Shown one piece after another: positions 1-64,000 of a stretch of DNA of 64,000 nt. Under the pieces are notes generated by a model that saw nothing but the letters and a program-made list of their open reading frames with translations, did not search any database and had not been told where the DNA came from. This DNA is from Microbacterium sp. AK009 (GTDB lineage Bacteria > Actinomycetota > Actinomycetes > Actinomycetales > Microbacteriaceae): the NCBI RefSeq assembly GCF_013410955.1, contig NZ_JACCCG010000001.1:665605-729604 (forward strand), in the 5' to 3' direction. The translations under genes and the position numbers were made by a program. The stretch's first letter is position 1. Each line of letters begins with the position of its first letter.

Positions 1-456
1 CTCGTCGTCGGTGACGTCGGCGGCGAAGCTCACCGACGCCTCGGCAACGGCGTGCTCTTCGTGTGCGGGCGCACCGGGGGCGAGGCGGAACACGCTGTGT
101 CCCGAGTGCAGCACGCCGGTGCGCCCGCGCATCTCGCGCCACCGCGCGACCGCCACCGCGGGCTCGTAGGGCTTGCCGAGGATCTCGCCGTCGAGCTCGA
201 ACATGGAGTCTCCGCCGATCACCAACCCCGTGAACGAGGGATCGTCCGCGACCACGCGCGCCGCGACATCCGCCGCCTTCCGTCGCGCGAGCAGCAGGAC
301 GTGCTCCTGCGGGGTGAGCGTGCGGCCCTCTCCGGCCTCGACCGCGGCGATGACCGCTTCCTCGTCGACGTCGGGAGCGAGGGTCTCGGGTTCGATGCCG
401 GCGCTGCGCAGCAGCATGAGACGGGCCGGTGACGTCGAGGCGAGGAGCACGCGCAT
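1..456 (-). CDS. maf: Maf-like nucleoside triphosphate pyrophosphatase, C-terminus cut by the window
   Basis: The visible 152 codons begin MRVLLASTSPARLMLLRSAG, the Maf N-terminal signature (LASxSPxR). They continue through an ARRKAADV stretch and a GGDSMFELDGEILGKP stretch matching the conserved (A/G)DT-like and KP motifs of the family. Maf proteins hydrolyse modified or canonical nucleoside triphosphates to monophosphates and are linked to septum formation and housecleaning. The reading frame stays open to base 1, so the C-terminal quarter lies outside. In actinobacteria maf often neighbours acyl-CoA carboxylase genes, which also occur here at 5.0-6.9 kb. The ATG is supported by a TAGCGT hexamer six bases upstream. 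Family assignment is secure; the exact substrate is unknown. Confidence 0.88.
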   Translation of the reverse strand, partial: MRVLLASTSPARLMLLRSAGIEPETLAPDVDEEAVIAAVEAGEGRTLTPQEHVLLLARRKAADVAARVVADDPSFTGLVIGGDSMFELDGEILGKPYEPAVAVARWREMRGRTGVLHSGHSVFRLAPGAPAHEEHAVAEASVSFAADVTDDE

Positions 457-468
457 GACACCACGCTA
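457..468 (-). promoter_or_regulatory. Leaderless -10 element of maf
   Basis: TAGCGT (minus strand, 463-468) ends six bases before the maf ATG. This spacing places the transcription start at or next to the A of the start codon. No clear -35 is visible. Confidence 0.5.
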
Positions 469-494
469 GCGAGGGCACGTGGCCCGGTCGGTCA

Positions 495-506
495 TAGGCT
501 TGAGGG
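495..506 (+). promoter_or_regulatory. Leaderless -10 element of the RNA methyltransferase gene
   Basis: TAGGCT at 495-500 ends six bases before the ATG at 507. It lies only 27 bp from the divergent maf hexamer, so two opposed leaderless promoters share a tiny intergenic region. Confidence 0.5.
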
Positions 507-1814
507 ATGGATGTCGGTGACGAGCTCGATCTCCGCATCGACGACGTCGCCCACGGAGGCGTTTTCGTCGCCCGCCACGGCGCGGGAGAGGGGGAGCGGG
601 GCCGGGTCGTGTTCGTTCCCGACACGCTTCCCGGCGAGGAGGTCCGTGTGCGGCTCGTCGACACATCGAAGAAGGCGTTCTGGCGCGCCGAGGTCGTCGA
701 GGTCGCCCGTGCCTCATCCGATCGACGACCCCACGTCTGGGCCCAGGCCGATCTCGCGACGCCCCCGGCGAACCGCCCCGGCGGCGCCGACTTCGGTCAC
801 ATCGCACTCGAGACGCAGCGGGCGCTGAAGAAGCGCGTCGTCGAGGACGCTCTTCGCCGCGTCGGGGGCGCCGAGCGCGAGGTCACGATGGCGCCGGCAG
901 GCACCTCGACCCGAGGAGCGGAAACCCCGGATGCCACACGCTGGCGCACGCGCGTGAGCCTTCATGTCGACGCCCGCGGCGCCGTGGGGCCGTACGCCGT
1001 GCGCAGTCACCGGGTGGTGCAGGTGACCGAGCTGCCGCTCGCGACGGCCGAGATCGAGGAGGCGCTGGGATCGCTCGGACGCCCCGCACCGGGGAGGGTC
1101 GACCTCGTCCAGCCCTCCGACGGGCGGGTGCGCGTCATCCCCCGTCCGGAGCGCACCCGCCGCGGCCCGGCGATCGCGGCCGACCCTTCCGCCCACGAGG
1201 TGATCATCGAGCACGTGGGCGAGCGCGCGTTCCGCGTCGATGCGGGCGGCTTCTGGCAGGTTCATCGCCTGGCCGCCGAGACCCTCACCGATGTCGTCAC
1301 GACGGCACTGAGCCGGTCGGGCGCATTCGACCCCGGCGCCCTGCACCTCGACCTCTACGGCGGTGTCGGGCTCTTCGCGGCGGCTCTCGGTGACCTCGGA
1401 GGTCCGCGCACCCGGACGATCAGCGTCGAGTCCGACCGCCGTGCCACCGATCATGCCGTGCGGAACCTCACCGCATGGCCGGCCATGCGCGCCGAGACCG
1501 GCCGCGTCGACCGCTGGCTCCCGCGCTTGGCGCAGGGGCTCGGACGCGCCGACGCTGAGGCCCTCGCGCGCGGCACGATCCTCCTCGACCCGCCGCGGGC
1601 CGGCGCCGGGCGCGACGTCGTCGACGCCGTCGCGGCGCTCACCCCCGCCGCCGTGGTCTACGTCGCGTGCGACCCCGTCGCGCTCGCGCGGGACCTCCGC
1701 ACCTTCCGCGACCACGGCTACGACACCGCCGTCGTCGAGGCGATCGACCTCTTCCCCCACTCCCACCACGTCGAAGCGGTGGCGGTGCTCACCGGCGAGG
1801 GGCGGCGTGGATAG
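507..1814 (+). CDS. TRAM-domain class I SAM-dependent RNA m5U methyltransferase
   Basis: A 435-aa protein of the TrmA/RlmC/RlmD family (COG2265), which methylates uridine C5 in tRNA or 23S rRNA. An N-terminal TRAM-like RNA-binding beta-barrel (residues about 5-60) precedes the catalytic domain. SAM motif I is DLYGGVG at 282-288. The DPPR motif is at 361-364. The YVACDP segment carries the expected catalytic cysteine, Cys388. It diverges from maf with about 50 bp between starts. The ATG is chosen because TAGGCT sits six bases upstream. Which uridine it modifies cannot be read from sequence. No Fe-S cysteine cluster typical of RlmD is evident near the N-terminus. Confidence 0.88.
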   Translation: MDVGDELDLRIDDVAHGGVFVARHGAGEGERGRVVFVPDTLPGEEVRVRLVDTSKKAFWRAEVVEVARASSDRRPHVWAQADLATPPANRPGGADFGHIALETQRALKKRVVEDALRRVGGAEREVTMAPAGTSTRGAETPDATRWRTRVSLHVDARGAVGPYAVRSHRVVQVTELPLATAEIEEALGSLGRPAPGRVDLVQPSDGRVRVIPRPERTRRGPAIAADPSAHEVIIEHVGERAFRVDAGGFWQVHRLAAETLTDVVTTALSRSGAFDPGALHLDLYGGVGLFAAALGDLGGPRTRTISVESDRRATDHAVRNLTAWPAMRAETGRVDRWLPRLAQGLGRADAEALARGTILLDPPRAGAGRDVVDAVAALTPAAVVYVACDPVALARDLRTFRDHGYDTAVVEAIDLFPHSHHVEAVAVLTGEGRRG

Positions 1815-1823
1815 AGTGCTGAC
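1812..1823 (+). promoter_or_regulatory. Leaderless -10 element of the response regulator operon
   Basis: TAGAGT at 1812-1817 ends six bases before the ATG at 1824. It overlaps the stop codon region of the preceding methyltransferase gene, so the two-component operon can be transcribed separately. Confidence 0.5.
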
Positions 1824-2504
1824 ATGACCCGCGTGGCACTCATCGACGATCACGAGTCGGTGCGCCTCGGGCTCGAGGCCGCCTGCGCCCGCGTCGGCGC
1901 GCAGACCGTGGTGTTCTCGGGCAGTTCGGTGGCCGCGTACCTCGACTGGCGGGCCTTCAGCGCCTCTTCGCCCGCCGACGTCGTCGTGCTCGATCTCACC
2001 CTCGGCGACGGAACGACGGTGTCCGAGAACGTGCGCCGGCTCGTCCGCGACGGCTCGAGCGTCATCATCCACAGCGTCGCCGACCGGCCGGAGGCGGTGC
2101 GCGAGGCGCTGCTGGCGGGAGCCGCGGGAATCGTCAGCAAGTCCTCGCGCATCGACGATGTCACCGCCGCCATCGACACGGTGTCCCGCGGCGAGCCGCT
2201 CAACAACGTCGAGTGGGCGAGCGCCATTGAAGGGGACCGGGCGTTCGCCGACGCCCAGCTGTCGGCGCGCGAGCGCGACGTCCTGCGCCTGTACGCGGCG
2301 GGACTGCCGCTGCGTGCCGTCGCCGAGCGGCTGGGGGTGGCGTACTCCACGGCCAAGGAGAACATCACGCGCGTGCGGGTGAAGTACGTCGAGGTCGGGC
2401 GCCCGGCGCCCACCAAACTCGACCTCATGCGCCGCGCGATCGAGGACGGCATCCTGACCCCGCCGGCGGCGGACGGATCGGTCGGCCATGAGCGTCGGCG
2501 CTGA
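1824..2504 (+). CDS. Two-component response regulator, receiver plus C-terminal helix-turn-helix
   Basis: A 226-aa DNA-binding response regulator. The receiver domain shows the acidic pair Asp8/Asp9, the phosphoacceptor Asp57 in VVVLDLTLGDG, and the conserved Lys106 in IVSKSS. A LuxR/NarL-like helix-turn-helix follows at about 145-205 (LSARERDVLRLYAAGLPLRA). It is the first gene of a tight operon: the kinase starts at 2488, overlapping the regulator by 17 bp. The order regulator-then-kinase is the reverse of the common one. The signal and target genes are unknown. Confidence 0.85.
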   Translation: MTRVALIDDHESVRLGLEAACARVGAQTVVFSGSSVAAYLDWRAFSASSPADVVVLDLTLGDGTTVSENVRRLVRDGSSVIIHSVADRPEAVREALLAGAAGIVSKSSRIDDVTAAIDTVSRGEPLNNVEWASAIEGDRAFADAQLSARERDVLRLYAAGLPLRAVAERLGVAYSTAKENITRVRVKYVEVGRPAPTKLDLMRRAIEDGILTPPAADGSVGHERRR

Positions 2505-3741
2505 GGCGCAGCGCGCGGCGCCCCCCGAGGCCGTCGGGCGCATTCCGCAGGGACCGGAGGGCGCGGCATCCCTCGGCTCCTTCACCCGGCAACGGGTCGA
2601 ACGCATCCTCACCATCGCGATCGCGCTCGGATGCCTGATCCTCGGCGCCCAGGCCTTCTTCAGCGCACTCAATCCGAGCGACGAGGCCCCCGGGTGGCAT
2701 TTGCCGCTGATGATCCTCACCTTCGGCCCGCTGGCGGCGATGCTCATCGCGTGCGCGCTCGGGCGGGCGGTGCGGACCTTCGCCGCCCTGTTCTGCGTCT
2801 GCTACGTCGTCGCCCTCGCACTCTGGCCCGCAGCCACCGTTGGTCAGCCGTCCGACCCGACCACGCAGCCCTGGATCTGGTACCTCGTGAATGTCGCCAC
2901 GGTCGCCTCGGTCGTCGTCGTGCCCTTCATGTGGCAGGTGGCGTGGACGCTGATGGTGCCGATGTTCTTCGGCTCGGTCCGCATCCTCCAGACCGACGCC
3001 GCGCCCCAGCTGTGGATTCCGCTGGTGCTCGACGTCTCCTTCGCCCTCATCCTCGGGATGATGCTCATCACCCTCGGCCGGGTGTTCCGGCGGATCGCCG
3101 CCGACGTCGACGCAGCCCGCACCACTGCTGTCGCCAGCTACGCCCGCGCCGCGGCCGCCAATGCCGCGGAGGAGGAGCGGATCGCCGTGGCCGCTCTCAT
3201 GCACGACAGCGTGCTGGCCGCCCTCATCGCCAGCGAACGCGCCGACACCGAACGCGAGCGCACCCTTGCTGTGGCGATGGCTCGTGAGGCGCTGACCCGC
3301 TTCGCCAACACCGAGCAGGGGGTGGAGGAGGGAAGCGACGAGCCCACCGACGCCGCCGCACTCGCCGACGCCGTCGAACGCGCCGCCGAGAACCTCGGCG
3401 CGACTCCCGAGCGCCGTCGTGACATCGACCCGGCCACCCCGCCGTTACCCGGACGTGTCGCCCGCGCCCTCACCCTCGCCGCGACCCAGGCCGTCGCCAA
3501 CGCCGTGGAGCACGCGCGCGGCGCGGGTCTCGGTATTCGCGTGTCGGGGCGGGCCGACCGGATCGCTGTCACCGTCTCCGACGCCGGGGAGGGGTTCGAC
3601 CTGCACGCGATCCCCGACGACCGGCTGGGGATCCGAGCGTCGATCGTCGCCCGCGTCGCCGCCGTCGGCGGGATCGCCACCGTCGAACCGACCCCGCAGG
3701 GGACCACGGTCACGCTGGAATGGCGGCCGGTGTCGTCATGA
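2488..3741 (+). CDS. Membrane sensor histidine kinase, partner of the preceding regulator
   Basis: A 417-aa sensor kinase. Five or six hydrophobic segments lie between residues 38 and 200, followed by a short helical linker and the H-box ALMHDSVLAAL with His239 as the likely phosphoacceptor. The ATP-binding domain has an N-box-like AVANAVEHA (Asn338) and a G1 box SDAGEGFD (Asp365), then IRASI and GTTVTLEW near the C-terminus. The layout resembles DesK/NarX-type kinases. No large extracellular sensor domain is visible, so it may sense a membrane or intramembrane signal. It is translationally coupled to the regulator (17-bp overlap) and to the next gene (ATGA overlap). Confidence 0.83.
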   Translation: MSVGAEAQRAAPPEAVGRIPQGPEGAASLGSFTRQRVERILTIAIALGCLILGAQAFFSALNPSDEAPGWHLPLMILTFGPLAAMLIACALGRAVRTFAALFCVCYVVALALWPAATVGQPSDPTTQPWIWYLVNVATVASVVVVPFMWQVAWTLMVPMFFGSVRILQTDAAPQLWIPLVLDVSFALILGMMLITLGRVFRRIAADVDAARTTAVASYARAAAANAAEEERIAVAALMHDSVLAALIASERADTERERTLAVAMAREALTRFANTEQGVEEGSDEPTDAAALADAVERAAENLGATPERRRDIDPATPPLPGRVARALTLAATQAVANAVEHARGAGLGIRVSGRADRIAVTVSDAGEGFDLHAIPDDRLGIRASIVARVAAVGGIATVEPTPQGTTVTLEWRPVSS

Positions 3742-4790
3742 TCAGCGTCCGCGGCATCCTGCTCGGCCTTGCCTTCGCCTTCACCGCCTACCTCGCAGGG
3801 CGAGGGCTCTGGTGGACCGAGGACGTTCAGAACCCGTCGCTCGTGATCGCGGCGCTGCTGCTGTATCTCCCGACGACCTGGCTCTGCATCTTCTGGGAGC
3901 CCCGGCTCACCGCCGACGACCCCGTCGACGCCTCGGTGACCGCGGGCGTGCGCGGACCCACGCGCCTGCCGGTGTGGATCGCCCTCCTCGCGATCGCGAA
4001 CGCGGTCATCGTGCCCGCCGCCATCTCGATGGGGGTCGCCGCCGACATCCGCACCGAACCTTTCGCCACCTGGTATCTCGGCGGCATCGGGGCACTGATG
4101 ACGATCGTGATGGCCCGTCGCCGCGCGATCTACGCCTGGGTCGGCACCGGAATCCTCGCGCTCCTGTCCTCGCTGTGGATGGGACCGATCGCCGCTCTCC
4201 AGCTGGGCCTGGTCGGATCGGTGGTGTGGGTGGTCGTCGCTCAGCTGCTCATCCGCGGGCTCGACCGAGCGGCGCGTGACACCGCGCAGCTCGCCGAGCT
4301 GCAGCGGGTGTCGTCGGCCTGGCAGGCCTCGCAGCTCACCCGCCAGCGGGAGCGGCGCATCCAGGTCCAGCGCGCCCTCGCGATCGCCGGACCCCTCCTG
4401 ACCCGCACCGTGTCCACGGGCGGCCGGCTGACACCCGAGGAGCGGCTGCAGGCACGCCTTGCCGAGGGGCGGCTCCGCGACGACATGCGAGGGCCGCGCC
4501 TGCTGGATGACGACGTGCGCACCGAGGTCGAGCGCCTGCGGCGCCGGGGGGCGTCGGTGACGATGCTCGACGAGGGCGGCCTCGACGGCATCGACGAACG
4601 CTCGCTCGCGGTGATCCGCGCGGAGCTCGCCGAGACGCTCCGTGCGGCCACCTCGGACCGGCTGTACATCCGCACCTCGCCGCACACGCGCGTGGCGGTC
4701 ACCGTCGTGGGGCGCTCGGGCACCGACAACGGACTGTCCGACGAGGATGCCGTCGACCTGTGGCGGGAGATCGACCACCCCGGTCGGTGA
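3738..4790 (+). CDS. Membrane protein with degenerate kinase-like C-terminus, third gene of the two-component operon
   Basis: A 350-aa protein beginning MISVRGILLGLAFAFTAYLA at the ATG that overlaps the kinase stop codon (ATGA). An in-frame ATG at 3720 is less likely. About six hydrophobic helices occupy residues 5-175, then a charged helical stretch. The end (LAVIRAELAETLRAA, then LYIRTSPHTRVAVTVVGRSG) resembles the N-box to G1-box part of a histidine kinase ATPase domain, but lacks the catalytic asparagine and the glycine motifs. I infer an inactive accessory or modulator related to the kinase; no named family is recognised. Membrane location is well supported; function is not. Confidence 0.6.
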   Translation: MISVRGILLGLAFAFTAYLAGRGLWWTEDVQNPSLVIAALLLYLPTTWLCIFWEPRLTADDPVDASVTAGVRGPTRLPVWIALLAIANAVIVPAAISMGVAADIRTEPFATWYLGGIGALMTIVMARRRAIYAWVGTGILALLSSLWMGPIAALQLGLVGSVVWVVVAQLLIRGLDRAARDTAQLAELQRVSSAWQASQLTRQRERRIQVQRALAIAGPLLTRTVSTGGRLTPEERLQARLAEGRLRDDMRGPRLLDDDVRTEVERLRRRGASVTMLDEGGLDGIDERSLAVIRAELAETLRAATSDRLYIRTSPHTRVAVTVVGRSGTDNGLSDEDAVDLWREIDHPGR

Positions 4791-4837
4791 CCTCGCCGCA
4801 CCGGCTTTCTCCGGGCCTCATCTCCGGGAGGGAGAGG

Positions 4838-4872
4838 AGGCGAGGGGCGGCGAAGCCGCCCGCCCCTCGCCT
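4838..4872. terminator. GC-rich hairpin between convergent operons
   Basis: AGGCGAGGGGCGG at 4838-4850 pairs perfectly with CCGCCCCTCGCCT at 4860-4872 around a 9-nt loop. There is no T-run, which is common for actinobacterial terminators. It follows the two-component operon and faces the end of the carboxylase operon. Confidence 0.65.
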
Positions 4873-4874
4873 GA

Positions 4875-4901
4875 GCGAACGGTTACCCGAAAACCGTTCG
4901 C
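4875..4901. terminator. Second hairpin in tandem with the first
   Basis: GCGAACGGTT at 4875-4884 pairs perfectly with AACCGTTCGC at 4892-4901 around a 7-nt loop, two bases after the preceding hairpin. The pair could form a bidirectional terminator between the operons converging here. Confidence 0.5.
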
Positions 4902-5043
4902 ACAGCCAAACCGCTTGGACCGTCGAAGAGACGACGGGCGGTCGGGCCGAACGCAGAGCGTTCCAGCTCCTCCAGTATGCAAGGTCGGAAACGGTCTGTC
5001 TGTAGGTAGTTTGGGGGACAAATCCACTGATCTCGAGCAGGCC

Positions 5044-5316
5044 TCAGCCCGCGTACCGACCCCACCCGACGTCGCGACGAAGCGGCTGGCGCAGCCCGCG
5101 TTGCGAGATCGACCAGGCGCTCCGGCAGACGCGGTCATCGGCGACGGCGCCCGCCGATTCGGCCGCGTACTCCTCGCTGACCACGGCGATGAGCGCGGCG
5201 AGCTCCTCCTCGGTGGGTGCCCCGCGGCGCACGTCGATCGCGACGGGGGGCAGGGTCTCGCCGGAGGCGTCACCGGGCCCGCCCGGGGCGCCGTGCGGGT
5301 CGCTCGTCGCGTTCAC
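5044..5316 (-). CDS. Acyl-CoA carboxylase epsilon subunit
   Basis: A 90-aa protein with the two hallmarks of actinobacterial AccE. A central helix [18 protein letters not shown] lies at about 29-46. The basic C-terminal tail has a conserved Trp (SAWSI), RQPL and a WGR end. In this family the epsilon subunit bridges and stimulates the biotin-carrying alpha and carboxyltransferase beta subunits of acyl- or propionyl-CoA carboxylase. Its ATG overlaps the stop codon of the upstream beta-subunit gene (ATGA), which fits stoichiometric co-expression. The alpha subunit is not in this window. Confidence 0.85.
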
Positions 5317-6902
5317 AGCGGGATGTTCCCGTGCTTCTTCGGAGGAAGGCTCGCCCGCTTGCCGCGGAGCGAGCGTAGTGCCTTGGCCACGGCGACGCGC
5401 GTCTGCGCGGGCTCGATGATCCCGTCGAGTTCACCGCGCTCCGCGGCGAGGAAGGGCGACGCGACGTTGTAGGTGTATTCGTTGGCGAGGCGAGTGCGCA
5501 CCGCCGCGACATCCTCGCCTGCGTCCTCGGCGCGCTTGATCTCGCCGCGGTAGAGGATGTTCACCGCGCCCTGACCGCCCATGACCGCGATCTCGGCGGT
5601 CGGCCAGGCGAGGTTGACGTCGGCGCCGAGCTGCTTGGAACCCATCACGATGTAGGCGCCGCCGTAGGCCTTGCGCAGGATGACGGTGACGAGCGGCACC
5701 GTGGCCTCGGCGTAGGCGTACAGCAGCTTCGCACCGCGACGGATGACGCCCGTCCACTCCTGGTCGGTGCCGGGGAGGTAGCCGGGCACGTCCACAAGGG
5801 TGAGGATCGGCACCGAGAAGGCGTCGCAGAAGCGCACGAACCGGCTCGCCTTCTCACCGGCGTCGATGTTCAGGGTCCCCGCCATCTGCGAGGGCTGGTT
5901 CGCGATCACCCCGACCGTACGCCCCTCGACCCGGCCGAAGCCGATGACGATGTTGGGGGCGAAGAGGGGCTGCACCTCCAGGAAATCACCGTCGTCGACG
6001 AGGTGCGCGATGACCCCGTGGATGTCGTACGGCTGGTTGGCCGAGTCGGGGATGACGGTGTTGAGGCTCCGGTCGGCGTCGGTCGTCTCGAATTCGAACG
6101 CCGTCTCGTAGACCGGCAGCTCCGACATGTTGTTGTCGGGGAGGAACCCCAGGAGCGTACGGGCGTAGTCGATCGCATCGTCCTCGTCCTCGGCGAGGTA
6201 GTGCGCCACGCCCGATCGGGTGTTGTGCGTGTGCGCGCCGCCGAGTTCTTCCATCCCGACGTCTTCGCCGGTGACAGTCTTGATGACGTCAGGACCGGTG
6301 ACGAACATCTGGCTGGTCTTGTCGACCATGATGACGAAGTCGGTGAGGGCGGGGGAGTACACCGCGCCACCGGCGGCGGGCCCCATGATGATCGAGATCT
6401 GGGGGATCACGCCCGACGCGGCGGTGTTCAGGCGGAAGATCTCGCCGTACTTCCCCAGCGCGACCACGCCCTCCTGGATGCGAGCACCCCCGGAGTCGAG
6501 GATCCCGATGATCGGGATGCCGCCGCGAAGGGCGAACTCCATGATCTTGATGATCTTGTCGCCGGCGACCTCGCCGAGCGAACCGCCGAAGGTGGAGAAG
6601 TCCTGCGCGTAGACCGCGACCGTCCGGCCGTGGATCGTGCCGGTGCCCGTGACGACGGAGTCGCCGTAGGGGCGGGACTTGTCCATGCCGAAGGCCGTGG
6701 TGCGGTGGCGGACGTACTCGTCGAACTCGACGAACGAGCCGGTGTCGACCAGCAGCTCGATGCGTTCGCGGGCGGTGAGCTTGTGCTTGGCGTGCTGCTT
6801 CTGCTGCGCCGTCGCCTCGGCGTCGAGAACGGCCTCCTGATAGCGGGCCCGAAGGTCTGCGATCTTGCCGGCGGTCGTGTAGAGGTCGGGCTGATCGGTC
6901 AC
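5313..6902 (-). CDS. Acyl-CoA/propionyl-CoA carboxylase beta (carboxyltransferase) subunit
   Basis: A 529-aa carboxyltransferase that moves CO2 from carboxybiotin to acetyl-, propionyl- or longer acyl-CoA for fatty acid synthesis. Typical segments are [10 protein letters not shown], the [12 protein letters not shown] and [13 protein letters not shown] regions, [13 protein letters not shown] forming the first oxyanion hole, and [18 protein letters not shown] near the end. The length is usual for AccD/PccB. The frame stays open to 7103, but GTG at 6902 is preferred: TAGGGT ends seven bases upstream and the protein then begins [14 protein letters not shown], as in relatives. It is followed by the epsilon subunit and faces divergent birA, whose product biotinylates the partner alpha subunit. 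Confidence 0.9.
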
Positions 6903-6915
6903 GGGTTCCACCCTA
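6903..6915 (-). promoter_or_regulatory. Leaderless -10 element that sets the carboxylase beta start
   Basis: TAGGGT on the minus strand (6910-6915) ends seven bases before the GTG at 6902. This argues against an upstream start in the long open frame. Confidence 0.5.
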
Positions 6916-7037
6916 TCGGCGGGGGCTGATGAGCCCTTGGAGGGTTCGCACAAGCGGTCGGCGGTTCCGCTGTGTGGCGCGCGACACGCGCTCGCTGCCC
7001 CGGGTGCCCGGCTCCGTCCCTCGGTGGTGCCCTTGGC

Positions 7038-7088
7038 GGGTGTCTCCGCCGCCGTGCTGGGTGTCGTCGCCGCCTTGCTTGGTGTCGC
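7038..7088. repeat. 21-bp tandem repeat, 2.4 copies
   Basis: Copy one at 7038-7058 and copy two at 7059-7079 differ at three of 21 positions (core GGGTGTC, then CGCCGCC, then TGCT). A partial third copy follows (TGGTGTCGC). Because 21 is a multiple of three, the unit encodes heptads in every frame; its function is unknown. Confidence 0.7.
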
Positions 7089-7260
7089 ACACGGTGCGGC
7101 CACAGCGGCGCCAGGTCGCAGTTTTTAGGACACCGTCTGGGCGACGTCCGAGAAGGTGTCGCCTGCCGCGGTGTTCCACGCAGCTTCTGGGACACGCAGC
7201 GGACACGCAGCGCCGGCCGCCCCGCCGCGCAAGCCCCCCGCGCACCCGACCGCCCGCCCA

Positions 7261-7272
7261 TAGGGTGAAGGC
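7261..7272 (+). promoter_or_regulatory. Leaderless -10 element of birA
   Basis: TAGGGT at 7261-7266 ends six bases before the birA ATG at 7273. Confidence 0.5.
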
Positions 7273-8070
7273 ATGCCGATCCCCACCGACGGGTATCCCC
7301 GCGCCGCCGCCGTCAGCCCTCGCGTCCAGATCACCGAGTCCACCGACTCCACCAACGCCGACGTTCTCGCGGCCGCCGGCGCCGACCCCGCCGGCTGGCC
7401 GCACCTGTCGGTCCTCCTCACGACAGACCAGCGCGCGGGGCGCGGCCGCCTCGACCGCAGCTGGACCACCCCGCCCGGCACCGCCCTGGCGATGTCGGTC
7501 GTGGTCCGCGTCCCCGAACTCCCGGTCGCCGCGCGCGGATGGATCCCGCTCGTCGCCGGCGCCGCGATGGCACGCGCGGTCGGCGCACAGCTGCGCGGCA
7601 CGCCCCACTCGGCGACGCTGAAGTGGCCGAACGACGTCCTCATCGACGGCCGCAAAGTCTGCGGCATCCTCGCCGAAGTCGTCCCGGGCGATCCCGACAC
7701 CGTCGTCGTCGGTGCCGGCGTGAACACGCGGATGACGCGGGCCGACCTCCCCGTCGACACCGCCATCTCCTTCGCCGCCCTCGGTCTCACCTGCGACGAC
7801 GACCACCTCCTCGCCGATTTCCTCTCCGCTCTCGACGAGCAGCTCACCGCCTTGGTCGTCGGGCGCGGGGATGCCGCGGCATCCGGTGTTTTCGGAGAGG
7901 TCAGCGCCCTCTGCTCCACCCTCGGCGCCGAGGTCGCCGTGCAGCTGCCCGACGGCACCCGCCTCACCGGCCGAGCCGCCCGGCTCGACGCCGACGGGCG
8001 GCTCGTGGTGGAAGACGCCACCGGCCTCGAGACCGCCGTCTCGGCCGGGGACGTCGTGCACGTGCGCTGA
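7273..8070 (+). CDS. birA: Biotin-[acetyl-CoA-carboxylase] ligase
   Basis: A 265-aa biotin protein ligase that activates biotin as biotinyl-AMP and attaches it to the biotin carrier domain of acyl-CoA carboxylases. The adenylate-binding loop is RAGRGRLDRSW at 54-64, and the catalytic KWPNDV motif is at 117-122, followed by GRKVCGIL. A small beta-barrel C-terminal domain ends DVVHVR. There is no N-terminal helix-turn-helix, so unlike the E. coli protein it should be a pure enzyme and not a repressor. Placement beside two carboxylase subunit genes fits its role. Confidence 0.9.
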   Translation: MPIPTDGYPRAAAVSPRVQITESTDSTNADVLAAAGADPAGWPHLSVLLTTDQRAGRGRLDRSWTTPPGTALAMSVVVRVPELPVAARGWIPLVAGAAMARAVGAQLRGTPHSATLKWPNDVLIDGRKVCGILAEVVPGDPDTVVVGAGVNTRMTRADLPVDTAISFAALGLTCDDDHLLADFLSALDEQLTALVVGRGDAAASGVFGEVSALCSTLGAEVAVQLPDGTRLTGRAARLDADGRLVVEDATGLETAVSAGDVVHVR

Positions 8071-8133
8071 CCCGATTCCGAGTGGGAGCGGCGCTCACCG
8101 GGTGTGGTGCGCCGGAATGTCGCACCCTGCCCC

Positions 8134-8145
8134 GACAATGGGTGC
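8134..8145 (+). promoter_or_regulatory. Probable leaderless -10 element of the PH-domain gene
   Basis: GACAAT at 8134-8139 ends six bases before the ATG at 8146. It is a weaker match (GACAAT rather than TANNNT), but the spacing is that of the other leaderless genes here. Confidence 0.4.
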
Positions 8146-8730
8146 ATGACGCACCCGACCAGCTTCGCCGGGCGTCCTGCCACTCCCGCACCGGGGGTGC
8201 CGGCGCCCGAGCTGCGGATCGCCCGGGTGCGCTCACACGCCAGGAGGCTCTTCTGGTCGGCGCTCATCCTCATCGCCGTCGCCGGCGCGGCCGGTTTCCT
8301 CTGGGGGAACCTTCCGGCGCCGTTCGAGAATTGGATGCTGCTGACCGCCGCCGCCGTGGTCGTGTTCCTCCTCGTGCTCCTGCCGTTCCTGGCGTGGTGG
8401 AGTCGCGTCTACACGATCACGACGCGACGGGTCATCGAGCGTTCCGGGATCTTCTTTACCCGGCGCCGCGACCTCTCGCACGTGCGGGGATACACGATCG
8501 AGGTGCGTCGCGGGATTCTGCAGCGGATGTGGGGGGCCGGGACCCTCACCCTCTCCAACGGCGCCGACGAGCCGCTCCGGATGAAGAACGTCCCCGGCGT
8601 GGTGCTCGTGCACGAGGTGCTCGTCGACCAGGTCGAGGTCAACCAGATCCTCGCGCATCGAGATGCGCAGTCCTCGGTGTCGGGGCCCTACCCGCCCGGA
8701 CCACCGCCGCCCCTGCCGCAGCTCGGCTGA
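8146..8730 (+). CDS. Bacterial PH-domain (YdbS/DUF304-like) membrane protein
   Basis: A 194-aa protein with two transmembrane helices at about 31-51 and 62-82. The following domain begins RVYTITTRRVIERSGIFFTRRRDLSHVRGYTIEV, diagnostic of the bacterial PH family PF03703: a ..Y.lT..R... strand, then a basic loop and repeated ...G.L. The C-terminus is proline-rich (GPPPPLPQ). An in-frame codon at 8104 is possible, but the ATG at 8146 is favoured by promoter spacing. Relatives are integral membrane proteins of uncertain role, sometimes linked to envelope stress or lipid binding. Confidence 0.75.
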   Translation: MTHPTSFAGRPATPAPGVPAPELRIARVRSHARRLFWSALILIAVAGAAGFLWGNLPAPFENWMLLTAAAVVVFLLVLLPFLAWWSRVYTITTRRVIERSGIFFTRRRDLSHVRGYTIEVRRGILQRMWGAGTLTLSNGADEPLRMKNVPGVVLVHEVLVDQVEVNQILAHRDAQSSVSGPYPPGPPPPLPQLG

Positions 8731-8814
8731 GATCGTCGGGTCCCGCCGGGGGGTGGGGTGTCGGTCGCCGGTGCGCCCGCGACGTCTGCGCGAACCCGCT
8801 GACTGCGCGAAGAT

Positions 8815-8877
8815 GGCCACGGCGCGAAAACGGCCACGGCGCGTAGAAGAGGCACGGCGCGACAGGGCCACGGCGCG
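8815..8877. repeat. Four direct copies of a GGCCACGGCGCG element upstream of purK
   Basis: GGCCACGGCGCG occurs at 8815-8826, 8832-8843 and 8866-8877, with a one-base-shorter copy at 8851-8861. Copies start about 15-19 bp apart and end 30 bp before the purK start, so they lie in the probable promoter or 5' leader. No known purine regulator site is recognised in them. Confidence 0.65.
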
Positions 8878-8906
8878 CAAGAAGCAGTCGAGCGGAAGGA
8901 CATCCC

Positions 8907-10040
8907 ATGGCGTTGCGAGTAGGAGTCGTCGGCGGAGGACAGTTGGCGCGCATGATGATCGCGCCGGCCGTCGAGCTGGGTGTCGAGCTGCGGGTCCTCG
9001 CCGAGGACGACGGGATGGCTGCCGCGCTCGCCGCCACCGCCGTCGGCGACTACCGCGACGCCGATACCGTGCTGCGGTTCGCCCGCGACGTCGACGTCGT
9101 CACCTTCGACCACGAGCACGTGCCTCAGGATGTCCTCGGCGCCCTCGTCAGCGCCGGTATCGCGGTGCGCCCGGGACCGCACGCCCTGGAGTTCGCCCAG
9201 GACAAGCTGCACATGCGGCGGCGCCTCGCCGAGCTCGGCATGCCCCAGCCCAACTGGGCAGCGGTCAGCGACGCCGCCGGGGTCGCCGCCTTCCTCGCCG
9301 ATCACGGCGGTCGTGCCGTGGTGAAGACTCCGCGGGGCGGCTACGACGGCAAGGGTGTGCGCGTGGTGTCGTCGGAGCACGACGCCGACGACTGGTTCAC
9401 GGCGCTCGCCGAAGACGGTCGCGGCGGCGAGCTCCTCATCGAGGAGCTGGTGCCCTTCACCCGCGAACTCGCCCAGCAGGTCGCGCGACGCCCGTCGGGC
9501 GAGGTGCGGGCGTACCCGCTCGTCGAGACGGTCCAGCGCGACGGCGTCTGCGCCGAGGTGCTCGCCCCGGCCCAGCGCACCGGGGAGCGCGAGCAGCAGG
9601 TCACCAGCGAGATCGCCGTCGGCATCGCCGAAGGGCTGGATGTGTCCGGGATGCTGGCGGTCGAGCTGTTCGAGACCGCCGACCGTGTGCTCGTGAACGA
9701 GCTTGCGATGCGCCCCCACAACAGCGGCCACTGGACGCAGGACGGCGCGGTCACCAGCCAATTCGAGCAGCACCTGCGCGCGGTGCTCGATCTGCCGCTC
9801 GGCGACCCCTCGCCGAAGGCGCCCTGGACGGTGATGATCAACATCCTCGGAGGCCCCGCCGAGGGCGGCCTCACCGACCGCTTCGCCGACGCGATGGCCC
9901 GCCACCCCGAGGCCAAGGTGCACACCTACGGCAAGTCGCCGCGACCGGGTCGCAAGGTGGGGCACGTCAACGTCTCGGGCGACGACCTCGATGACGTCGC
10001 CTACGCCGCGAGGGCGGCGGCGGCGGTGTTCCTGGACTGA
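8907..10040 (+). CDS. purK: 5-(carboxyamino)imidazole ribonucleotide synthase
   Basis: A 377-aa ATP-grasp enzyme that uses ATP and bicarbonate to convert AIR to N5-CAIR in de novo purine synthesis. The N-terminus VGVVGGGQLARMM is the family signature. The ATP-grasp core includes VVKTPRGGYDGKGV at about 132-145, an EEL.PF.RE stretch and LVNELAMRPHNSGHWT near 270. The ATG follows a GGAAGGA ribosome site. purE lies 314 bp downstream on the same strand; in many actinobacteria the two are adjacent or joined, but here a repeat-rich spacer separates them. Confidence 0.93.
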   Translation: MALRVGVVGGGQLARMMIAPAVELGVELRVLAEDDGMAAALAATAVGDYRDADTVLRFARDVDVVTFDHEHVPQDVLGALVSAGIAVRPGPHALEFAQDKLHMRRRLAELGMPQPNWAAVSDAAGVAAFLADHGGRAVVKTPRGGYDGKGVRVVSSEHDADDWFTALAEDGRGGELLIEELVPFTRELAQQVARRPSGEVRAYPLVETVQRDGVCAEVLAPAQRTGEREQQVTSEIAVGIAEGLDVSGMLAVELFETADRVLVNELAMRPHNSGHWTQDGAVTSQFEQHLRAVLDLPLGDPSPKAPWTVMINILGGPAEGGLTDRFADAMARHPEAKVHTYGKSPRPGRKVGHVNVSGDDLDDVAYAARAAAAVFLD

Positions 10041-10124
10041 CCGGCGCGGCAGCGCCGCGGCCCGGGTCGGGGTCTTCGCGCCGCAGGCGCGGTCTCGGCG
10101 GTTTCGTCGCTCCCGCCGAATCGG

Positions 10125-10250
10125 GGTGGCGGAGATGGTCTGCTTTCAGGGCCGTGGGCGACCAATCACGCCACTTCGTTCGGGGTTGGCGGATCGAGGT
10201 GGCGAAGATTGTCGTCTCCCGGGGCCGTGAGCGACCATTTGCGTCACTTC
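10125..10250. repeat. Two tandem 53-bp palindromic units (family shared with 55.7-56.0 kb)
   Basis: Unit A1 spans 10125-10177 and A2 spans 10198-10250: both are 53 bp, with starts 73 bp apart. Each opens with GGTGGCG and closes with a diverged inverted copy (CGACCAnTnnCGnCACTTC), so the ends can pair in an imperfect stem; in A2 about 14 of 19 positions match. The spacer is 20 bp. Five further units with the same length and period lie upstream of fur. See the findings. Confidence 0.85.
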
Positions 10251-10261
10251 GTTCGGGCGTG

Positions 10262-10315
10262 CAGCACCGGCGCTTGCGCGCCGACAGCACCTTCAGCACC
10301 GGCGCTTGCGCGCCG
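10262..10315. repeat. Exact 22-bp direct repeat upstream of purE
   Basis: The 22-mer beginning CAGCACCGGCGCTTGCGC occurs identically at 10262-10283 and 10294-10315, 32 bp apart. It contains GCGC-rich self-complementary parts. It lies between the palindromic units and the purE promoter. Confidence 0.85.
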
Positions 10316-10342
10316 TTGCGGGCTTCTTCCAGTTCGGCGCCC

Positions 10343-10354
10343 TAGCCTTGTCGG
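10343..10354 (+). promoter_or_regulatory. Leaderless -10 element of purE
   Basis: TAGCCT at 10343-10348 ends six bases before the GTG at 10355, supporting that start and a promoter independent of purK. Confidence 0.5.
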
Positions 10355-10921
10355 GTGACTGGGTCTTCCGCGAGCGCTGAATCCGACGCGCGCACCGCGC
10401 CGCTCCACGACACCCCACTGCACGCGGCCGCCGACCCGCTGGTCGGGGTGGTCATGGGGTCCGACTCCGACTGGCGGGTCATGAGCGACGCCTCCCAGGT
10501 GCTCACCGATTTCGGCATCGCGCACGAGGTGGAGGTCGTCTCGGCCCACCGCACGCCCGACAAGCTCATGGCCTACGGCCGCGCGGCGCGGGCCCGCGGC
10601 ATCCGAGTGATCATCGCCGGCGCCGGCGGCGCCGCACACCTGCCGGGCATGCTGGCCTCCGTCACGGCCCTGCCCGTCGTCGGCGTTCCGGTGCAGCTGG
10701 CGACTCTCGATGGACTCGACTCGCTCCTGAGCATCGTGCAGATGCCCGCCGGCATCCCCGTCGCGACCGTGTCGATCAACGGGGCCAAGAACGCCGGGCT
10801 CCTCGCCATCCGGATCATCGGAGCGGGCGACCCTCGCGTCGCCGAGCAGGTCGAGGCGTACGCCCGCGACCTCGAGGCGGCCGTCGAGGAGAAGAACCGC
10901 CGCCTGAAGGAGTCGCTGTGA
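10355..10921 (+). CDS. purE: N5-carboxyaminoimidazole ribonucleotide mutase
   Basis: A 188-aa class I PurE, which converts N5-CAIR from PurK to CAIR. The catalytic core begins [11 protein letters not shown] (residues about 30-40), continues with [12 protein letters not shown] and [15 protein letters not shown], and ends with the usual helical tail. The first 28 residues are a low-complexity extension. GTG at 10355 is chosen because a -10-like TAGCCT sits six bases upstream; the next good candidate would remove part of the core. The stop codon overlaps the next start (GTGA), coupling purine synthesis to an LCP gene, which is probably only operon convenience. Confidence 0.92.
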
Positions 10922-12369
10922 GCGTGTCGAGTCCGCCGCGGATGGCGACGCGCGGATCGTCCGCCGCCCGCGGCCGTGTGCTCGAGGAGCGGCCGCTCCG
11001 CTTCCCCGACGCCGGCTCGACGGCGATGATGACCAAGCGCGGCTGGTGGCTCGTGGGACTCAACTTCCTGCTCCCGGGGTCGGCGCAGGTCGTCGCCGGC
11101 AACCGCCGGCTCGGCCGGGTCGGCATCGCCGCGACCCTGGTGTCGTGGCTTCTCGCCGTCGGCGCGGTGCTCACCTCCGCGTTCGCGCAGACCTTCTTCC
11201 TCACCCTCGCGACCAATTGGTTCGTGCTCCTGCTCATCCAGGTGATCCTCATCGCGTATGCCGCCCTGTGGATCGTGCTGACGATCGACACCCTCCGGCT
11301 CGTCCGCCTGGTGCGCACCGGACGCGGCGCCCGTTTCGGCATCGCCGCAGTCGCCGTCGCCCTGCTCGTCGTCGCGAGCGGCACCGTCGGCTACGCCGCA
11401 CAGGTCACCGGCATGGCTCGCGACACCCTCGGGGCGATCTTCGGCGTGAGCGGCCCCTCCGTTCCTCCCTCCGACGGCTACTACAACATCCTGCTCCTGG
11501 GCGCCGACAGCGGCGAGGGTCGGGATTCGATGCGGTTCGACAGCATCTCGGTCGTGTCGGTGAACGCCGACACCGGTGCGACGACGATCACCGGCATCCC
11601 TCGGGACATGCCGCACTTCCCGTTCGCTCCGGGACCCATGCAAGACCGCTATCCCGACGGCCACCAGGGCGTCGCCGACCCGAACTGCGGGTGGGGGAGC
11701 GGCATCAACCAGCTCCGCACCGAGGTGGAGGTCTGCCAGGACGGCGACGCCCTCTATCCCGACGCCGTCGCGAACGGTTCGGCTCCCGCCATCGAGGCGA
11801 CGAAGGATGCCGCCGAAGGCATACTCGGGATCGAGATCCCGTACTACGTCTTCATCGACATGCACGGCTTCGCCTCGCTCGTCGACGCGCTCGGCGGCGT
11901 GGAGATCGAGGTCGCTGAACGGCTGCCCAAGGGCGGCGGGCCCGCCTACGACGGTCAGCCCGCCGAGGAGTGGGCGATCGGGTGGATCGAGCCCGGGCTG
12001 CAGCGCATGGACGGCGACACCGCTCAGTGGTACGCCCGGTCGCGGTACACCACGAGCGATTTCGACCGGATGCAGCGCCAGCGCATCCTGCAGCAGGCGA
12101 TCCTCAACCAGTTCACTCCTCAGACGGTGCTGACGCGGTTCCAGGACATCGCCGCGGCCGGTGCCGACATCGTCCAGACCGACCTGCCGCAGTCGCTGCT
12201 GCCCTACCTCGCCGACCTGGCGCTGAAGGCCCAGGAGCAGCCGGTCACGACGATCGAGCTGATCCCCGAGTTCGGCATCGACGAGTACGACCCCGACTAC
12301 GCCTACGTGCAGGAGCTCGTGCGCACCGCCCTTCATCCGCCCACCCCGACGCCCACGCCGGAGGGGTGA
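10918..12369 (+). CDS. LCP (LytR-CpsA-Psr) family glycopolymer transferase
   Basis: A 483-aa membrane protein. About four hydrophobic helices (residues 42-165) precede an extracytoplasmic LCP domain from about residue 180. Motifs include [31 protein letters not shown], a [10 protein letters not shown] strand and the substrate-binding [21 protein letters not shown] enzymes transfer polyprenyl-linked glycopolymers onto peptidoglycan. The extra N-terminal helices and a threonine/proline-rich C-terminus (TPTPTPEG) are typical of actinobacterial forms. It is coupled to purE (GTGA) and to the next glycosyltransferase (overlap at 12369). It heads the surface polysaccharide region, so it may attach one of the glycans made here. 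Confidence 0.88.
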
Positions 12370-13502
12370 TGACCGCCACGCTCCGAGTCATGCTCGACCA
12401 GGTCGCGGTGCCGACCGACAACGACCTCGCCGAGGCATCCCGCGAACTCGCCCGGGCACTCGTCGCCGGGGCTCCGTCGGGAACCGAGGTCGAAGCGATC
12501 GTGCCGGCGCAGACGGATGCCGCGGCGCTGCGTGCCGCCGTGCCCGGCCTTGCGGGGGTTCATCCCTCGGCGCTGCCGCGCCGCGAGCTGTCGGTGGCCG
12601 TGCAGCTGGGTGCCCCCACGGGTATCGGCGCGGGGATGATCCACTCTCCGACGCTGATGGCGCCGCTCGTCCGCCACGACCGGGTGCACAACCACGACCA
12701 GACCGTCGTCACCGTCTGGGACAGCCGCGCGTGGGATGCGCCGGGCGAGCTCTCGCGCGGCGCGCTGTCGTTCCAGCGGGCGATGATCAAGCGCGCCGCG
12801 AAGCACGCCGACGCCGTCGTGGTGCCCACGCACGCGCTCGCACGCCGGATCGCGGGGGTTGTGAACCTGGGGGAGCGGATCCGCGTGATCCCCGGCGCGG
12901 CGCCGCTCGGCTTCGCCGTGCCGAACGACGAGGTCGGCCGGCGGCGCGGGCTCGACCTTCCCGAGGGGTTCGTGCTCCTCGCCGGTTCGGCATCGCGCGC
13001 GTCGGACGGGCTCGCGGTCGCGCTGGCCGCGGTGGCGCGATCGGGTGTGGACCTGCCCGTCGTCGTGATCGATGCGCCGGAGGGGGAGGAGCCGGCGATC
13101 GCCGACCTCGCCGAGGGCGCGGGGCTTCCGGAGCGACGCCTGCACGTGCGCGGGGCGCTGGAGACCTGGGACCGTGCAGCGGTGTTCGGCGCGGCGCTGG
13201 CGTTCCTCGCGCCGTCGCGGCGCGAGGCGTTCCCGTGGCGCGTGGTCGACGCGCTGACCCTCGGTGTGCCGGTTCTCGCCGCGGCATCCGATTCGCACGC
13301 CGAGGTGATCTCGGACGGTGGCCAGCTCATGGACGAGGCGGATGACGCGGTGCTGGGCGAGGCGCTCGGGTCTGCGTTGGCGGAGGCGCTCGGGTCGGTG
13401 ACGGCCGCGGAGCGGCTCGGTGTGCTCGCGGCGGACCGTGGACGGGCGTTCTCGTGGGCTGAGGCGGCCGATAAGGCTTGGCACCTGCACGCTGACCTCT
13501 GA
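12369..13502 (+). CDS. GT4-like glycosyltransferase
   Basis: A 377-aa protein whose second half has the GT-B architecture of family 4 transferases. IRVIPGAAPLGF precedes a LLAGSASRASDGLAVALAA nucleotide-fold start. Near residue 285, AFLAPSRREAFPWRVVDALTLGVPVLAA is the usual donor-binding EAFG...E region in variant form. The N-terminal half is less conserved but contains a TVWDSRAWDAP stretch. The start ATG overlaps the LCP stop codon. A mannosyl- or similar transfer to a lipid-linked intermediate is likely; donor and acceptor are unknown. Confidence 0.75.
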   Translation: MTATLRVMLDQVAVPTDNDLAEASRELARALVAGAPSGTEVEAIVPAQTDAAALRAAVPGLAGVHPSALPRRELSVAVQLGAPTGIGAGMIHSPTLMAPLVRHDRVHNHDQTVVTVWDSRAWDAPGELSRGALSFQRAMIKRAAKHADAVVVPTHALARRIAGVVNLGERIRVIPGAAPLGFAVPNDEVGRRRGLDLPEGFVLLAGSASRASDGLAVALAAVARSGVDLPVVVIDAPEGEEPAIADLAEGAGLPERRLHVRGALETWDRAAVFGAALAFLAPSRREAFPWRVVDALTLGVPVLAAASDSHAEVISDGGQLMDEADDAVLGEALGSALAEALGSVTAAERLGVLAADRGRAFSWAEAADKAWHLHADL

Positions 13503-13521
13503 GCGGCTGAACGCCAGCCGC
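13503..13521 (+). terminator. Short hairpin directly after the purE-LCP-glycosyltransferase operon
   Basis: GCGGCTG at 13503-13509 pairs perfectly with CAGCCGC at 13515-13521 around a 5-nt loop, beginning at the base after the stop codon. There is no T-run. Confidence 0.55.
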
Positions 13522-13567
13522 GCATCGACTGTGATCGGCGTGTCGTCACACGAGTCACAGAGATCAC

Positions 13568-13603
13568 TTGGTAATCAGACGCCTCATGGGCCACAATCGT
13601 CCC
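13568..13603 (+). promoter_or_regulatory. Promoter of the lipoprotein/LGFP pair, leaderless spacing
   Basis: TTGGTA (13568-13573), an 18-bp spacer and CACAAT (13592-13597) end six bases before the ATG at 13604. This supports that ATG over the in-frame TTG at 13568, which forms part of the -35. Confidence 0.45.
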
Positions 13604-14194
13604 ATGCTTCGTCGCGGTGATTCGCATCCCATGGGCGGTCGCGGTCCTTTCTCGCGGGATAGTCCTCGATTGATCGCGGTGGTGATCGCTGTCCTGGCGG
13701 TCGGCGGGGCCTCGACCGGGTGTGTGCCCGCGCCGGCGGATCGACCTAACGTCGTTTCGTCGTCGCCGTTACCCGAACCTCATTCGCCCACGCCGACGGT
13801 CGATGCGCGGAGTGAGTCACCTGCCCCGGTCGCTGAGGAATCCACAAGGCCGGTTGAGTCGCCCAGCACGGGGACTGATATGAGCGCGCCAACGGCCGAC
13901 CCGTTCAATGGGGAGGTCCTCATCGTTACCTCCGACGTCATCGGCCAGGCGATCGAAGTCACCGCGATGGTGCCCGGGGTCTCGGAAGACACCGGATCCT
14001 GCATGCTCGAAGTGCTCGGGGTGGGGACGTCCTCGGCCGTGACAGGAGCGCCGAGCAATGACGTGACGTATTGCGGCGTCATGTCCGTCCCCCTCGTCTC
14101 GGGGGGAGGAGACGGGTGGAACATCCGAGTCACTTACTCCTCGCCGTCCCACCGGGCGGAGTCAACCACCATCATGCTGGAGGCAGGATCATGA
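13604..14194 (+). CDS. Secreted lipoprotein of unknown function, paired with an LGFP-repeat protein
   Basis: A 196-aa protein with a basic N-terminus, a hydrophobic segment and a lipobox-like VGGASTGC, so probably a lipid-anchored exported protein. A Ser/Pro/Thr-rich linker follows (about residues 45-100), then a compact beta-rich domain with two cysteines that could form a disulfide (DTGSCMLEV and DVTYCGVMS). The domain resembles a small adhesion or Ig-like fold but I recognise no family. Its stop overlaps the next ATG (ATGA), so the two wall proteins should be made together. In-frame starts at 13568 and 13586 are possible. Confidence 0.6.
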   Translation: MLRRGDSHPMGGRGPFSRDSPRLIAVVIAVLAVGGASTGCVPAPADRPNVVSSSPLPEPHSPTPTVDARSESPAPVAEESTRPVESPSTGTDMSAPTADPFNGEVLIVTSDVIGQAIEVTAMVPGVSEDTGSCMLEVLGVGTSSAVTGAPSNDVTYCGVMSVPLVSGGGDGWNIRVTYSSPSHRAESTTIMLEAGS

Positions 14195-16281
14195 CTAGTG
14201 GTTCGACTACTCGACGGCTGGTCGGTTTACTTGCTGCGGTGCTCGCCGTCAGCGGCCTTCTGGTCGCCATTCCCACGAGTGTCGGACCTGCCCCGGCAGC
14301 GTCGGCAGCGTCGGCATCGGACTGGAATGCCGGCAACATCATCTCGGATGCCGTCTTCTATAACGCGCAGACCATGGACGCCGGTCAGGTACAGACCTTT
14401 CTGAACGGAAAAGTCAGCCGCTGCGCGACCGGGTCGACGTGTCTGAAGGACTACCGACAGAACACCGACAATCGACCGGCTGACCGTTATTGCAACGGCT
14501 ATACGGGACGTGCGAACGAGTCAGCCGCTGAGATCATCGACCGGGTCGCCCGCTCGTGCGGCGTCAATCAGCAGGTTCTCCTCGTCCTCCTCCAGAAGGA
14601 GCAAGGCCTGATCACCTCGACCGCGCCTTCCGCGCGGATGTACGCGGCGGCGATGGGGCAGGGGTGTCCCGACACCGCGCCGTGCGACTCAGCTACCGCC
14701 GGCTTTTTCTATCAGGTGTACTACGCGGCACGCCAATACGAAATCTATAGACTCAACCCCACCTCGTTCGGCTACCAAGCAGGACGGTGGAACAACATCC
14801 TGTACCACCATGAGCAAAGCCGGAACTGCGGATCTGCGCGGGTGTACATCGAGAATCAAGCGACCGCGGGGCTCTACATCTACACCCCGTACGTCCCGAA
14901 TGCCGCAGCCCTTTCCAATCTCTATGGAACCGGCGACTCGTGTTCGTCCTACGGGAATCGCAATTTCTGGCGGCTCTTCACGGACTGGTTCGGGCCTACG
15001 ACTTCACCAGGACCAGCGATGATCGATGCCAAGTACGCCTCCTCGGGAGGCGCGGCAGGTTGGCTCGGACAAGCCCGATCCGACGTCAATTGTGGGCTTC
15101 GCGACGGAGGGTGCTTCCGCGCCTACGCGAACGGCCAAATCCACTGGTCCTCCTCGAGCGGCGCGTTCGCCACGGGAGGGGGCATCAGATCAGCGTGGGT
15201 CAGGTCGGGAAGTGAGAATGGACCGGTGGGGTACCCCGTCAGCGACGAGCGGTGCGGACTTCCTGCGCAGGGGTGCTATCAGGACTTTCAGTCGGGGAAG
15301 ATCTACTGGAGCCCCGCGACCGATGCGCGCTCGGTTCGATCTCCTATCCTGGCTGGTTGGGCTCGACACAGTTATGAGCGGGGCTTTCTCGGGTACCCGA
15401 CTGAGGAGATGGGGTGCGGTCTGCAAGGAGCTGGCTGCTATCAAGACTTTCAGGGTGGAAAGATTCACTGGTCAGGCGTGACCGGTGCGTGGGCCACGAG
15501 GGGGTCGATACTCCAGGCGTGGGCGGCGAACGGGTATGAACGCGGATCACTGGGATACCCGACTGGCCCGGAGGGCTGTGGGCTCCCCGGCGAGGGGTGT
15601 TACCAGGAGTTCCAGCGCGGAAAAGTCCACTGGTCAGCCGCGACCGGTGCACACATCACGAAGGGCGCGATCGGGGCGGCGTGGGCGCGGTCAGGGTCCG
15701 AACGTGGCGCGCTCGGATATCCGACCTCGGCGGAGGAGTGTGGCCTGGCGAACGCTGGGTGCTCACAGACGTTCGTCTACGGGACCTTCTTCTGGTCAGC
15801 CCGCACCGACGCCCGATCTGTTCGCGGGGAGATTTTGGCGGAGTACCAGCGGCTCGGAGGTCCTGCGGGCAAGCTCGGGTACCCGGTCCAAGAACAAGGT
15901 TGTGGCCTCCAGGGTGACGGGTGCTACCAGGACTTCCAGGGTGGGAAGATCCATTGGTCTGCAGCGACAGGAGCGCACGCAACGTGGGGTGGCATCCAGC
16001 AGGCGTGGGCAGCATCAGGATGGGAACGGGGCCCGTTGGGGTACCCGACCGGTCCTGAGGCATGCGGGCTAGCGCAACAGGGCTGTTCTCAGACCTACGA
16101 GAAAGGGACGGTCTACTGGACCGCACTGACGGGGGCGCACGCTGTTTCGGGTGCCCTCTTGACGGCGTACGTCGGAGCCGGTGGACATGCGGGTTCCTGG
16201 GGCTATCCAGTTGCTCCGGCCATCTGCGCTCCGGGCGGCGCCTGCTCGCAGCAGTTCCAGGGTGGCACCTTGACCCCCTGA
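14191..16281 (+). CDS. Secreted protein with C-terminal LGFP repeats
   Basis: A 696-aa exported protein. A signal peptide ends near residue 42 (..GPAPAASAASA). An N-terminal domain of about 230 residues starts SDWNAGNIISDAVFYNAQTM and holds several cysteine pairs. From about residue 277 onward lie eight LGFP-type repeats of roughly 52 residues. Seven carry a CGL....GC cysteine pair (the last has CAPGGAC), plus G(x)YPT/V turns, and a H/YW.S..TGA strand. LGFP repeats occur in actinobacterial wall proteins, including some mycolyltransferases, and are thought to bind the cell wall. The start overlaps the lipoprotein stop. It lies next to the rhamnose genes; its binding partner may be a wall glycan. 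Confidence 0.85.
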   Translation: MTSGSTTRRLVGLLAAVLAVSGLLVAIPTSVGPAPAASAASASDWNAGNIISDAVFYNAQTMDAGQVQTFLNGKVSRCATGSTCLKDYRQNTDNRPADRYCNGYTGRANESAAEIIDRVARSCGVNQQVLLVLLQKEQGLITSTAPSARMYAAAMGQGCPDTAPCDSATAGFFYQVYYAARQYEIYRLNPTSFGYQAGRWNNILYHHEQSRNCGSARVYIENQATAGLYIYTPYVPNAAALSNLYGTGDSCSSYGNRNFWRLFTDWFGPTTSPGPAMIDAKYASSGGAAGWLGQARSDVNCGLRDGGCFRAYANGQIHWSSSSGAFATGGGIRSAWVRSGSENGPVGYPVSDERCGLPAQGCYQDFQSGKIYWSPATDARSVRSPILAGWARHSYERGFLGYPTEEMGCGLQGAGCYQDFQGGKIHWSGVTGAWATRGSILQAWAANGYERGSLGYPTGPEGCGLPGEGCYQEFQRGKVHWSAATGAHITKGAIGAAWARSGSERGALGYPTSAEECGLANAGCSQTFVYGTFFWSARTDARSVRGEILAEYQRLGGPAGKLGYPVQEQGCGLQGDGCYQDFQGGKIHWSAATGAHATWGGIQQAWAASGWERGPLGYPTGPEACGLAQQGCSQTYEKGTVYWTALTGAHAVSGALLTAYVGAGGHAGSWGYPVAPAICAPGGACSQQFQGGTLTP

Positions 16282-16289
16282 GAAGGCGT

Positions 16290-16303
16290 CCCCTGAGCAG
16301 GGG
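16290..16303. terminator. Weak hairpin between convergent LGFP and rmlC genes
   Basis: CCCCT at 16290-16294 pairs with AGGGG at 16299-16303 around a 4-nt loop. It is short and lacks a T-run, so this is only a candidate. Confidence 0.3.
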
Positions 16304-16330
16304 CGCGCGCCGGGATCCGACCCTCGGTGG

Positions 16331-16894
16331 TCAGAGTGAGAAGGGAACCACATCCGCCAGATATGGATGTGAACGATCCTTCTCGGACATTTCAGCCGCT
16401 TCCAGCGGGATCGGCCAGGCTATTCGCACGGTATCGTCCGCGAGGTTGAGAAAGGTGTATTGAGCATCCGCCCGCCAGTGGTCATTCACCAGATACGAGT
16501 AGGCCGTATTCTCTTCGAGCGTCTGAAAGGCATTTCCCACCCCGCGTGGGATGAAGATGGAGCGCGACGGGTCGATTCTGGTCGTGTACACCTGCCCGAA
16601 CGTGTCGCCCGCCCGCAGGTCTACCCAAGCGCCGAACACACTGCCGTTCGCGACCGAGATGTACTTGTCCCAGGGCTCGGCATGGATGCCGCGCGTCGTT
16701 CCGGCGGAGCGGTTGAACGAGATGTTGTTCTGAACCGGTCCGAAGTCGGGGAGACCGATCGCCAGCATCTTCTCCCGCTGCCAGTTCTCCTTGAACCACC
16801 CGCGGTTATCACCGTGGACGGGGAGTTCGAAGACAAGCACACCAGGAATCGGAGTTTCCAGCACAGAAAGGGTCTTGCCGTACTCAATCACCAT
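16331..16894 (-). CDS. rmlC: dTDP-4-dehydrorhamnose 3,5-epimerase family protein
   Basis: A 187-aa cupin of the RmlC family, the third step from glucose-1-phosphate to dTDP-L-rhamnose. The core includes ELPVHGDNRGWFKENW, FNRSAGTTRGIHAEPWDKY with the expected catalytic His71 and Arg68, WVDLRAGDTFG, SIFIPRGVGNAFQ and the final AWP. The active-site loop reads RGIHAEPWDK instead of the common RGLHxQ, a subgroup variant. It lies one base after rmlB in the same operon. No rmlD reductase is adjacent, and this protein is not fused to one. Confidence 0.85.
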   Translation of the reverse strand: MVIEYGKTLSVLETPIPGVLVFELPVHGDNRGWFKENWQREKMLAIGLPDFGPVQNNISFNRSAGTTRGIHAEPWDKYISVANGSVFGAWVDLRAGDTFGQVYTTRIDPSRSIFIPRGVGNAFQTLEENTAYSYLVNDHWRADAQYTFLNLADDTVRIAWPIPLEAAEMSEKDRSHPYLADVVPFSL

Positions 16895-16895
16895 G

Positions 16896-17906
<1,011 letters not shown>

Positions 17907-17962
17907 CTGTGATGTCATCGGCGAGTTTTGTCGTGGCCGCGGCATAGCGGAGACTAGAACCC

Positions 17963-18835
17963 ATGCGTGGCATCATCCTGGCCGGCGGGACCGGCTCTCG
18001 CTTGCACCCGATTACACTCGGCGTGTCCAAGCAGCTTGTACCCGTCTACGACAAGCCGATGATCTACTATCCGCTGTCTACGTTGATACTCGCCGGCATC
18101 CGCGACATCCTCGTCATCACCACGCCGCACGACGCAGACCAATTCTCACGCCTTCTCGGCGACGGATCCCGGTTCGGTATCTCCCTGACCTACCGCACCC
18201 AGCCCTCACCTGACGGCCTGGCTCAAGCGTTCATCCTAGGAGAAGACCACATCGGGTCAGAGTCCGCAGCGCTCGTGCTGGGTGACAACATCTTCTATGG
18301 CCAGGGAATGGGCTCGCGACTGAGGCGCTATGCGGAGTTGGAGGGAGGCGTCGTCTTCGGATACTGGGTCGACGACCCAACAGCGTACGGCGTGGTCGAA
18401 TTCGACGATCATGGCAACGTCGTCTCCCTGGAGGAGAAACCGCTCCAGCCGAAGAGTAACTACGCGGTCCCTGGCCTCTACTTCTACGACAACGACGTGA
18501 TCGGCATCGCGAAGAATCTGAAGCCCTCCCCGCGAGGCGAGTTGGAGATCACGGACGTCAATAAGGCCTATCTGGAGCGGGGACGATTGAAGGTCGAATT
18601 ACTGCCTCGCGGGACAGCGTGGCTGGACACTGGAACGTTCGACTCGCTGAGCGAGGCCACCGACTTCATCCGCACAGTGGAGCGCCGACAGGGTCTGTCC
18701 ATAGGCTGCCCTGAGGAGGTGGCGTGGCGCATGGGCTTCCTGACGGATGACGAGTTGCGGCAGCGCGCCGAGCCGCTCGTGAAGAGCGGATACGGTCAAT
18801 ACCTACTGAGTGCCCTCGCGCAGGGCTCGCGCTGA
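17963..18835 (+). CDS. rmlA: Glucose-1-phosphate thymidylyltransferase
   Basis: A 290-aa nucleotidyltransferase that makes dTDP-glucose from dTTP and glucose-1-phosphate. The N-terminus [18 protein letters not shown] holds the nucleotide-binding loop. [32 protein letters not shown] and [10 protein letters not shown] complete the active-site pattern. Length and motifs match the short RmlA class. It diverges from rmlBC and is followed after 19 bp by the rhamnan synthesis gene, consistent with a dedicated rhamnose supply. Confidence 0.94.
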
Positions 18836-18854
18836 GCCGTCGTCCGGAGACTGT

Positions 18855-20828
18855 GTGACTGACATCTCTTCTGCCATTCCCCTTCGTCCAGAAGTCTTCC
18901 CGGCTGGCGGGAGGCGCGTGATCTTCTACCTCTTTCACGATTCCCGTGGCGAAGTAGACGACTACATCCCGTACAAGCTCGCGAAGCTGCGCTCACACGC
19001 CGCGCACATCTTCGTCGTGGTCAACGGCCCGCTCACCGCGACCGCAAGGTCGACCTTGAGGGGGGTCGCGGACACAGTCTGGGAACGGGAGAACGTGGGC
19101 TTCGACGTGTGGGGTTACAAGGAAGCCCTCGAACGGTTCGGTGAGGAGCGACTCGCCCAGTTCGATGAGGTCATACTCATGAACTACACGTGGTTCGGTC
19201 CGATTCGCCCGTTCGAGCCGGTCTTTTCGCGCATGGAGAGTGAACGGCTCGATTTTTGGGGCATGACCGATCACGGGGGAAAGACGCCTAACCCCTTCAC
19301 GGGAAAAGGGGTGATGCATCGTCACCTGCAGTCTCACTGGATCGCTGTGCGTCCGAGACTGTTCCGCAGCCAGGCCTGGCTGGATTATTGGCGTGACATG
19401 CCGATGATCACCCATTACACGGAGTCGGTCCTCAACCATGAGTCGCGCTTCACACACCACTTCAGTGAACTCGGCTTCCGGGGGCAAGCAGCATTCCCGC
19501 TGGACGACTATTCCACCGAGCACCCCGCGCTTCTCGAACCCGACCGGTTATTGGCCGCTGGTTGCCCCGCGCTGAAGCGCCGGATCTTCTTTCACTACCC
19601 GCCCTTCATGGACCGCAACGCCGTGATCGGCAAATGGACGCTTCGGCGTGTGGAAGAGTTCGGATACCCAATCCGTATGGTGTGGCAGAACCTCGCCCGA
19701 ACGACGCCGCCCAAAACCCTCAACGCTAACGCCGCGATGCTCGAGGTCCTGCCCGATGTCGACGTCTCCTACGACGCGTCACGGCCGTTCCGCATTGCGG
19801 CGCTCGTCCACATCTTCTACGAGGATATGACGGATGAACTGCTCGATCGGCTGGCCATGCTGCCATCGCCGTACGACGTATACATCACGACGACAGACCA
19901 CGAGAAGGCGGAGGACATCCGTGGCATCCTGGCCCAGCGCCAGGACCCGCTTCTTCGGCGCAGCGAGGTGCGGGTGCTGGAATCCAATCGGGGTCGCGAC
20001 CTCAGCGCATTCTTCATCGGCTGCCGAGACGTACTCCGCAGCGGCGCCTACGACCTGATCGTCAAGCTGCATTCAAAGAAGACGGCTCAGCAATCATTCA
20101 ATGCGGGTCGGATGTTCGCCCGACAGCAGATGGAGAACGTTCTGAGCTCCCCGGGGTATGCCGCGAATCTCGTGGCCCTCTTCCAGAAAGAGCCGGGGCT
20201 CGGGATTGTGTATCCCCCGATGATCCACATCGGCTACCCGACGATGGGGCGCGGCTGGTTCGCCAACCGCCAACCGACCGAGAAGCTCGCCAAGAAGCTC
20301 GGTATCACCGTCCCGTTCGACGAGGTGTCGCCGCTCGCACCATTCGGTTGCATGTGGGTCGGCCGTCCCGAAGCGTTGCGCCTCGTCGCAGATGTGGACT
20401 GGACGTATGACGAGTACGCCCCGCCGCAGGAGCATCGCGACGGGAGCCTCGCCCATGTTCAAGAGCGCATCATCTCCTACGCAGCTGCCGAACTCGGCTA
20501 CCACACGAGGACTGTGCTCAACAGCGAGCACGCGTCGATAAGTCACACTGCGCTGGAGTACAAGCTCGATCAGATGTCGTCCACAACGCCCGGTTATCCC
20601 TTGGAGCAGATTCAGTTACTCCATCGTGCAGGCTGGTTCGGATCGGGTGGGTTCCTCCAGTTCAGCCGCATGTATGTCCGGCTGAACCAGCCGCGAGTAG
20701 CCAAAGCCCTGTTGCCTCTCTTCCGGTTGGCGCGACACGGCGTGTATGCCGTCCGAAGACTGAGGCACCGCCGCGTGTGGGCAGACACGCCGACAGCCGA
20801 CACTCCGAGCGAAAGCACCTCCGCATGA
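18855..20828 (+). CDS. Rhamnan synthesis protein F (RgpF) family, copy 1
   Basis: A 657-aa protein with the RgpF-family layout. An N-terminal half starts VIFYLFHDSRGEVDDYIPYKL and contains MNYTWFGPIRPFEPVF and FWGMTDH. A C-terminal half begins AALVHIFYEDMTDELLDRL, with NRGRDLSAFF, VKLHSKK and PLAPFGCMW. RgpF-like proteins are glycosyltransferases extending L-rhamnose polymers. The GTG at 18855 has a GGAG ribosome site; an in-frame ATG at 18810 would overlap rmlA. The next gene is a clear paralogue with the same motifs in the same order, overlapping by ATGA. Two copies suggest alternating linkage specificities. Confidence 0.85.
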   Translation: MTDISSAIPLRPEVFPAGGRRVIFYLFHDSRGEVDDYIPYKLAKLRSHAAHIFVVVNGPLTATARSTLRGVADTVWERENVGFDVWGYKEALERFGEERLAQFDEVILMNYTWFGPIRPFEPVFSRMESERLDFWGMTDHGGKTPNPFTGKGVMHRHLQSHWIAVRPRLFRSQAWLDYWRDMPMITHYTESVLNHESRFTHHFSELGFRGQAAFPLDDYSTEHPALLEPDRLLAAGCPALKRRIFFHYPPFMDRNAVIGKWTLRRVEEFGYPIRMVWQNLARTTPPKTLNANAAMLEVLPDVDVSYDASRPFRIAALVHIFYEDMTDELLDRLAMLPSPYDVYITTTDHEKAEDIRGILAQRQDPLLRRSEVRVLESNRGRDLSAFFIGCRDVLRSGAYDLIVKLHSKKTAQQSFNAGRMFARQQMENVLSSPGYAANLVALFQKEPGLGIVYPPMIHIGYPTMGRGWFANRQPTEKLAKKLGITVPFDEVSPLAPFGCMWVGRPEALRLVADVDWTYDEYAPPQEHRDGSLAHVQERIISYAAAELGYHTRTVLNSEHASISHTALEYKLDQMSSTTPGYPLEQIQLLHRAGWFGSGGFLQFSRMYVRLNQPRVAKALLPLFRLARHGVYAVRRLRHRRVWADTPTADTPSESTSA

Positions 20829-22705
20829 CCGCTCCGTCCCCGGCGCCGCTGGAAGACTCGGCACGTCGCCTCATCGTCTATGCAATATCCGACCGCCGGC
20901 GGGAAGTCGACGACTACATTCCTCACGCATTGCGGGCTTTGCGGCCGTACGCCGATCGTATCCTCGCGGTGGTCGACGGCGGTTTGACGCCCCAGAGCAG
21001 TGCATCGCTTGAGGGGGTCGTGGACGAGATCCTCGAAACCGAGCGCACGCCGTTTCATCTCAAGGCCTACCAAGCTGCAATCCGACACCTCGGCACTCGG
21101 ATCGAAGGGTACGACGAGGTGCTTCTCGCCGCCGACACATGGTACGGGCCGATACGCCCGTTCGGGCCGGTCTTCGAGCGGATGAATGCCACCGCAGTTC
21201 ATTTTTGGGCGATGACCGATCGAGCAGCCGAGGTGCCGAACCCGTTCACCCATGAAGGTGAACTGGCACAGCATCTACAGCCGCACTGGTTCGCGGCGAG
21301 ATCGCCATTGATCTCCTCCGCTGCGTGGCGAGCGTACTGGGACGCTCTCGAGGTCCCCGACGACTTCGCCCCGACCGCGCTGCTGCACGACAGCGAGCTG
21401 ACCCTCGCCTTTCGGCGGGCCGGGTTCACGGATGCCACCGCTTTTCCGGCAGAGGAATACCCGACGGCGGACCCCTCCCTAGAGAATGCAGATTTGCTTC
21501 TCGACGACGGGTGTCCGCTCCTGCGTAGACGACCGTTCGCGGACTGGCCGCCGTTTCTGGATCGGCACGCGATCATCGGGCGTTGGACGATGGAAACCGC
21601 GCGTCGCCATGGCTATCCGGCCGGCCTCCTCCTCCAGAACCTCGCCCGAAACGTTCCTCCCAAAGTGTTGAATACCGATGCGAGTCTGCTCGAGGTACTG
21701 CCGGATGTCGAGACTATGTATGACCGATCGGCACCTCTCTCACTGCTGGTCGTCGCGCACATCTTCTACGAGGAGATGACCGAAGAGATTCTGCAGCGGG
21801 CCGACATGCTTCCCGAACGCTACGATCTGGTGATCACCACTCCGAACGAAGCCAAGGCTCGGCGCATCCGCGAACGCATCGAAGCTGTTGCGCACTCTGC
21901 ACTGTCCGTCGACATCCGTGTCGTTGATTCAAATGAAGGGCGTGATCAAAGCGCATTCCTGATCGGTTGCCGGGACATCCTGCTCGCCGGTGATCACGAC
22001 CTCGTCGTCAAGATCCACTCGAAGCGCACCGTGCAGGACGGCCTGAATGTCGGGGAGCACTTCCGCATCCACCAGTTCACGAACCTCCTCCACACACCGG
22101 GATACGCCGCCAACCTGGTCGCTCTGTTCCAGCGCGAAGAGGGGCTGGGTCTGGTGTTTCCTCCCATGATTCACATCGGAGCGGCCGCTATGGGGCGAGG
22201 ATGGGCGACGAATAAGGACGGCTTCGCCATCGTGGCTGGTGCGTTGGGCGTCCGAGTCCCGCTTGATGATGTTTCGCCCCTTGCCCCTTTCGGATCGATG
22301 TTCGTGGCCCGTCCAGCTGCCCTTCGCCTCATGCTCGAGCACAGCTGGGCCTACGCCGATTTCGGCGGCGCGCATGAGTATCGCGACGGCAGTCTGGCAC
22401 ACATCCTCGAGCGAATGCCGGCGTATGCCGCAGGGGAGCTTGGCTTCCATGCCCGCACGGTGATCAACCACGATTACATGTCACTGAGCCATACAGCGCT
22501 CGATTTCAAGTTGGACCAGATCTCGGCGACGACGATCGGCTACACCAATGAGCAGATCGAGTTCCTCCGCCGGGCCGGCTTCATGGGGGACGGCCAGTTC
22601 CGCGATCTCGCCATGATGTACCTCCGCCTCAATCACCCGCGGCTTGAATCGCGAATAAGGAAGATCTTGCCTGCTCCCCGCAGGCGGAAGTCGCAAGGGC
22701 GCTAG
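20825..22705 (+). CDS. Rhamnan synthesis protein F (RgpF) family, copy 2
   Basis: A 626-aa paralogue of the preceding protein. It shows LIVYAISDRRREVDDYIPHAL at the start, WYGPIRPFGPVFERM, FWAMTDRAAEVPNPFT, then LLVVAHIFYEEMTEEILQRA, NEGRDQSAFLIGCRDILL, VKIHSKRT and SPLAPFGSMFV. The shared order of motifs over the full length indicates tandem duplication followed by divergence. The ATG overlaps the stop of copy 1. It ends directly before an IS481 relic, which may have removed or replaced whatever originally followed. It probably adds rhamnose in a different linkage than copy 1. Confidence 0.85.
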   Translation: MTAPSPAPLEDSARRLIVYAISDRRREVDDYIPHALRALRPYADRILAVVDGGLTPQSSASLEGVVDEILETERTPFHLKAYQAAIRHLGTRIEGYDEVLLAADTWYGPIRPFGPVFERMNATAVHFWAMTDRAAEVPNPFTHEGELAQHLQPHWFAARSPLISSAAWRAYWDALEVPDDFAPTALLHDSELTLAFRRAGFTDATAFPAEEYPTADPSLENADLLLDDGCPLLRRRPFADWPPFLDRHAIIGRWTMETARRHGYPAGLLLQNLARNVPPKVLNTDASLLEVLPDVETMYDRSAPLSLLVVAHIFYEEMTEEILQRADMLPERYDLVITTPNEAKARRIRERIEAVAHSALSVDIRVVDSNEGRDQSAFLIGCRDILLAGDHDLVVKIHSKRTVQDGLNVGEHFRIHQFTNLLHTPGYAANLVALFQREEGLGLVFPPMIHIGAAAMGRGWATNKDGFAIVAGALGVRVPLDDVSPLAPFGSMFVARPAALRLMLEHSWAYADFGGAHEYRDGSLAHILERMPAYAAGELGFHARTVINHDYMSLSHTALDFKLDQISATTIGYTNEQIEFLRRAGFMGDGQFRDLAMMYLRLNHPRLESRIRKILPAPRRRKSQGR

Positions 22706-22734
22706 CCCGTACTGACTTCGACCGTTGTTGATTC

Positions 22735-23409
22735 GGTCCCGTTTGTCCAGGGGCAGTGCAGGCGGATGAACTTCTGGGTGATGTCGTGCGCTTCGAGCAC
22801 GGCGCGGAACGCGTGGGAGCGGCGGTAGACGATCGCGTTGTCGGTGATCACTCGCTCGACGCGGACGCCGACGGAGCGGTAGAAGCTGATCGCGCGCTCC
22901 AGGAACCGGCGGTGGTGATTGCGCGTTCGTCGGCGTGGATCTCTGCATACGCGACCCTCGAGTGGTCATCGATCGCGGCGTGGACGTAGTCGTAGCCGAT
23001 CCCGCGTCCCCGGACCTCCTCGCTGCGGCCGTGCGCCCGCCAGCCGCCGCCATCAGGGATGCGGCCGAGCTTCTTCACGTCAATGTGAATCAGCGACCCG
23101 GGATGGTCGTGCTCGTAGCGATTCGCGGAGCGAGGTGTCGCACGGATCACCGTCCCGGTCACCGGATCCAGCTCGCGCAGCAGCGGCATCCGATGCACGG
23201 TTCGGTTCGCGACGGATGCGCCCTCGCGACGCTGGAGCGGTCCACGAGCCCCGCAGAGCCGTGCTCCCTAAACCGGCGCCACCACCGCCATGCCGCCGTC
23301 CGAGATATCCCCATCTCAGCCGCGACGTGCGCAACGACACGCCCGACTGGATGCGCTGGACCATGATCAACCTGCCGGCCGGAGTCAGCCGGGCATGAGC
23401 ATGGGGCAC
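22735..23409 (-). pseudogene. Decayed IS481-family transposase
   Basis: Reading the minus strand across frames reconstructs an IS481 transposase. It starts MPHAHARLTPAGRLIMVQRI, switches frame to AHVAAEMGISRTAAWRWWRR (helix-turn-helix) and GLVDRSS, then lacks about 25 codons. It resumes with RYEHDHPGSLIHIDVKKLGR, DGGGWRAHGR and IDDHSRVAYAEIH (DDE domain), then needs another frame change to FLERAISFYRSVGVRVERVI. It carries TDNAIVYR and CPWTNG and stops there, losing the catalytic glutamate region and C-terminus. At least two frameshifts, an internal deletion and a 3' truncation make it inactive. It sits between the rgpF copies and two sugar dehydrogenase genes. Confidence 0.85.
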
Positions 23410-23473
23410 GAGAAGCCTCCGTGTGCTCGAGCTGCAGAACTAGACAGCTCCAACTCGACACCGGAGGCTTCTC
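23410..23473. repeat. 12-bp inverted repeat next to the IS481 relic
   Basis: GAGAAGCCTCCG at 23410-23421 is the exact inverse of CGGAGGCTTCTC at 23462-23473, separated by 40 bp. It begins at the base upstream of the transposase start codon. It may be the remaining element end or a regulatory stem; no matching copy is visible at the truncated side. Confidence 0.75.
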
Positions 23474-23503
23474 CTACGTCAACGACGATCCGCGTCAGTA
23501 CAG

Positions 23504-24355
23504 CTAGACCTGCTCGATGGACCTGAGAATGTTCTTGATGCGCGTCGCGTCCCCCCACACGCCAGGCGAGTCGTAGGGACGGTCGGGAAACGCGCCGTAC
23601 TCGAGTGTGATCGGCAGGCGGTTCTCGGTGATGAACTGCTCGACCTTGTCAGCCAGTGACACTGGCTCGCCGCTGCAGCAATTGATCACTCCCGTTTCTT
23701 CGGCGGCGGAGAAGACGGCCGCGATCTGACGACCAAGATCTTCAACTCGGATGAAGTCGTAACGGTTTCGGCCGGTTGTGAACGGGAAGGACTCACTGCC
23801 TGCGTCAACCGCATCCAAGATCTTCTTGAAGACTGAGTTGTTGCGCCGGTCGTCGCCATAGATGTAGTAGCACCTGACCCAGGCCATGCTGGTGTCGGTG
23901 AGGGCGAGCGGAAGGGAGCGCCGAAGCGCGTCCTTGGCAATCCCGTATTGGTTCAGCGGATTGGTTGGTGTCTCCGCGTTGATCGCACCCTCCCAATAGC
24001 CCACTTCATGCATGGTGCCGAGAGTCACGATTCGAGGACAGCCGCGCGCAGCAGCGCCCGTGACGAACCGATAGTGGGAAGAAACCTGAGACATGTGCGC
24101 GGAGGAATTGTGTGCAAAACCGTCTTGCCACGCGAGGTGGACAAGTCCCTCAGCGTGCTCGAAGATGTCGAGTTCTACGTCGTCCGCCAGGATGTCCATC
24201 TCGATGAGCGTCGCCCGCGGGTCGAGTCGCGCAACGGAGCCAGGGCGCACCACCGCAGCCACGGAGTGCCCAGTATCGAGTAGCGCCTTGACCACGTGGG
24301 GGCCGATGTATCCACCGGCCCCTGTGACGATGACCGCTCCGTTCGACATGCTCAT
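23504..24355 (-). CDS. NAD-dependent epimerase/dehydratase family protein
   Basis: A 283-aa extended short-chain dehydrogenase. The nucleotide-binding TGAGGYIG is at 11-18, and the catalytic pair Tyr137 and Lys141 lies in YGIAK. RVEDLGRQIAAVF and NCCSGEPVSL fit sugar-nucleotide epimerases or reductases. The start overlaps the stop of the upstream dehydrogenase (ATGA), so the two form an operon. Possible roles are a 4-keto-sugar reductase, including the missing RmlD step, or an epimerase. Neither can be decided from motifs. Confidence 0.75.
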   Translation of the reverse strand: MSMSNGAVIVTGAGGYIGPHVVKALLDTGHSVAAVVRPGSVARLDPRATLIEMDILADDVELDIFEHAEGLVHLAWQDGFAHNSSAHMSQVSSHYRFVTGAAARGCPRIVTLGTMHEVGYWEGAINAETPTNPLNQYGIAKDALRRSLPLALTDTSMAWVRCYYIYGDDRRNNSVFKKILDAVDAGSESFPFTTGRNRYDFIRVEDLGRQIAAVFSAAEETGVINCCSGEPVSLADKVEQFITENRLPITLEYGAFPDRPYDSPGVWGDATRIKNILRSIEQV

Positions 24356-25431
24356 CCCCTCGCTTCTGCGGATTCGAGGACCCAACGCGCGTATTCGGCG
24401 ATCCCTGTCTCCCAGGGAACTTCCGGACGCCAGCCCAAGGTGTCCGCAGCCTGGTCCGTCGAGCACCACGCATGGCGTACGTCGCCATCGCGGAAACGGC
24501 CGCTCACTCGCGGCATAGGGCCACCGACGACGTCGGCAACGAGTCTGGCCACTTCTAGAACGGTGGCTGGGCGACCGCATCCGATGTCGGTGACTCGGCT
24601 TACATCCGGAGGATGACCGACGGCATCCGCGAAAGCTCGCGCTACGTCGTCGATGTGAACGAAGTCGCGCGACATCAAGCCGTCCTCGTAGACGTCGATC
24701 GCCTGTCCTCTCGCGGCCGCTTGCGCAAATAGCGGCAGAATGCCCGTGTAGGGGTTGATCAGCGACTGTCCTCGGCCGTACACGTTCTGTAGGCGAAGGG
24801 CGGTGAACGGCACGCCCCGTCCGCCGGCCCACGCCGACATCATCGATTCCTGTGCGAACTTGGTTGCCCCGTAGATGCTCGTCGGCCGGACGGCTGTGTC
24901 GGATGACGCGGAGGCCATCGGCGTCGCCCCCGGAAAGTCCCACTGCCCGCGGGCGAGTTGCCCGTGCGTACGCTGGCCAGGCGTGAAGACATGACCTGTC
25001 GATTGTTCACGCCACTGACCTTCGCCGTACACGGCGCGTGTCGAGGCGACCAAGAGGTGGCTGGGCAGGATGTCGGCTTCGCCGAAGGCATCGAGCATGA
25101 TGGCCGTACCCGTCGCATTCACGTCGCTGAATCGTGTGACCGCGTTCAGCGACAGCCCGGTGTCGGTCTCGGCGGCAAGGTGAATCACAACCTCGGGTGG
25201 CACATCGGAGACGACACGTCTCCAGACGCTCGCATCCCGGATGTCTCCCACCACAAGTGTCGCGGCCTCGTGCAATTGCGCGGGCCTTTCTGGCGAAGCG
25301 TGGACGCGCGGATTCAGCGAGTCAACCGCGATCCAGCGTTCCGCAAGCGGGGCCAGCATCTGCGAGAGGGCGCACCCGATGAAACCGGCACCGCCAGTCA
25401 CCACGACGGTTCCGAGACTCTTGCCAGTCAA
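24352..25431 (-). CDS. NAD-dependent sugar-nucleotide epimerase/dehydratase
   Basis: A 359-aa extended short-chain dehydrogenase. GGAGFIG lies at 13-19, Tyr187 and Lys191 in YGATK, with a STRAVYGEGQW active-site segment, RLQNVYGRGQ and DFVHIDDVARAF. The pattern is close to dTDP-rhamnose or UDP-glucose 4-epimerase relatives. It has an unusual TTG start, supported by a strong GGAGGGGG ribosome site five bases upstream. It diverges from the following glycosyltransferase gene. Together with the next gene it likely makes a modified sugar for the glycan. Confidence 0.78.
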   Translation of the reverse strand: MTGKSLGTVVVTGGAGFIGCALSQMLAPLAERWIAVDSLNPRVHASPERPAQLHEAATLVVGDIRDASVWRRVVSDVPPEVVIHLAAETDTGLSLNAVTRFSDVNATGTAIMLDAFGEADILPSHLLVASTRAVYGEGQWREQSTGHVFTPGQRTHGQLARGQWDFPGATPMASASSDTAVRPTSIYGATKFAQESMMSAWAGGRGVPFTALRLQNVYGRGQSLINPYTGILPLFAQAAARGQAIDVYEDGLMSRDFVHIDDVARAFADAVGHPPDVSRVTDIGCGRPATVLEVARLVADVVGGPMPRVSGRFRDGDVRHAWCSTDQAADTLGWRPEVPWETGIAEYARWVLESAEARG

Positions 25432-25477
25432 TCTGCCCCCTCCGGATGTTCGAGCCCGATCAGCCTACCCGGAGGCC

Positions 25478-26728
25478 ATGGAAGCCCCGACGGGGCGCAC
25501 GATTTTTGGAATGGCAGCCACCACCATGCCAAGATTGCACGGAACAAGAAGCAGGCGAGCCCGGCGCCTGCTCGTGAGCAAGGATGCACGTGTGCGCATA
25601 GTCATGACCCTCATGGTTCGCGACGAAGCGGACATCGTCGGCGCGATGCTGGAGCATCACAAAGCGCAGGGCGTTGACCATGTCATCGTCACGGACAACG
25701 CCTCACATGACGGCACAACGGAGATCTTGGAGTCTTTCGCCGCTGACGGTTTCGTCACACTCTGGCATGACCCCGAGCACCGGAAACAGCAGTACCTCGT
25801 CGTCACTCGGATGGCGCGCCATGCTGCCACGCAGGAGCGTGCGGATTGGGTCATCAATGCCGACGCAGACGAATTCTTCGTCCCCCAACGGGGTGGCGCG
25901 AGTACATTACGAGACTGCCTCGAGCGCCTCGATGAGCGGGTCCAGTACATCAACGTCCCCGTGGTGAACCTCACAGGGAGACCGGCCATCGATGGATCCG
26001 GCCTCGAGCGGTTGGTGTACCGCGATCACCGCTCACAAGAGGAGTTGAACGCATCGGGTATTCCGTTCCATCCGACTTCTGATGCAGTGCATCGGGCCAA
26101 TCCCCTTGTAGAGATCGCTCAAGGGAACCACTTCGTCACTGCACCCGGTTGGGGGGATGGCGCGGACAGCGAGACCATCGAGGTGCTTCACCTTCCGTGG
26201 CGATCGTGGCGGCAGTACGAGGGCAAGGTGCGCAAGTCGGGACAGGCCTATGAGGCCAACCCGGAGCTGTTTCCTAGCCCGCGCCACCACGGCATGCAAG
26301 ATTACCGACGCTGGAAGGCCGGGCGCCTGGAAGCCCTGTACGTGGCCAAGCACCCGAGCCCCGATGAGATCGAGTCCATGGTCGCGAGCGGCTCGCTCGA
26401 GCCGGAGCTCAGATTGACCAGTCTGGGCGGAGTTTCAGATCGGGGTGTGCGCGAAGACGTGAGGTACTCGGACGCCCGCCTCCACGAGCTGTCGCATTGG
26501 GGACGTCAGCTCGCGGCCGTCGAAAGTGACAGTGAGAACCGACTGCAGAAGCTTCGTGAGGAGCAGGACCGCGAGCGAGCTCTCTGGGTGGCCCACAACG
26601 TCAAGACCGCCGATCAGATCGACGCGCTCCGGGCAGAAGTCACTTCGCTCAGCGAAGAACTGGCCGCTCATGCTGCTCGTCGAGCCCGGTGGCAGCGATG
26701 GCGCATCCACCATCGCACTGAGTCCTGA
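25478..26728 (+). CDS. GT2-type glycosyltransferase (Glyco_tranf_2_4 group)
   Basis: A protein of up to 416 aa. The catalytic domain starts VRIVMTLMVRDEADIVGAML and has VTDNASHDGTTEIL. INADADEFFVPQ supplies the metal-binding DAD motif, and ETIEVLHLPWRSW follows. This matches the GT2-like group PF13704. The C-terminal 70 residues are a charged, heptad-like helix (QKLREEQDRERALW..., LSEELAAHAARR), possibly a coiled coil. Start choice is uncertain: ATG at 25478 has GGAGG only two bases away, while GTG at 25574 would trim a basic leader and still keep the fold. Confidence 0.75.
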   Translation: MEAPTGRTIFGMAATTMPRLHGTRSRRARRLLVSKDARVRIVMTLMVRDEADIVGAMLEHHKAQGVDHVIVTDNASHDGTTEILESFAADGFVTLWHDPEHRKQQYLVVTRMARHAATQERADWVINADADEFFVPQRGGASTLRDCLERLDERVQYINVPVVNLTGRPAIDGSGLERLVYRDHRSQEELNASGIPFHPTSDAVHRANPLVEIAQGNHFVTAPGWGDGADSETIEVLHLPWRSWRQYEGKVRKSGQAYEANPELFPSPRHHGMQDYRRWKAGRLEALYVAKHPSPDEIESMVASGSLEPELRLTSLGGVSDRGVREDVRYSDARLHELSHWGRQLAAVESDSENRLQKLREEQDRERALWVAHNVKTADQIDALRAEVTSLSEELAAHAARRARWQRWRIHHRTES

Positions 26729-26764
26729 GCCGCCCGCTCGGCAAGGTCCCAGCGACTCCCCAAT

Positions 26765-26777
26765 TAGGATGGGGATG
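26765..26777 (+). promoter_or_regulatory. Leaderless -10 element of the first Wzm gene
   Basis: TAGGAT at 26765-26770 ends seven bases before the ATG at 26778. It supports the last of three nearby in-frame ATG codons (26769, 26775, 26778). Confidence 0.45.
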
Positions 26778-27698
26778 ATGTCCGAAGCCCCTGATTCCGC
26801 TGCTCTGGCCCGTTACGCACGGCTCGAAGCCATCCCGCTACGGCCCGTGGGTGCGTCGACTGGTTTGAATCCCCGCGACTGGTGGACTTCGCTTAGGGAA
26901 CTCTTCGCTCGGCGCGAGATGCTCGATTTGCTGGTTCGACGCGACCTCAAGGCGAAGTACAAGGACTCGACGCTCGGCTTCTTCTGGTCGCTTGCGCGTC
27001 CAATCATGTTGCTTGCGATCTACTTCGTCGTCGTCGGGCAGTTCCTCGGTGCGGCCCGCGGCATCCCCGACTTCGGTATCTACATCTTCACCGGTCTGAC
27101 GGCGATCGGCTTGTTCACCGAGATCGTCGTCAGCGCAACAGGGGCGATCGTGGTGAACAGCGGGCTCGTGAAAAAGGTTTACGTCCCTCGCGAGCTGTTT
27201 CCACTTGCGAGCGTCGGCTCCGCTCTGTTCAACTTCGCCGTTCAGTTCACGCTGCTTCTTGGTGTGACGGTCATCGCGGGCGCGTTTCCGTGGCACCCGC
27301 AGATCCTCTATCTCATCCCTTCCTTCCTCGTGCTGCTCGTCTACGGCACCGCCCTCGGCCTGCTCTTTTCCGCACTGAATGTCTACTTGCGGGACATCCA
27401 GTACCTGGTCGAAGTCGGGACGATGCTGCTGTTTTGGGCGAGTCCTGTCGTGTACTCCTGGCAGATGGCCAGCGACATCATCGCATCGCCTGTGTTGCTG
27501 TCCGTCTTCACGAACAATCCCCTCACGCTGGCTGTGATCGGTTTTCAAGAGGCGCTATGGCTCGGAGCCGACAGTCTGTCGCAACCGGACAACCTCCTTC
27601 TTCGCCTCCTCATCGCCCTCGGCGTCGGAGTGGTGCTGCTGCTCGTGAGCCACCGCGCCTTCCTACGACTCCAGGGCAACTTTGCCCAGGAACTCTGA
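26778..27698 (+). CDS. wzm: ABC-2 type polysaccharide exporter permease (Wzm-like), system 1
   Basis: A 306-aa membrane permease with six hydrophobic segments. An amphipathic cytosolic N-terminus contains ELFARREMLDLLVRRDLKAK and YKDSTLGFFWSLARP, the classic Wzm/TagG signature. VYVPRELFPLASVG in the middle and a membrane helix near the C-terminus complete the pattern. It pairs with the adjacent ATPase gene 12 bp downstream to move a lipid-linked glycan across the membrane. The ATPase carries a C-terminal substrate-recognition domain, so export probably needs a capped or modified chain end. The start is one of three close ATGs. Confidence 0.85.
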   Translation: MSEAPDSAALARYARLEAIPLRPVGASTGLNPRDWWTSLRELFARREMLDLLVRRDLKAKYKDSTLGFFWSLARPIMLLAIYFVVVGQFLGAARGIPDFGIYIFTGLTAIGLFTEIVVSATGAIVVNSGLVKKVYVPRELFPLASVGSALFNFAVQFTLLLGVTVIAGAFPWHPQILYLIPSFLVLLVYGTALGLLFSALNVYLRDIQYLVEVGTMLLFWASPVVYSWQMASDIIASPVLLSVFTNNPLTLAVIGFQEALWLGADSLSQPDNLLLRLLIALGVGVVLLLVSHRAFLRLQGNFAQEL

Positions 27699-27710
27699 TC
27701 GGACCCGCCG

Positions 27711-28937
27711 ATGAGTATCACCCCCTCGTCCTTCCCGCCGAAGGTCATCGCCGTCGAAGCCGTTTCGAAGCGCTTCACCATTCGCCGCGACTCCTCTATC
27801 AAAGAGCGCATCGTTACCCTGGGGCGCGCCGGACGCCGGCACCGCGAAGACTTCTGGGCATTGCGAGACGTCTCGATCGATATTCGAGCAGGAAGCACAG
27901 TCGGACTCATCGGCCACAACGGCTCGGGCAAGAGCACGCTGCTGAAGGTGATCGGTGGAATCATCGATCCCACCAAGGGCACGGTGAGCCAGCGTGGACG
28001 GATCGCCGCACTTCTGGAGCTGGGGGCGGGATTCCATCCCGACCTCACCGGGCGTGAGAACGTGTATCTGAACGCGTCTGTGCTCGGAGTCTCTCGCGAC
28101 GAAGTCGAGCGCCGGTTCGACGACATCATCGCGTTCTCCGGCATCGGCGAGTTCATCGATACACAGGTGAAGTTCTACTCTTCTGGCATGTACGTGCGTC
28201 TTGCGTTCGCGGTCGCAGTACACACCGATCCTGACATCCTCCTGGTCGACGAGGTGCTCGCGGTCGGCGACGAGGCATTTCAGCGGAAGTGCCTCGACAA
28301 AATCAGGACGTTCCAGGAGGAAGGTCGAACCATCGTGATCGTGAGCCACAGTCTCGGCCAGATCACGGAGCTCTGCGATCGCGCGGTTCTCCTCAACTCC
28401 GGCCAGGTTGTCTTCGACGGCGACCCGAACACCGCCGTCGCGAAGTTCCGAGATCTCCTCGAGGACCGGCGCGTCGCAGAGACCGAGTCGGATGGTGAGA
28501 TTGAAGAGGAGCCGAGAATCGTCGAGGCGACACTCGATGTCATCGGGGGGAACGAGGACGGCGCGGTGCTCCCCGGTAGCGACCTCCGCGTTACGGTGGA
28601 CGTCGAATTCCCTGCACCGCTGGAGAACTGGCGATGCGCGTTGCAGATCGATACCGTCATGGGAACCGCCGTGTACGGAACGACCAACGCGCGGATGGGA
28701 GTCCACCCTCCCGCCGTCATCGGGCGTCGTCGCGTTGAGTTCCTGTTGCGCAACGCCCGCTTCGGTGAGGGCAAGTACTTCATCAACATCTCCCTCATGG
28801 ACAACGCTGGCAGGCACCTCGATGATGCGAGACAGGTGTGCTCCTTCAACGCCGCTGAATTCCCGCTCGCCGCGGGTTCGCTTTACATGGAGCCCGAGTT
28901 CGTCGACTTAGGGGCGCCTTCGGGAGAGAGTCGCTGA
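27711..28937 (+). CDS. wzt: ABC transporter ATPase with C-terminal glycan-binding domain (Wzt-like), system 1
   Basis: A 408-aa ATPase. The Walker A GHNGSGKST is at 68-76, the signature YSSGMYVRLAF at 155-165, the Walker B LLVDEVLA includes Asp179 and catalytic Glu180, and the switch histidine is His211. Residues about 270-408 form an extra beta-sandwich (LRVTVDVEFPAPLENW... VEFLLRNARFGEGKYFINIS), like the Wzt C-terminal domain that recognises chain-terminal modifications. It sits directly downstream of the permease and ends one base before a glycosyltransferase gene. Confidence 0.88.
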   Translation: MSITPSSFPPKVIAVEAVSKRFTIRRDSSIKERIVTLGRAGRRHREDFWALRDVSIDIRAGSTVGLIGHNGSGKSTLLKVIGGIIDPTKGTVSQRGRIAALLELGAGFHPDLTGRENVYLNASVLGVSRDEVERRFDDIIAFSGIGEFIDTQVKFYSSGMYVRLAFAVAVHTDPDILLVDEVLAVGDEAFQRKCLDKIRTFQEEGRTIVIVSHSLGQITELCDRAVLLNSGQVVFDGDPNTAVAKFRDLLEDRRVAETESDGEIEEEPRIVEATLDVIGGNEDGAVLPGSDLRVTVDVEFPAPLENWRCALQIDTVMGTAVYGTTNARMGVHPPAVIGRRRVEFLLRNARFGEGKYFINISLMDNAGRHLDDARQVCSFNAAEFPLAAGSLYMEPEFVDLGAPSGESR

Positions 28938-28938
28938 C

Positions 28939-29817
28939 ATGCTTCTGCGCGCCCGACTGGGCGGCGTTGTCGGTCGCGTCCGGGGGCTCCGAGTCCCCGA
29001 GCGTCTTCGTCGCCTCCACCGCAGGGTTCTTGCTGAACGAGGTGGTGTCCGATGGAAGGCCCGGATGCTGCGCGAACTGGCGTCGCCGAGGAGATTCGAG
29101 CTGCTCGCGGGTGAGGTGCGCCCCGATTCGATCCTCGTTGTGATCTGCCTTTACAACCGACCCGACCGCATCGATGCCGTTCTGGCGCAGCTTGCGGCCC
29201 AGCGCGGCTCTCCTTCCATTCGGCTCGTTATGTGGAACAACGCGCCGCGAGATGACGGCCATTACCGTGCTCGCATCCGTGCCATGGGTGCCTGGGATGC
29301 GCTTGCGAGCGTCGAGTACCGGTCGAGCCCCAACATCGGCGGTATCGCGCGTTTCATCGTCGCTCGGCGCCTTCTCGGCGGGAGGGCAGGCGTGCCTTTC
29401 GTGATGATCGACGATGACCAGGACTTCGACGAGTCCTTCGTCGCTCAGCTACTCTCCCGCCACGCTCCGCGCTCCTTCTCGGGTGTCTGGGCCTTCTTCA
29501 TCCTCGGGAGCTACTGGGCACGCATCGAGGCAGAGGCGGACGGGGGTGCTTCGTACGTCGGGACCGGGGGATCGGTATGCGACGCCGCCCTCGTACGAAC
29601 GCGAGGCTTCTTCTGGCGCCTCCCGGGACGCTACGGATTCATCGAGGACCTGTGGGCGAGCATGTTCGCCGGGTCCCGCGGGTGGGATCTCACCCGCGCC
29701 GCTGTCCCGGTGAGGTTCGTGGGGGAGGAGATGAACCAGTATCACAAACTGACGAACCTGAAGCCGGAGTTCTACGACTATCTCATCGCGCAGACGCGGC
29801 TGGGAATGCCGCTGTAG
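28939..29817 (+). CDS. GT2-like glycosyltransferase
   Basis: A 292-aa protein. A basic N-terminal region of 60 residues precedes a GT-A fold starting ILVVICLYNRPDRIDAVLAQL. VMIDDDQDFDESF carries the expected DDD-type metal site. A later acidic stretch FIEDLWASMF is a plausible catalytic-base region. The gene begins one base after the Wzt stop and ends 7 bp from a convergent membrane protein gene. Donor and acceptor are unknown; its place suggests work on the glycan exported by system 1. Confidence 0.75.
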   Translation: MLLRARLGGVVGRVRGLRVPERLRRLHRRVLAERGGVRWKARMLRELASPRRFELLAGEVRPDSILVVICLYNRPDRIDAVLAQLAAQRGSPSIRLVMWNNAPRDDGHYRARIRAMGAWDALASVEYRSSPNIGGIARFIVARRLLGGRAGVPFVMIDDDQDFDESFVAQLLSRHAPRSFSGVWAFFILGSYWARIEAEADGGASYVGTGGSVCDAALVRTRGFFWRLPGRYGFIEDLWASMFAGSRGWDLTRAAVPVRFVGEEMNQYHKLTNLKPEFYDYLIAQTRLGMPL

Positions 29818-29824
29818 CGACCCA

Positions 29825-31777
29825 CTACGGAACGGCGACCTCATAGATGTAGTGTTGCCGACCCGACCAGGGCAGCTCGTCGATGAGCGCCAGGCATCCA
29901 TCGGTGAGCGGCTGGGATGAGACGACGTTCTTGAGTTCCGGGATCCTGTCCGCCACGACGCACGGAGAGCCGGAAATGACGACCATGTCAGGGGACGGCA
30001 TCGACCATTCCAGAGCGGCCGAATCGGTCCAATCGAACTGGATGTGGAGCCCGCCGCGATTCCACATATCCTCGTGCTCACCCGTGGGATCCAGCCGCAT
30101 CCAATTCTCCACGTTCGGGCCGATCTGCTGGCGGGACGAAAGCGAGGGCGTTGCTGTTGACATCAGCAGTGCATCGACATACCCATCGTCACTCGCCCAC
30201 ACCGTCCCTTCCGCACGGGCTGTGTCGCCCCACGCGAGGAATTCCTTCGCCGTATCACTGTCCCTTAGATCACCCAAGCCGAACAGAACAGGCGTAGCCG
30301 TCGCCGTCATCGCAACGGCAGCCAATCCTGTCAAGAGCGGCGGGAGCCAGGACGTCGGCCATCTCACGAGCAGGAACACGGCTCCGGCCGTGATGATCGC
30401 GCTCACCCAAACCATGAGATTCGTGAGCCCGGGCAGCATCTCGAGTTGCAGGGACGATCCGGCGTACGCGGAGATGCCGCCGGCGACGGCGGCGGCGGTG
30501 AGGGGCACAGCTACCCGACGCGACGGGCGCCACTGCGCCATGAAGAGGCAGAAGGCTATCGTCGCGAGGAAGCCCGCGCCCTGCGCCGCGCGGAAGTCCG
30601 GCACACGGTTGATGATCGGCAGAAGCTCGCCCACCGGCCCCCACGAGATGGTGCACCAGCTCAGCCAGAACAAGGTTGCCGCGACTATGGGGATCGCGGC
30701 GCCAGCCTGCATTCGTCCTCCGCGCCATCTCCGCGCGGTGAACAAGAGAACGACGATGACTATCAGGACGTTGAAGGAGGTTGCCAATTCCGTCTCGAAT
30801 GTCGCGCCGGAGGGGCCGACTGCTTCGAGCCACGCATAGTTGGTGCCACCGAATACGCGGCCGAACTCAACCGGACCCCCGGTGCTTCTCCGATCACCGG
30901 GGTACAGCGTCGACAGCCCCGCCGCAACCGCGTCGCGCGCTTCCCAGAACAGCAGTCCGGTCCAGAAGAGCCCGGACAGCACGATCGCACCGAGGCTCAC
31001 AAGGCGATGTCGCCATGACGTGCGGAGGCACAGGATGACGACTGCCGTCGCGACGACGACGGGTACCCCGATGACGATCGCGAGCGGTTGGTAGTAAGTG
31101 GGCAACCGGGCGAGGAGCACTCCGGCCCCCAGGACGGCGACAACACCCCTTGTCCACCATCGTCGTTCGAATGCATTCGTGGCGAAAATGGCAAGAGCAC
31201 AGCCAGCCGCGACGAAGCCCAGGGTGTTGACGGGGCGACCCGACCACCACATGCTGGCGGGTGCGAAGAAAATGAGGACCGCCGCAAGGTAGCCCCACCG
31301 CAGCTGGCCGGTGATCTGCCGGAACCACACCGGCAGGCCGATGAACAAGAGCAGCGATGGAAGCCACCACTTCATCGCGAAGAGCATCTCGTGAGGCAAG
31401 AGATTCCCGAGGCGGAGGAGAGTTCCGTCGAGGAAGACGATCGACGAGAAAATACCGCTCGGGATTTGCGCGAAGAAGGCGTTGGATACTGTGAGCGGGT
31501 TGAGTGCGCTCTCTCCACCTCTCGCCATCTCGCTCAGCCAGATGGGTGACTCGGTGCCGTACTCGTCTGATCGCACGGCCTGAGATTGTCCGAACTGGAG
31601 ACCCAACGGTTCGGCGGGGTTCTCCCGCAGCATCCAGACGCCGATGTTGGCGTTGGTGACGCCGAGGAGAACGAGGATGATGTACGCAATGGTCGGTCCG
31701 GCGAAGACCGCCCGTGGTCCCCAGACCTGCCACCATTCCCGCACGGTGTTGCCGCGCGGCGTCTCTCGCCGGTCCAC
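29825..31777 (-). CDS. Large multi-pass membrane protein, probable GT-C-like or YfhO-like glycan enzyme
   Basis: A 650-aa protein with about 12-13 hydrophobic segments and a soluble C-terminal domain of some 150 residues (DLRDSDTAKEF... YIYEVAVP). A conserved-looking acidic first loop (FGQSQAVRSDEYGTESP) and long interhelical loops resemble polyprenyl-sugar-dependent GT-C enzymes common beside actinobacterial glycan genes. I do not recognise a firm family name. The start is GTG. It is preceded, 7 bp away, by a GT2/polyprenol-type gene on the same strand, which could supply its lipid-linked donor. Confidence 0.6.
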   Translation of the reverse strand: MDRRETPRGNTVREWWQVWGPRAVFAGPTIAYIILVLLGVTNANIGVWMLRENPAEPLGLQFGQSQAVRSDEYGTESPIWLSEMARGGESALNPLTVSNAFFAQIPSGIFSSIVFLDGTLLRLGNLLPHEMLFAMKWWLPSLLLFIGLPVWFRQITGQLRWGYLAAVLIFFAPASMWWSGRPVNTLGFVAAGCALAIFATNAFERRWWTRGVVAVLGAGVLLARLPTYYQPLAIVIGVPVVVATAVVILCLRTSWRHRLVSLGAIVLSGLFWTGLLFWEARDAVAAGLSTLYPGDRRSTGGPVEFGRVFGGTNYAWLEAVGPSGATFETELATSFNVLIVIVVLLFTARRWRGGRMQAGAAIPIVAATLFWLSWCTISWGPVGELLPIINRVPDFRAAQGAGFLATIAFCLFMAQWRPSRRVAVPLTAAAVAGGISAYAGSSLQLEMLPGLTNLMVWVSAIITAGAVFLLVRWPTSWLPPLLTGLAAVAMTATATPVLFGLGDLRDSDTAKEFLAWGDTARAEGTVWASDDGYVDALLMSTATPSLSSRQQIGPNVENWMRLDPTGEHEDMWNRGGLHIQFDWTDSAALEWSMPSPDMVVISGSPCVVADRIPELKNVVSSQPLTDGCLALIDELPWSGRQHYIYEVAVP

Positions 31778-31783
31778 TCTTTG

Positions 31784-32755
31784 TCAGGCTTTCGGCGTCG
31801 ACGGAGGCAGGGCGGTACCTGCCGGGACCGGACCTGGCGCCTCAAGACGCAGGTAGTTGAGCCGACTGATCTCACGCCGTGCTTTCAGTACTCCGTCGAG
31901 GACGAGCCCGATCATCCACGACATGAACGCCATGATCGAGATCCCGATCGCGAGGACTGCGGTCGGGAAACGGGGAACAAGCCCCGTCTCGAAGTACTCG
32001 ATCACAACCGGGGTTCCGATGATCACCGCAAGGAGGGCGAGAAGCAAGCCAACCACACCATAGAACATGAGCGGTCGCTCGTGACGGATGAGGCCGATGA
32101 TCAACGACAGAATTCGGAATCCGTCGTGATACGTGCGCAGTTTGCTCTCGCTGCCCTCGGGGCGGTCCTTGAAACCCACCGGCACTTCGATCTGGGGGAC
32201 CCGGAGACTCATGGCGTGGACAGTGAGTTCCGTCTCGATCTCGAATTCCCGCGAGAGTGCGGGGAAGCTCTTCACAAAGCGGCGGGAGAAGACGCGGTAT
32301 CCGCTCAACATGTCATTGACCGGGCTCTTGAACACGCTGGTGACGAACCAGTTGAATCCCTTGTTCCCGAGTTCGTGTCCGGGGCGATAAGCACCGACGT
32401 GGCTCTGCTGACGGACCCCCAGCACATGATCGTAGGGGCCTGAGAGCAGCGCTTCGATCATCTTCGGCAGGTCCTGTGCCGCATAGGTGTCGTCGCCATC
32501 GATGAGCACGTACACATCGGCGTCAACGTCCGCGAAGGCGCGACGGACGACATTTCCTTTGCCCTTGGAGTGCTCATGCCGCACGGTCACCCCTGCGGCA
32601 GTGGCCACCTCCACGGTGCGATCCGTACTGGCGTTGTCGTAGACGTAGATCTCGAGTTCAGGGACAGCAGCGCGAAGGTCGGCTATCACCTGGCCGATCG
32701 CCGCTTCCTCGTTGTGGCACGGGATGATCGCGGCGATCGAAAGGTCGTCGGACAT
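31784..32755 (-). CDS. Polyprenol-phosphate GT2 glycosyltransferase with C-terminal membrane helices
   Basis: A 323-aa GT2 enzyme resembling dolichyl- or polyprenyl-phosphate sugar synthases. AAIIPCHNEEAAIGQVIADL starts the domain, VYDNASTDRTVEVA follows, DGDDTYAAQDLPKMI holds the metal-binding DGDD, and SGYRVFSRRFVKSF is typical. Two hydrophobic segments lie near residues 235-295. Such proteins load a sugar onto polyprenyl phosphate on the inner face. The divergent GtrA gene is the usual flippase partner. ATG at 32755 has a GAGG ribosome site; an in-frame GTG lies at 32779. Confidence 0.82.
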   Translation of the reverse strand: MSDDLSIAAIIPCHNEEAAIGQVIADLRAAVPELEIYVYDNASTDRTVEVATAAGVTVRHEHSKGKGNVVRRAFADVDADVYVLIDGDDTYAAQDLPKMIEALLSGPYDHVLGVRQQSHVGAYRPGHELGNKGFNWFVTSVFKSPVNDMLSGYRVFSRRFVKSFPALSREFEIETELTVHAMSLRVPQIEVPVGFKDRPEGSESKLRTYHDGFRILSLIIGLIRHERPLMFYGVVGLLLALLAVIIGTPVVIEYFETGLVPRFPTAVLAIGISIMAFMSWMIGLVLDGVLKARREISRLNYLRLEAPGPVPAGTALPPSTPKA

Positions 32756-32870
32756 CGTCCTCGCTACTCCTTCAGGCACGGTGAAGCATCGCCTGTGAGG
32801 GGATGCGCGCCGTCCAAGTTATCATGGCATTCCGGGGCAGCCCGGATGCCGGGAACCGGGAAGGACTCAC

Positions 32871-33365
32871 ATGGCGGAAGCGACCGGCGTGGTCGGACTG
32901 GTTCGACGAGGCGGCGCGTTCCTCGTTGTCGGAGGAGTCGCCTTCCTGGTCGATGCGGTGACTTTTAACCTCTTGACCTTCGGCTTCGCCTTGTCGGGTC
33001 AAGGACCTCTGTACGATCTCCCGCTGGTGTCCAAGTCGATCGCCATCGTTCTCGCAACGGTCGTCACATACGTCGGAAATCGCTACTGGACTTTCAGTGC
33101 GCGGCACCTCGAGCGTCGCTTCTCGCGCTACGCGCTGTTCGTCCTGCTCAACGTCGTCGCCATCGGCATCCAACTCGGTTGTCTCGCGTTCTCGCGGTAC
33201 GTTCTGGGACTTGAGGGAGTGGTGGCCGACAACATCTCGGGGACGCTGGTCGGCCAGGCCCTTGCGACGGTATTCCGCTTCGTCACCTACGACAAGTGGG
33301 TGTTCCCCGATGAGACGCCGGAGGTTGAAGGCGTTCCCCATCGGGCGGCGCAATCAGCGGGCTAA
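32871..33365 (+). CDS. GtrA-family membrane protein
   Basis: A 164-aa protein with four hydrophobic helices and the GtrA pattern: GAFLVVGGVAFLVDAVTFN near the start, TYVGNRYWTF between helices two and three, and FRFVTYDKWVFP close to the end. GtrA proteins are thought to flip polyprenyl-phosphate sugars, or assist in it, so that periplasmic transferases can use them. It diverges from the polyprenol-type GT2 gene, its expected partner. The ATG follows a GGAAGGA ribosome site. Its last 12 bases overlap the 3' end of the convergent glycosyltransferase gene. Confidence 0.85.
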   Translation: MAEATGVVGLVRRGGAFLVVGGVAFLVDAVTFNLLTFGFALSGQGPLYDLPLVSKSIAIVLATVVTYVGNRYWTFSARHLERRFSRYALFVLLNVVAIGIQLGCLAFSRYVLGLEGVVADNISGTLVGQALATVFRFVTYDKWVFPDETPEVEGVPHRAAQSAG

Positions 33366-35555
33366 AGTTCCGATCGCCGCATCCAGCAACACTTGCGCTC
33401 GCGCGTCGAACGAATCCTCCATGCGCACGCGCCGGGACACCGCGTCGAGCTTCTCGTAGGACGGGAAAAGATCGTCAAGATCGCCGCGTAGCATACCGAT
33501 CAGCTCGCTCGTAGAGTCGTAGGTGCGCACAGCCCCGCCGAAGTGCTCCTGTAGACCCTCGACTGTGTCGCTGATGACACGGCCTCCCGCGGCAACGACG
33601 TCATAGGCTCGGTTCGAGATGAACCCCTCTTTCTGCATCGCGGGCCAGTGATCGTTGAGCACGACCGCGGCGCTCTCGTATCGAGCGGGCAGGTCGGAAT
33701 GCGAGATGCCGGATGCCCGGATGAACCGGCCAGGGATGAACCGCCGCCAGTCCGGACCGTAGACGGTGACGTCGACGCCTGCTTCGATGGGCGCGACGAC
33801 GGATGGTCGCGCTATTCCTCTGGCTGTCCCGACGAAGACGATGTCCTTGCCTCGTGGAATCCCTTGGGGGCGGAACAGGACAGCATCGGTGCATTGAAGG
33901 AGTGGCGTGATCGAGTGTCCGAGTCGGGCCCCCGCTCGCGCGGCCCACGGGATGGATGCCGCGAAAATACGGTCATACTTCGAAAGCTCGTCGGAAGTGA
34001 TCTCGTCTGGATGGCTGATGATCCACAGTAGCGAGCGGCCATGGGCGGGAGGGTCTATGCGACGCGGGCCCCGGAGGACGAGCGACACATCGTCGATGGC
34101 GGAGGTCGCGCGGTTCCGCGCGGCGAAGGCGTCGATGACGACCTCCTGCCCTAGCCTTCGAAGCGCCTCTGCGAGGCCATTGGCGAAGTGCGTGTCGCCC
34201 CAGGCCAACCCCTCATGTCCGGCAGGGGCCGCGATCTTGATAGCCCACCGCAGGCAGGCTACCGAAGTGCCGTCCGCGAGACGCGCTTGGCGGGGCGGTC
34301 TGGTGAGGACCGGACCCTCGTCGCTCCAGCCCGCGAACCGGAGCGAGGATGCGGCAAGGACTTCACTGATATCCGAGTCGCCTCCGACACCTATCGGCGC
34401 GAGGAGGCCTTCTGCCGACACCGCCGATGCCGTGAGGAGAGTGCGATATGGCGCAACCGTCTCTTCTCTTGGGAAGGCGCGAGTCACGGCGCCGGGGCCG
34501 GCCACCTCGATCGTCTCGCCCAGCGCCCTGGCATCCTCAGCAGGATAGCCGGTGAGCAGATGGGCGGCTCGGTCTCCATATGTCACGACGCCTGCGGAGG
34601 CCACGATGCCGTCGTCGGTCAGCAGGAGAGGTGATACGGGCCCGTCCTGCCCTAAGCGAGCGAGCGCGAAGATGGAGGAAGCGTCGATGCGCTCGCCAGC
34701 ACCACGCACAACGACGACCTCGGTGTCGGGGGTAGCGTCGGCGACTTTGGCAGCCCACTCGACCGCGTCCGCCACTACTTGTCGGACGACCTGGACCTTC
34801 GGACTCCAGAGCTCGAGCAGTGACGCCTGCACCCAGGTGTCCGGTTGCACCCACCTGCCGGAGCCGGGAGTGACAGCCAGCGTCGTCGAGCATTCCAGCG
34901 CGTCGGTCACCTCGGCGGCTACGCCGAGAGCCTCGTCGGAGAACGCCTCGTCAGAAGCGACGACCACCGCCAGATGGACCGCTGCTCGCTCTTGTCGTAG
35001 CAGCTCCGGTCGGGGGATCGCTGCACTCGGGTCGGAACGAGCAGCGCGGGCGGCGACGACAGCCCGCGCATGAACGACGGTCCACGGCAAGGCGCTTGCG
35101 CGAGGGCCGATACCCATCTCGAACTGGCCAGAAACGCGGGCTGACCGCCAAGCGTGACCCAGCGGCCCCGCTGGGTCATCCGCGGCGTCCGGATGGCGAT
35201 CGTCGTAGGCCGCCGCATCCCAGTTAGGACTGACCTGCATGCGCCCACGGGCGTTCACAAGGTATGCGTAAAGCGCCGGAACCCGATCACGCTCGGGCAG
35301 TTGACGCGCGATCGTCCGCTCGCATGCAAGCGGATTGAGTGTCATTCCCTCTGCGTGGCCCCCACGCACATATGCGCGGACCGCCCGCCTGGAGCTGACT
35401 GCCGTTCCCAGCTGAGCCGCGACGAACTCGTCGTCGACGATGTCCGCGCGTCGGATGACGCGGGCCCACCATGCGCGATCGGCAGTCCTTACGATGGGCC
35501 CGACAACCGGCCACGAACGGGCGCGCCGCCACTGCTCTCGGGCGGCCCTCAGCAT
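33354..35555 (-). CDS. Glycosyltransferase with C-terminal CgeB-like domain
   Basis: A 733-aa protein. The N-terminal 350 residues are helical with a middle GT-A-like part (AVHLAVVVASDEAFSDEAL, VVVVRGAGERIDAS). The C-terminal 350 residues form a GT-B-like Glyco_trans_1_2/CgeB domain. It begins LRWAIKIAAPAGHEGLAWGD and contains LLWIISHPDEI, DIVFVGTARG, VYGPDWRRF and LPARYESAAVVLNDHW, then FISNRAYDVVAAGG. The likely role is transfer of a sugar to the wall glycan. ATG at 35555 is supported by TATACT seven bases upstream. The 3' end overlaps convergent gtrA by 12 bp. Confidence 0.75.
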   Translation of the reverse strand: MLRAAREQWRRARSWPVVGPIVRTADRAWWARVIRRADIVDDEFVAAQLGTAVSSRRAVRAYVRGGHAEGMTLNPLACERTIARQLPERDRVPALYAYLVNARGRMQVSPNWDAAAYDDRHPDAADDPAGPLGHAWRSARVSGQFEMGIGPRASALPWTVVHARAVVAARAARSDPSAAIPRPELLRQERAAVHLAVVVASDEAFSDEALGVAAEVTDALECSTTLAVTPGSGRWVQPDTWVQASLLELWSPKVQVVRQVVADAVEWAAKVADATPDTEVVVVRGAGERIDASSIFALARLGQDGPVSPLLLTDDGIVASAGVVTYGDRAAHLLTGYPAEDARALGETIEVAGPGAVTRAFPREETVAPYRTLLTASAVSAEGLLAPIGVGGDSDISEVLAASSLRFAGWSDEGPVLTRPPRQARLADGTSVACLRWAIKIAAPAGHEGLAWGDTHFANGLAEALRRLGQEVVIDAFAARNRATSAIDDVSLVLRGPRRIDPPAHGRSLLWIISHPDEITSDELSKYDRIFAASIPWAARAGARLGHSITPLLQCTDAVLFRPQGIPRGKDIVFVGTARGIARPSVVAPIEAGVDVTVYGPDWRRFIPGRFIRASGISHSDLPARYESAAVVLNDHWPAMQKEGFISNRAYDVVAAGGRVISDTVEGLQEHFGGAVRTYDSTSELIGMLRGDLDDLFPSYEKLDAVSRRVRMEDSFDARAQVLLDAAIGTLAR

Positions 35556-35568
35556 GAGCCCCAGTATA
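35556..35568 (-). promoter_or_regulatory. Leaderless -10 element of the CgeB-like gene
   Basis: TATACT on the minus strand (35563-35568), a near-consensus -10, ends seven bases before the ATG at 35555. It decides between several in-frame starts. Confidence 0.55.
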
Positions 35569-35623
35569 TTTGTGAATGTCCCTGCCCCGCTCGGGCGTGA
35601 TGCGCTCACCACGAAAGGATGCC

Positions 35624-36523
35624 GTGGCGGAAGTCCCCGCTCGTGTCGGAATCGTCGTCCGAACGAAGAACCGGCCATGGTTTCTCAGCCGCGCGCTCAC
35701 TGACATCTCGGGGCAGTCGTACGACCTGTGGTCGATATGCATCGTCAACGACGGCGGCGACGCAAGAGAGGTGGACAGTCTGATTGCGGGCGTCGCACCG
35801 CTGGTTCGTGACCGCGTGAGCGTTATTCACAATCCGCGGACCCGCGGCCGCGCGGCCGCGGCCAACACGGGTATCACGGCGCTCGAGACCGAATTCGTCG
35901 TGCTGCACGACGACGATGATCTTTGGCATCCGAGGTTCTTGCAGGAGACGGTCGAGTGGCTCGATGCGCACCAGCGCGACTCGGGTGTTGTCGTGCGCAC
36001 GGACATCGTGTATGAAAAGCGACAGGCGAGCGGCTACGTCGAGGTCGGACGAGAGCCGATGTGGCCGGGACTTTCGGAGATCCGGTACAGCGATCTCCTC
36101 CGCATCAATAGAGCCGTTCCCATCTCCCATCTGTACCGTCGCTCGCTCCACGACGACATCGGCGGGTATCGCGAGGACCTAGACGTGGTGGAGGACTGGG
36201 AGTTCAATCTCCGGGCCACGCTGCACCATCACATCGGCTTCATCGATGGTGAACCACTTGCGTTCTGGATGCAGCGGGCGGGTGTGTCCGGCGATCAAGG
36301 CAACAGCGTTGTGGCTCTTCTCGGAGAGCACAGTCGTTTCGACGCGTTGGTGCGTGACGAGGCTCTCCGGGCTTGGGTCGCCGACAACGGGCCGGGGTTG
36401 CCGCTCTTCTTGACGAGGTACATCCAGGACGAGGTCGCCCGCCAGCTCGACCTGCGACGCACCCTGGGGCAACGGCTTGCCGAAGCCGTCCGTCAATGGC
36501 GGCGCGCGCGCCGGATGCAATGA
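35624..36523 (+). CDS. GT2 family glycosyltransferase
   Basis: A 299-aa GT-A glycosyltransferase. The domain begins VGIVVRTKNRPWFLSRALTD, then SICIVNDGGDAREV, NPRTRGRAAAANTGI and VVLHDDDDLWHPRFL with the DDDD metal site. VEDWEFNLR is a catalytic-base region. GTG at 35624 is preferred because AAAGGA lies eight bases upstream; ATGs at 35576 and 35600 would add a basic leader. The stop overlaps the next start (ATGA), coupling it to the GlfT2-like gene. Confidence 0.8.
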   Translation: MAEVPARVGIVVRTKNRPWFLSRALTDISGQSYDLWSICIVNDGGDAREVDSLIAGVAPLVRDRVSVIHNPRTRGRAAAANTGITALETEFVVLHDDDDLWHPRFLQETVEWLDAHQRDSGVVVRTDIVYEKRQASGYVEVGREPMWPGLSEIRYSDLLRINRAVPISHLYRRSLHDDIGGYREDLDVVEDWEFNLRATLHHHIGFIDGEPLAFWMQRAGVSGDQGNSVVALLGEHSRFDALVRDEALRAWVADNGPGLPLFLTRYIQDEVARQLDLRRTLGQRLAEAVRQWRRARRMQ

Positions 36524-38367
36524 CCGGCGCGATGGCCGACAAATCGTTCGGCACCACCGTCCAGCGCCTTGTGCGCATCGACGGCGATAAACCGACAGGA
36601 CTCGGGATCCTCGCGGACGAAGCCGACGGGGTCACCCTCGTTCGATCAGGACGACGCGCCTCCTTCGGTTCGTACTTCAATGCTTTCCCGGCTGCTTACT
36701 GGAACCGCTTCACCGACGCGACGGCGGTGCGGCTGCTGGTGACCGTTGCGGGTTCGGGGGTTCTGGAGGTCAAAGTGTCCGACGCGGAAGGAGTCGCGCG
36801 GACCTTCGCGAGGATGCCCATCACTGATGCCCAGGCCTCCGTCGACCTTCCGCTGGACTCTTTCGACGATGGAGGCATGGCCTGGTTCGATGTTGTCGCG
36901 GGACGAGATGATGTGCTCGTGCTGGACGCTGAGTGGCGCGTTCTCGGTCTGCAAAGCGACGTGGCGGCGCCCTCTGTCGGGATCGCGATTGCAACCTACA
37001 ACCGTCCCATCGCTTGCATCGTTCAGCTGCGCGCGGTCGCGGCCCAGATCGCTGACGGCGCTGCCGTTTCCCGCGTCGTCGTCGTCGATCAAGGCGAGAA
37101 GCGCCTCGAGGACGCGGAGGGGTTCGCGGAGGTTTCCGCAGCGCTGGGCGAGCGGCTTGCCGTCATCCAGCAGGAGAATTTGGGTGGCTCCGGGGGCTTT
37201 ACCCGCGGAATCATGGAAATCCTGGAGTCGGATTGTGATCTGATCCTGCTCCTCGACGACGACGCTGAGCCGGGACCCGAAGCCATCCATCGCGCGGCCA
37301 CGTTCGCGGGGGCAGCCACCCAGCCGGTGATCGTGGGTGGCGGGATGCTTCACCTCGACCGCCCTGCCACGCTGTACACGCAGGGGGAGCTCTGGATGCC
37401 GGCGCGGTCGTGGATGACCACGGCGTCACCAGACGGCTACGACGTCGACCTTCAGCGCGGCGTAATGGACGTTCCAGGGATGCACCGGATGGTGGAGGCG
37501 GATTACACGGGGTGGTGGTTCTGCCTGTTCCCCCGCGAAGTGGTTTCCCGCGTCGGCCTCCCGCTACCTCTCTTCCTCAAGTTCGACGACGCCGAGTTCG
37601 GGCTGCGTGCGCGCGCCGCCGGCATCCCGACGATCGGATTGCCCGGCGTCGCGGGGTGGCACGAGGGGTGGGCATCGAAAGACCCCACGCGCACGTGGGA
37701 GGGGTTCTTCATCCTCCGCAACCAGATCATCACCGGTTTGCTTCATTCCCATCAGCGCCGTGGCGGCGTTCTTCCTCTCCGCATACTCCTCGGCGACATC
37801 CAGCTTCTGCTACGCCTCCAGTACGCGGCCGTCCGCCTCCGTCACGAAGCGATCCGTGACACGTTCCGGGGACCGGACAATCTGCCACGAAGCATCCGCA
37901 CCGCCCAGGCCACGGTCCGGGCGCTTCAGTCCACCTATCCGGACGGCCGGGTGGTCGTGGGGGATGACCTCGCGGCAAGCCCGACGCGTTCGCTCGCGCA
38001 GCCAACCGGCGCTTTCTCGAAAACGGCATGGTTGGTGTCGGAGTTGGGGCGCCACCTGTTGATTGAAGCTCGTTCCGACAGCCGGCGCCGCGCTGAGGAC
38101 CGTATTCCACTGCGCGAGTCCAAGTGGTGGAGATTCCGTGGACTGGACTCTGCTTTGGTCGAGTCCCCGAACGCCGCCGGTTGGACTTTCGCTCAACGGG
38201 ATCGACGGCGCACACTCGAGTCTCTGCGCAAGAGCATCTGCTTGACGTGGAGACTGAGCCGGGATTGGCCGAAACTATCGCGCGAGTATCGCGAGGCCAC
38301 AGTGCATTTGTCTAGCCCTGCCTCTTGGCAGGCCCTGCTGGGAATCGACGAGGAAGCTCCTCGCTAG
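36520..38367 (+). CDS. glfT2: Galactofuranosyltransferase GlfT2-like
   Basis: A 615-aa protein with the three-part layout of mycobacterial GlfT2 (Rv3808c). An N-terminal beta-sandwich (about 1-150) precedes a GT-A domain starting VGIAIATYNRPIACIVQL, with QENLGGSGGFTRG and the metal site Asp246-Asp248 in LLDDDAEP. The acceptor/catalytic region FDDAEFG (356-359) and GWHEGW (His381) matches the GlfT2 base and metal-binding histidine. A helical C-terminus follows. GlfT2 polymerises galactofuranose with alternating linkages from UDP-Galf. The next gene encodes the UDP-Galf-forming mutase. The ATG overlaps the preceding stop. Confidence 0.85.
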   Translation: MTGAMADKSFGTTVQRLVRIDGDKPTGLGILADEADGVTLVRSGRRASFGSYFNAFPAAYWNRFTDATAVRLLVTVAGSGVLEVKVSDAEGVARTFARMPITDAQASVDLPLDSFDDGGMAWFDVVAGRDDVLVLDAEWRVLGLQSDVAAPSVGIAIATYNRPIACIVQLRAVAAQIADGAAVSRVVVVDQGEKRLEDAEGFAEVSAALGERLAVIQQENLGGSGGFTRGIMEILESDCDLILLLDDDAEPGPEAIHRAATFAGAATQPVIVGGGMLHLDRPATLYTQGELWMPARSWMTTASPDGYDVDLQRGVMDVPGMHRMVEADYTGWWFCLFPREVVSRVGLPLPLFLKFDDAEFGLRARAAGIPTIGLPGVAGWHEGWASKDPTRTWEGFFILRNQIITGLLHSHQRRGGVLPLRILLGDIQLLLRLQYAAVRLRHEAIRDTFRGPDNLPRSIRTAQATVRALQSTYPDGRVVVGDDLAASPTRSLAQPTGAFSKTAWLVSELGRHLLIEARSDSRRRAEDRIPLRESKWWRFRGLDSALVESPNAAGWTFAQRDRRRTLESLRKSICLTWRLSRDWPKLSREYREATVHLSSPASWQALLGIDEEAPR

Positions 38368-38430
38368 ACTGTTCCCAGAGCCTGTGCCGTTCCCACCCGC
38401 TGTGGCGCCGGCCGCCCGGAAATCGGCTGA

Positions 38431-39582
<1,152 letters not shown>

Positions 39583-39593
39583 TTGCCCGATCG

Positions 39594-39606
39594 TAGACTC
39601 ATCATC
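39594..39606 (+). promoter_or_regulatory. Leaderless -10 element of the second Wzm gene
   Basis: TAGACT at 39594-39599 ends seven bases before the GTG at 39607, favouring this start over the in-frame TTG at 39583. Confidence 0.5.
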
Positions 39607-40416
39607 GTGACCACAGCGACCGTCGGTGCCCCCGGGTCCCCGAGGCGTTACCTCCACTCGTTGTGGCTGCTCTCTGCACGCGACCTCCGGGTTCGCTACG
39701 CCACAAGTGCGCTCGGCTACCTCTGGTCGGTGCTCGATCCGCTGGTGATGAGCCTCATCTACTGGTTCGTCTTCACGCAGGTGTTCCAGCGCACCGTCGG
39801 GCACGAGCCGTACATCGTCTTCCTCATCACGGCTCTGCTGCCATGGGTGTGGTTCAACGCGGCGGTGTCGGACTTCACACGTGCGTTCAACAAAGACGCC
39901 CGCCTGGTCCGGTCGACGGCGATCCCGCGATCAATCTGGGTCAACCGCATCGTGCTCAGCAAGGGCGTCGAGTTCCTCTGCTCGCTTCCGGTGCTGGTCG
40001 GATTCGTCATCGTCGCCGCCTTCACCAGCAGTACGCCGGTCTCCCTGAACTGGGGCCTCCTTCTCTTCCCGGTCGCGATCCTGCTGCAGACGATGCTCCT
40101 CGTCGGCCTGGGGCTGATCGTCTCGCCTCTGTGCGTGCTCTACTCCGACCTCGAGCGCACGACCAAGCTCATCCTCCGCGTGCTTTTCTACGCCTCGCCG
40201 ATTATCTACTCCGTCTCCGACCTGCCGGGGATCTTCCCCCAGCTCGCCGCCTTCAACCCGCTGTCGGGCATCTTCACGCTGTACCGCGTCGGCTTCTTCC
40301 CCGACGTGTGGGACACCCTTTCGGTGGTCGTCGGGGTCACGATGAGCGTCGGCATCCTCGCGCTGGGGCACTTCGTGTTCCGCCGGCTCGAGCGACCCGT
40401 GTTGAAGGAGCTGTGA
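39607..40416 (+). CDS. wzm: ABC-2 type glycan exporter permease (Wzm-like), system 2, probably for galactan
   Basis: A 269-aa permease. The amphipathic start SLWLLSARDLRVRYATSALGYLWSVLDPL is the Wzm signature, followed by six hydrophobic segments and RSTAIPRSIWVNRIVLSK. It resembles the mycobacterial Rv3783 permease in size and in context between Glf and an ATPase lacking a C-terminal domain. In mycobacteria that pair exports the lipid-linked galactan. It overlaps the next gene by one base (TGATG). Substrate assignment rests on gene context. Confidence 0.85.
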   Translation: MTTATVGAPGSPRRYLHSLWLLSARDLRVRYATSALGYLWSVLDPLVMSLIYWFVFTQVFQRTVGHEPYIVFLITALLPWVWFNAAVSDFTRAFNKDARLVRSTAIPRSIWVNRIVLSKGVEFLCSLPVLVGFVIVAAFTSSTPVSLNWGLLLFPVAILLQTMLLVGLGLIVSPLCVLYSDLERTTKLILRVLFYASPIIYSVSDLPGIFPQLAAFNPLSGIFTLYRVGFFPDVWDTLSVVVGVTMSVGILALGHFVFRRLERPVLKEL

Positions 40417-41153
40417 TGCCGAACGCGATCGAGGTGGCCGATCTCGGGGTCCGGTTCCGGCGGAACCGCCGCGGGCGGCGCAGCTTCAAAGACCTGTTCG
40501 CCGGCTCGAACCGGCGCTCGAGGCCCGGCGAGTTCTGGGCGCTTCGCGACGTGAGCTTCACCGTCGCACCTGGCGAGTCGATCGGTGTCGTGGGACGGAA
40601 CGGCCAGGGCAAGTCCACGCTGCTCAAACTCGTCGCCGGCGTGCTCCTGCCCGATGAGGGTTCGGTGCGGGTCAACGGGGGAGTTGCCCCGCTGATCGAG
40701 ATCACCGGCGGATTCGTCGGCGACCTGACCGTCCGCGAGAACGTGCGTCTGACCTCGGGATTGCACGGGATGCCGCGGGCCGAGGTCTCGCGCCGATTCG
40801 ACAGCATCATCGACTTCGCCGAGCTCGACGACTTCGTCGATACTCCATACAAGCACCTGAGCAATGGGATGAAGGTGCGCCTGGCCTTCAGCGTCGTCTC
40901 ACAGCTCGAGGAGCCGATCCTGCTCGTCGACGAGGTGCTCGCCGTCGGCGACAAGGCTTTCCGCGAGAAGTGCTACACACGGATCGACGAGCTGCTGGCC
41001 GACGGACGGACCCTCTTCTTCGTCTCGCACAGCGAGCGGGATCTTCGCCGCTTCTGCCAGCGGGGGCTCTATCTCGACAAGGGGCGGCTGTCGATGGACG
41101 CGTCGATCCACGAGGTGCTCGACCGGTACAACGCCGACTACAACGGCGGGTGA
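40416..41153 (+). CDS. wzt: ABC transporter ATPase (Wzt-like without C-terminal domain), system 2
   Basis: A 245-aa ATPase. Walker A GRNGQGKST lies at 60-68, signature LSNGMKVRLAF at 148-158, and Walker B LLVDEVLAVGD has Asp172 and Glu173. The EFWALRDVSFTV region is typical of glycan exporters. It ends soon after the nucleotide-binding fold (DRYNADYNGG), so it lacks the chain-end recognition domain found in the first Wzt, like mycobacterial Rv3781. Coupled with the permease by a TGATG overlap. A GlfT1-like gene converges 85 bp downstream. Confidence 0.88.
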   Translation: MPNAIEVADLGVRFRRNRRGRRSFKDLFAGSNRRSRPGEFWALRDVSFTVAPGESIGVVGRNGQGKSTLLKLVAGVLLPDEGSVRVNGGVAPLIEITGGFVGDLTVRENVRLTSGLHGMPRAEVSRRFDSIIDFAELDDFVDTPYKHLSNGMKVRLAFSVVSQLEEPILLVDEVLAVGDKAFREKCYTRIDELLADGRTLFFVSHSERDLRRFCQRGLYLDKGRLSMDASIHEVLDRYNADYNGG

Positions 41154-41163
41154 GGCGGTTCGA

Positions 41164-41229
41164 CTCGCTCCGCTCGGTCAACGACCGGGCGGGCGTTCTC
41201 GCTTCGCTCGCTCAACGACAGAGTGGGCG
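41164..41229. repeat. 32-bp imperfect direct repeat between convergent genes
   Basis: Copies at 41164-41195 and 41198-41229 share 27 of 32 bases (CTCGCT.CGCTCG.TCAACGAC core), period 34 bp. It fills most of the gap between wzt and the GlfT1-like gene. I infer an intergenic repeat of this genome; other copies would have to be sought outside. Confidence 0.7.
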
Positions 41230-41238
41230 CTGCGATCC

Positions 41239-42234
41239 TCAGCGGGTGGGGGCCGACAGCGGCGGCATCGGCGACCAGGAGCGGTCGTTGGCGATCTTCC
41301 GGCCGTCGCGAAGGCCGCGGAACAGGTGCGAGGTGCCGCGCACCGTGCGCTCCACGAAGAGCAGCCGGATCAGCTCCTTGCCGAACGTGAGCGCGGTGCC
41401 GAGACCGAACAGGACCGGGCTGTAGACCCCGAGCGAGCGGTAGTAGCGCTTGATGTGCGACCGGTTCCGCATGATGTAGTACCGGTAGGCGTTGCTCGAG
41501 GCGTTCATGTGGCGGATGCCCATGTCCCACTGCTTGATCTCGCGCGTGCGACGCAGGACGAACTCGTCCACGATCACGGAGGTGGTGACGCGCGACGCCA
41601 GCCAGCCGTACATCTGGTCGTCCCAGTAGATGAAGAACCGGGGGTCGGGGAGGCCGATCTCGGTGACGATGTCGCGGTGGATGAACATCCCCTCGAAGCA
41701 TCCCGAGTTCATCTCTTTGAACCCGGAGGCGTCGAAGCTCGCTGGGGCGAAGGGGATCGGGATGGCGAGGGGCTCGGCGATCCGGTACTGCCAGTAGAAC
41801 TCGCTGCCGTCGTAGTCGTAACGGCGGCCCTGGATGCTCTTGAAGCGGGGCGCCCACTTGCCCATCTTCGCCAGACCGTCGGGGATGACCTCGACGTCGT
41901 CGTCCATGAGCCAGATCCAGGTCGAGCCGAGGTCGTAGGCGACCCGCATGCCCTCGCTGAAGCCGCCCGAGCCGCCGGTGTTCGTGTTCATCCGGCGATA
42001 GACGAGCTCGGTGCCCAGGCGCTCGCGGAACGACTCCACGACGACACCGGTGTCGTCGGTCGACGCGTTGTCGACGACCACGATGTGGCCGGGCTTGGGG
42101 TCCATCCGCTCGATGCTCTCCAGGAGCCGGGAGAGCAGGCCCGAACGGTTGAAGGTCACGATGGCGATGGTCGCCGTCGCCGGGGAGAACTGTTCAGTCA
42201 CGGTCTGTTCCGGGCGTGCGTCGGCGAGTGTCAT
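41239..42234 (-). CDS. glfT1: Galactofuranosyltransferase GlfT1-like
   Basis: A 331-aa GT2 enzyme. TIAIVTFNRSGLLSRLLES starts the fold, VVDNASTDDTG and NTNTGGSGGFSEG follow, the metal site is MDDD (Asp111-113) and the base region FFIYWDDQMYG (204-206). The closest described context match is GlfT1 (Rv3782) of mycobacteria, which adds the first galactofuranose residues to the linker. There it lies between the same two exporter genes; here it converges on them from the other strand. The GGSGGF loop is shared with the GlfT2-like protein. A TAGAAT hexamer lies nine bases upstream. Confidence 0.8.
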   Translation of the reverse strand: MTLADARPEQTVTEQFSPATATIAIVTFNRSGLLSRLLESIERMDPKPGHIVVVDNASTDDTGVVVESFRERLGTELVYRRMNTNTGGSGGFSEGMRVAYDLGSTWIWLMDDDVEVIPDGLAKMGKWAPRFKSIQGRRYDYDGSEFYWQYRIAEPLAIPIPFAPASFDASGFKEMNSGCFEGMFIHRDIVTEIGLPDPRFFIYWDDQMYGWLASRVTTSVIVDEFVLRRTREIKQWDMGIRHMNASSNAYRYYIMRNRSHIKRYYRSLGVYSPVLFGLGTALTFGKELIRLLFVERTVRGTSHLFRGLRDGRKIANDRSWSPMPPLSAPTR

Positions 42235-42249
42235 GGCGCGAGGATTCTA
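42235..42249 (-). promoter_or_regulatory. -10 element of the GlfT1-like gene
   Basis: TAGAAT on the minus strand (42244-42249) ends nine bases before the ATG at 42234. The transcript would be leaderless or start within two or three bases of the ATG. Confidence 0.45.
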
Positions 42250-42284
42250 ACAGCGGCGCATCCGAACTCCGGGTGAACGCCCCG

Positions 42285-43610
42285 TTACCGCGGCACGTCG
42301 AAGACGGGCAGCCCCGGGCCGACATCGTCGGGGGCGTCCAGGCGCTCGCGCCAGGAGCGGGAGTGGCCCGCGCGCACGGCGCACAGGACGAGCACGAGCC
42401 ATCCGATCCCGAACAGGGTGAAGCTCTCGAACAGCGAGTCGATCAGCAGCGCCACGAGGATGAGCGGCGTCCAGGCGTAGATGACCGACCGGCGCTCGCT
42501 GGCGTCGAGCCACGCGCGCACGAGGGCGGTGGCGCAGAACGCCAGGAACAGCAGGAGCCCCACCCACCCGATCTGCAGCAGCACGTCGAGATACGCGTTG
42601 AGCCCCGTGGCGTGGTTCGTCCCCGTCAGGCCGTTCAGCGCGTTGAAGGGCCACTCGTCGTCATCCCACGGGCCGTACCAGCCCTGCCCCTGCACCGGGC
42701 GGAAGCGCATGAGATCGACCATCCGGTTCCACAGTTCGACCCGGATGGAGAAATCGGTGCCGGCGCCGAGGAAGGTGACGATCGGCTGCCGCGCGACGTA
42801 TCCGACGCCGATCCCGATCACCACCAGCGCGCCGAGTGCCCACTGCACCGCCCCGCGGCGGGCGGGCGGGGTGTGGCGGACGAGCGCGAGGGCGGCGGTG
42901 GCGAGCCCCACTCCGACGGCCAGGACGAGCACGGTGGGGGAGTCGCTGAGCGCGGCCAGGGTTCCGGCGAGGATGACGGAGTACAGCGACATCCCGGGCC
43001 TCACCGACTGCGTGCGGTACTCGATGAGGAAGGTGATGAGGGCGAGCACGGCGACGAAGCCGAGCACGTTGCGGGTGCCGAAGACGCCCTGGATGGGGCC
43101 GAGCTGGGCGATGTTCCCCTGGATGCCGAGAAATCGGAAGGGGGTGTCCAGAAGGATGCCGCTGAGGATCTCCACTCCCAGTGACACCGTCAGCAGCACG
43201 CGGAGCACGTCGCCGAGCGCTCGGGCGGTCTGCAGGGTGTCGCGCACGTGCCCGAGGGTGACGGCGAGGAACGCGATGGCGACGAAGGACAGCCACCCCC
43301 AGAACGACCCGGTGGGGTCGGAGCTCCAGAAGATGCTGACGAACGCCCACCCCGCCAAGAGGACCAGGGTCGTCGGCACGAGCCGCAGCAGCGAGATCTC
43401 GCCGCGACGGACGAAGAGCATCGCGCCGCCGAGCAGGCAGAGCACCGCGAGGATCGTGACGTAGGTGACGCGTCCGGTCATCCGCTCGATGAGGAAACCG
43501 GAGAACACCGCGCCGAGGACGCACAGCGAGTACGCGCGGGCGAACGCGGCCGATTCGAGGAGATGCGACGCCCACCCGCGGTGCGGCACGCCCGCCTCCG
43601 CTGCGGTCAC
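42285..43610 (-). CDS. O-antigen ligase/polymerase-like membrane protein
   Basis: A 441-aa protein with about 11-12 hydrophobic segments and a long periplasmic loop ending in the Wzy_C-like region (FSIRVELWNRMVDLMRFRPVQGQGWYG... NHATGLNAYLDVLLQIGWVG). A GTRN and an NALNG...H motif are typical of O-antigen ligase/polymerase relatives, which join lipid-linked glycans. It is coupled by ATGA overlap to a second protein of the same family just upstream. The two could be a polymerase and a ligase acting in sequence. Confidence 0.75.
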   Translation of the reverse strand: MTAAEAGVPHRGWASHLLESAAFARAYSLCVLGAVFSGFLIERMTGRVTYVTILAVLCLLGGAMLFVRRGEISLLRLVPTTLVLLAGWAFVSIFWSSDPTGSFWGWLSFVAIAFLAVTLGHVRDTLQTARALGDVLRVLLTVSLGVEILSGILLDTPFRFLGIQGNIAQLGPIQGVFGTRNVLGFVAVLALITFLIEYRTQSVRPGMSLYSVILAGTLAALSDSPTVLVLAVGVGLATAALALVRHTPPARRGAVQWALGALVVIGIGVGYVARQPIVTFLGAGTDFSIRVELWNRMVDLMRFRPVQGQGWYGPWDDDEWPFNALNGLTGTNHATGLNAYLDVLLQIGWVGLLLFLAFCATALVRAWLDASERRSVIYAWTPLILVALLIDSLFESFTLFGIGWLVLVLCAVRAGHSRSWRERLDAPDDVGPGLPVFDVPR

Positions 43611-45208
43611 GGTGCCGGCTTCACGTCGGTCTTCGATGCCACGGTGCCGGGTGAAGCGGTGCCCGGCGAAGCGGTGCCCGGCGAGTCGGCGCCGGGTGAG
43701 GCGGCGCCGGATGCCGGATCGCTCGGCGCGGAGTCCGTCACCGCGCTGGTGACCGCCCTTGAGGGCGTGGCGACCCGTCCCCGCGGCCGCGGGGTGTCGG
43801 TGCGGAGGGTGTCGATCATCAGCTCACCGCGCTCGATGGCGAGGGACTGCTCGGTCGGACCGACCCCGACGTGCGGGGTCTGCTTGATCTTGCCGCCGAG
43901 CATGACGAGGAACATCCAGCCCCACATCAGCAGCGGTGTGGATTCGGCGACCCCCTGGACGAGGAGGATGGCGCCGACGAGGGTCGGCAGCAGCGTGAGG
44001 GGGGAGTAGGGGCGGTCGGCGCGGAGGTCCCACCGCGGCCGGTCGACGGCGAAGAACCACGCCCGCCAGATGAAGGCCAATAGGGCCGCGGCGAAGATGA
44101 CGACGCCGATGATGCCGAGCTGCAGGTAGACGTCGAGCCACATGTTGTGCGCCTGCATGACGGTCTCGCCGTGATCGACGATCCATCGGTCGAACTGCGG
44201 CTCGGACGGCAGCCAGGGCGTGGCGAAACCCCACCCGACGACGGGACGCTCGTTCGCCCGCTCGAGCACCGCCTGCCAGATGCCCTGGCGTCCGGTGAGG
44301 TCGCTCTCTCGCCCGACGGCACGGAACAGCGCATCCCGGAACACCCACAGCGACACCGCGCCGCCCATCGCGATGACGGCGTAGGCGATGTACCAGCGCG
44401 TGCGCTCGCCGGGCCGCCGGGTGCGGCGCATGAGCTGCACCGTGATGAGCACGACCAGGGCGAGCGCGCCGGCGAGGAACGCCGTGGCAGAGGCCGCCCG
44501 CACGTAGAGGAACGCGGCCAGCGCGATCCAGCCGATGAGCAGCACCCGGCGCGGAGCGCGGACGGCGAAGCGGATGGCGAAGACGATGATGCCGAGGAGC
44601 GCCACGGGGCCGAGAAGATTGGCGTTCCCCATGAGGCCCTGCAGGCGCCCGCCGTCGAACAGATTGTCGCGCGACCAGTAGACGATGGGGTCGTAGTCCA
44701 CACCCGGGTCGGGGAGGACGAAGCCGGGCAGAAGCGGCCCCTGCACGAAGAGCGACACCGCCAGCTCGAACAGCAGCGACAGCCCGAGGACCCACTTCAG
44801 CGCCGAGGCGACGGCACGGATGATCTCGCGCCACGTCAGCATCGCCGCTACGAAGAGTCCCTGCAGGGTCGTGAGCGCGAGCAGGAGCCAGGTGAGGACG
44901 GATGTGCCGAGCCAGGCCGACCACGTCAGCGACAGCGCCGCCCAGGCCACGTAGCCGAGGGCGATCCACGGGAGTCGTCGCCACTGGAAGGGCGGACGGA
45001 TGACCACCCAGGCGATCACCGACACCACGCCGGCGGAGATCATCAGCACCCCGGCCCCGGCGTCGCCGAGCGCGTTGACCCAGCCGACACTTGCGAGCAT
45101 CGAGGCGAGCACGAAGATGCACCAGGCGCGAAGGAGCAGGTGCCCTGTCTTCTCGCGCACGGGCGGGCCGGGGTGTGCCGCGACCGGATGCTTCGTGTGG
45201 ACGGCCAT
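43607..45208 (-). CDS. O-antigen ligase/polymerase-like membrane protein with pentapeptide-repeat tail
   Basis: A 533-aa protein with about 12 hydrophobic segments and the same family layout as its neighbour. GLMGNANLLGPVALLGII lies in the middle. A large loop has RQGIWQAVLERANERPVVGWGF and HGETVMQAHNMWLDVYLQLGIIG, the Wzy_C-like signature with its histidines. The C-terminal 60 residues are a low-complexity cytosolic tail with SPGTA-type pentapeptides encoded by a 15-bp DNA repeat. It diverges from manA. Confidence 0.75.
   Translation of the reverse strand: MAVHTKHPVAAHPGPPVREKTGHLLLRAWCIFVLASMLASVGWVNALGDAGAGVLMISAGVVSVIAWVVIRPPFQWRRLPWIALGYVAWAALSLTWSAWLGTSVLTWLLLALTTLQGLFVAAMLTWREIIRAVASALKWVLGLSLLFELAVSLFVQGPLLPGFVLPDPGVDYDPIVYWSRDNLFDGGRLQGLMGNANLLGPVALLGIIVFAIRFAVRAPRRVLLIGWIALAAFLYVRAASATAFLAGALALVVLITVQLMRRTRRPGERTRWYIAYAVIAMGGAVSLWVFRDALFRAVGRESDLTGRQGIWQAVLERANERPVVGWGFATPWLPSEPQFDRWIVDHGETVMQAHNMWLDVYLQLGIIGVVIFAAALLAFIWRAWFFAVDRPRWDLRADRPYSPLTLLPTLVGAILLVQGVAESTPLLMWGWMFLVMLGGKIKQTPHVGVGPTEQSLAIERGELMIDTLRTDTPRPRGRVATPSRAVTSAVTDSAPSDPASGAASPGADSPGTASPGTASPGTVASKTDVKPAP
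43641..43715 (-). repeat. Five 15-bp tandem repeats in the tail of the O-antigen ligase-like gene
   Basis: Units at 43641, 43656, 43671, 43686 and 43701 follow a GCGGTGCCCGGCGAA consensus with a few changes. On the minus strand they encode SPGTA-like pentapeptides. Copy number may vary between strains without frameshift. Confidence 0.8.
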
Positions 45209-45223
45209 GGTGCATTCAGGCTA
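45209..45223 (-). promoter_or_regulatory. -10 element of the O-antigen ligase-like operon
   Basis: TAGCCT on the minus strand (45218-45223) ends nine bases before the ATG at 45208. The divergent manA element lies only 16 bp away. Confidence 0.4.
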
Positions 45224-45239
45224 CCGGCGGCCGGGCTCC

Positions 45240-45251
45240 TAGGCTGGACCC
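45240..45251 (+). promoter_or_regulatory. Leaderless -10 element of manA
   Basis: TAGGCT at 45240-45245 ends six bases before the ATG at 45252. Confidence 0.5.
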
Positions 45252-46406
45252 ATGCTGGTGCCGATCGCGAACGACCCCCGTGACTACGCCTGGGGATCGA
45301 CCACCCTGCTGGCCGAGCTCGAAGGTCGCGAGCCCTCGGGCCGCCCTGAAGCGGAGGTGTGGTTCGGAGACCACCCGGGGTCGCCGGCGCGGGTCGTCGG
45401 CGGCCGGTCGCTGGATGAGTGGCTGGCCGACGAGGGCCGCGCGGTCGGCGCCCCGGCCAGGCTTCCGTACCTGCTGAAGCTGCTGGCCGCGGCATCCGCG
45501 CTCTCGATCCAAGCCCACCCGACGATCGCGCAGGCGGAGGACGGGTTCGCGCGGGAGGATCAGGCGGGCATTCCCGTGGACGCCGCGCACCGCACCTACC
45601 GCGACGTGAACCACAAGCCCGAGCTCATCGTCGCCGTCTCCGACGAGTTCGTCGCGATGGCGGGGCTCCGCGACGTCGCGGCCACCCGGCGGCTGCTGGC
45701 GGCGCTCGGCGAAGCCGCCGCTCCGCTGGAGGCGGCGCTGGCGGCATCCGATCCCGAGGCGGGTCTGCGCGCGGGGCTGAGCTGGGCTCTCTCGGCCGCC
45801 ACGCCGGACGATCTGGCCGCCCTGCTCACGGCGGTGTCGTCGGCGCGCTCGGAGGAGTTCGCCGCGGAGCTCGCCAACGCCCGGCAGCTGATCGCCGATC
45901 ACCCCGGCGACCCGGGCGTCGTCGTGGCGCTGCTGATGAACCTCGTCACCCTCCGCCGCGGAGAGGGGCTGTTCGTCGACGCCGGTGTGCTCCACGCCTA
46001 CGTGCGAGGGCTCGGCGTGGAGATCATGGCCGCGAGCGACAACGTGCTGCGCGGAGGGCTGACACCCAAGCACATCGACGTCGACGAACTACTCGCCATC
46101 GTCGACACCACCCCGGGTCCGGCGCGCGTGGTGCGCCCCCGACCCGACGGCCCCGGCATCGGTCGCTATGACGTGCCGGTCGGCGACTTCGCGCTGACCG
46201 CGGCGGAGGTGCGGGGGAGCGCGGTGGAGGTGCCGCTGTCCGGCACCGCGGTCGTCGTGGCCACCGAGGGAGATGTCACCGTCGCCGGCGGCAGCGGTGA
46301 CGCGGTACCTCTCCGGCCCGGCCGGGCGGTTCTCGTCGCCCCCGACGAGCCCGCGATCGTGCTGCACGGCACCGGTCGCGTGTTCCTCGCCGAACCCGGT
46401 CGGTGA
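45252..46406 (+). CDS. manA: Mannose-6-phosphate isomerase, class I
   Basis: A 384-aa zinc enzyme interconverting fructose-6-phosphate and mannose-6-phosphate, feeding GDP-mannose and mannosylated glycans. Typical segments are NDPRDYAWGSTTLLAEL, AEVWFGDHPGSPA, PYLLKLLAAASALSIQAHP with a metal-binding His, YRDVNHKPELIVAVS, GLFVDAGVLHAYVRGLGVEIMAASDNVLRGGLTPK with a further metal site, and a cupin-like C-terminus. It stands divergently from the O-antigen ligase-like operon and 181 bp upstream of whiB, resembling the manA/whiB2 neighbourhood of mycobacteria. Confidence 0.93.
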   Translation: MLVPIANDPRDYAWGSTTLLAELEGREPSGRPEAEVWFGDHPGSPARVVGGRSLDEWLADEGRAVGAPARLPYLLKLLAAASALSIQAHPTIAQAEDGFAREDQAGIPVDAAHRTYRDVNHKPELIVAVSDEFVAMAGLRDVAATRRLLAALGEAAAPLEAALAASDPEAGLRAGLSWALSAATPDDLAALLTAVSSARSEEFAAELANARQLIADHPGDPGVVVALLMNLVTLRRGEGLFVDAGVLHAYVRGLGVEIMAASDNVLRGGLTPKHIDVDELLAIVDTTPGPARVVRPRPDGPGIGRYDVPVGDFALTAAEVRGSAVEVPLSGTAVVVATEGDVTVAGGSGDAVPLRPGRAVLVAPDEPAIVLHGTGRVFLAEPGR

Positions 46407-46513
46407 GAGTTCTCTCATCTGCGCCGGAATCACCGGGGGCGTGATCGAACCGCGACACGCCGACGGCGCGTCGTGAAGATTCACCCGCCGGTTGAGGGTT
46501 TACGATCTGCGAC

Positions 46514-46542
46514 TTGACCGCGGGGAACTACACGGGTGTAAT
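46514..46542 (+). promoter_or_regulatory. Sigma-70-type promoter of whiB
   Basis: TTGACC at 46514-46519, a 17-bp spacer and TGTAAT at 46537-46542 form a good housekeeping promoter. Initiation near 46549 would give a 5' leader of about 40 nt with a GGGAG ribosome site, unlike the many leaderless genes around it. Confidence 0.6.
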
Positions 46543-46587
46543 TACTCGTACACGCAGCAGGGCGTGGGTGACAGGTGGGAGAACGAG

Positions 46588-46911
46588 ATGGCGGCGCAAT
46601 ACCGTTCCGGCGTTCCCGACAATTGGTTCGTCGATCCTGTTCAGCTGGGGGTCCCGGGCGTTCGTCGCCCCGTCGTCGAAGACGAAGAGACCCAGCTCGG
46701 CTGGCAGACCGACGCACTGTGCTCGCAGACCGATCCGGAGGCGTTCTTCCCCGAGAAGGGCGGCTCGACCCGTGATGCCAAGCGCATCTGCTCCTCGTGC
46801 GACGTGCGCACCGAGTGCCTGGAGTACGCGCTGCAGAACGACGAACGGTTCGGCATCTGGGGCGGGTTGAGCGAGCGGGAGCGCCGCAAGCTCAAGCGGC
46901 GGGCCGGCTGA
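46588..46911 (+). CDS. whiB2: WhiB-family iron-sulfur transcription factor
   Basis: A 107-aa WhiB protein. The four cluster cysteines are Cys45, Cys68, Cys71 and Cys77 in the C-x22-C-x2-C-x5-C pattern. The family turn GIWGG at 89-93 is followed by a basic helix RERRKLKRRAG for DNA contact. WhiB proteins bind a [4Fe-4S] cluster and act with the main sigma factor. The position close to manA and to zincin/DUF3499 genes matches WhiB2 (Rv3260c), which controls septation and division; the subfamily call rests on that context. Confidence 0.85.
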   Translation: MAAQYRSGVPDNWFVDPVQLGVPGVRRPVVEDEETQLGWQTDALCSQTDPEAFFPEKGGSTRDAKRICSSCDVRTECLEYALQNDERFGIWGGLSERERRKLKRRAG

Positions 46912-46912
46912 C

Positions 46913-46952
46913 GACGACAACGAGGGGATGCTACGGCGTCCCCTTCGTCGTC
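46913..46952 (+). terminator. Terminator hairpin after whiB
   Basis: GACGACAACGAGGGGA at 46913-46928 pairs with TCCCCTTCGTCGTC at 46939-46952, with a two-base bulge and a few mismatches, around a 10-nt loop. It starts two bases after the whiB stop codon. Confidence 0.6.
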
Positions 46953-46991
46953 TGCGCGGCGCGTGCGACCGGGCCCGCCGGCTTCGCCGCC

Positions 46992-47006
46992 TAGGCTGAC
47001 CAGGTC
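46992..47006 (+). promoter_or_regulatory. -10 element of the 958-aa glycosyltransferase gene
   Basis: TAGGCT at 46992-46997 ends nine bases before the ATG at 47007, implying a leaderless or nearly leaderless mRNA. Confidence 0.4.
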
Positions 47007-49883
47007 ATGCCCGCGAGAGTCCACGCCTTTCTCGTCGTGCGCCCCGACGGGCGGACGACGGCCGCCCCCCACCTGCGTCGCACGCTGGCGGCGCTGCGGC
47101 AGCAGTCCCGCCCCGTTGACGCGCTGACGATCGTGCTGTGCGGCGAGAGCGCCGGCCTGTCCGAGATCGCGGCGGCCTCCGGTGCCGAGTCGGTCATCAC
47201 CGCCCCGGCGTCCACCGGGTTCGCGGCCGCCACGGCGCTGGCCTCCCACCGGCTCGACGGCGATGCGGTCTGGCTTCTCGCACAGGACACCGCGCCCGAG
47301 CCCGAGGCGCTCCGGCAGCTCGTCGGCGCGCTGGAGCTCGCGCCGTCGGTGGCGTTCGTGGCTCCGAAGCTCGTGCGGTGGGATGACCGCAGCGAGATCG
47401 TCTCGCTCGGTGTCACGCTGACCCGGCTCGGTCGGACGGTGGGGCTGGCGGACGGCGAACTCGATCAGGGCCAGCACGATGCCCGGCAGGATGTGCTCGG
47501 CGCGGATGTGCGCGGCCTCCTCGTCCGCGCCGACGCATGGCGCGAACTCGGGGGCCTGGACCCTGGGCTCAGTGGAGCCGACGAAGGTCTCGACCTCGGC
47601 ATCCGCGCCCGCCTCGCCGGCTCCCGGGTCTCGATCGTCCCGTCGGCGCTCGTCGCCACCGAGGGCGACGGCGTCGCCGGCCTTCCCGCACCGACCACGG
47701 CGCGCCGACGTCGGCGGCGCGCCTTCGCCACCCGCGCCGCCGAACTGCATCGCCGGCTCGTCTACGCCCACCCCGCGGCGGTCTTCGCCCTCTGGCTGAC
47801 GATCCTCCCGATCGCGGTGTGGCGGACCGCCGCCCACCTGGTCACCAAGCAGCCCGAACGCGTGCTCCCCGAATGGTGGGCGACCGTGGTCGCACTCGTC
47901 CGCATCCCCCCTGTCGTGCGGGCCCGCCGCCGCATCCGTCGCACCCGCCGGGCGCCGTGGCTGCAGTTGGCCGCCCTCCGCATCTCGCAGAGCGAGCTCA
48001 GGGAGCGCCTCGACGACGCGGCCGACGCCGAGGCGGCCACTGACTCGGGTGTCTATGTGCGCCCTGACCTGCATTTCTTCACCGGCGGCGGCGCATGGCT
48101 GGTGCTCGGTGCTCTGGTTCTCTCGGTCGCAGCCTTCACCGCGCTCCTGGCCTGGCCTGTGATGGGCGGCGGTGGCCTGCTGCCGCTTCGCTCGACGCTG
48201 ACCGAACTCTGGCAAGACGCGTCCTTCGGTCGGCGCCAGCTCGGTCTCGACGTCGTCGGACCCGCCGACCCGTTCGCCACGATCCTCGCGATCATCGGGA
48301 GCCTGTGGCCGGGAGATCCCTCGCGGGCCCTGGTGCTGCTGTGGGTTCTCGCCCTCCCGCTGGCTGCCGCAGGCGGCTGGTTCGCCGCCACACGGGTCAC
48401 CGAGCGCGCGGGGCTCCGGCTGCTCGGCGGCGCGCTGTGGACGCTCTCCCCGGCGTTCCTGGCCGCCCTCACCGACGGGCGGCCGGCGGCCGTCATCCTT
48501 CATCTCCTTCTGCCGTGGCTCTTCTACGCCGGCGCCGTCGCGCATCGCTCGTGGGCAGCGGCGGGGGTCGCCTCCCTGCTTCTCGCAGCCGTGATCGCCT
48601 GCGCGCCGTCGCTGGCCCCGGCGTTCATCGCCCTGTGGGTGCTGGCGCTGCTGCTGGCCATCGTCGCGCGTTCCGGTCGCGGGACCGCGCAGCTGGTCTG
48701 GACGCTCGTTCCGACGGTGATCATGGCCGCACCACTGGTCTGGTGGCAGGGGATGGCGGGTCAGTGGTGGGCTCTCGTAGCCGACCCGGGCCTACCGTGG
48801 CCCGGCCCGCAGGTCGGTGCCGACGTGGTCGGAAGGAGCCTCCTCATCGCCGGACTGCCCTCGCCCGATGCCGGCGGATGGGCGACGATGCTCGAGGGGG
48901 TCTGGGTGTGGTGGGTGCCCCTCCTGGTCGCCCCGCTCGCCGTCCTCGCGCTCCTGGCCCCGCTCACACCGCGCTGGGCCACCGGGATCAGCCTGCTCGT
49001 CATCACCGCGCTCGGCATCGTCACCGCCTTCGTCGCGGTGGGGATCTCGGTCTCGGTCGTGCACGGGCAGAGCGTGCCGCTGTGGCCGGGGCCCGGACTG
49101 AGCCTGGCGTGGATCGGCCTCGTCGGCGGGTCACTCGTCGCCCTGGACGCCGGTTTCGCTCCGCGGATGCGCACCGCACGGGTCGCCGTCGCCGTCACCG
49201 CGGGACTGGCCATCGCCGTGCTCGCCGTCCCTCAGCTCACCGCCCTCACGCGGGGTGCGTCGGAGCTCACCAACGGACCCGACAGCACGCTCCCCGCCTT
49301 CATCGCCGCCGAGGGGGGCGACGACCCCGATATCGGAACTCTCGTGCTCACCCCGCAGAACGCCGGCGGGGTCGCCGCGGCGGTGGTGTGGGGCGAGAGT
49401 GAGACGCTCAGCGGGCAAAGCACCCTGGCGGCCACGCGAGCCACCCCCACGACCGCCGATGCGACCGTCGCGGCCCTGGCCGTGGACCTCGTCTCCACGA
49501 CCGGTGAGGGGGCGGTCGCCGAGCTCGCCGGTCGCGGGATCGGCTTCGTCGTGCTCGCGCCGGCTGCCATCCCCGAGTCCGACGCCGCCCGTGCGTTCCG
49601 ACTGGACGCCGTCCTCGCCCTCGACCAGCGGAGCGGGCTGGACAACGCCGGTGCCACCCCGAAGGGCGAGCTGTGGCGCGTGACCGGCGATGTCGCCGAG
49701 CGACCGGGTCTGCCGGCGTCCGCCGCCGACCTCTCACGCCTCATCCTGTGGGCGAACCTCGCCGTGCTCGCGATCGCGCTCCTGCTCGCCGTCCCGACGC
49801 GGGCGTCGCGGCGCGCGGCGCGGCGCACACCCCGCATCGTCGGCTTCGGCACGAGCGGCCCGGGCCCGTTGGAGGAGCGATGA
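47007..49883 (+). CDS. Membrane glycosyltransferase, GT2 domain plus multi-pass membrane part
   Basis: A 958-aa protein. The N-terminal 240 residues are a GT2-like domain with HAFLVVRPDGRT, LRQQSRPVDALTIVL, WLLAQDTAPEPEALRQL replacing the usual DDD region, and GLDPGLSGADEGLDLGIRARLAG. The remaining 700 residues contain about 12-13 hydrophobic helices and a periplasmic C-terminal domain (from about 740). This combination is found in actinobacterial wall-glycan enzymes downstream of whiB2. The variant metal site (DTAPEP) raises doubt about classical GT2 activity. It overlaps the DUF5719 gene by ATGA. Confidence 0.75.
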   Translation: MPARVHAFLVVRPDGRTTAAPHLRRTLAALRQQSRPVDALTIVLCGESAGLSEIAAASGAESVITAPASTGFAAATALASHRLDGDAVWLLAQDTAPEPEALRQLVGALELAPSVAFVAPKLVRWDDRSEIVSLGVTLTRLGRTVGLADGELDQGQHDARQDVLGADVRGLLVRADAWRELGGLDPGLSGADEGLDLGIRARLAGSRVSIVPSALVATEGDGVAGLPAPTTARRRRRRAFATRAAELHRRLVYAHPAAVFALWLTILPIAVWRTAAHLVTKQPERVLPEWWATVVALVRIPPVVRARRRIRRTRRAPWLQLAALRISQSELRERLDDAADAEAATDSGVYVRPDLHFFTGGGAWLVLGALVLSVAAFTALLAWPVMGGGGLLPLRSTLTELWQDASFGRRQLGLDVVGPADPFATILAIIGSLWPGDPSRALVLLWVLALPLAAAGGWFAATRVTERAGLRLLGGALWTLSPAFLAALTDGRPAAVILHLLLPWLFYAGAVAHRSWAAAGVASLLLAAVIACAPSLAPAFIALWVLALLLAIVARSGRGTAQLVWTLVPTVIMAAPLVWWQGMAGQWWALVADPGLPWPGPQVGADVVGRSLLIAGLPSPDAGGWATMLEGVWVWWVPLLVAPLAVLALLAPLTPRWATGISLLVITALGIVTAFVAVGISVSVVHGQSVPLWPGPGLSLAWIGLVGGSLVALDAGFAPRMRTARVAVAVTAGLAIAVLAVPQLTALTRGASELTNGPDSTLPAFIAAEGGDDPDIGTLVLTPQNAGGVAAAVVWGESETLSGQSTLAATRATPTTADATVAALAVDLVSTTGEGAVAELAGRGIGFVVLAPAAIPESDAARAFRLDAVLALDQRSGLDNAGATPKGELWRVTGDVAERPGLPASAADLSRLILWANLAVLAIALLLAVPTRASRRAARRTPRIVGFGTSGPGPLEER

Positions 49884-51322
49884 GCGATCGCCGCAGGTTC
49901 CGCTGGGCCGCCACGAGCGCCCGGATGCTGGCGGGCACGCTCGCCGCGACCGGATTCGTCGTCGGTATCGTGACCCTGTCGGCCGTGCCGTGGCCGACGG
50001 TCGACCGCGCGCCGCTGGCGCTCTCGGTCACCCCCGAGCCCGACACCGTCACCCTCGCATGCCCCGGCGGCCTGATCTCCCTCGGCCGCACCGCCGAGGA
50101 TGCGCTGGGACTGAGTCAAGCGGCCGTCGCCACGGTGACCAGCGGAGTGACCGGCGGCGGGGGACCGGATGCCGGTGCCGCCGAGCCTCGCGTCCTCGAG
50201 ACCGAGGTGCCCGACGCGGTCGGACCCGAGGCGTTCACGGCGGAGCCGGCGAACCGCGAGGCCGCGGCTCTCGCCGCCGCAGGAGCGGCGACGGTGTCGG
50301 ACCCCGACCTCTCCGGGTTCGCCGCATCGGCGTGTCGTCCGCCGCTCACGGAATCGTGGCTGGTCGGCGGGTCGGGAACGACCGGCGCGGCCGACCTCGT
50401 CATCCTCACCAACCCCGGCTCGGTCCCCGCGACCGTGCAGCTGACCCTGTTCGGCGCGTCAGGGGAGCAGCAGCCCGCCGGCGGCGCCGACATCGTGGTG
50501 CGGGCGGGGGCGCAGCGTGTCGTGCCCCTCGCGGGTCTGCTCCTGGGAGAGCAGAGCCCGGTCATCCGGGTCACCGCCACCGGGTCCCCCATCCAGGCCT
50601 CGCTCCAGACCAGCGTGACGCGTACCCTGCAGGCGGCCGGAATCGATCAGATCGGCCCGATCGTGGCGCCCTCGTCCGAGCAGGTCATCGCCGGCGTCGC
50701 CGTGCCCGCCGCGACGGAGGGTGAGGGCGCCGATGAGGGCGCCGAGACCATCGTGCGCGTCATGGCGCCCGCCGCCGACGATGCCGGCCCGATCTCGGCG
50801 ACGGTCACCGTCACCGATGCCGCGACCGGGGCGAGCATCGGGGCGCCCGTCGTCGTGCCGCTCGAGCCCGGTGTGCCGCTCGAAGCGGAGCTGACCGGTC
50901 TCACCGAGGGCGAGTACGTGGTGCGCGTCGAGGCGAACGCCCCGGTGGTGGCCGCCGCCTGGCACACGAGCGGGTTCTCGCAGGGGAGCGACTTCGCCTG
51001 GTTCACCCCGGGTCCGGCCCTCGGCGCCACGGCTCTCGTGGCGGCGCCCGCGGGCCCCGTGCCCGTGCTCACGCTCGTCAACACCGGCGAGGAGACGGCG
51101 AGTGCCTCCGTCTGGACGTTGGAGGGCGCCGTCATCCAGACCGTCGATCTGCCCGCCGGCGAGTCGGCCGTCGTGCCGCTCGAGCCCCGTACGGTCGCGG
51201 TCATCGAGACCTCGGGAGGCGTGATCCACGCGGGGCTGTCGCTGTCGGGCGACAATGCGCTCGCCGGCTACCCGGTGTGGCCGTCGGACGCGGCAGCGCC
51301 GCCGACGGTCGTCTACCCCTGA
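49880..51322 (+). CDS. DUF5719 family secreted or membrane-anchored protein
   Basis: A 480-aa protein with a basic N-terminus and one hydrophobic helix (about 17-38), then an extracytoplasmic part rich in short beta repeats (LVILTNPGSVPATVQLTLFG; RVVPLAGLLLGEQSPVIRVTA; ESAVVPLEPRTVAVIETSGG). The pattern corresponds to DUF5719, an actinobacterial family encoded next to the large glycosyltransferase. It may scaffold or stabilise that enzyme outside the membrane, an inference from fixed gene pairing and the ATGA overlap. Its function is not known. Confidence 0.75.
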   Translation: MSDRRRFRWAATSARMLAGTLAATGFVVGIVTLSAVPWPTVDRAPLALSVTPEPDTVTLACPGGLISLGRTAEDALGLSQAAVATVTSGVTGGGGPDAGAAEPRVLETEVPDAVGPEAFTAEPANREAAALAAAGAATVSDPDLSGFAASACRPPLTESWLVGGSGTTGAADLVILTNPGSVPATVQLTLFGASGEQQPAGGADIVVRAGAQRVVPLAGLLLGEQSPVIRVTATGSPIQASLQTSVTRTLQAAGIDQIGPIVAPSSEQVIAGVAVPAATEGEGADEGAETIVRVMAPAADDAGPISATVTVTDAATGASIGAPVVVPLEPGVPLEAELTGLTEGEYVVRVEANAPVVAAAWHTSGFSQGSDFAWFTPGPALGATALVAAPAGPVPVLTLVNTGEETASASVWTLEGAVIQTVDLPAGESAVVPLEPRTVAVIETSGGVIHAGLSLSGDNALAGYPVWPSDAAAPPTVVYP

Positions 51323-51343
51323 GGTGGGCTCGGCGGGAGACGC

Positions 51344-51781
51344 TCAGAGGAAGCGGAAGCGCTCCGGACCCAGGTCCCACGGGTCGCGGTCGAGGTATTC
51401 GGCGGCGGCGCGGAACACGCAGCTCTCGATCATCATGCGTCGATGCAGATCGTCGTTGCGGTGCAGGTGACCGAGGCGCTCGATGGGGATGCGGTAGAGG
51501 ATGATGCGCTTGCGGTCGCGGGAGACGACCCAGCGGGGGATGCCGTCGGCGTCGGTCGCGGGAGGCATGTCGGCCATCTCGAAGCTCACTTCGCGCAGCT
51601 CGGGCCAGGCGGAGCGGAGGAATTCGGCCACCGAGCCCACGGCGAGGTCGAACCGCTCGACCCGGGTGTCCAGCGGCGGAAGCGGTGGCCGGACCACGGG
51701 GCTGCGACCCTCGCGGCCATGTCGTCCGTGCCGGTCGGGGCGGGAGTACGCCTGCGCGCTCCGTGCTCGACGCCAGGCCAT
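51344..51781 (-). CDS. Zincin-like metallopeptidase-family protein without a clear HExxH motif
   Basis: A 145-aa protein resembling Rv3259 and relatives annotated as metallopeptidase family (PF06262). A basic N-terminus is followed by FDLAVGSVAEFLRSAWP, VSFEMADMPP, RIILYRIPIERLG and a final DLHRRMMIESCVFRAAAEYL helix. At the place where zincins have HExxH this protein has IESCV, so it is probably not an active peptidase. It converges on DUF5719 and diverges from DUF3499; this trio is conserved around whiB2 in actinobacteria. The ATG is supported by TAGGAT six bases upstream. Confidence 0.72.
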   Translation of the reverse strand: MAWRRARSAQAYSRPDRHGRHGREGRSPVVRPPLPPLDTRVERFDLAVGSVAEFLRSAWPELREVSFEMADMPPATDADGIPRWVVSRDRKRIILYRIPIERLGHLHRNDDLHRRMMIESCVFRAAAEYLDRDPWDLGPERFRFL

Positions 51782-51793
51782 GCGTTCATCCTA
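51782..51793 (-). promoter_or_regulatory. Leaderless -10 element of the zincin-like gene
   Basis: TAGGAT on the minus strand (51788-51793) ends six bases before the ATG at 51781. Confidence 0.5.
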
Positions 51794-51828
51794 CGGCGCG
51801 GCATCCGCTCGGTGTCTGAAGTCGTGAC

Positions 51829-51842
51829 TAGCGTGAGGGGCG
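51829..51842 (+). promoter_or_regulatory. -10 element of the DUF3499 gene
   Basis: TAGCGT at 51829-51834 ends eight bases before the ATG at 51843. Confidence 0.45.
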
Positions 51843-52049
51843 ATGCGCGACAGACTCTGCTCCAAGGTCGGCTGCGCCCGTGAGGCGACGTCGACACTGA
51901 CCTTCGATTACGGCGACCAGATGGCGGCCCTCGGGCCGCTCGGGCGCACCGGCGATCCCCACGCGCACGACCTCTGCGCGATCCACACCGAGCGGATGTC
52001 GGTGCCGAAGGGCTGGGTCGTCGTCCGGCACGAGACGCTGCGCGTCTGA
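51843..52049 (+). CDS. DUF3499 family protein
   Basis: A 68-aa protein matching DUF3499 (Rv3258c-like): RLCSKVGCAREATSTLTFDY at the start, DPHAHDLCAIHTERM in the middle and PKGWVVVRHETL at the end. Three cysteines and two histidines (CSKxxC, then DLCxxHxxR) form a probable metal-binding knuckle. The family is restricted to actinobacteria and lies beside whiB2 or zincin-like genes; its role is unknown. The ATG has a -10-like element eight bases upstream. Confidence 0.85.
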   Translation: MRDRLCSKVGCAREATSTLTFDYGDQMAALGPLGRTGDPHAHDLCAIHTERMSVPKGWVVVRHETLRV

Positions 52050-52124
52050 CGGGTCGGCCCGCACCGCCGCCTCCGGCGGGCGCCGCCGGAGGGCCACGCA
52101 CGTCGGTCCCGCGCAGGGCCATGG

Positions 52125-52136
52125 GAGAATGGGGCA
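52125..52136 (+). promoter_or_regulatory. Possible leaderless -10 element of ahcY
   Basis: GAGAAT at 52125-52130 ends six bases before the ATG at 52137, the same spacing as the TANNNT genes but with a weaker hexamer. Confidence 0.35.
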
Positions 52137-53645
52137 ATGGCCACTCCCACCGTCGCCGCCGCGCCCGCGGCATCCGATTCCGCCGACGCCACTGTCGACG
52201 CCCGCTCGATCGAGTACTCCGTCGCCGACCTGTCGCTCGCCCCGGCGGGGCGCCACCAGATCCGCCTCGCCGAGAACGAGATGCCCGGTCTCATGGCGCT
52301 GCGGGAGGAATTCGGTCCGTCTCAGCCGCTGAGCGGCGCCCGCATCGCCGGGTCGCTGCACATGACCGTGCAGACCGCAGTGCTGATCGAGACCCTCGTC
52401 GCCCTCGGCGCCCAGGTGCGGTGGGCCAGCTGCAACATCTTCTCCACCCAAGACGAAGCCGCCGCCGCGGTCGTCGTCGGGCCGAACGGCACGATCGACA
52501 GCCCCGCGGGGGTACCCGTGTTCGCCTGGAAGGGCGAGACGCTGAAGGAGTACTGGGCGTGCACCGACCGCATCTTCGACTGGTCGGCCGAGGGGTTCGC
52601 GGGTCCGAACCTCATCCTCGACGACGGCGGTGACGCCACGCTTCTCGTCCACAAGGGCGTCGAGTTCGAGAGGGCCGGCGCTGTGCCCGAGCCGGAGGGG
52701 CCGGCGTCGGCGGAGTACCGGATCGTCCTCGAGACGCTCCGTCGCAGCCTCGACCGCGACCCGCAGCGGTTCACCCGGATGGCCGCCGACCTCATCGGCG
52801 TCACCGAGGAGACGACCACGGGTGTGCACCGCCTCTACGAGCTCGCCGCCGCCGGCACGCTCCTCTTCCCCGCGATCAACGTCAACGACTCGGTGACGAA
52901 GTCGAAGTTCGACAACGTCTACGGCATCCGCCACTCGCTGCCGGATGGCCTGAACCGCGCGACCGATGTGCTCATCGGCGGCAAGGTCGCCTTCGTCGCC
53001 GGATACGGCGATGTGGGCAAGGGCGCCGCTGAGGCGCTGCGTGGCCAGGGAGCCCGCGTGATCGTCGGGGAGATCGACCCGATCTGCGCGCTGCAGGCCG
53101 CGATGGACGGCTTCCAGGTGGCGCGCCTGGAGTCTGTGCTCGGCCAGGTCGACCTCGTCGTGACCGGAACCGGCAACACCGGCGTCGTCACCGTCGAGCA
53201 CCTGCTGGGGCTCAAGCACTTGGCGATCGTGGCGAACGTCGGCCACTTCGACGACGAGATCGACATGGCGGGCCTGGAGTCGCTCGCGGGCGCGGAGCGC
53301 GTGGAGATCAAGCCGCAGGTGCACGAGTGGCGTCTGCCGAACGGGCGGAGCGTCCTCGTCCTCAGCGAAGGGCGCCTGATGAACCTGGGCAACGCCACGG
53401 GGCATCCGTCCTTCGTCATGAGCGCGTCGTTCACCAACCAGGTGCTCGCCCAGCTGGAGCTGTACACCCGCCCTGAGAAATACCCGACGGGCGTGTACGT
53501 GCTCCCCAAGGCGCTGGACGAGAAGGTCGCACGCCTGCACCTTCCTGCGCTGGGCGTCGAGCTCACCGAGCTCTCACCCGCGCAGGCGGCCTACATCGGC
53601 GTGCCGGTCAAGGGTCCGTACAAGCTGGATCACTACCGGTACTGA
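52137..53645 (+). CDS. ahcY: Adenosylhomocysteinase
   Basis: A 502-aa NAD-dependent enzyme splitting S-adenosylhomocysteine to adenosine and homocysteine, which keeps methylation reactions running. Signatures are [59 protein letters not shown] with the catalytic lysine and Asp, the NAD-binding [37 protein letters not shown] and the C-terminal [10 protein letters not shown]. The first 25 residues are a low-complexity extension. In mycobacteria sahH lies near this whiB2 region too. GC-rich inverted sequence just after the stop (53654-53675) may terminate it. Confidence 0.95.
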
Positions 53646-53751
53646 GTCGGCACCGCCGCGCCGGCGCCGGCGGCGCTGCGCGGCTGAGCGGATCGAGTGA
53701 GCGGACCGGGTGAGCGGATGTCGCGGGTTCGCTCTGCGCGGATGACGCGGG

Positions 53752-54657
53752 TCACCGCTGGGGGAACCCGCGCGGTGCCGCGGTCTCACCCGCGGTGAGG
53801 GAGGCCACTCGTCGCGCCTCCAGCACGAGCGCGCGGTACTCGCGGTCGCGGCGGATGCTCGCCACCGCCCGCAGAAGCGTCTCGGGGTCGGTGGGTGGCA
53901 GCGGCGAGACGTGCACGGCCACCTCGTTCGCCAGCGACATCGCCACGCGTGCGCGGGCGGCGGGCTCGAGGTTCGCGGCGTTGCGGACGAACTGCGCGAT
54001 GCGTCGCGTGAGCGGGTCGGGCAGCCGCGCGACATCCGCGATCGTCGCCCAGCCCTCGAGCGCGGGCGGCATGCCGGGCGCAGGCGCGGGCAGGCGCGGC
54101 GTGCGGGTGCGCTCGGCATAGGTGCCGGCCAGCAGATCGCCGAGCCGCTGCGAGCGCGGGGTGAAGGCGCCCACGATGGCAGCGAGGGCCCCGACGGTGA
54201 ACCAGATCTCAAGGACGCCGACGAGGGCGCGGATGAACGCCTGCCTGAATCCGGAGGCGCCGCCGTCGCTTCGGACGATGCGCCCGCCGACGACGAGCTT
54301 TCCGACGCTGCGGCCGCGGGTGGCGGTCTCCACCACCGTGGGGAGGACGACGAGCACGAGCACGATGACCGCGATGGTGAGGATCGGGGTCACCACCGGG
54401 TCGAGGACGCCGGAGGCGGTGAGCCACCCGGCGGCGATCGCGAACAGGATGAGGATCGCGGCGCCGATGAGGACGTCGATCAGCGTGCCGAGGGCTCGGA
54501 GGAAGAAGCCGATCGGCTGCACGTCGAGGGCGACGGCCTCGCCGGTGAGGATCTCGTCCTGGTCGATCTCGACGATCTGCGGGCGGGTCGCCGCGCTGTT
54601 TCGCGGATCGGTCCCGGCGCGCGGAGAGGACGTGGTCGCCGAGCCGTCGGAGGGCAT
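53752..54657 (-). CDS. RDD-family membrane protein
   Basis: A 301-aa protein. The RDD domain starts GFFLRALGTLIDVLIGAAIL (about 50-70), with hydrophobic helices at about 55-80, 88-110 and 140-165 and the motif GRSVGKLVVGGRIVRSDGG between them. After SQRLGDLLAGTYAERT comes a soluble helical domain of about 130 residues. RDD proteins are membrane proteins of uncertain, possibly transport-related, role. It starts only 16 bp from the divergent SpoIIM-like gene, its common partner in actinobacteria. Confidence 0.8.
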   Translation of the reverse strand: MPSDGSATTSSPRAGTDPRNSAATRPQIVEIDQDEILTGEAVALDVQPIGFFLRALGTLIDVLIGAAILILFAIAAGWLTASGVLDPVVTPILTIAVIVLVLVVLPTVVETATRGRSVGKLVVGGRIVRSDGGASGFRQAFIRALVGVLEIWFTVGALAAIVGAFTPRSQRLGDLLAGTYAERTRTPRLPAPAPGMPPALEGWATIADVARLPDPLTRRIAQFVRNAANLEPAARARVAMSLANEVAVHVSPLPPTDPETLLRAVASIRRDREYRALVLEARRVASLTAGETAAPRGFPQR

Positions 54658-54660
54658 GAC

Positions 54661-54673
54661 TACAGTGAAACAC
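54661..54673 (+). promoter_or_regulatory. Leaderless -10 element of the SpoIIM-like gene
   Basis: TACAGT at 54661-54666 ends seven bases before the ATG at 54674 and starts four bases after the divergent RDD start codon. Confidence 0.5.
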
Positions 54674-55669
54674 ATGGACCTCGACGCCCTCACCGCTGCG
54701 CGGCGGGAGGAGTGGGCGCGACTGGACGAACTCAGCAGGCGCCGTCGCCTGACCGGGGCGGAGGTCGACGAGCTCGTCGACCGGTACCGCGCGGCGTCGG
54801 CGGATCTCGCCGAGATCAAGACGACGGCCGGGCGAACACCCGAGGGCGACCACGTCTCGACGATCCTCGCCCGGGCGCGGCTGCGGCTGACCGGTGGGCG
54901 GGAGAACCCGCTCCGACAGATCCCCCGGTTCTTCCTCCTGCAGCTGCCCGCAGCGCTGTACCGGCTGCGCTGGACGACGCTCGTGATCGCACTGTCCTTC
55001 ATCGCCGTCGGCGCGGTCGTGGCGTTCTGGATCTCCTCCGACCCGGCGCTCGTGGCGACGCTCGGGCCGCAGGCGCAGCTGGAGTACTACGCCGAGGAGC
55101 AGTTCACCTCGTACTACAGCGAGAACCCCGCCGCCGCCTTCGCCGGGACGGTCTGGACCAACAACGCCTGGATCGCGGCCCAGTGCGTCATGTTCGGGAT
55201 CACCGGGATCTGGCCCGTGATGGTCCTGGTGCAGAACGCCGTCGCCGTCGGCACAGCCGCAGCGATCATGCTCGCGTTCGACCGCGGCGACGTCTTCATC
55301 CTGTTCATCCTTCCGCACGGGCTGCTCGAGCTGACCTGCATCTTCGTCGCCGGCGCGGCGGGACTCCACATCTTCTGGGCGTGGGTGGCGCCCGGCCGTC
55401 GGCCGCGAGCCGAGGCGCTCGCCGCCGCGGGGCGCTCGCTCGCGACGGTGGCGATCGGCCTCGTCATCGCCCTGGCCGTCGCCGGCGTCATCGAGGGCTT
55501 CGTCACGGCGCAACCCTGGCCGTGGCCGGTGAAGATCGGCATCGGTGCGCTCGCGCTCGGCGCGTTCCTGGCCTACATGCTCGTCGTCGGCCGCCGCGCC
55601 GAGCGGCTCGGAGAGACCGGTGACATGACCGAGTTTGAAACCGGCACGCCCACGCTCGTCGCCGGCTGA
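54674..55669 (+). CDS. SpoIIM-like (stage II sporulation protein M family) membrane protein
   Basis: A 331-aa membrane protein. A helical cytosolic N-terminus (MDLDALTAARREEWARLDEL... YRAASADLAEIK) precedes five or six hydrophobic segments. The family core WTNNAWIAAQCVMFGITGIWPVM and FILPHGLLELTCIFVAGAAG, with its conserved HG.LE, is clear. The family name comes from Bacillus spore formation, but in non-sporulating actinobacteria it is a general membrane protein often paired with RDD genes and near DUF58/MoxR loci, as here. It is followed by a 476-bp repeat-filled gap. Confidence 0.85.
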   Translation: MDLDALTAARREEWARLDELSRRRRLTGAEVDELVDRYRAASADLAEIKTTAGRTPEGDHVSTILARARLRLTGGRENPLRQIPRFFLLQLPAALYRLRWTTLVIALSFIAVGAVVAFWISSDPALVATLGPQAQLEYYAEEQFTSYYSENPAAAFAGTVWTNNAWIAAQCVMFGITGIWPVMVLVQNAVAVGTAAAIMLAFDRGDVFILFILPHGLLELTCIFVAGAAGLHIFWAWVAPGRRPRAEALAAAGRSLATVAIGLVIALAVAGVIEGFVTAQPWPWPVKIGIGALALGAFLAYMLVVGRRAERLGETGDMTEFETGTPTLVAG

Positions 55670-55699
55670 GCCCCTCGCCGCGGGGCGCAGCGCGGCGAA

Positions 55700-56046
55700 G
55701 GTGGCGCAGATGTTGGCCTTGGGCGACTGGAGGTCGCCATGTGCGCCACTTCCTTGTCGGGCGGGGGCGCGAAGGTGGCGCAGATGGTGGCTTTGCGCCT
55801 CTGCAGGTCGCCATGTGCGCCACTTCCTTGTCGGGCGGGGCGGCGAAGGTGGCGCAGATGGTGGCCTTGGGCGACTGGAGGTCGCCATGTGCGTCACTTC
55901 GGTGGGAGCGGATGCGACCGTGTGGCGAGATTGGTCGCGTGGCGGGGCGCGGGGCGACCATCTGTGCCACCCCGATGGCGTCGAGCTGATCGAGGTGGCG
56001 AAAGTGGTCGTGGTGGGGGTGCGGGGGCGACCATTTGTGCCACCCC
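55700..56046. repeat. Array of five 53-bp palindromic units
   Basis: Units lie at 55700-55752, 55774-55826, 55848-55900, 55921-55973 and 55994-56046, each 53 bp with starts 74, 74, 73 and 73 bp apart. Each opens with G/TGTGGCG and closes with an inverted copy ending GTGCCACCCC or GCGCCACTTC. In the last unit 14 of 17 end bases pair. Units one to three are nearly identical and share the 21-bp spacer CTTGTCGGGCGGGG-type; units four and five form a second subtype resembling the copies near purE. Confidence 0.9.
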
Positions 56047-56066
56047 GATTCAGCACGGGCGAACGA

Positions 56067-56100
56067 GGTGGTTCCTTGGCCGAAAGGGGAGGGAGCCGCC
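56067..56100. repeat. Degenerate sixth unit in phase with the array
   Basis: GGTGG at 56067 falls exactly 73 bp after the start of unit five, behind a similar CGA-ended spacer. The rest (TTCCTTGGCC then GGGGAGGGAGCCGCC) has lost the pattern, and the fur promoter follows. Confidence 0.5.
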
Positions 56101-56108
56101 GCGCGTTG

Positions 56109-58997
<2,889 letters not shown>

Positions 58998-59024
58998 CGG
59001 TCGCCACGCGGCATCCATAGGAAC

Positions 59025-59056
59025 CGGGCCCGCTCTCCTCACGGAGGGCGGGCCCG
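59025..59056. terminator. Strong terminator hairpin after katG
   Basis: The 14-bp arms 59025-59038 and 59043-59056 pair fully, with one G-T wobble, around the loop TCAC. It stands between convergent katG and aquaporin genes and could stop both. Confidence 0.75.
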
Positions 59057-59098
59057 TCCTCGTGGCGGAGCGGGGAGAGCGGATGACGCGGGACGGCG

Positions 59099-59917
59099 TC
59101 AGCGCGTCCGCGCCTCCTTCTGCGCCGGCGGCGCAGGAGTCTTCTCGAACAGCGCCCGGTGCAGGAGGCCGGCGAGAAGGCCGCCGACGATCGGGAACAC
59201 GATGAAGACCCACAGCTGCAGGAAGGGCTCCGCTCCGCCGTAGACGGCGGTCGCGATCGAGCGCGCGGGGTTGACGGAGGTGTTGTCGATCGGGATCGTC
59301 GCGAGGTGGACGAGGGTGAGCGTCAGTCCGATGGCGAGCCCGGCGAACCCCGCGGTGCCGCGCTGCGGGTGGGTGACGCCGAGGATCACGATGACGAAGA
59401 TCGCGGTGAACAGCACCTCGGCGATGATCGCAGCTCCCAGGCCGAAACCGCCGGGGGAGAGCTCGCCGAAGCCGTTGCTGGCGAACCCGCCGTCCTGGGC
59501 CTGGGCGAGCCAGTCGCCGGGGCCGAACAATCCGATGAGGACGATGAGGGTCGTGCCGACGAGCCCGCCGACGACCTGCGCGATGAGGTATGGGGGCACG
59601 TCACGCCAGGCGAAGCGCCCGGCGGCGGCGAGCCCCAGGGTGACGGCGGGGTTGAAATGGCCGCCCGAGATCGGGCCGAAGGCGTAGATGCCGGCGATGA
59701 GCGCCAGGCCGAACGCCAGCGAGACGCCGACGAACCCGATGCCGAGCGAGGCGCCGTTCTCACTCGCGCCGAGATCGGCGGCGAAGAGTGCCGCGGAGAT
59801 CGCGCTGAAGACGAGGAGGAAGGTCCCCAGCGCTTCGGCCACCAGCTTGGCGCTCGTCGAGGGCACGGCATCGAGCGCAGCGGGGTCGAGCCCGGGCGAA
59901 GGTGATGCGTCCGGCAT
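59099..59917 (-). CDS. aqpZ: Aquaporin, AqpZ-like
   Basis: A 272-aa MIP channel with six transmembrane helices. Both pore motifs are intact: SGGHFNPAVTLG (Asn89-Pro-Ala) and TSVNPARS (Asn216-Pro-Ala). His204 in helix five and Arg219 after the second NPA fit the narrow, water-selective filter of AqpZ rather than a glycerol facilitator. A basic/acidic N-terminal extension (30 residues) and a basic C-terminus are present. The ATG has an AAAGGA ribosome site. It converges on katG. Confidence 0.93.
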   Translation of the reverse strand: MPDASPSPGLDPAALDAVPSTSAKLVAEALGTFLLVFSAISAALFAADLGASENGASLGIGFVGVSLAFGLALIAGIYAFGPISGGHFNPAVTLGLAAAGRFAWRDVPPYLIAQVVGGLVGTTLIVLIGLFGPGDWLAQAQDGGFASNGFGELSPGGFGLGAAIIAEVLFTAIFVIVILGVTHPQRGTAGFAGLAIGLTLTLVHLATIPIDNTSVNPARSIATAVYGGAEPFLQLWVFIVFPIVGGLLAGLLHRALFEKTPAPPAQKEARTR

Positions 59918-60031
59918 GTCGGATTCCTTTCGTCGCGCCGAGCGTAGCGTCGCCCGGGGCCGTGTGTGACCCGCACACGCGGCTCATGCGCGGGCTCACG
60001 CTGCGCCGAGGGTTGCCGCGTCAGCGGCCGG

Positions 60032-61333
60032 TCACAGCCGACCCGCGGCTTTCAGGGCGAGGTAGCGATCGGCGACGGCAGGCGGCAGATCATCGGGTGA
60101 GGCGGCGATCGACTCGGCACCGGCGCGACGGACCGCGGCTGCGACCCGTTCGGCATCCCGCGCCGCCCGCGCGTACGCCGCCTGCCGGTAGAGCTCGTCG
60201 GCGTCGGGTCGGGGGTCGGCGGGCGCGGGGTCGTCGGTGACCGAGGCCACCACGACGCGGGTGCGAGCGGTCAGCGCCGGGAGCGACCCGAGGAATCCGC
60301 GAGCGGCCTCGGGGGCGTCCTGTGCGGTCAGCAGCACCACCAGCGAGGGGCGTGAGGTGAGGCGGCGCACCTGCGCGATCGCGGCGTCCCAGTCGGTGTC
60401 GATCAGCTGCGGGTCGACCGGGGCCATCGCATCGACGAGGGCGGGAAGGAGCCCGGGGCCGTCGACCCCGGTCACCCGGGCCCGCACGAGCCGATCGAAC
60501 ATCACCAGGTGCACGTGGTCGCCCGCCCGCGACGCGAGGGCTGACAGCAGGAGCGCGGCCTCCATCGCCGCATCCATCCGCACCCCGTCGCCCACGCGCG
60601 CCGCCGCGGTGCGCCCGGTGTCGATGATGATGACCACGTGCCGGTCGCGCTCGGGCCGCCAGGTGCGGAGCATGGTCGTCCCGGCGCGGGCGGTCGCCCG
60701 CCAGTCGATGGAGCGCACGTCGTCGCCGCGGACGTACTCGCGCAGGCTGTCGAACTCGGTGCCCTGCCCGCGCACCTGGACGCTGGTGTTGCCGTCGAGT
60801 TCGCGCAGTCGGGCGAGGCGGGAGGGGAGGTGACGCCGAGAGGTGAAGGGCGGAAGGACCCGCAGGGCGCCCGGAGCGTCGAGGCGCCGCTGCCGGCCGG
60901 CGAGTCCGAGGGGACCGGCGCTGCGCACCACGAGGAAGCCGGTGCGCAGTTCGCCGCGCCGGCGGGGGAGGAGCGGCACCCGCACCCGGCGGGATTCGCC
61001 GGGCGGGATCTCGACGGCGAGGCGCTCGAGCGGGGCCCCGGCCGTCGGCTGCCAGGCGTCGCGCACCCGCCCCCGGAGCGTCCGTGCACCGCCGTTGCGG
61101 AGGGTCACGCCGGTGTCGACCGGCTGTCCGAGGAGGCTCCGCCGGGGGATGTCGCGAACGACGTCGAGCCGGCGCGGATCGGGCGCCGCCGCAGCATCCG
61201 CCGACGCCAGCGTGAACGAGAGCAGAGCCCACCCCACCATCGCCAGCCACGCGTCGACACCGGCGATCGAGAGCAGCACGACCGGCACCACGCCGAGACC
61301 GACGAAGAGGGGGAGGCGCCCGGTGACGTACAC
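60032..61333 (-). CDS. DUF58 domain membrane protein
   Basis: A 433-aa protein with two hydrophobic segments (about 7-47), a beta-rich middle and the DUF58 core GTEFDSLREYVRGDDVRSIDWRATAR (about 185-210). Next comes a von Willebrand A-like region, HVVIIIDTGRTAA... VMFDR. DUF58 proteins accompany MoxR ATPases, with which they form chaperone-like systems for activating membrane or secreted complexes. The GTG start lies two bases after the MoxR stop codon, so expression is coupled. The MIDAS-like DTGRT is a variant of DxSxS. Confidence 0.85.
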   Translation of the reverse strand: MYVTGRLPLFVGLGVVPVVLLSIAGVDAWLAMVGWALLSFTLASADAAAAPDPRRLDVVRDIPRRSLLGQPVDTGVTLRNGGARTLRGRVRDAWQPTAGAPLERLAVEIPPGESRRVRVPLLPRRRGELRTGFLVVRSAGPLGLAGRQRRLDAPGALRVLPPFTSRRHLPSRLARLRELDGNTSVQVRGQGTEFDSLREYVRGDDVRSIDWRATARAGTTMLRTWRPERDRHVVIIIDTGRTAAARVGDGVRMDAAMEAALLLSALASRAGDHVHLVMFDRLVRARVTGVDGPGLLPALVDAMAPVDPQLIDTDWDAAIAQVRRLTSRPSLVVLLTAQDAPEAARGFLGSLPALTARTRVVVASVTDDPAPADPRPDADELYRQAAYARAARDAERVAAAVRRAGAESIAASPDDLPPAVADRYLALKAAGRL

Positions 61334-61335
61334 GC

Positions 61336-62363
<1,028 letters not shown>

Positions 62364-62367
<4 letters not shown>

Positions 62368-63569
62368 GGGCGGTTCCTTTCGGGACGGACGGCGTCGCGG
62401 AGCGCTGCTTCCAGGTCGCGCAGGCGCGAGGCGATGACGGTGAGCTGGGCGTCGTCGGTCGGGACATCGTCGAGGAGGATGCCGCGGACGACCCGTCGAT
62501 CGGCGGAAAGGCGGTCGGCTGCGGCATCGGCGATCTCATCGGCCGCGGCGTTCGGGCCGAGGCCGAGAAGGCGCGCGATGCGCCGAAGGGCGGCGATGCG
62601 GAGATCGTCGGCGGCGTGGCCGGCGTCGCGTGTCTGCGCGTAAAGGCGGGCGCGGCCCTCGGCGGTCTCGGCGGCGCGCACGGTGACCGGCAGGCGCTCG
62701 CGCACCAGCGGGCCGAACCGCCGGCCGCGCCAGACCGCGGCGGCCACGGCGGCGAGTAGGAGGAGGACGATCGCGGGACTCACCCACGGCGGAGTGGACT
62801 CGCCGAGCGAGGGGTCGGTGTTCTCCAGATCGGTGTCACCGACCATCGGGTCGTACCAGACCACGAGCGGATGCCGCGCGAGCAGGTTCACACCGAGGGC
62901 GACGTTGCCGTCCTCGGCCAGCACCTCATTGACGAGCAGTGCGGTGCCGTCGAGGGCGGCGACGCGCCGACCGTCGAGCTCGGCGACGACGAGGCCCGCC
63001 GCGCCGTCGGGCGTGAGGTAGCAGCCGTCGGCGCCGTCCCCGGTGTCGAAGACCGCGCCGGGACTCACCGGCCCCGACCGCTCGGCCTCCGGGAGGCCGC
63101 ACTGCGGGTCGAGCAGTGTGTCGGCGCGCCCGCCGATGCCCGTTCCGGGAAGGAAGAGGCGCAGGGTCCGCGACCGCGGCTCGATGAGGACGAGGTCGTC
63201 GGCCGGTGCGGCGAGGGCAGTGAGGCCCTCGTCCGAAAGCGCGGGAGCGTCGGGGAGCACGAGCGTCGCGCCGCCCGAGGCGCCGTCGAGGGCGCGGGTC
63301 GCATCCGCACGGCTGCGAGCGACCTCGACCTCCACCCCCTGGTCGCGCAGCACCTCGACGAGGGCCCGTGTTCCGGTGGGGCCGGCGGACTCGGGGTCGA
63401 GCGCGTCCCGTTGGGCCCAGTCGCCGAGCCCCGACAGTGCGGCGCCGACACTGCCGACGACGAGGAGGGCGACGGCCAGCGCGATCCACCCGGCGACCCG
63501 CCGTCGCCGCGATGCGGCGGGACCGGCGGCGCGCGCGCCGAGCTCGGTGAGGGGCGAAGAGGCGCTCAT
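62364..63569 (-). CDS. DUF4350 domain membrane protein
   Basis: A 401-aa protein. A basic N-terminus and one hydrophobic helix (27-47) are followed by an extracytoplasmic DUF4350 domain (GPTGTRALVEVLRDQGVEVE, ATLVLPDAPALSDEGL, LLARHPLVVWYDP). A second hydrophobic helix (about 268-285) and a cytosolic helical tail complete it. The fold of DUF4350 resembles a periplasmic ligand-binding or glutamine amidotransferase-like domain. It is the standard partner between the DUF4129 and MoxR genes. Both ends overlap neighbours by ATGA. Confidence 0.82.
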
Positions 63570-64000
63570 GCGTCCATCCCGACCCGGACCGGGGCGGCCG
63601 GGCGAGCGGCGATGAGCTGCTCGTCGAGGCGGCGGAGCCGGGCGTAGTCGTCGCGAGAGCCCGGCCGGCGCAGGTAGCGGACATCGTCGAATGCCGAGGC
63701 ACCGGCCTCGAGTTCGGCAGCGGCGCTCGGAAAGACACGTCCCGCCGACCGCGCGAACGCGTGCACCGTGGCGCCTGGCGGCGTGGTCACGACCCCGCGC
63801 TCGGCGAGGCCGCGCGCGAGCGCGCGGAAGCGCAGGATGAGGGCTTCGTCCCACTGGGCGGCGTCGGCGGCGGATGCCGCGGCGCGACGCAGATCGTCGG
63901 CGGTGCGTTCCTCGGAGTCGCCGAACAGGGTCGCGACCGGGGCCGCCGCCCGACGCCTCGCGCGAGGAAGACCCCACACGAGGACGGCGACGATGATCAG
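63566..64000 (-). CDS. DUF4129 domain protein, N-terminus outside the window
   Basis: The last 144 residues of a protein whose start lies beyond base 64000. A hydrophobic stretch (LIIVAVLVWGLP) ends a membrane helix. It is followed by the DUF4129 domain: RRAAASAADAAQWDEALILRFRALARGLAERGVVTTPPGATVHAFARSA in family pattern, and FDDVRYL near the end. DUF4129 proteins belong to the MoxR-linked operon found here. The stop overlaps the DUF4350 start. Confidence 0.78.
   Translation of the reverse strand: MIIVAVLVWGLPRARRRAAAPVATLFGDSEERTADDLRRAAASAADAAQWDEALILRFRALARGLAERGVVTTPPGATVHAFARSAGRVFPSAAAELEAGASAFDDVRYLRRPGSRDDYARLRRLDEQLIAARPAAPVRVGMDA

What the first reader, a model, noticed from the sequence alone, without database searches (positions are those of the whole stretch)
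55700..56046. Array of five 53-bp imperfect palindromes with a strict 73-74 bp period upstream of fur
Five units of exactly 53 bp begin at 55700, 55774, 55848, 55921 and 55994. Their ends are inverted copies (GGTGGCG...CGCCACC type), so each can fold into a hairpin as DNA or RNA. Constant length, constant period and two subtypes (units 1-3 versus 4-5) suggest a regular array that has grown by unit duplication. It is intergenic and upstream of an iron/peroxide regulator. I know of no named family matching this, though REP/BIME-type elements are similar in principle. It could affect read-through from the SpoIIM-like gene, bind a protein, or be a relic of a transposable hairpin.
Basis: seen in the sequence. 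Interest (0 to 1): 0.82.

Follow-up and report, generated by a model that had tools for sequence, protein, structure and literature searches.

The report
Phased palindrome arrays in Microbacterium genomes
The five evenly spaced palindromes belong to a repeat family found in many related soil bacteria and, as far as could be searched, not described; their fixed size and whole-DNA-turn spacing suggest rows of docking sites for an unknown DNA-binding protein rather than RNA hairpins.

Summary
The array is real: five 49-bp palindromic cores at 55701, 55775, 55849, 55922 and 55995 (period 74, 74, 73, 73), between a SpoIIM gene and a fur-type gene. A second, two-unit array lies at 10126/10199. The genome holds at least 31 units at 10 sites; the sister species Microbacterium kunmingense at least 51 at 13 sites, nine of them at this site.

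The core is bipartite. The inner box TGGTCGC-N15-GCGACCA recurs in Microbacteriaceae; the outer arms differ by lineage but mostly stay complementary. The 15-bp gap is nearly rigid (71 of 76 array members; 33 of 38 not fetched for it). Spacings cluster at 62-64, 72-74, 83-85, 91-95 and 103-105 bp, with a periodogram peak at 10.45 bp, one DNA turn. Units are intergenic and favour convergent gene ends (6 of 10 sites against 11 of 117 gene pairs). Mismatch types show no clear strand preference, no T-tract follows, and no REP-type transposase was found in 16 element-bearing genomes.

Best reading: binding platforms on one DNA face for an unidentified symmetric protein at 3' gene ends, changing in number by unit duplication. 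No protein is identified and nothing was tested at the bench. RNA-hairpin and mobile-element readings remain open.

The parts
55701..55749 (+). unit 1, 49-bp palindromic core (subtype A)
   Evidence: CM hit 55697-55753, 65.8 bits
55775..55823 (+). unit 2, 49-bp core (subtype A)
   Evidence: CM hit 65.4 bits
55849..55897 (+). unit 3, 49-bp core (subtype A)
   Evidence: CM hit 67.2 bits
55922..55970 (+). unit 4, 49-bp core (subtype B: TGGTCGC-N15-GCGACCA inner box exact at 55932-55960)
   Evidence: CM hit 59.8 bits
55995..56043 (+). unit 5, 49-bp core (subtype B)
   Evidence: CM hit 64.5 bits
10126..10174 (+). second array, unit 1
   Evidence: CM hit 60.4 bits
10199..10247 (+). second array, unit 2 (73 bp after unit 1)
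   Evidence: CM hit 65 bits
54656..55669 (+). SpoIIM-family membrane protein gene; 31 bp lie between its stop and unit 1 (start codon approximate; my caller put it at 54320)
   Evidence: (own gene caller), Pfam PF01944 2.1e-40
56146..56613 (+). Fur-family regulator gene, downstream of the array; a peroxidase (katG-type) gene follows at 56688-58997
   Evidence: Pfam PF01475 7.4e-19, PF00141 7.3e-73
8952..10040 (+). purK, upstream of the second array
   Evidence: Pfam ATP-grasp and PurK_C
10355..10921 (+). purE, downstream of the second array
   Evidence: Pfam AIRC

Best explanation
Each unit is a DNA binding site for a symmetric (dimeric) protein whose subunits each touch two boxes about one helical turn apart: an outer box (GTGGCG here, lineage-specific elsewhere) and an inner box (TGGTCGC, kept across the family). 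The two halves face each other across a fixed 15-bp gap, about two turns between inner boxes. Units are repeated at whole numbers of turns (6 to 10), so bound proteins would line up on one face of the DNA and could interact or bend it. The arrays sit at 3' ends of genes, often between convergent genes, where such a platform could insulate neighbouring transcription or anchor chromosome structure. Copy number changes by duplication of the whole unit plus linker. Shown by computation: the repeat family, near-rigid gap, phased spacing, intergenic location with an excess of convergent sites, copy-number differences. Inferred: that a protein binds, that it has two DNA contacts per subunit, and the insulating or architectural role. 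The protein is unknown.
For: Rigid geometry: with gaps of 9-21 allowed, 71 of 76 non-identical array members have a 15-bp gap; of the 38 that do not match the N15 fetch pattern themselves, 33 do. In six genomes picked for their N15 counts (G000, G090, G100, G221, G283, G481) exact inner boxes number 36 at N15 and 3 at N12-14 together. Phasing: spacings of 118 unit pairs are 73 (43), 74 (17), 84 (9), with 62-64, 83-85, 91-95 and 103-105 also seen. 43 linker clusters (117 pairs) give p 1.6e-5 at 10.5 bp; the 38 at <=108 bp give R 0.61, p 8e-7, periodogram maximum 10.45 bp in a 5-20 bp scan; without 70-77 bp, 25 clusters, R 0.50, p 0.002, smoothed-null p 0.0016. By genome: 46 merged values from 27 genomes, R 0.57 (best period 10.7); 30 outside 70-77 bp, R 0.44, p 0.003, or 0.028 with the period free between 10 and 11. 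Control: in loci L233-L291, 51 pairs that match the pattern but fail the arm test are not phased (R 0.11, p 0.52), 16 that pass are (R 0.58). Location: 0 of 58 arm-bearing hits in called genes against 6 of 25 others; 6 of 10 own sites convergent against 11 of 117 gene pairs, p 1e-4. Stem mismatches in 80 units: G.T 116, A.C 135.
Against: No binding protein was found. The phasing test was devised after seeing the data; genomes are related, and linker clustering was crude (medians of 78.5 and 79 look like mixtures of 73-74 and 84). The five clusters above 108 bp share another phase (3.5 of 10.5), and 70, 77, 80, 91-92, 97, 100 and 107 bp also occur. Neighbours in an array may share the 15-bp gap by descent, and most loci were fetched with N15 patterns. 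Over all 398 family genomes the inner box with N12-14 occurs in 92 genomes against 42 for N15: chance matches are common, and only the genomes with several copies show the N15 excess. My arm test is strict: the group of 25 without arms includes real units such as the window's unit 4 (L208, 6 of 13), and an early scan with it found 5 of 7 window units. On the transcribed strand of co-directional arrays G.T exceeds A.C 94 to 64, in 7 of 10 arrays, which leans to RNA pairing, although ortholog pairs and repeated units are not independent and three arrays go the other way. Lineage-specific but complementary outer arms are also what hairpin selection would give.
Confidence: 0.5

Rival explanations
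1. RNA-level hairpins: each unit is a stem-loop in the 3' untranslated region that stops transcription or protects the transcript end, in both directions between convergent genes.
For: Units fold well as RNA on the + strand (seven folded, z -2.1 to -12). Placement after stop codons, often between convergent genes. Outer arms change by lineage but remain complementary. Transcribed-strand G.T 94 against A.C 64, 7 of 10 arrays.
Against: A terminator does not need a fixed 15-bp centre, sequence-specific inner boxes, or units at whole DNA turns. No terminator-like T-tract in 55500-56300 (0 found). G.T and A.C mismatches are about equal over 80 units (116 against 135) and near column expectation on the ++ sites (58 and 48 observed, 56 and 43 expected). 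Arrays of up to nine hairpins seem more than termination needs.
Confidence: 0.22
2. A REP/MITE-like mobile palindrome moved by an unknown enzyme, with arrays as by-products; outer arms follow the enzyme's changing specificity.
For: Dispersed copies that mostly share outer arms inside a genome and have different ones between lineages. Site presence differs between sister species: 8 sites shared; in the window's genome the place of a 7-unit array (L107) is a gap of about 20 bp between genes (L115), and purK-purE lacks the array in M. kunmingense (read by eye).
Against: No Y1 transposase (PF01797) in 16 of 16 element-bearing genomes; other recombinases were not searched for. Tens of copies only. 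Flanks of occupied and empty sites differ over more than the element and show no target duplication that I could see. Transposition does not explain helical phasing.
Confidence: 0.17
3. Neutral minisatellites: a palindromic stretch that expands and contracts by slippage, without function.
For: Unit number varies between sister species (5/9, 2/5, 4/7, 1/2 at four shared sites, equal at the other four) and neighbouring units are near-copies.
Against: Inner box kept across genera, near-rigid 15-bp gap, phased spacings with unrelated linkers and absence from called genes are not expected of neutral repeats.
Confidence: 0.08

Closest known systems
REP / BIME elements with RAYT transposases (PMC2817692: passages, part of the abstract among them; PMC3733652: start of the abstract and passages)
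   Same: Extragenic palindromes, repeated in a genome, sometimes in regular clusters; proposed protein-binding and chromosome-organising roles.
   Different: Core 49 bp rather than 20-40; no GTAG end seen; tens of copies rather than >100; largely head-to-tail by model score; no Y1 transposase in 16 of 16 genomes; near-fixed 15-bp centre; spacing in whole DNA turns.
Centromere-type arrays such as sopC of plasmid F (recalled, from no call)
   Same: Tandem units of constant length, each with an inverted repeat bound by a protein.
   Different: Here many small arrays at gene ends on a chromosome; no partition gene among the 19 flanking proteins scanned with Pfam (3 of them without a match; the peroxidase gene beyond fur was a 20th).
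MIRU minisatellites of mycobacteria (recalled, from no call)
   Same: Actinobacterial intergenic tandem repeats of 50-100 bp with variable copy number.
   Different: Units here are palindromic, with a family-wide conserved inner box and phased spacing.
Intrinsic transcription terminators
   Same: Stem-loop after a stop codon, often between convergent genes.
   Different: No T-tract; sequence-specific boxes; near-fixed gap; multiple phased copies.

Membership tests
REP/BIME (RAYT-associated) | Y1 (REP-associated) tyrosine transposase in the genome | tested here: not met
   PF01797: 0 matches in own genome and in 0 of 15 other element-bearing genomes; 5 of 14 control genomes, E. coli among them, ring
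REP/BIME (RAYT-associated) | GTAG (or similar tag) at the foot of a 20-40 bp palindrome | tested here: not met
   20 aligned units: core 49 bp, flanks such as CGAGG or GAAGG, no GTAG at the ends
REP/BIME (RAYT-associated) | Usually more than 100 copies per genome (PMC2817692 abstract) | tested here: not met
   31 distinct places at 10 sites in G000 (150 of 7599 candidates scored, a lower bound) and 51 at 13 sites in M. kunmingense (150 of 7883 scored)
REP/BIME (RAYT-associated) | Extragenic | tested here: met
   0 of 58 arm-bearing hits inside called genes; 10 of 10 own sites intergenic
REP/BIME (RAYT-associated) | Regularly spaced units in alternating orientation | tested here: inconclusive
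   Regular spacing yes; by model score the units of each own-genome array lie one way round, but units are near-symmetric, and mixed strands occur in L107 and L109
Intrinsic terminator | GC-rich stem followed by a T-run | tested here: not met
   0 found in 55500-56300
Known RNA family | Match to an Rfam model at its gathering score | tested here: not met
   0 matches in the whole window
Protein-binding site array | Fixed spacing of half-sites and whole-turn spacing of units | tested here: met
   with the exceptions listed under evidence against
Protein-binding site array | A protein that binds it | not testable with these tools
   needs pull-down, EMSA or ChIP

The most novel reading that the evidence does not exclude
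Microbacteriaceae carry an unrecognised sequence-specific architectural system: a two-headed DNA-binding protein decorates helically phased palindrome arrays at 3' gene ends, marking the ends of transcription units. Its outer-box specificity drifts by lineage and most sites in a genome are converted to match, while the inner box stays fixed across the family.
Probability: 0.3. Interest if true: 0.82.

Novelty: new variant of a known kind. Interest (0 to 1): 0.62.

Why it matters
Repeated palindromes between genes are best known as REP elements, which are tied to a transposase. Here is a family in an actinobacterial group in which that transposase was not found, with a geometry (near-rigid gap, whole-turn spacing) that points to a specific DNA-binding protein. 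If such a protein exists it would be a new chromosome-organising or insulating factor, and the arrays give a ready bait to find it. The lineage-specific outer arms would also make co-evolution of a protein and its many sites directly observable.

Tried and rejected
Considered and set aside: coding repeat (units lie outside called genes); known RNA family (none); tRNA/tmRNA (none in the window; one array, L038, lies next to what reads as a tRNA gene by eye); intrinsic terminator; Y1 transposase; attC or telomere-resolvase-type sites (from memory only, not tested). Compensatory-pair counting on 20 units exceeded the shuffles only weakly (31 and 22 of 500 shuffles reach the observed paired percentage and covariation score; 151 and 277 of 500 reach the counts of pairs with double changes and of pair types), so covariation inside one genome does not decide between hairpin and symmetric protein site.

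Limits: the global alignments of occupied and empty sites were poor where gaps are long, so I read the junctions by eye. My gene caller is home-made, trained on 16 long window ORFs, and missed the gene left of L040, which I placed by eye, and misjudged L100, treated as co-directional. Spacings used were typed and merged within a genome; four weak single values (G520, G481, G307, G283) were left out of that test, and one 43-bp pair was dropped. Two units of 56 nt (L100 2863, L101 2914) were left out of the 80-unit set. A shared site (L038/L103) has 4 units in both species at E up to 0.01; a fifth in L038 is only a 19.9-bit match. Literature: searches listed nothing that I recognised as this repeat, from titles and abstract starts; only open-licence papers are held. 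Of PMC12306157, PMC3733652 and PMC2817692 I saw passages, none in full. No structure prediction was run, there being no candidate protein.

Full report
Observation. The array is present as described. Its constant block is a 49-bp imperfect palindrome starting at 55701, 55775, 55849, 55922 and 55995, so the period is 74, 74, 73, 73. It begins 31 bp after the stop of a SpoIIM-family gene and ends about 100 bp before a Fur-family gene that is followed by a katG-type peroxidase gene. The window holds a second, two-unit array of the same family at 10126 and 10199, between purK and purE.

Copies in the genome. A covariance model from 20 units (A1, R1) finds 31 distinct places at 10 sites in the 3.46-Mb assembly (57 matches on either strand at E up to 0.01, 150 of 7599 candidates scored). 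Nine of the 10 sites carry two or more units, mostly 72-74 bp apart, some 70, 83-84 or 92-94. In a search of 58 genomes (own genome included) seven had a match at 1e-5, all in the same genus; stricter filters and a model made from this genome mean that this undercounts.

Sister species. A pattern scan of the GTDB genomes names Microbacterium kunmingense JXJ CY 27-2 as the richest holder (of 17 stretches 12 were Microbacterium, 8 of them M. kunmingense, and 5 were other organisms with core lengths other than 49; one Microbacterium stretch, L053, has a 53-bp core). Its genome has 51 distinct units at 13 sites (150 of 7883 candidates scored). Eight sites are shared with the window's genome by flanking homology. 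Unit numbers differ at four of them (M. kunmingense first): 9 against 5 at the SpoIIM-fur site, 7 against 4, 5 against 2, 2 against 1; the other four have equal numbers (4 and 4 twice, 2 and 2 twice). At the SpoIIM-fur site most extra copies keep the 73-bp step (steps 72, 73 five times, 74, and one of 114), so arrays grow or shrink by whole units. Some sites are occupied in only one species; by eye, the place of a seven-unit array (L107) is a gap of about 20 bp between two genes in the window's genome (L115), with no obvious target duplication.

A family-wide bipartite design. The inner part TGGTCGC-N15-GCGACCA was searched on its own. In 398 Microbacteriaceae genomes it matches in 42, up to 8 per genome, while the reversed control does not exceed 1 per genome. 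Around many of these matches lie outer arms of about 12 bp that are complementary to each other but differ by lineage: GTGGCG in the window's species, TTCGAATCGCGC in G090, GCGGACGCGAA in G283 and G481, GGGGTCGCTCG in G221, TTTGCCGC-type in G097, GGTGGTCCCA in G100. There are exceptions inside a genome: one of six G283 copies (L216) has a different, still complementary arm. Of 83 non-identical hits (gap 15 or 16) in loci of other genomes, plus L208 of the own genome, 58 have arms matching at 9 or more of 13 positions; none of these is in a called gene, against 6 of the 25 others (units of one array count separately, and the 25 include real units such as the window's unit 4).

Near-rigid gap. 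Allowing any gap from 9 to 21, 71 of 76 non-identical array members have exactly 15 (two each with 14 and 16, one with 20). Most loci had been fetched with N15 patterns, so I repeated the count on the 38 members that do not match that pattern: 33 have 15; shared descent within arrays remains a caveat. In six genomes picked for high N15 counts (G000, G090, G100, G221, G283, G481) the exact inner box occurs 36 times with N15 and 3 times with N12, N13 or N14 together. Over all 398 genomes N12-14 matches occur in 92, at most 4 per genome, which is the chance level to be kept in mind for single matches. A loop of an RNA hairpin has little reason to be this constant; two half-sites on DNA do. Inner boxes are 22 bp centre to centre, and outer and inner box starts are 10 bp apart in the window's units, so all four boxes fall near one DNA face.

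Phased spacing. Spacings of 118 non-identical neighbouring pairs are 73 (43), 74 (17), 84 (9), 72 and 95 (5 each), with 62-64, 83, 85, 91-94 and 103-105 among the rest. Collapsed to 43 clusters of similar linker sequence (117 pairs), they show a 10.5-bp period (p 1.6e-5); the 38 clusters at 108 bp or less give R 0.61 and a periodogram maximum at 10.45 bp in a scan from 5 to 20 bp. Without the dominant 70-77 bp group 25 clusters remain phased (R 0.50, p 0.002; 0.0016 against a smoothed null). A count by genome agrees: 46 merged values from 27 genomes, R 0.57, best period 10.7 in a scan from 8 to 16; 30 values without the 70-77 group, R 0.44, p 0.003, or 0.028 when the period may vary between 10 and 11. 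Pairs that match the pattern but fail the arm test are a built-in control: in loci L233-L291, 51 such pairs are not phased (R 0.11), 16 that pass are (R 0.58). Against this, the five clusters above 108 bp have another phase, and 70, 77, 80, 91-92, 97, 100 and 107 bp occur. The test was made after seeing the data, and related genomes are not independent.

Location. At the 10 own sites the flanking genes are convergent at six and co-directional at four, never divergent; the background of 117 neighbouring gene pairs has 11 convergent (p 1e-4). The zero for divergent is not significant (p 0.34). Across other genomes 28 of 58 arm-bearing hits lie between convergent genes, 21 between co-directional ones, 7 divergent and 2 undecided. 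The neighbouring genes scanned share no theme: PaaX-type regulator, ribosomal protein L17, NifU-like, CbiQ, serine dehydratase, glutaredoxin, molybdopterin oxidoreductase, PurK/PurE, SpoIIM/Fur and others; three of 20 proteins had no Pfam match.

RNA or DNA. Units fold well as RNA. If the RNA stem were selected, G.T should exceed A.C mismatches on the transcribed strand. Over 80 units from both species the stem has 116 G.T and 135 A.C. On the transcribed strand of the 10 co-directional arrays it is 94 to 64, with seven arrays for G.T and three for A.C; two pairs of these arrays are orthologs, so this is about five against three. I take it as no clear preference, with a lean to RNA that I cannot exclude. 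No T-tract terminator was found.

Mobility. No Y1 transposase was found in the own genome or in 15 other element-bearing genomes, so this is not a RAYT-driven REP system as far as tested. Another enzyme is possible and was not searched for.

Verdict. The finding is real and larger than reported. The most economical reading is a family of DNA binding platforms at 3' gene ends in Microbacteriaceae, with an unknown symmetric protein that contacts two boxes per half-site. The binding, the protein and the role are inferences. The paper searches that I ran listed nothing on it.

Noticed in passing
L188, L190 and L226-L229 (genomes G520 and G468, another genus of the family): Runs of the half-site CTGGTCGCAG at about 22-23 bp steps in direct and inverted orientation (by eye), unlike the single bipartite palindromes elsewhere.
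   Followed up: no
L046 and L049 1501-1558 (genome G027), L047 (genome G024): A variant with TTGTCGC or TCGTCGC-type inner boxes, GAGGTGCC outer arms and a 16-bp gap; the L046 and L049 stems are almost perfect.
   Followed up: partly
L065 5199-6086 against L035 3010-3094: At one shared site the sister species has about 700 bp more (it reads as a reverse-strand gene by eye) and subtype-B units, while the window's genome has one subtype-A unit: the element type differs at the same place.
   Followed up: partly
L107 2953-3447 (M. kunmingense): In the seven-unit array the central sequences alternate between two types over several units, as if pairs of units were duplicated (by eye).
   Followed up: no
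window 8805-8884, 41164-41229, 43642-43710: Other short tandem repeats of 17, 34 and 15 bp listed by Tandem Repeats Finder, not related to the palindrome family by eye.
   Followed up: no
L184 1541-1773 (genome G060): Units 84 and 119 bp apart: an array with one in-phase and one out-of-phase spacing.
   Followed up: no
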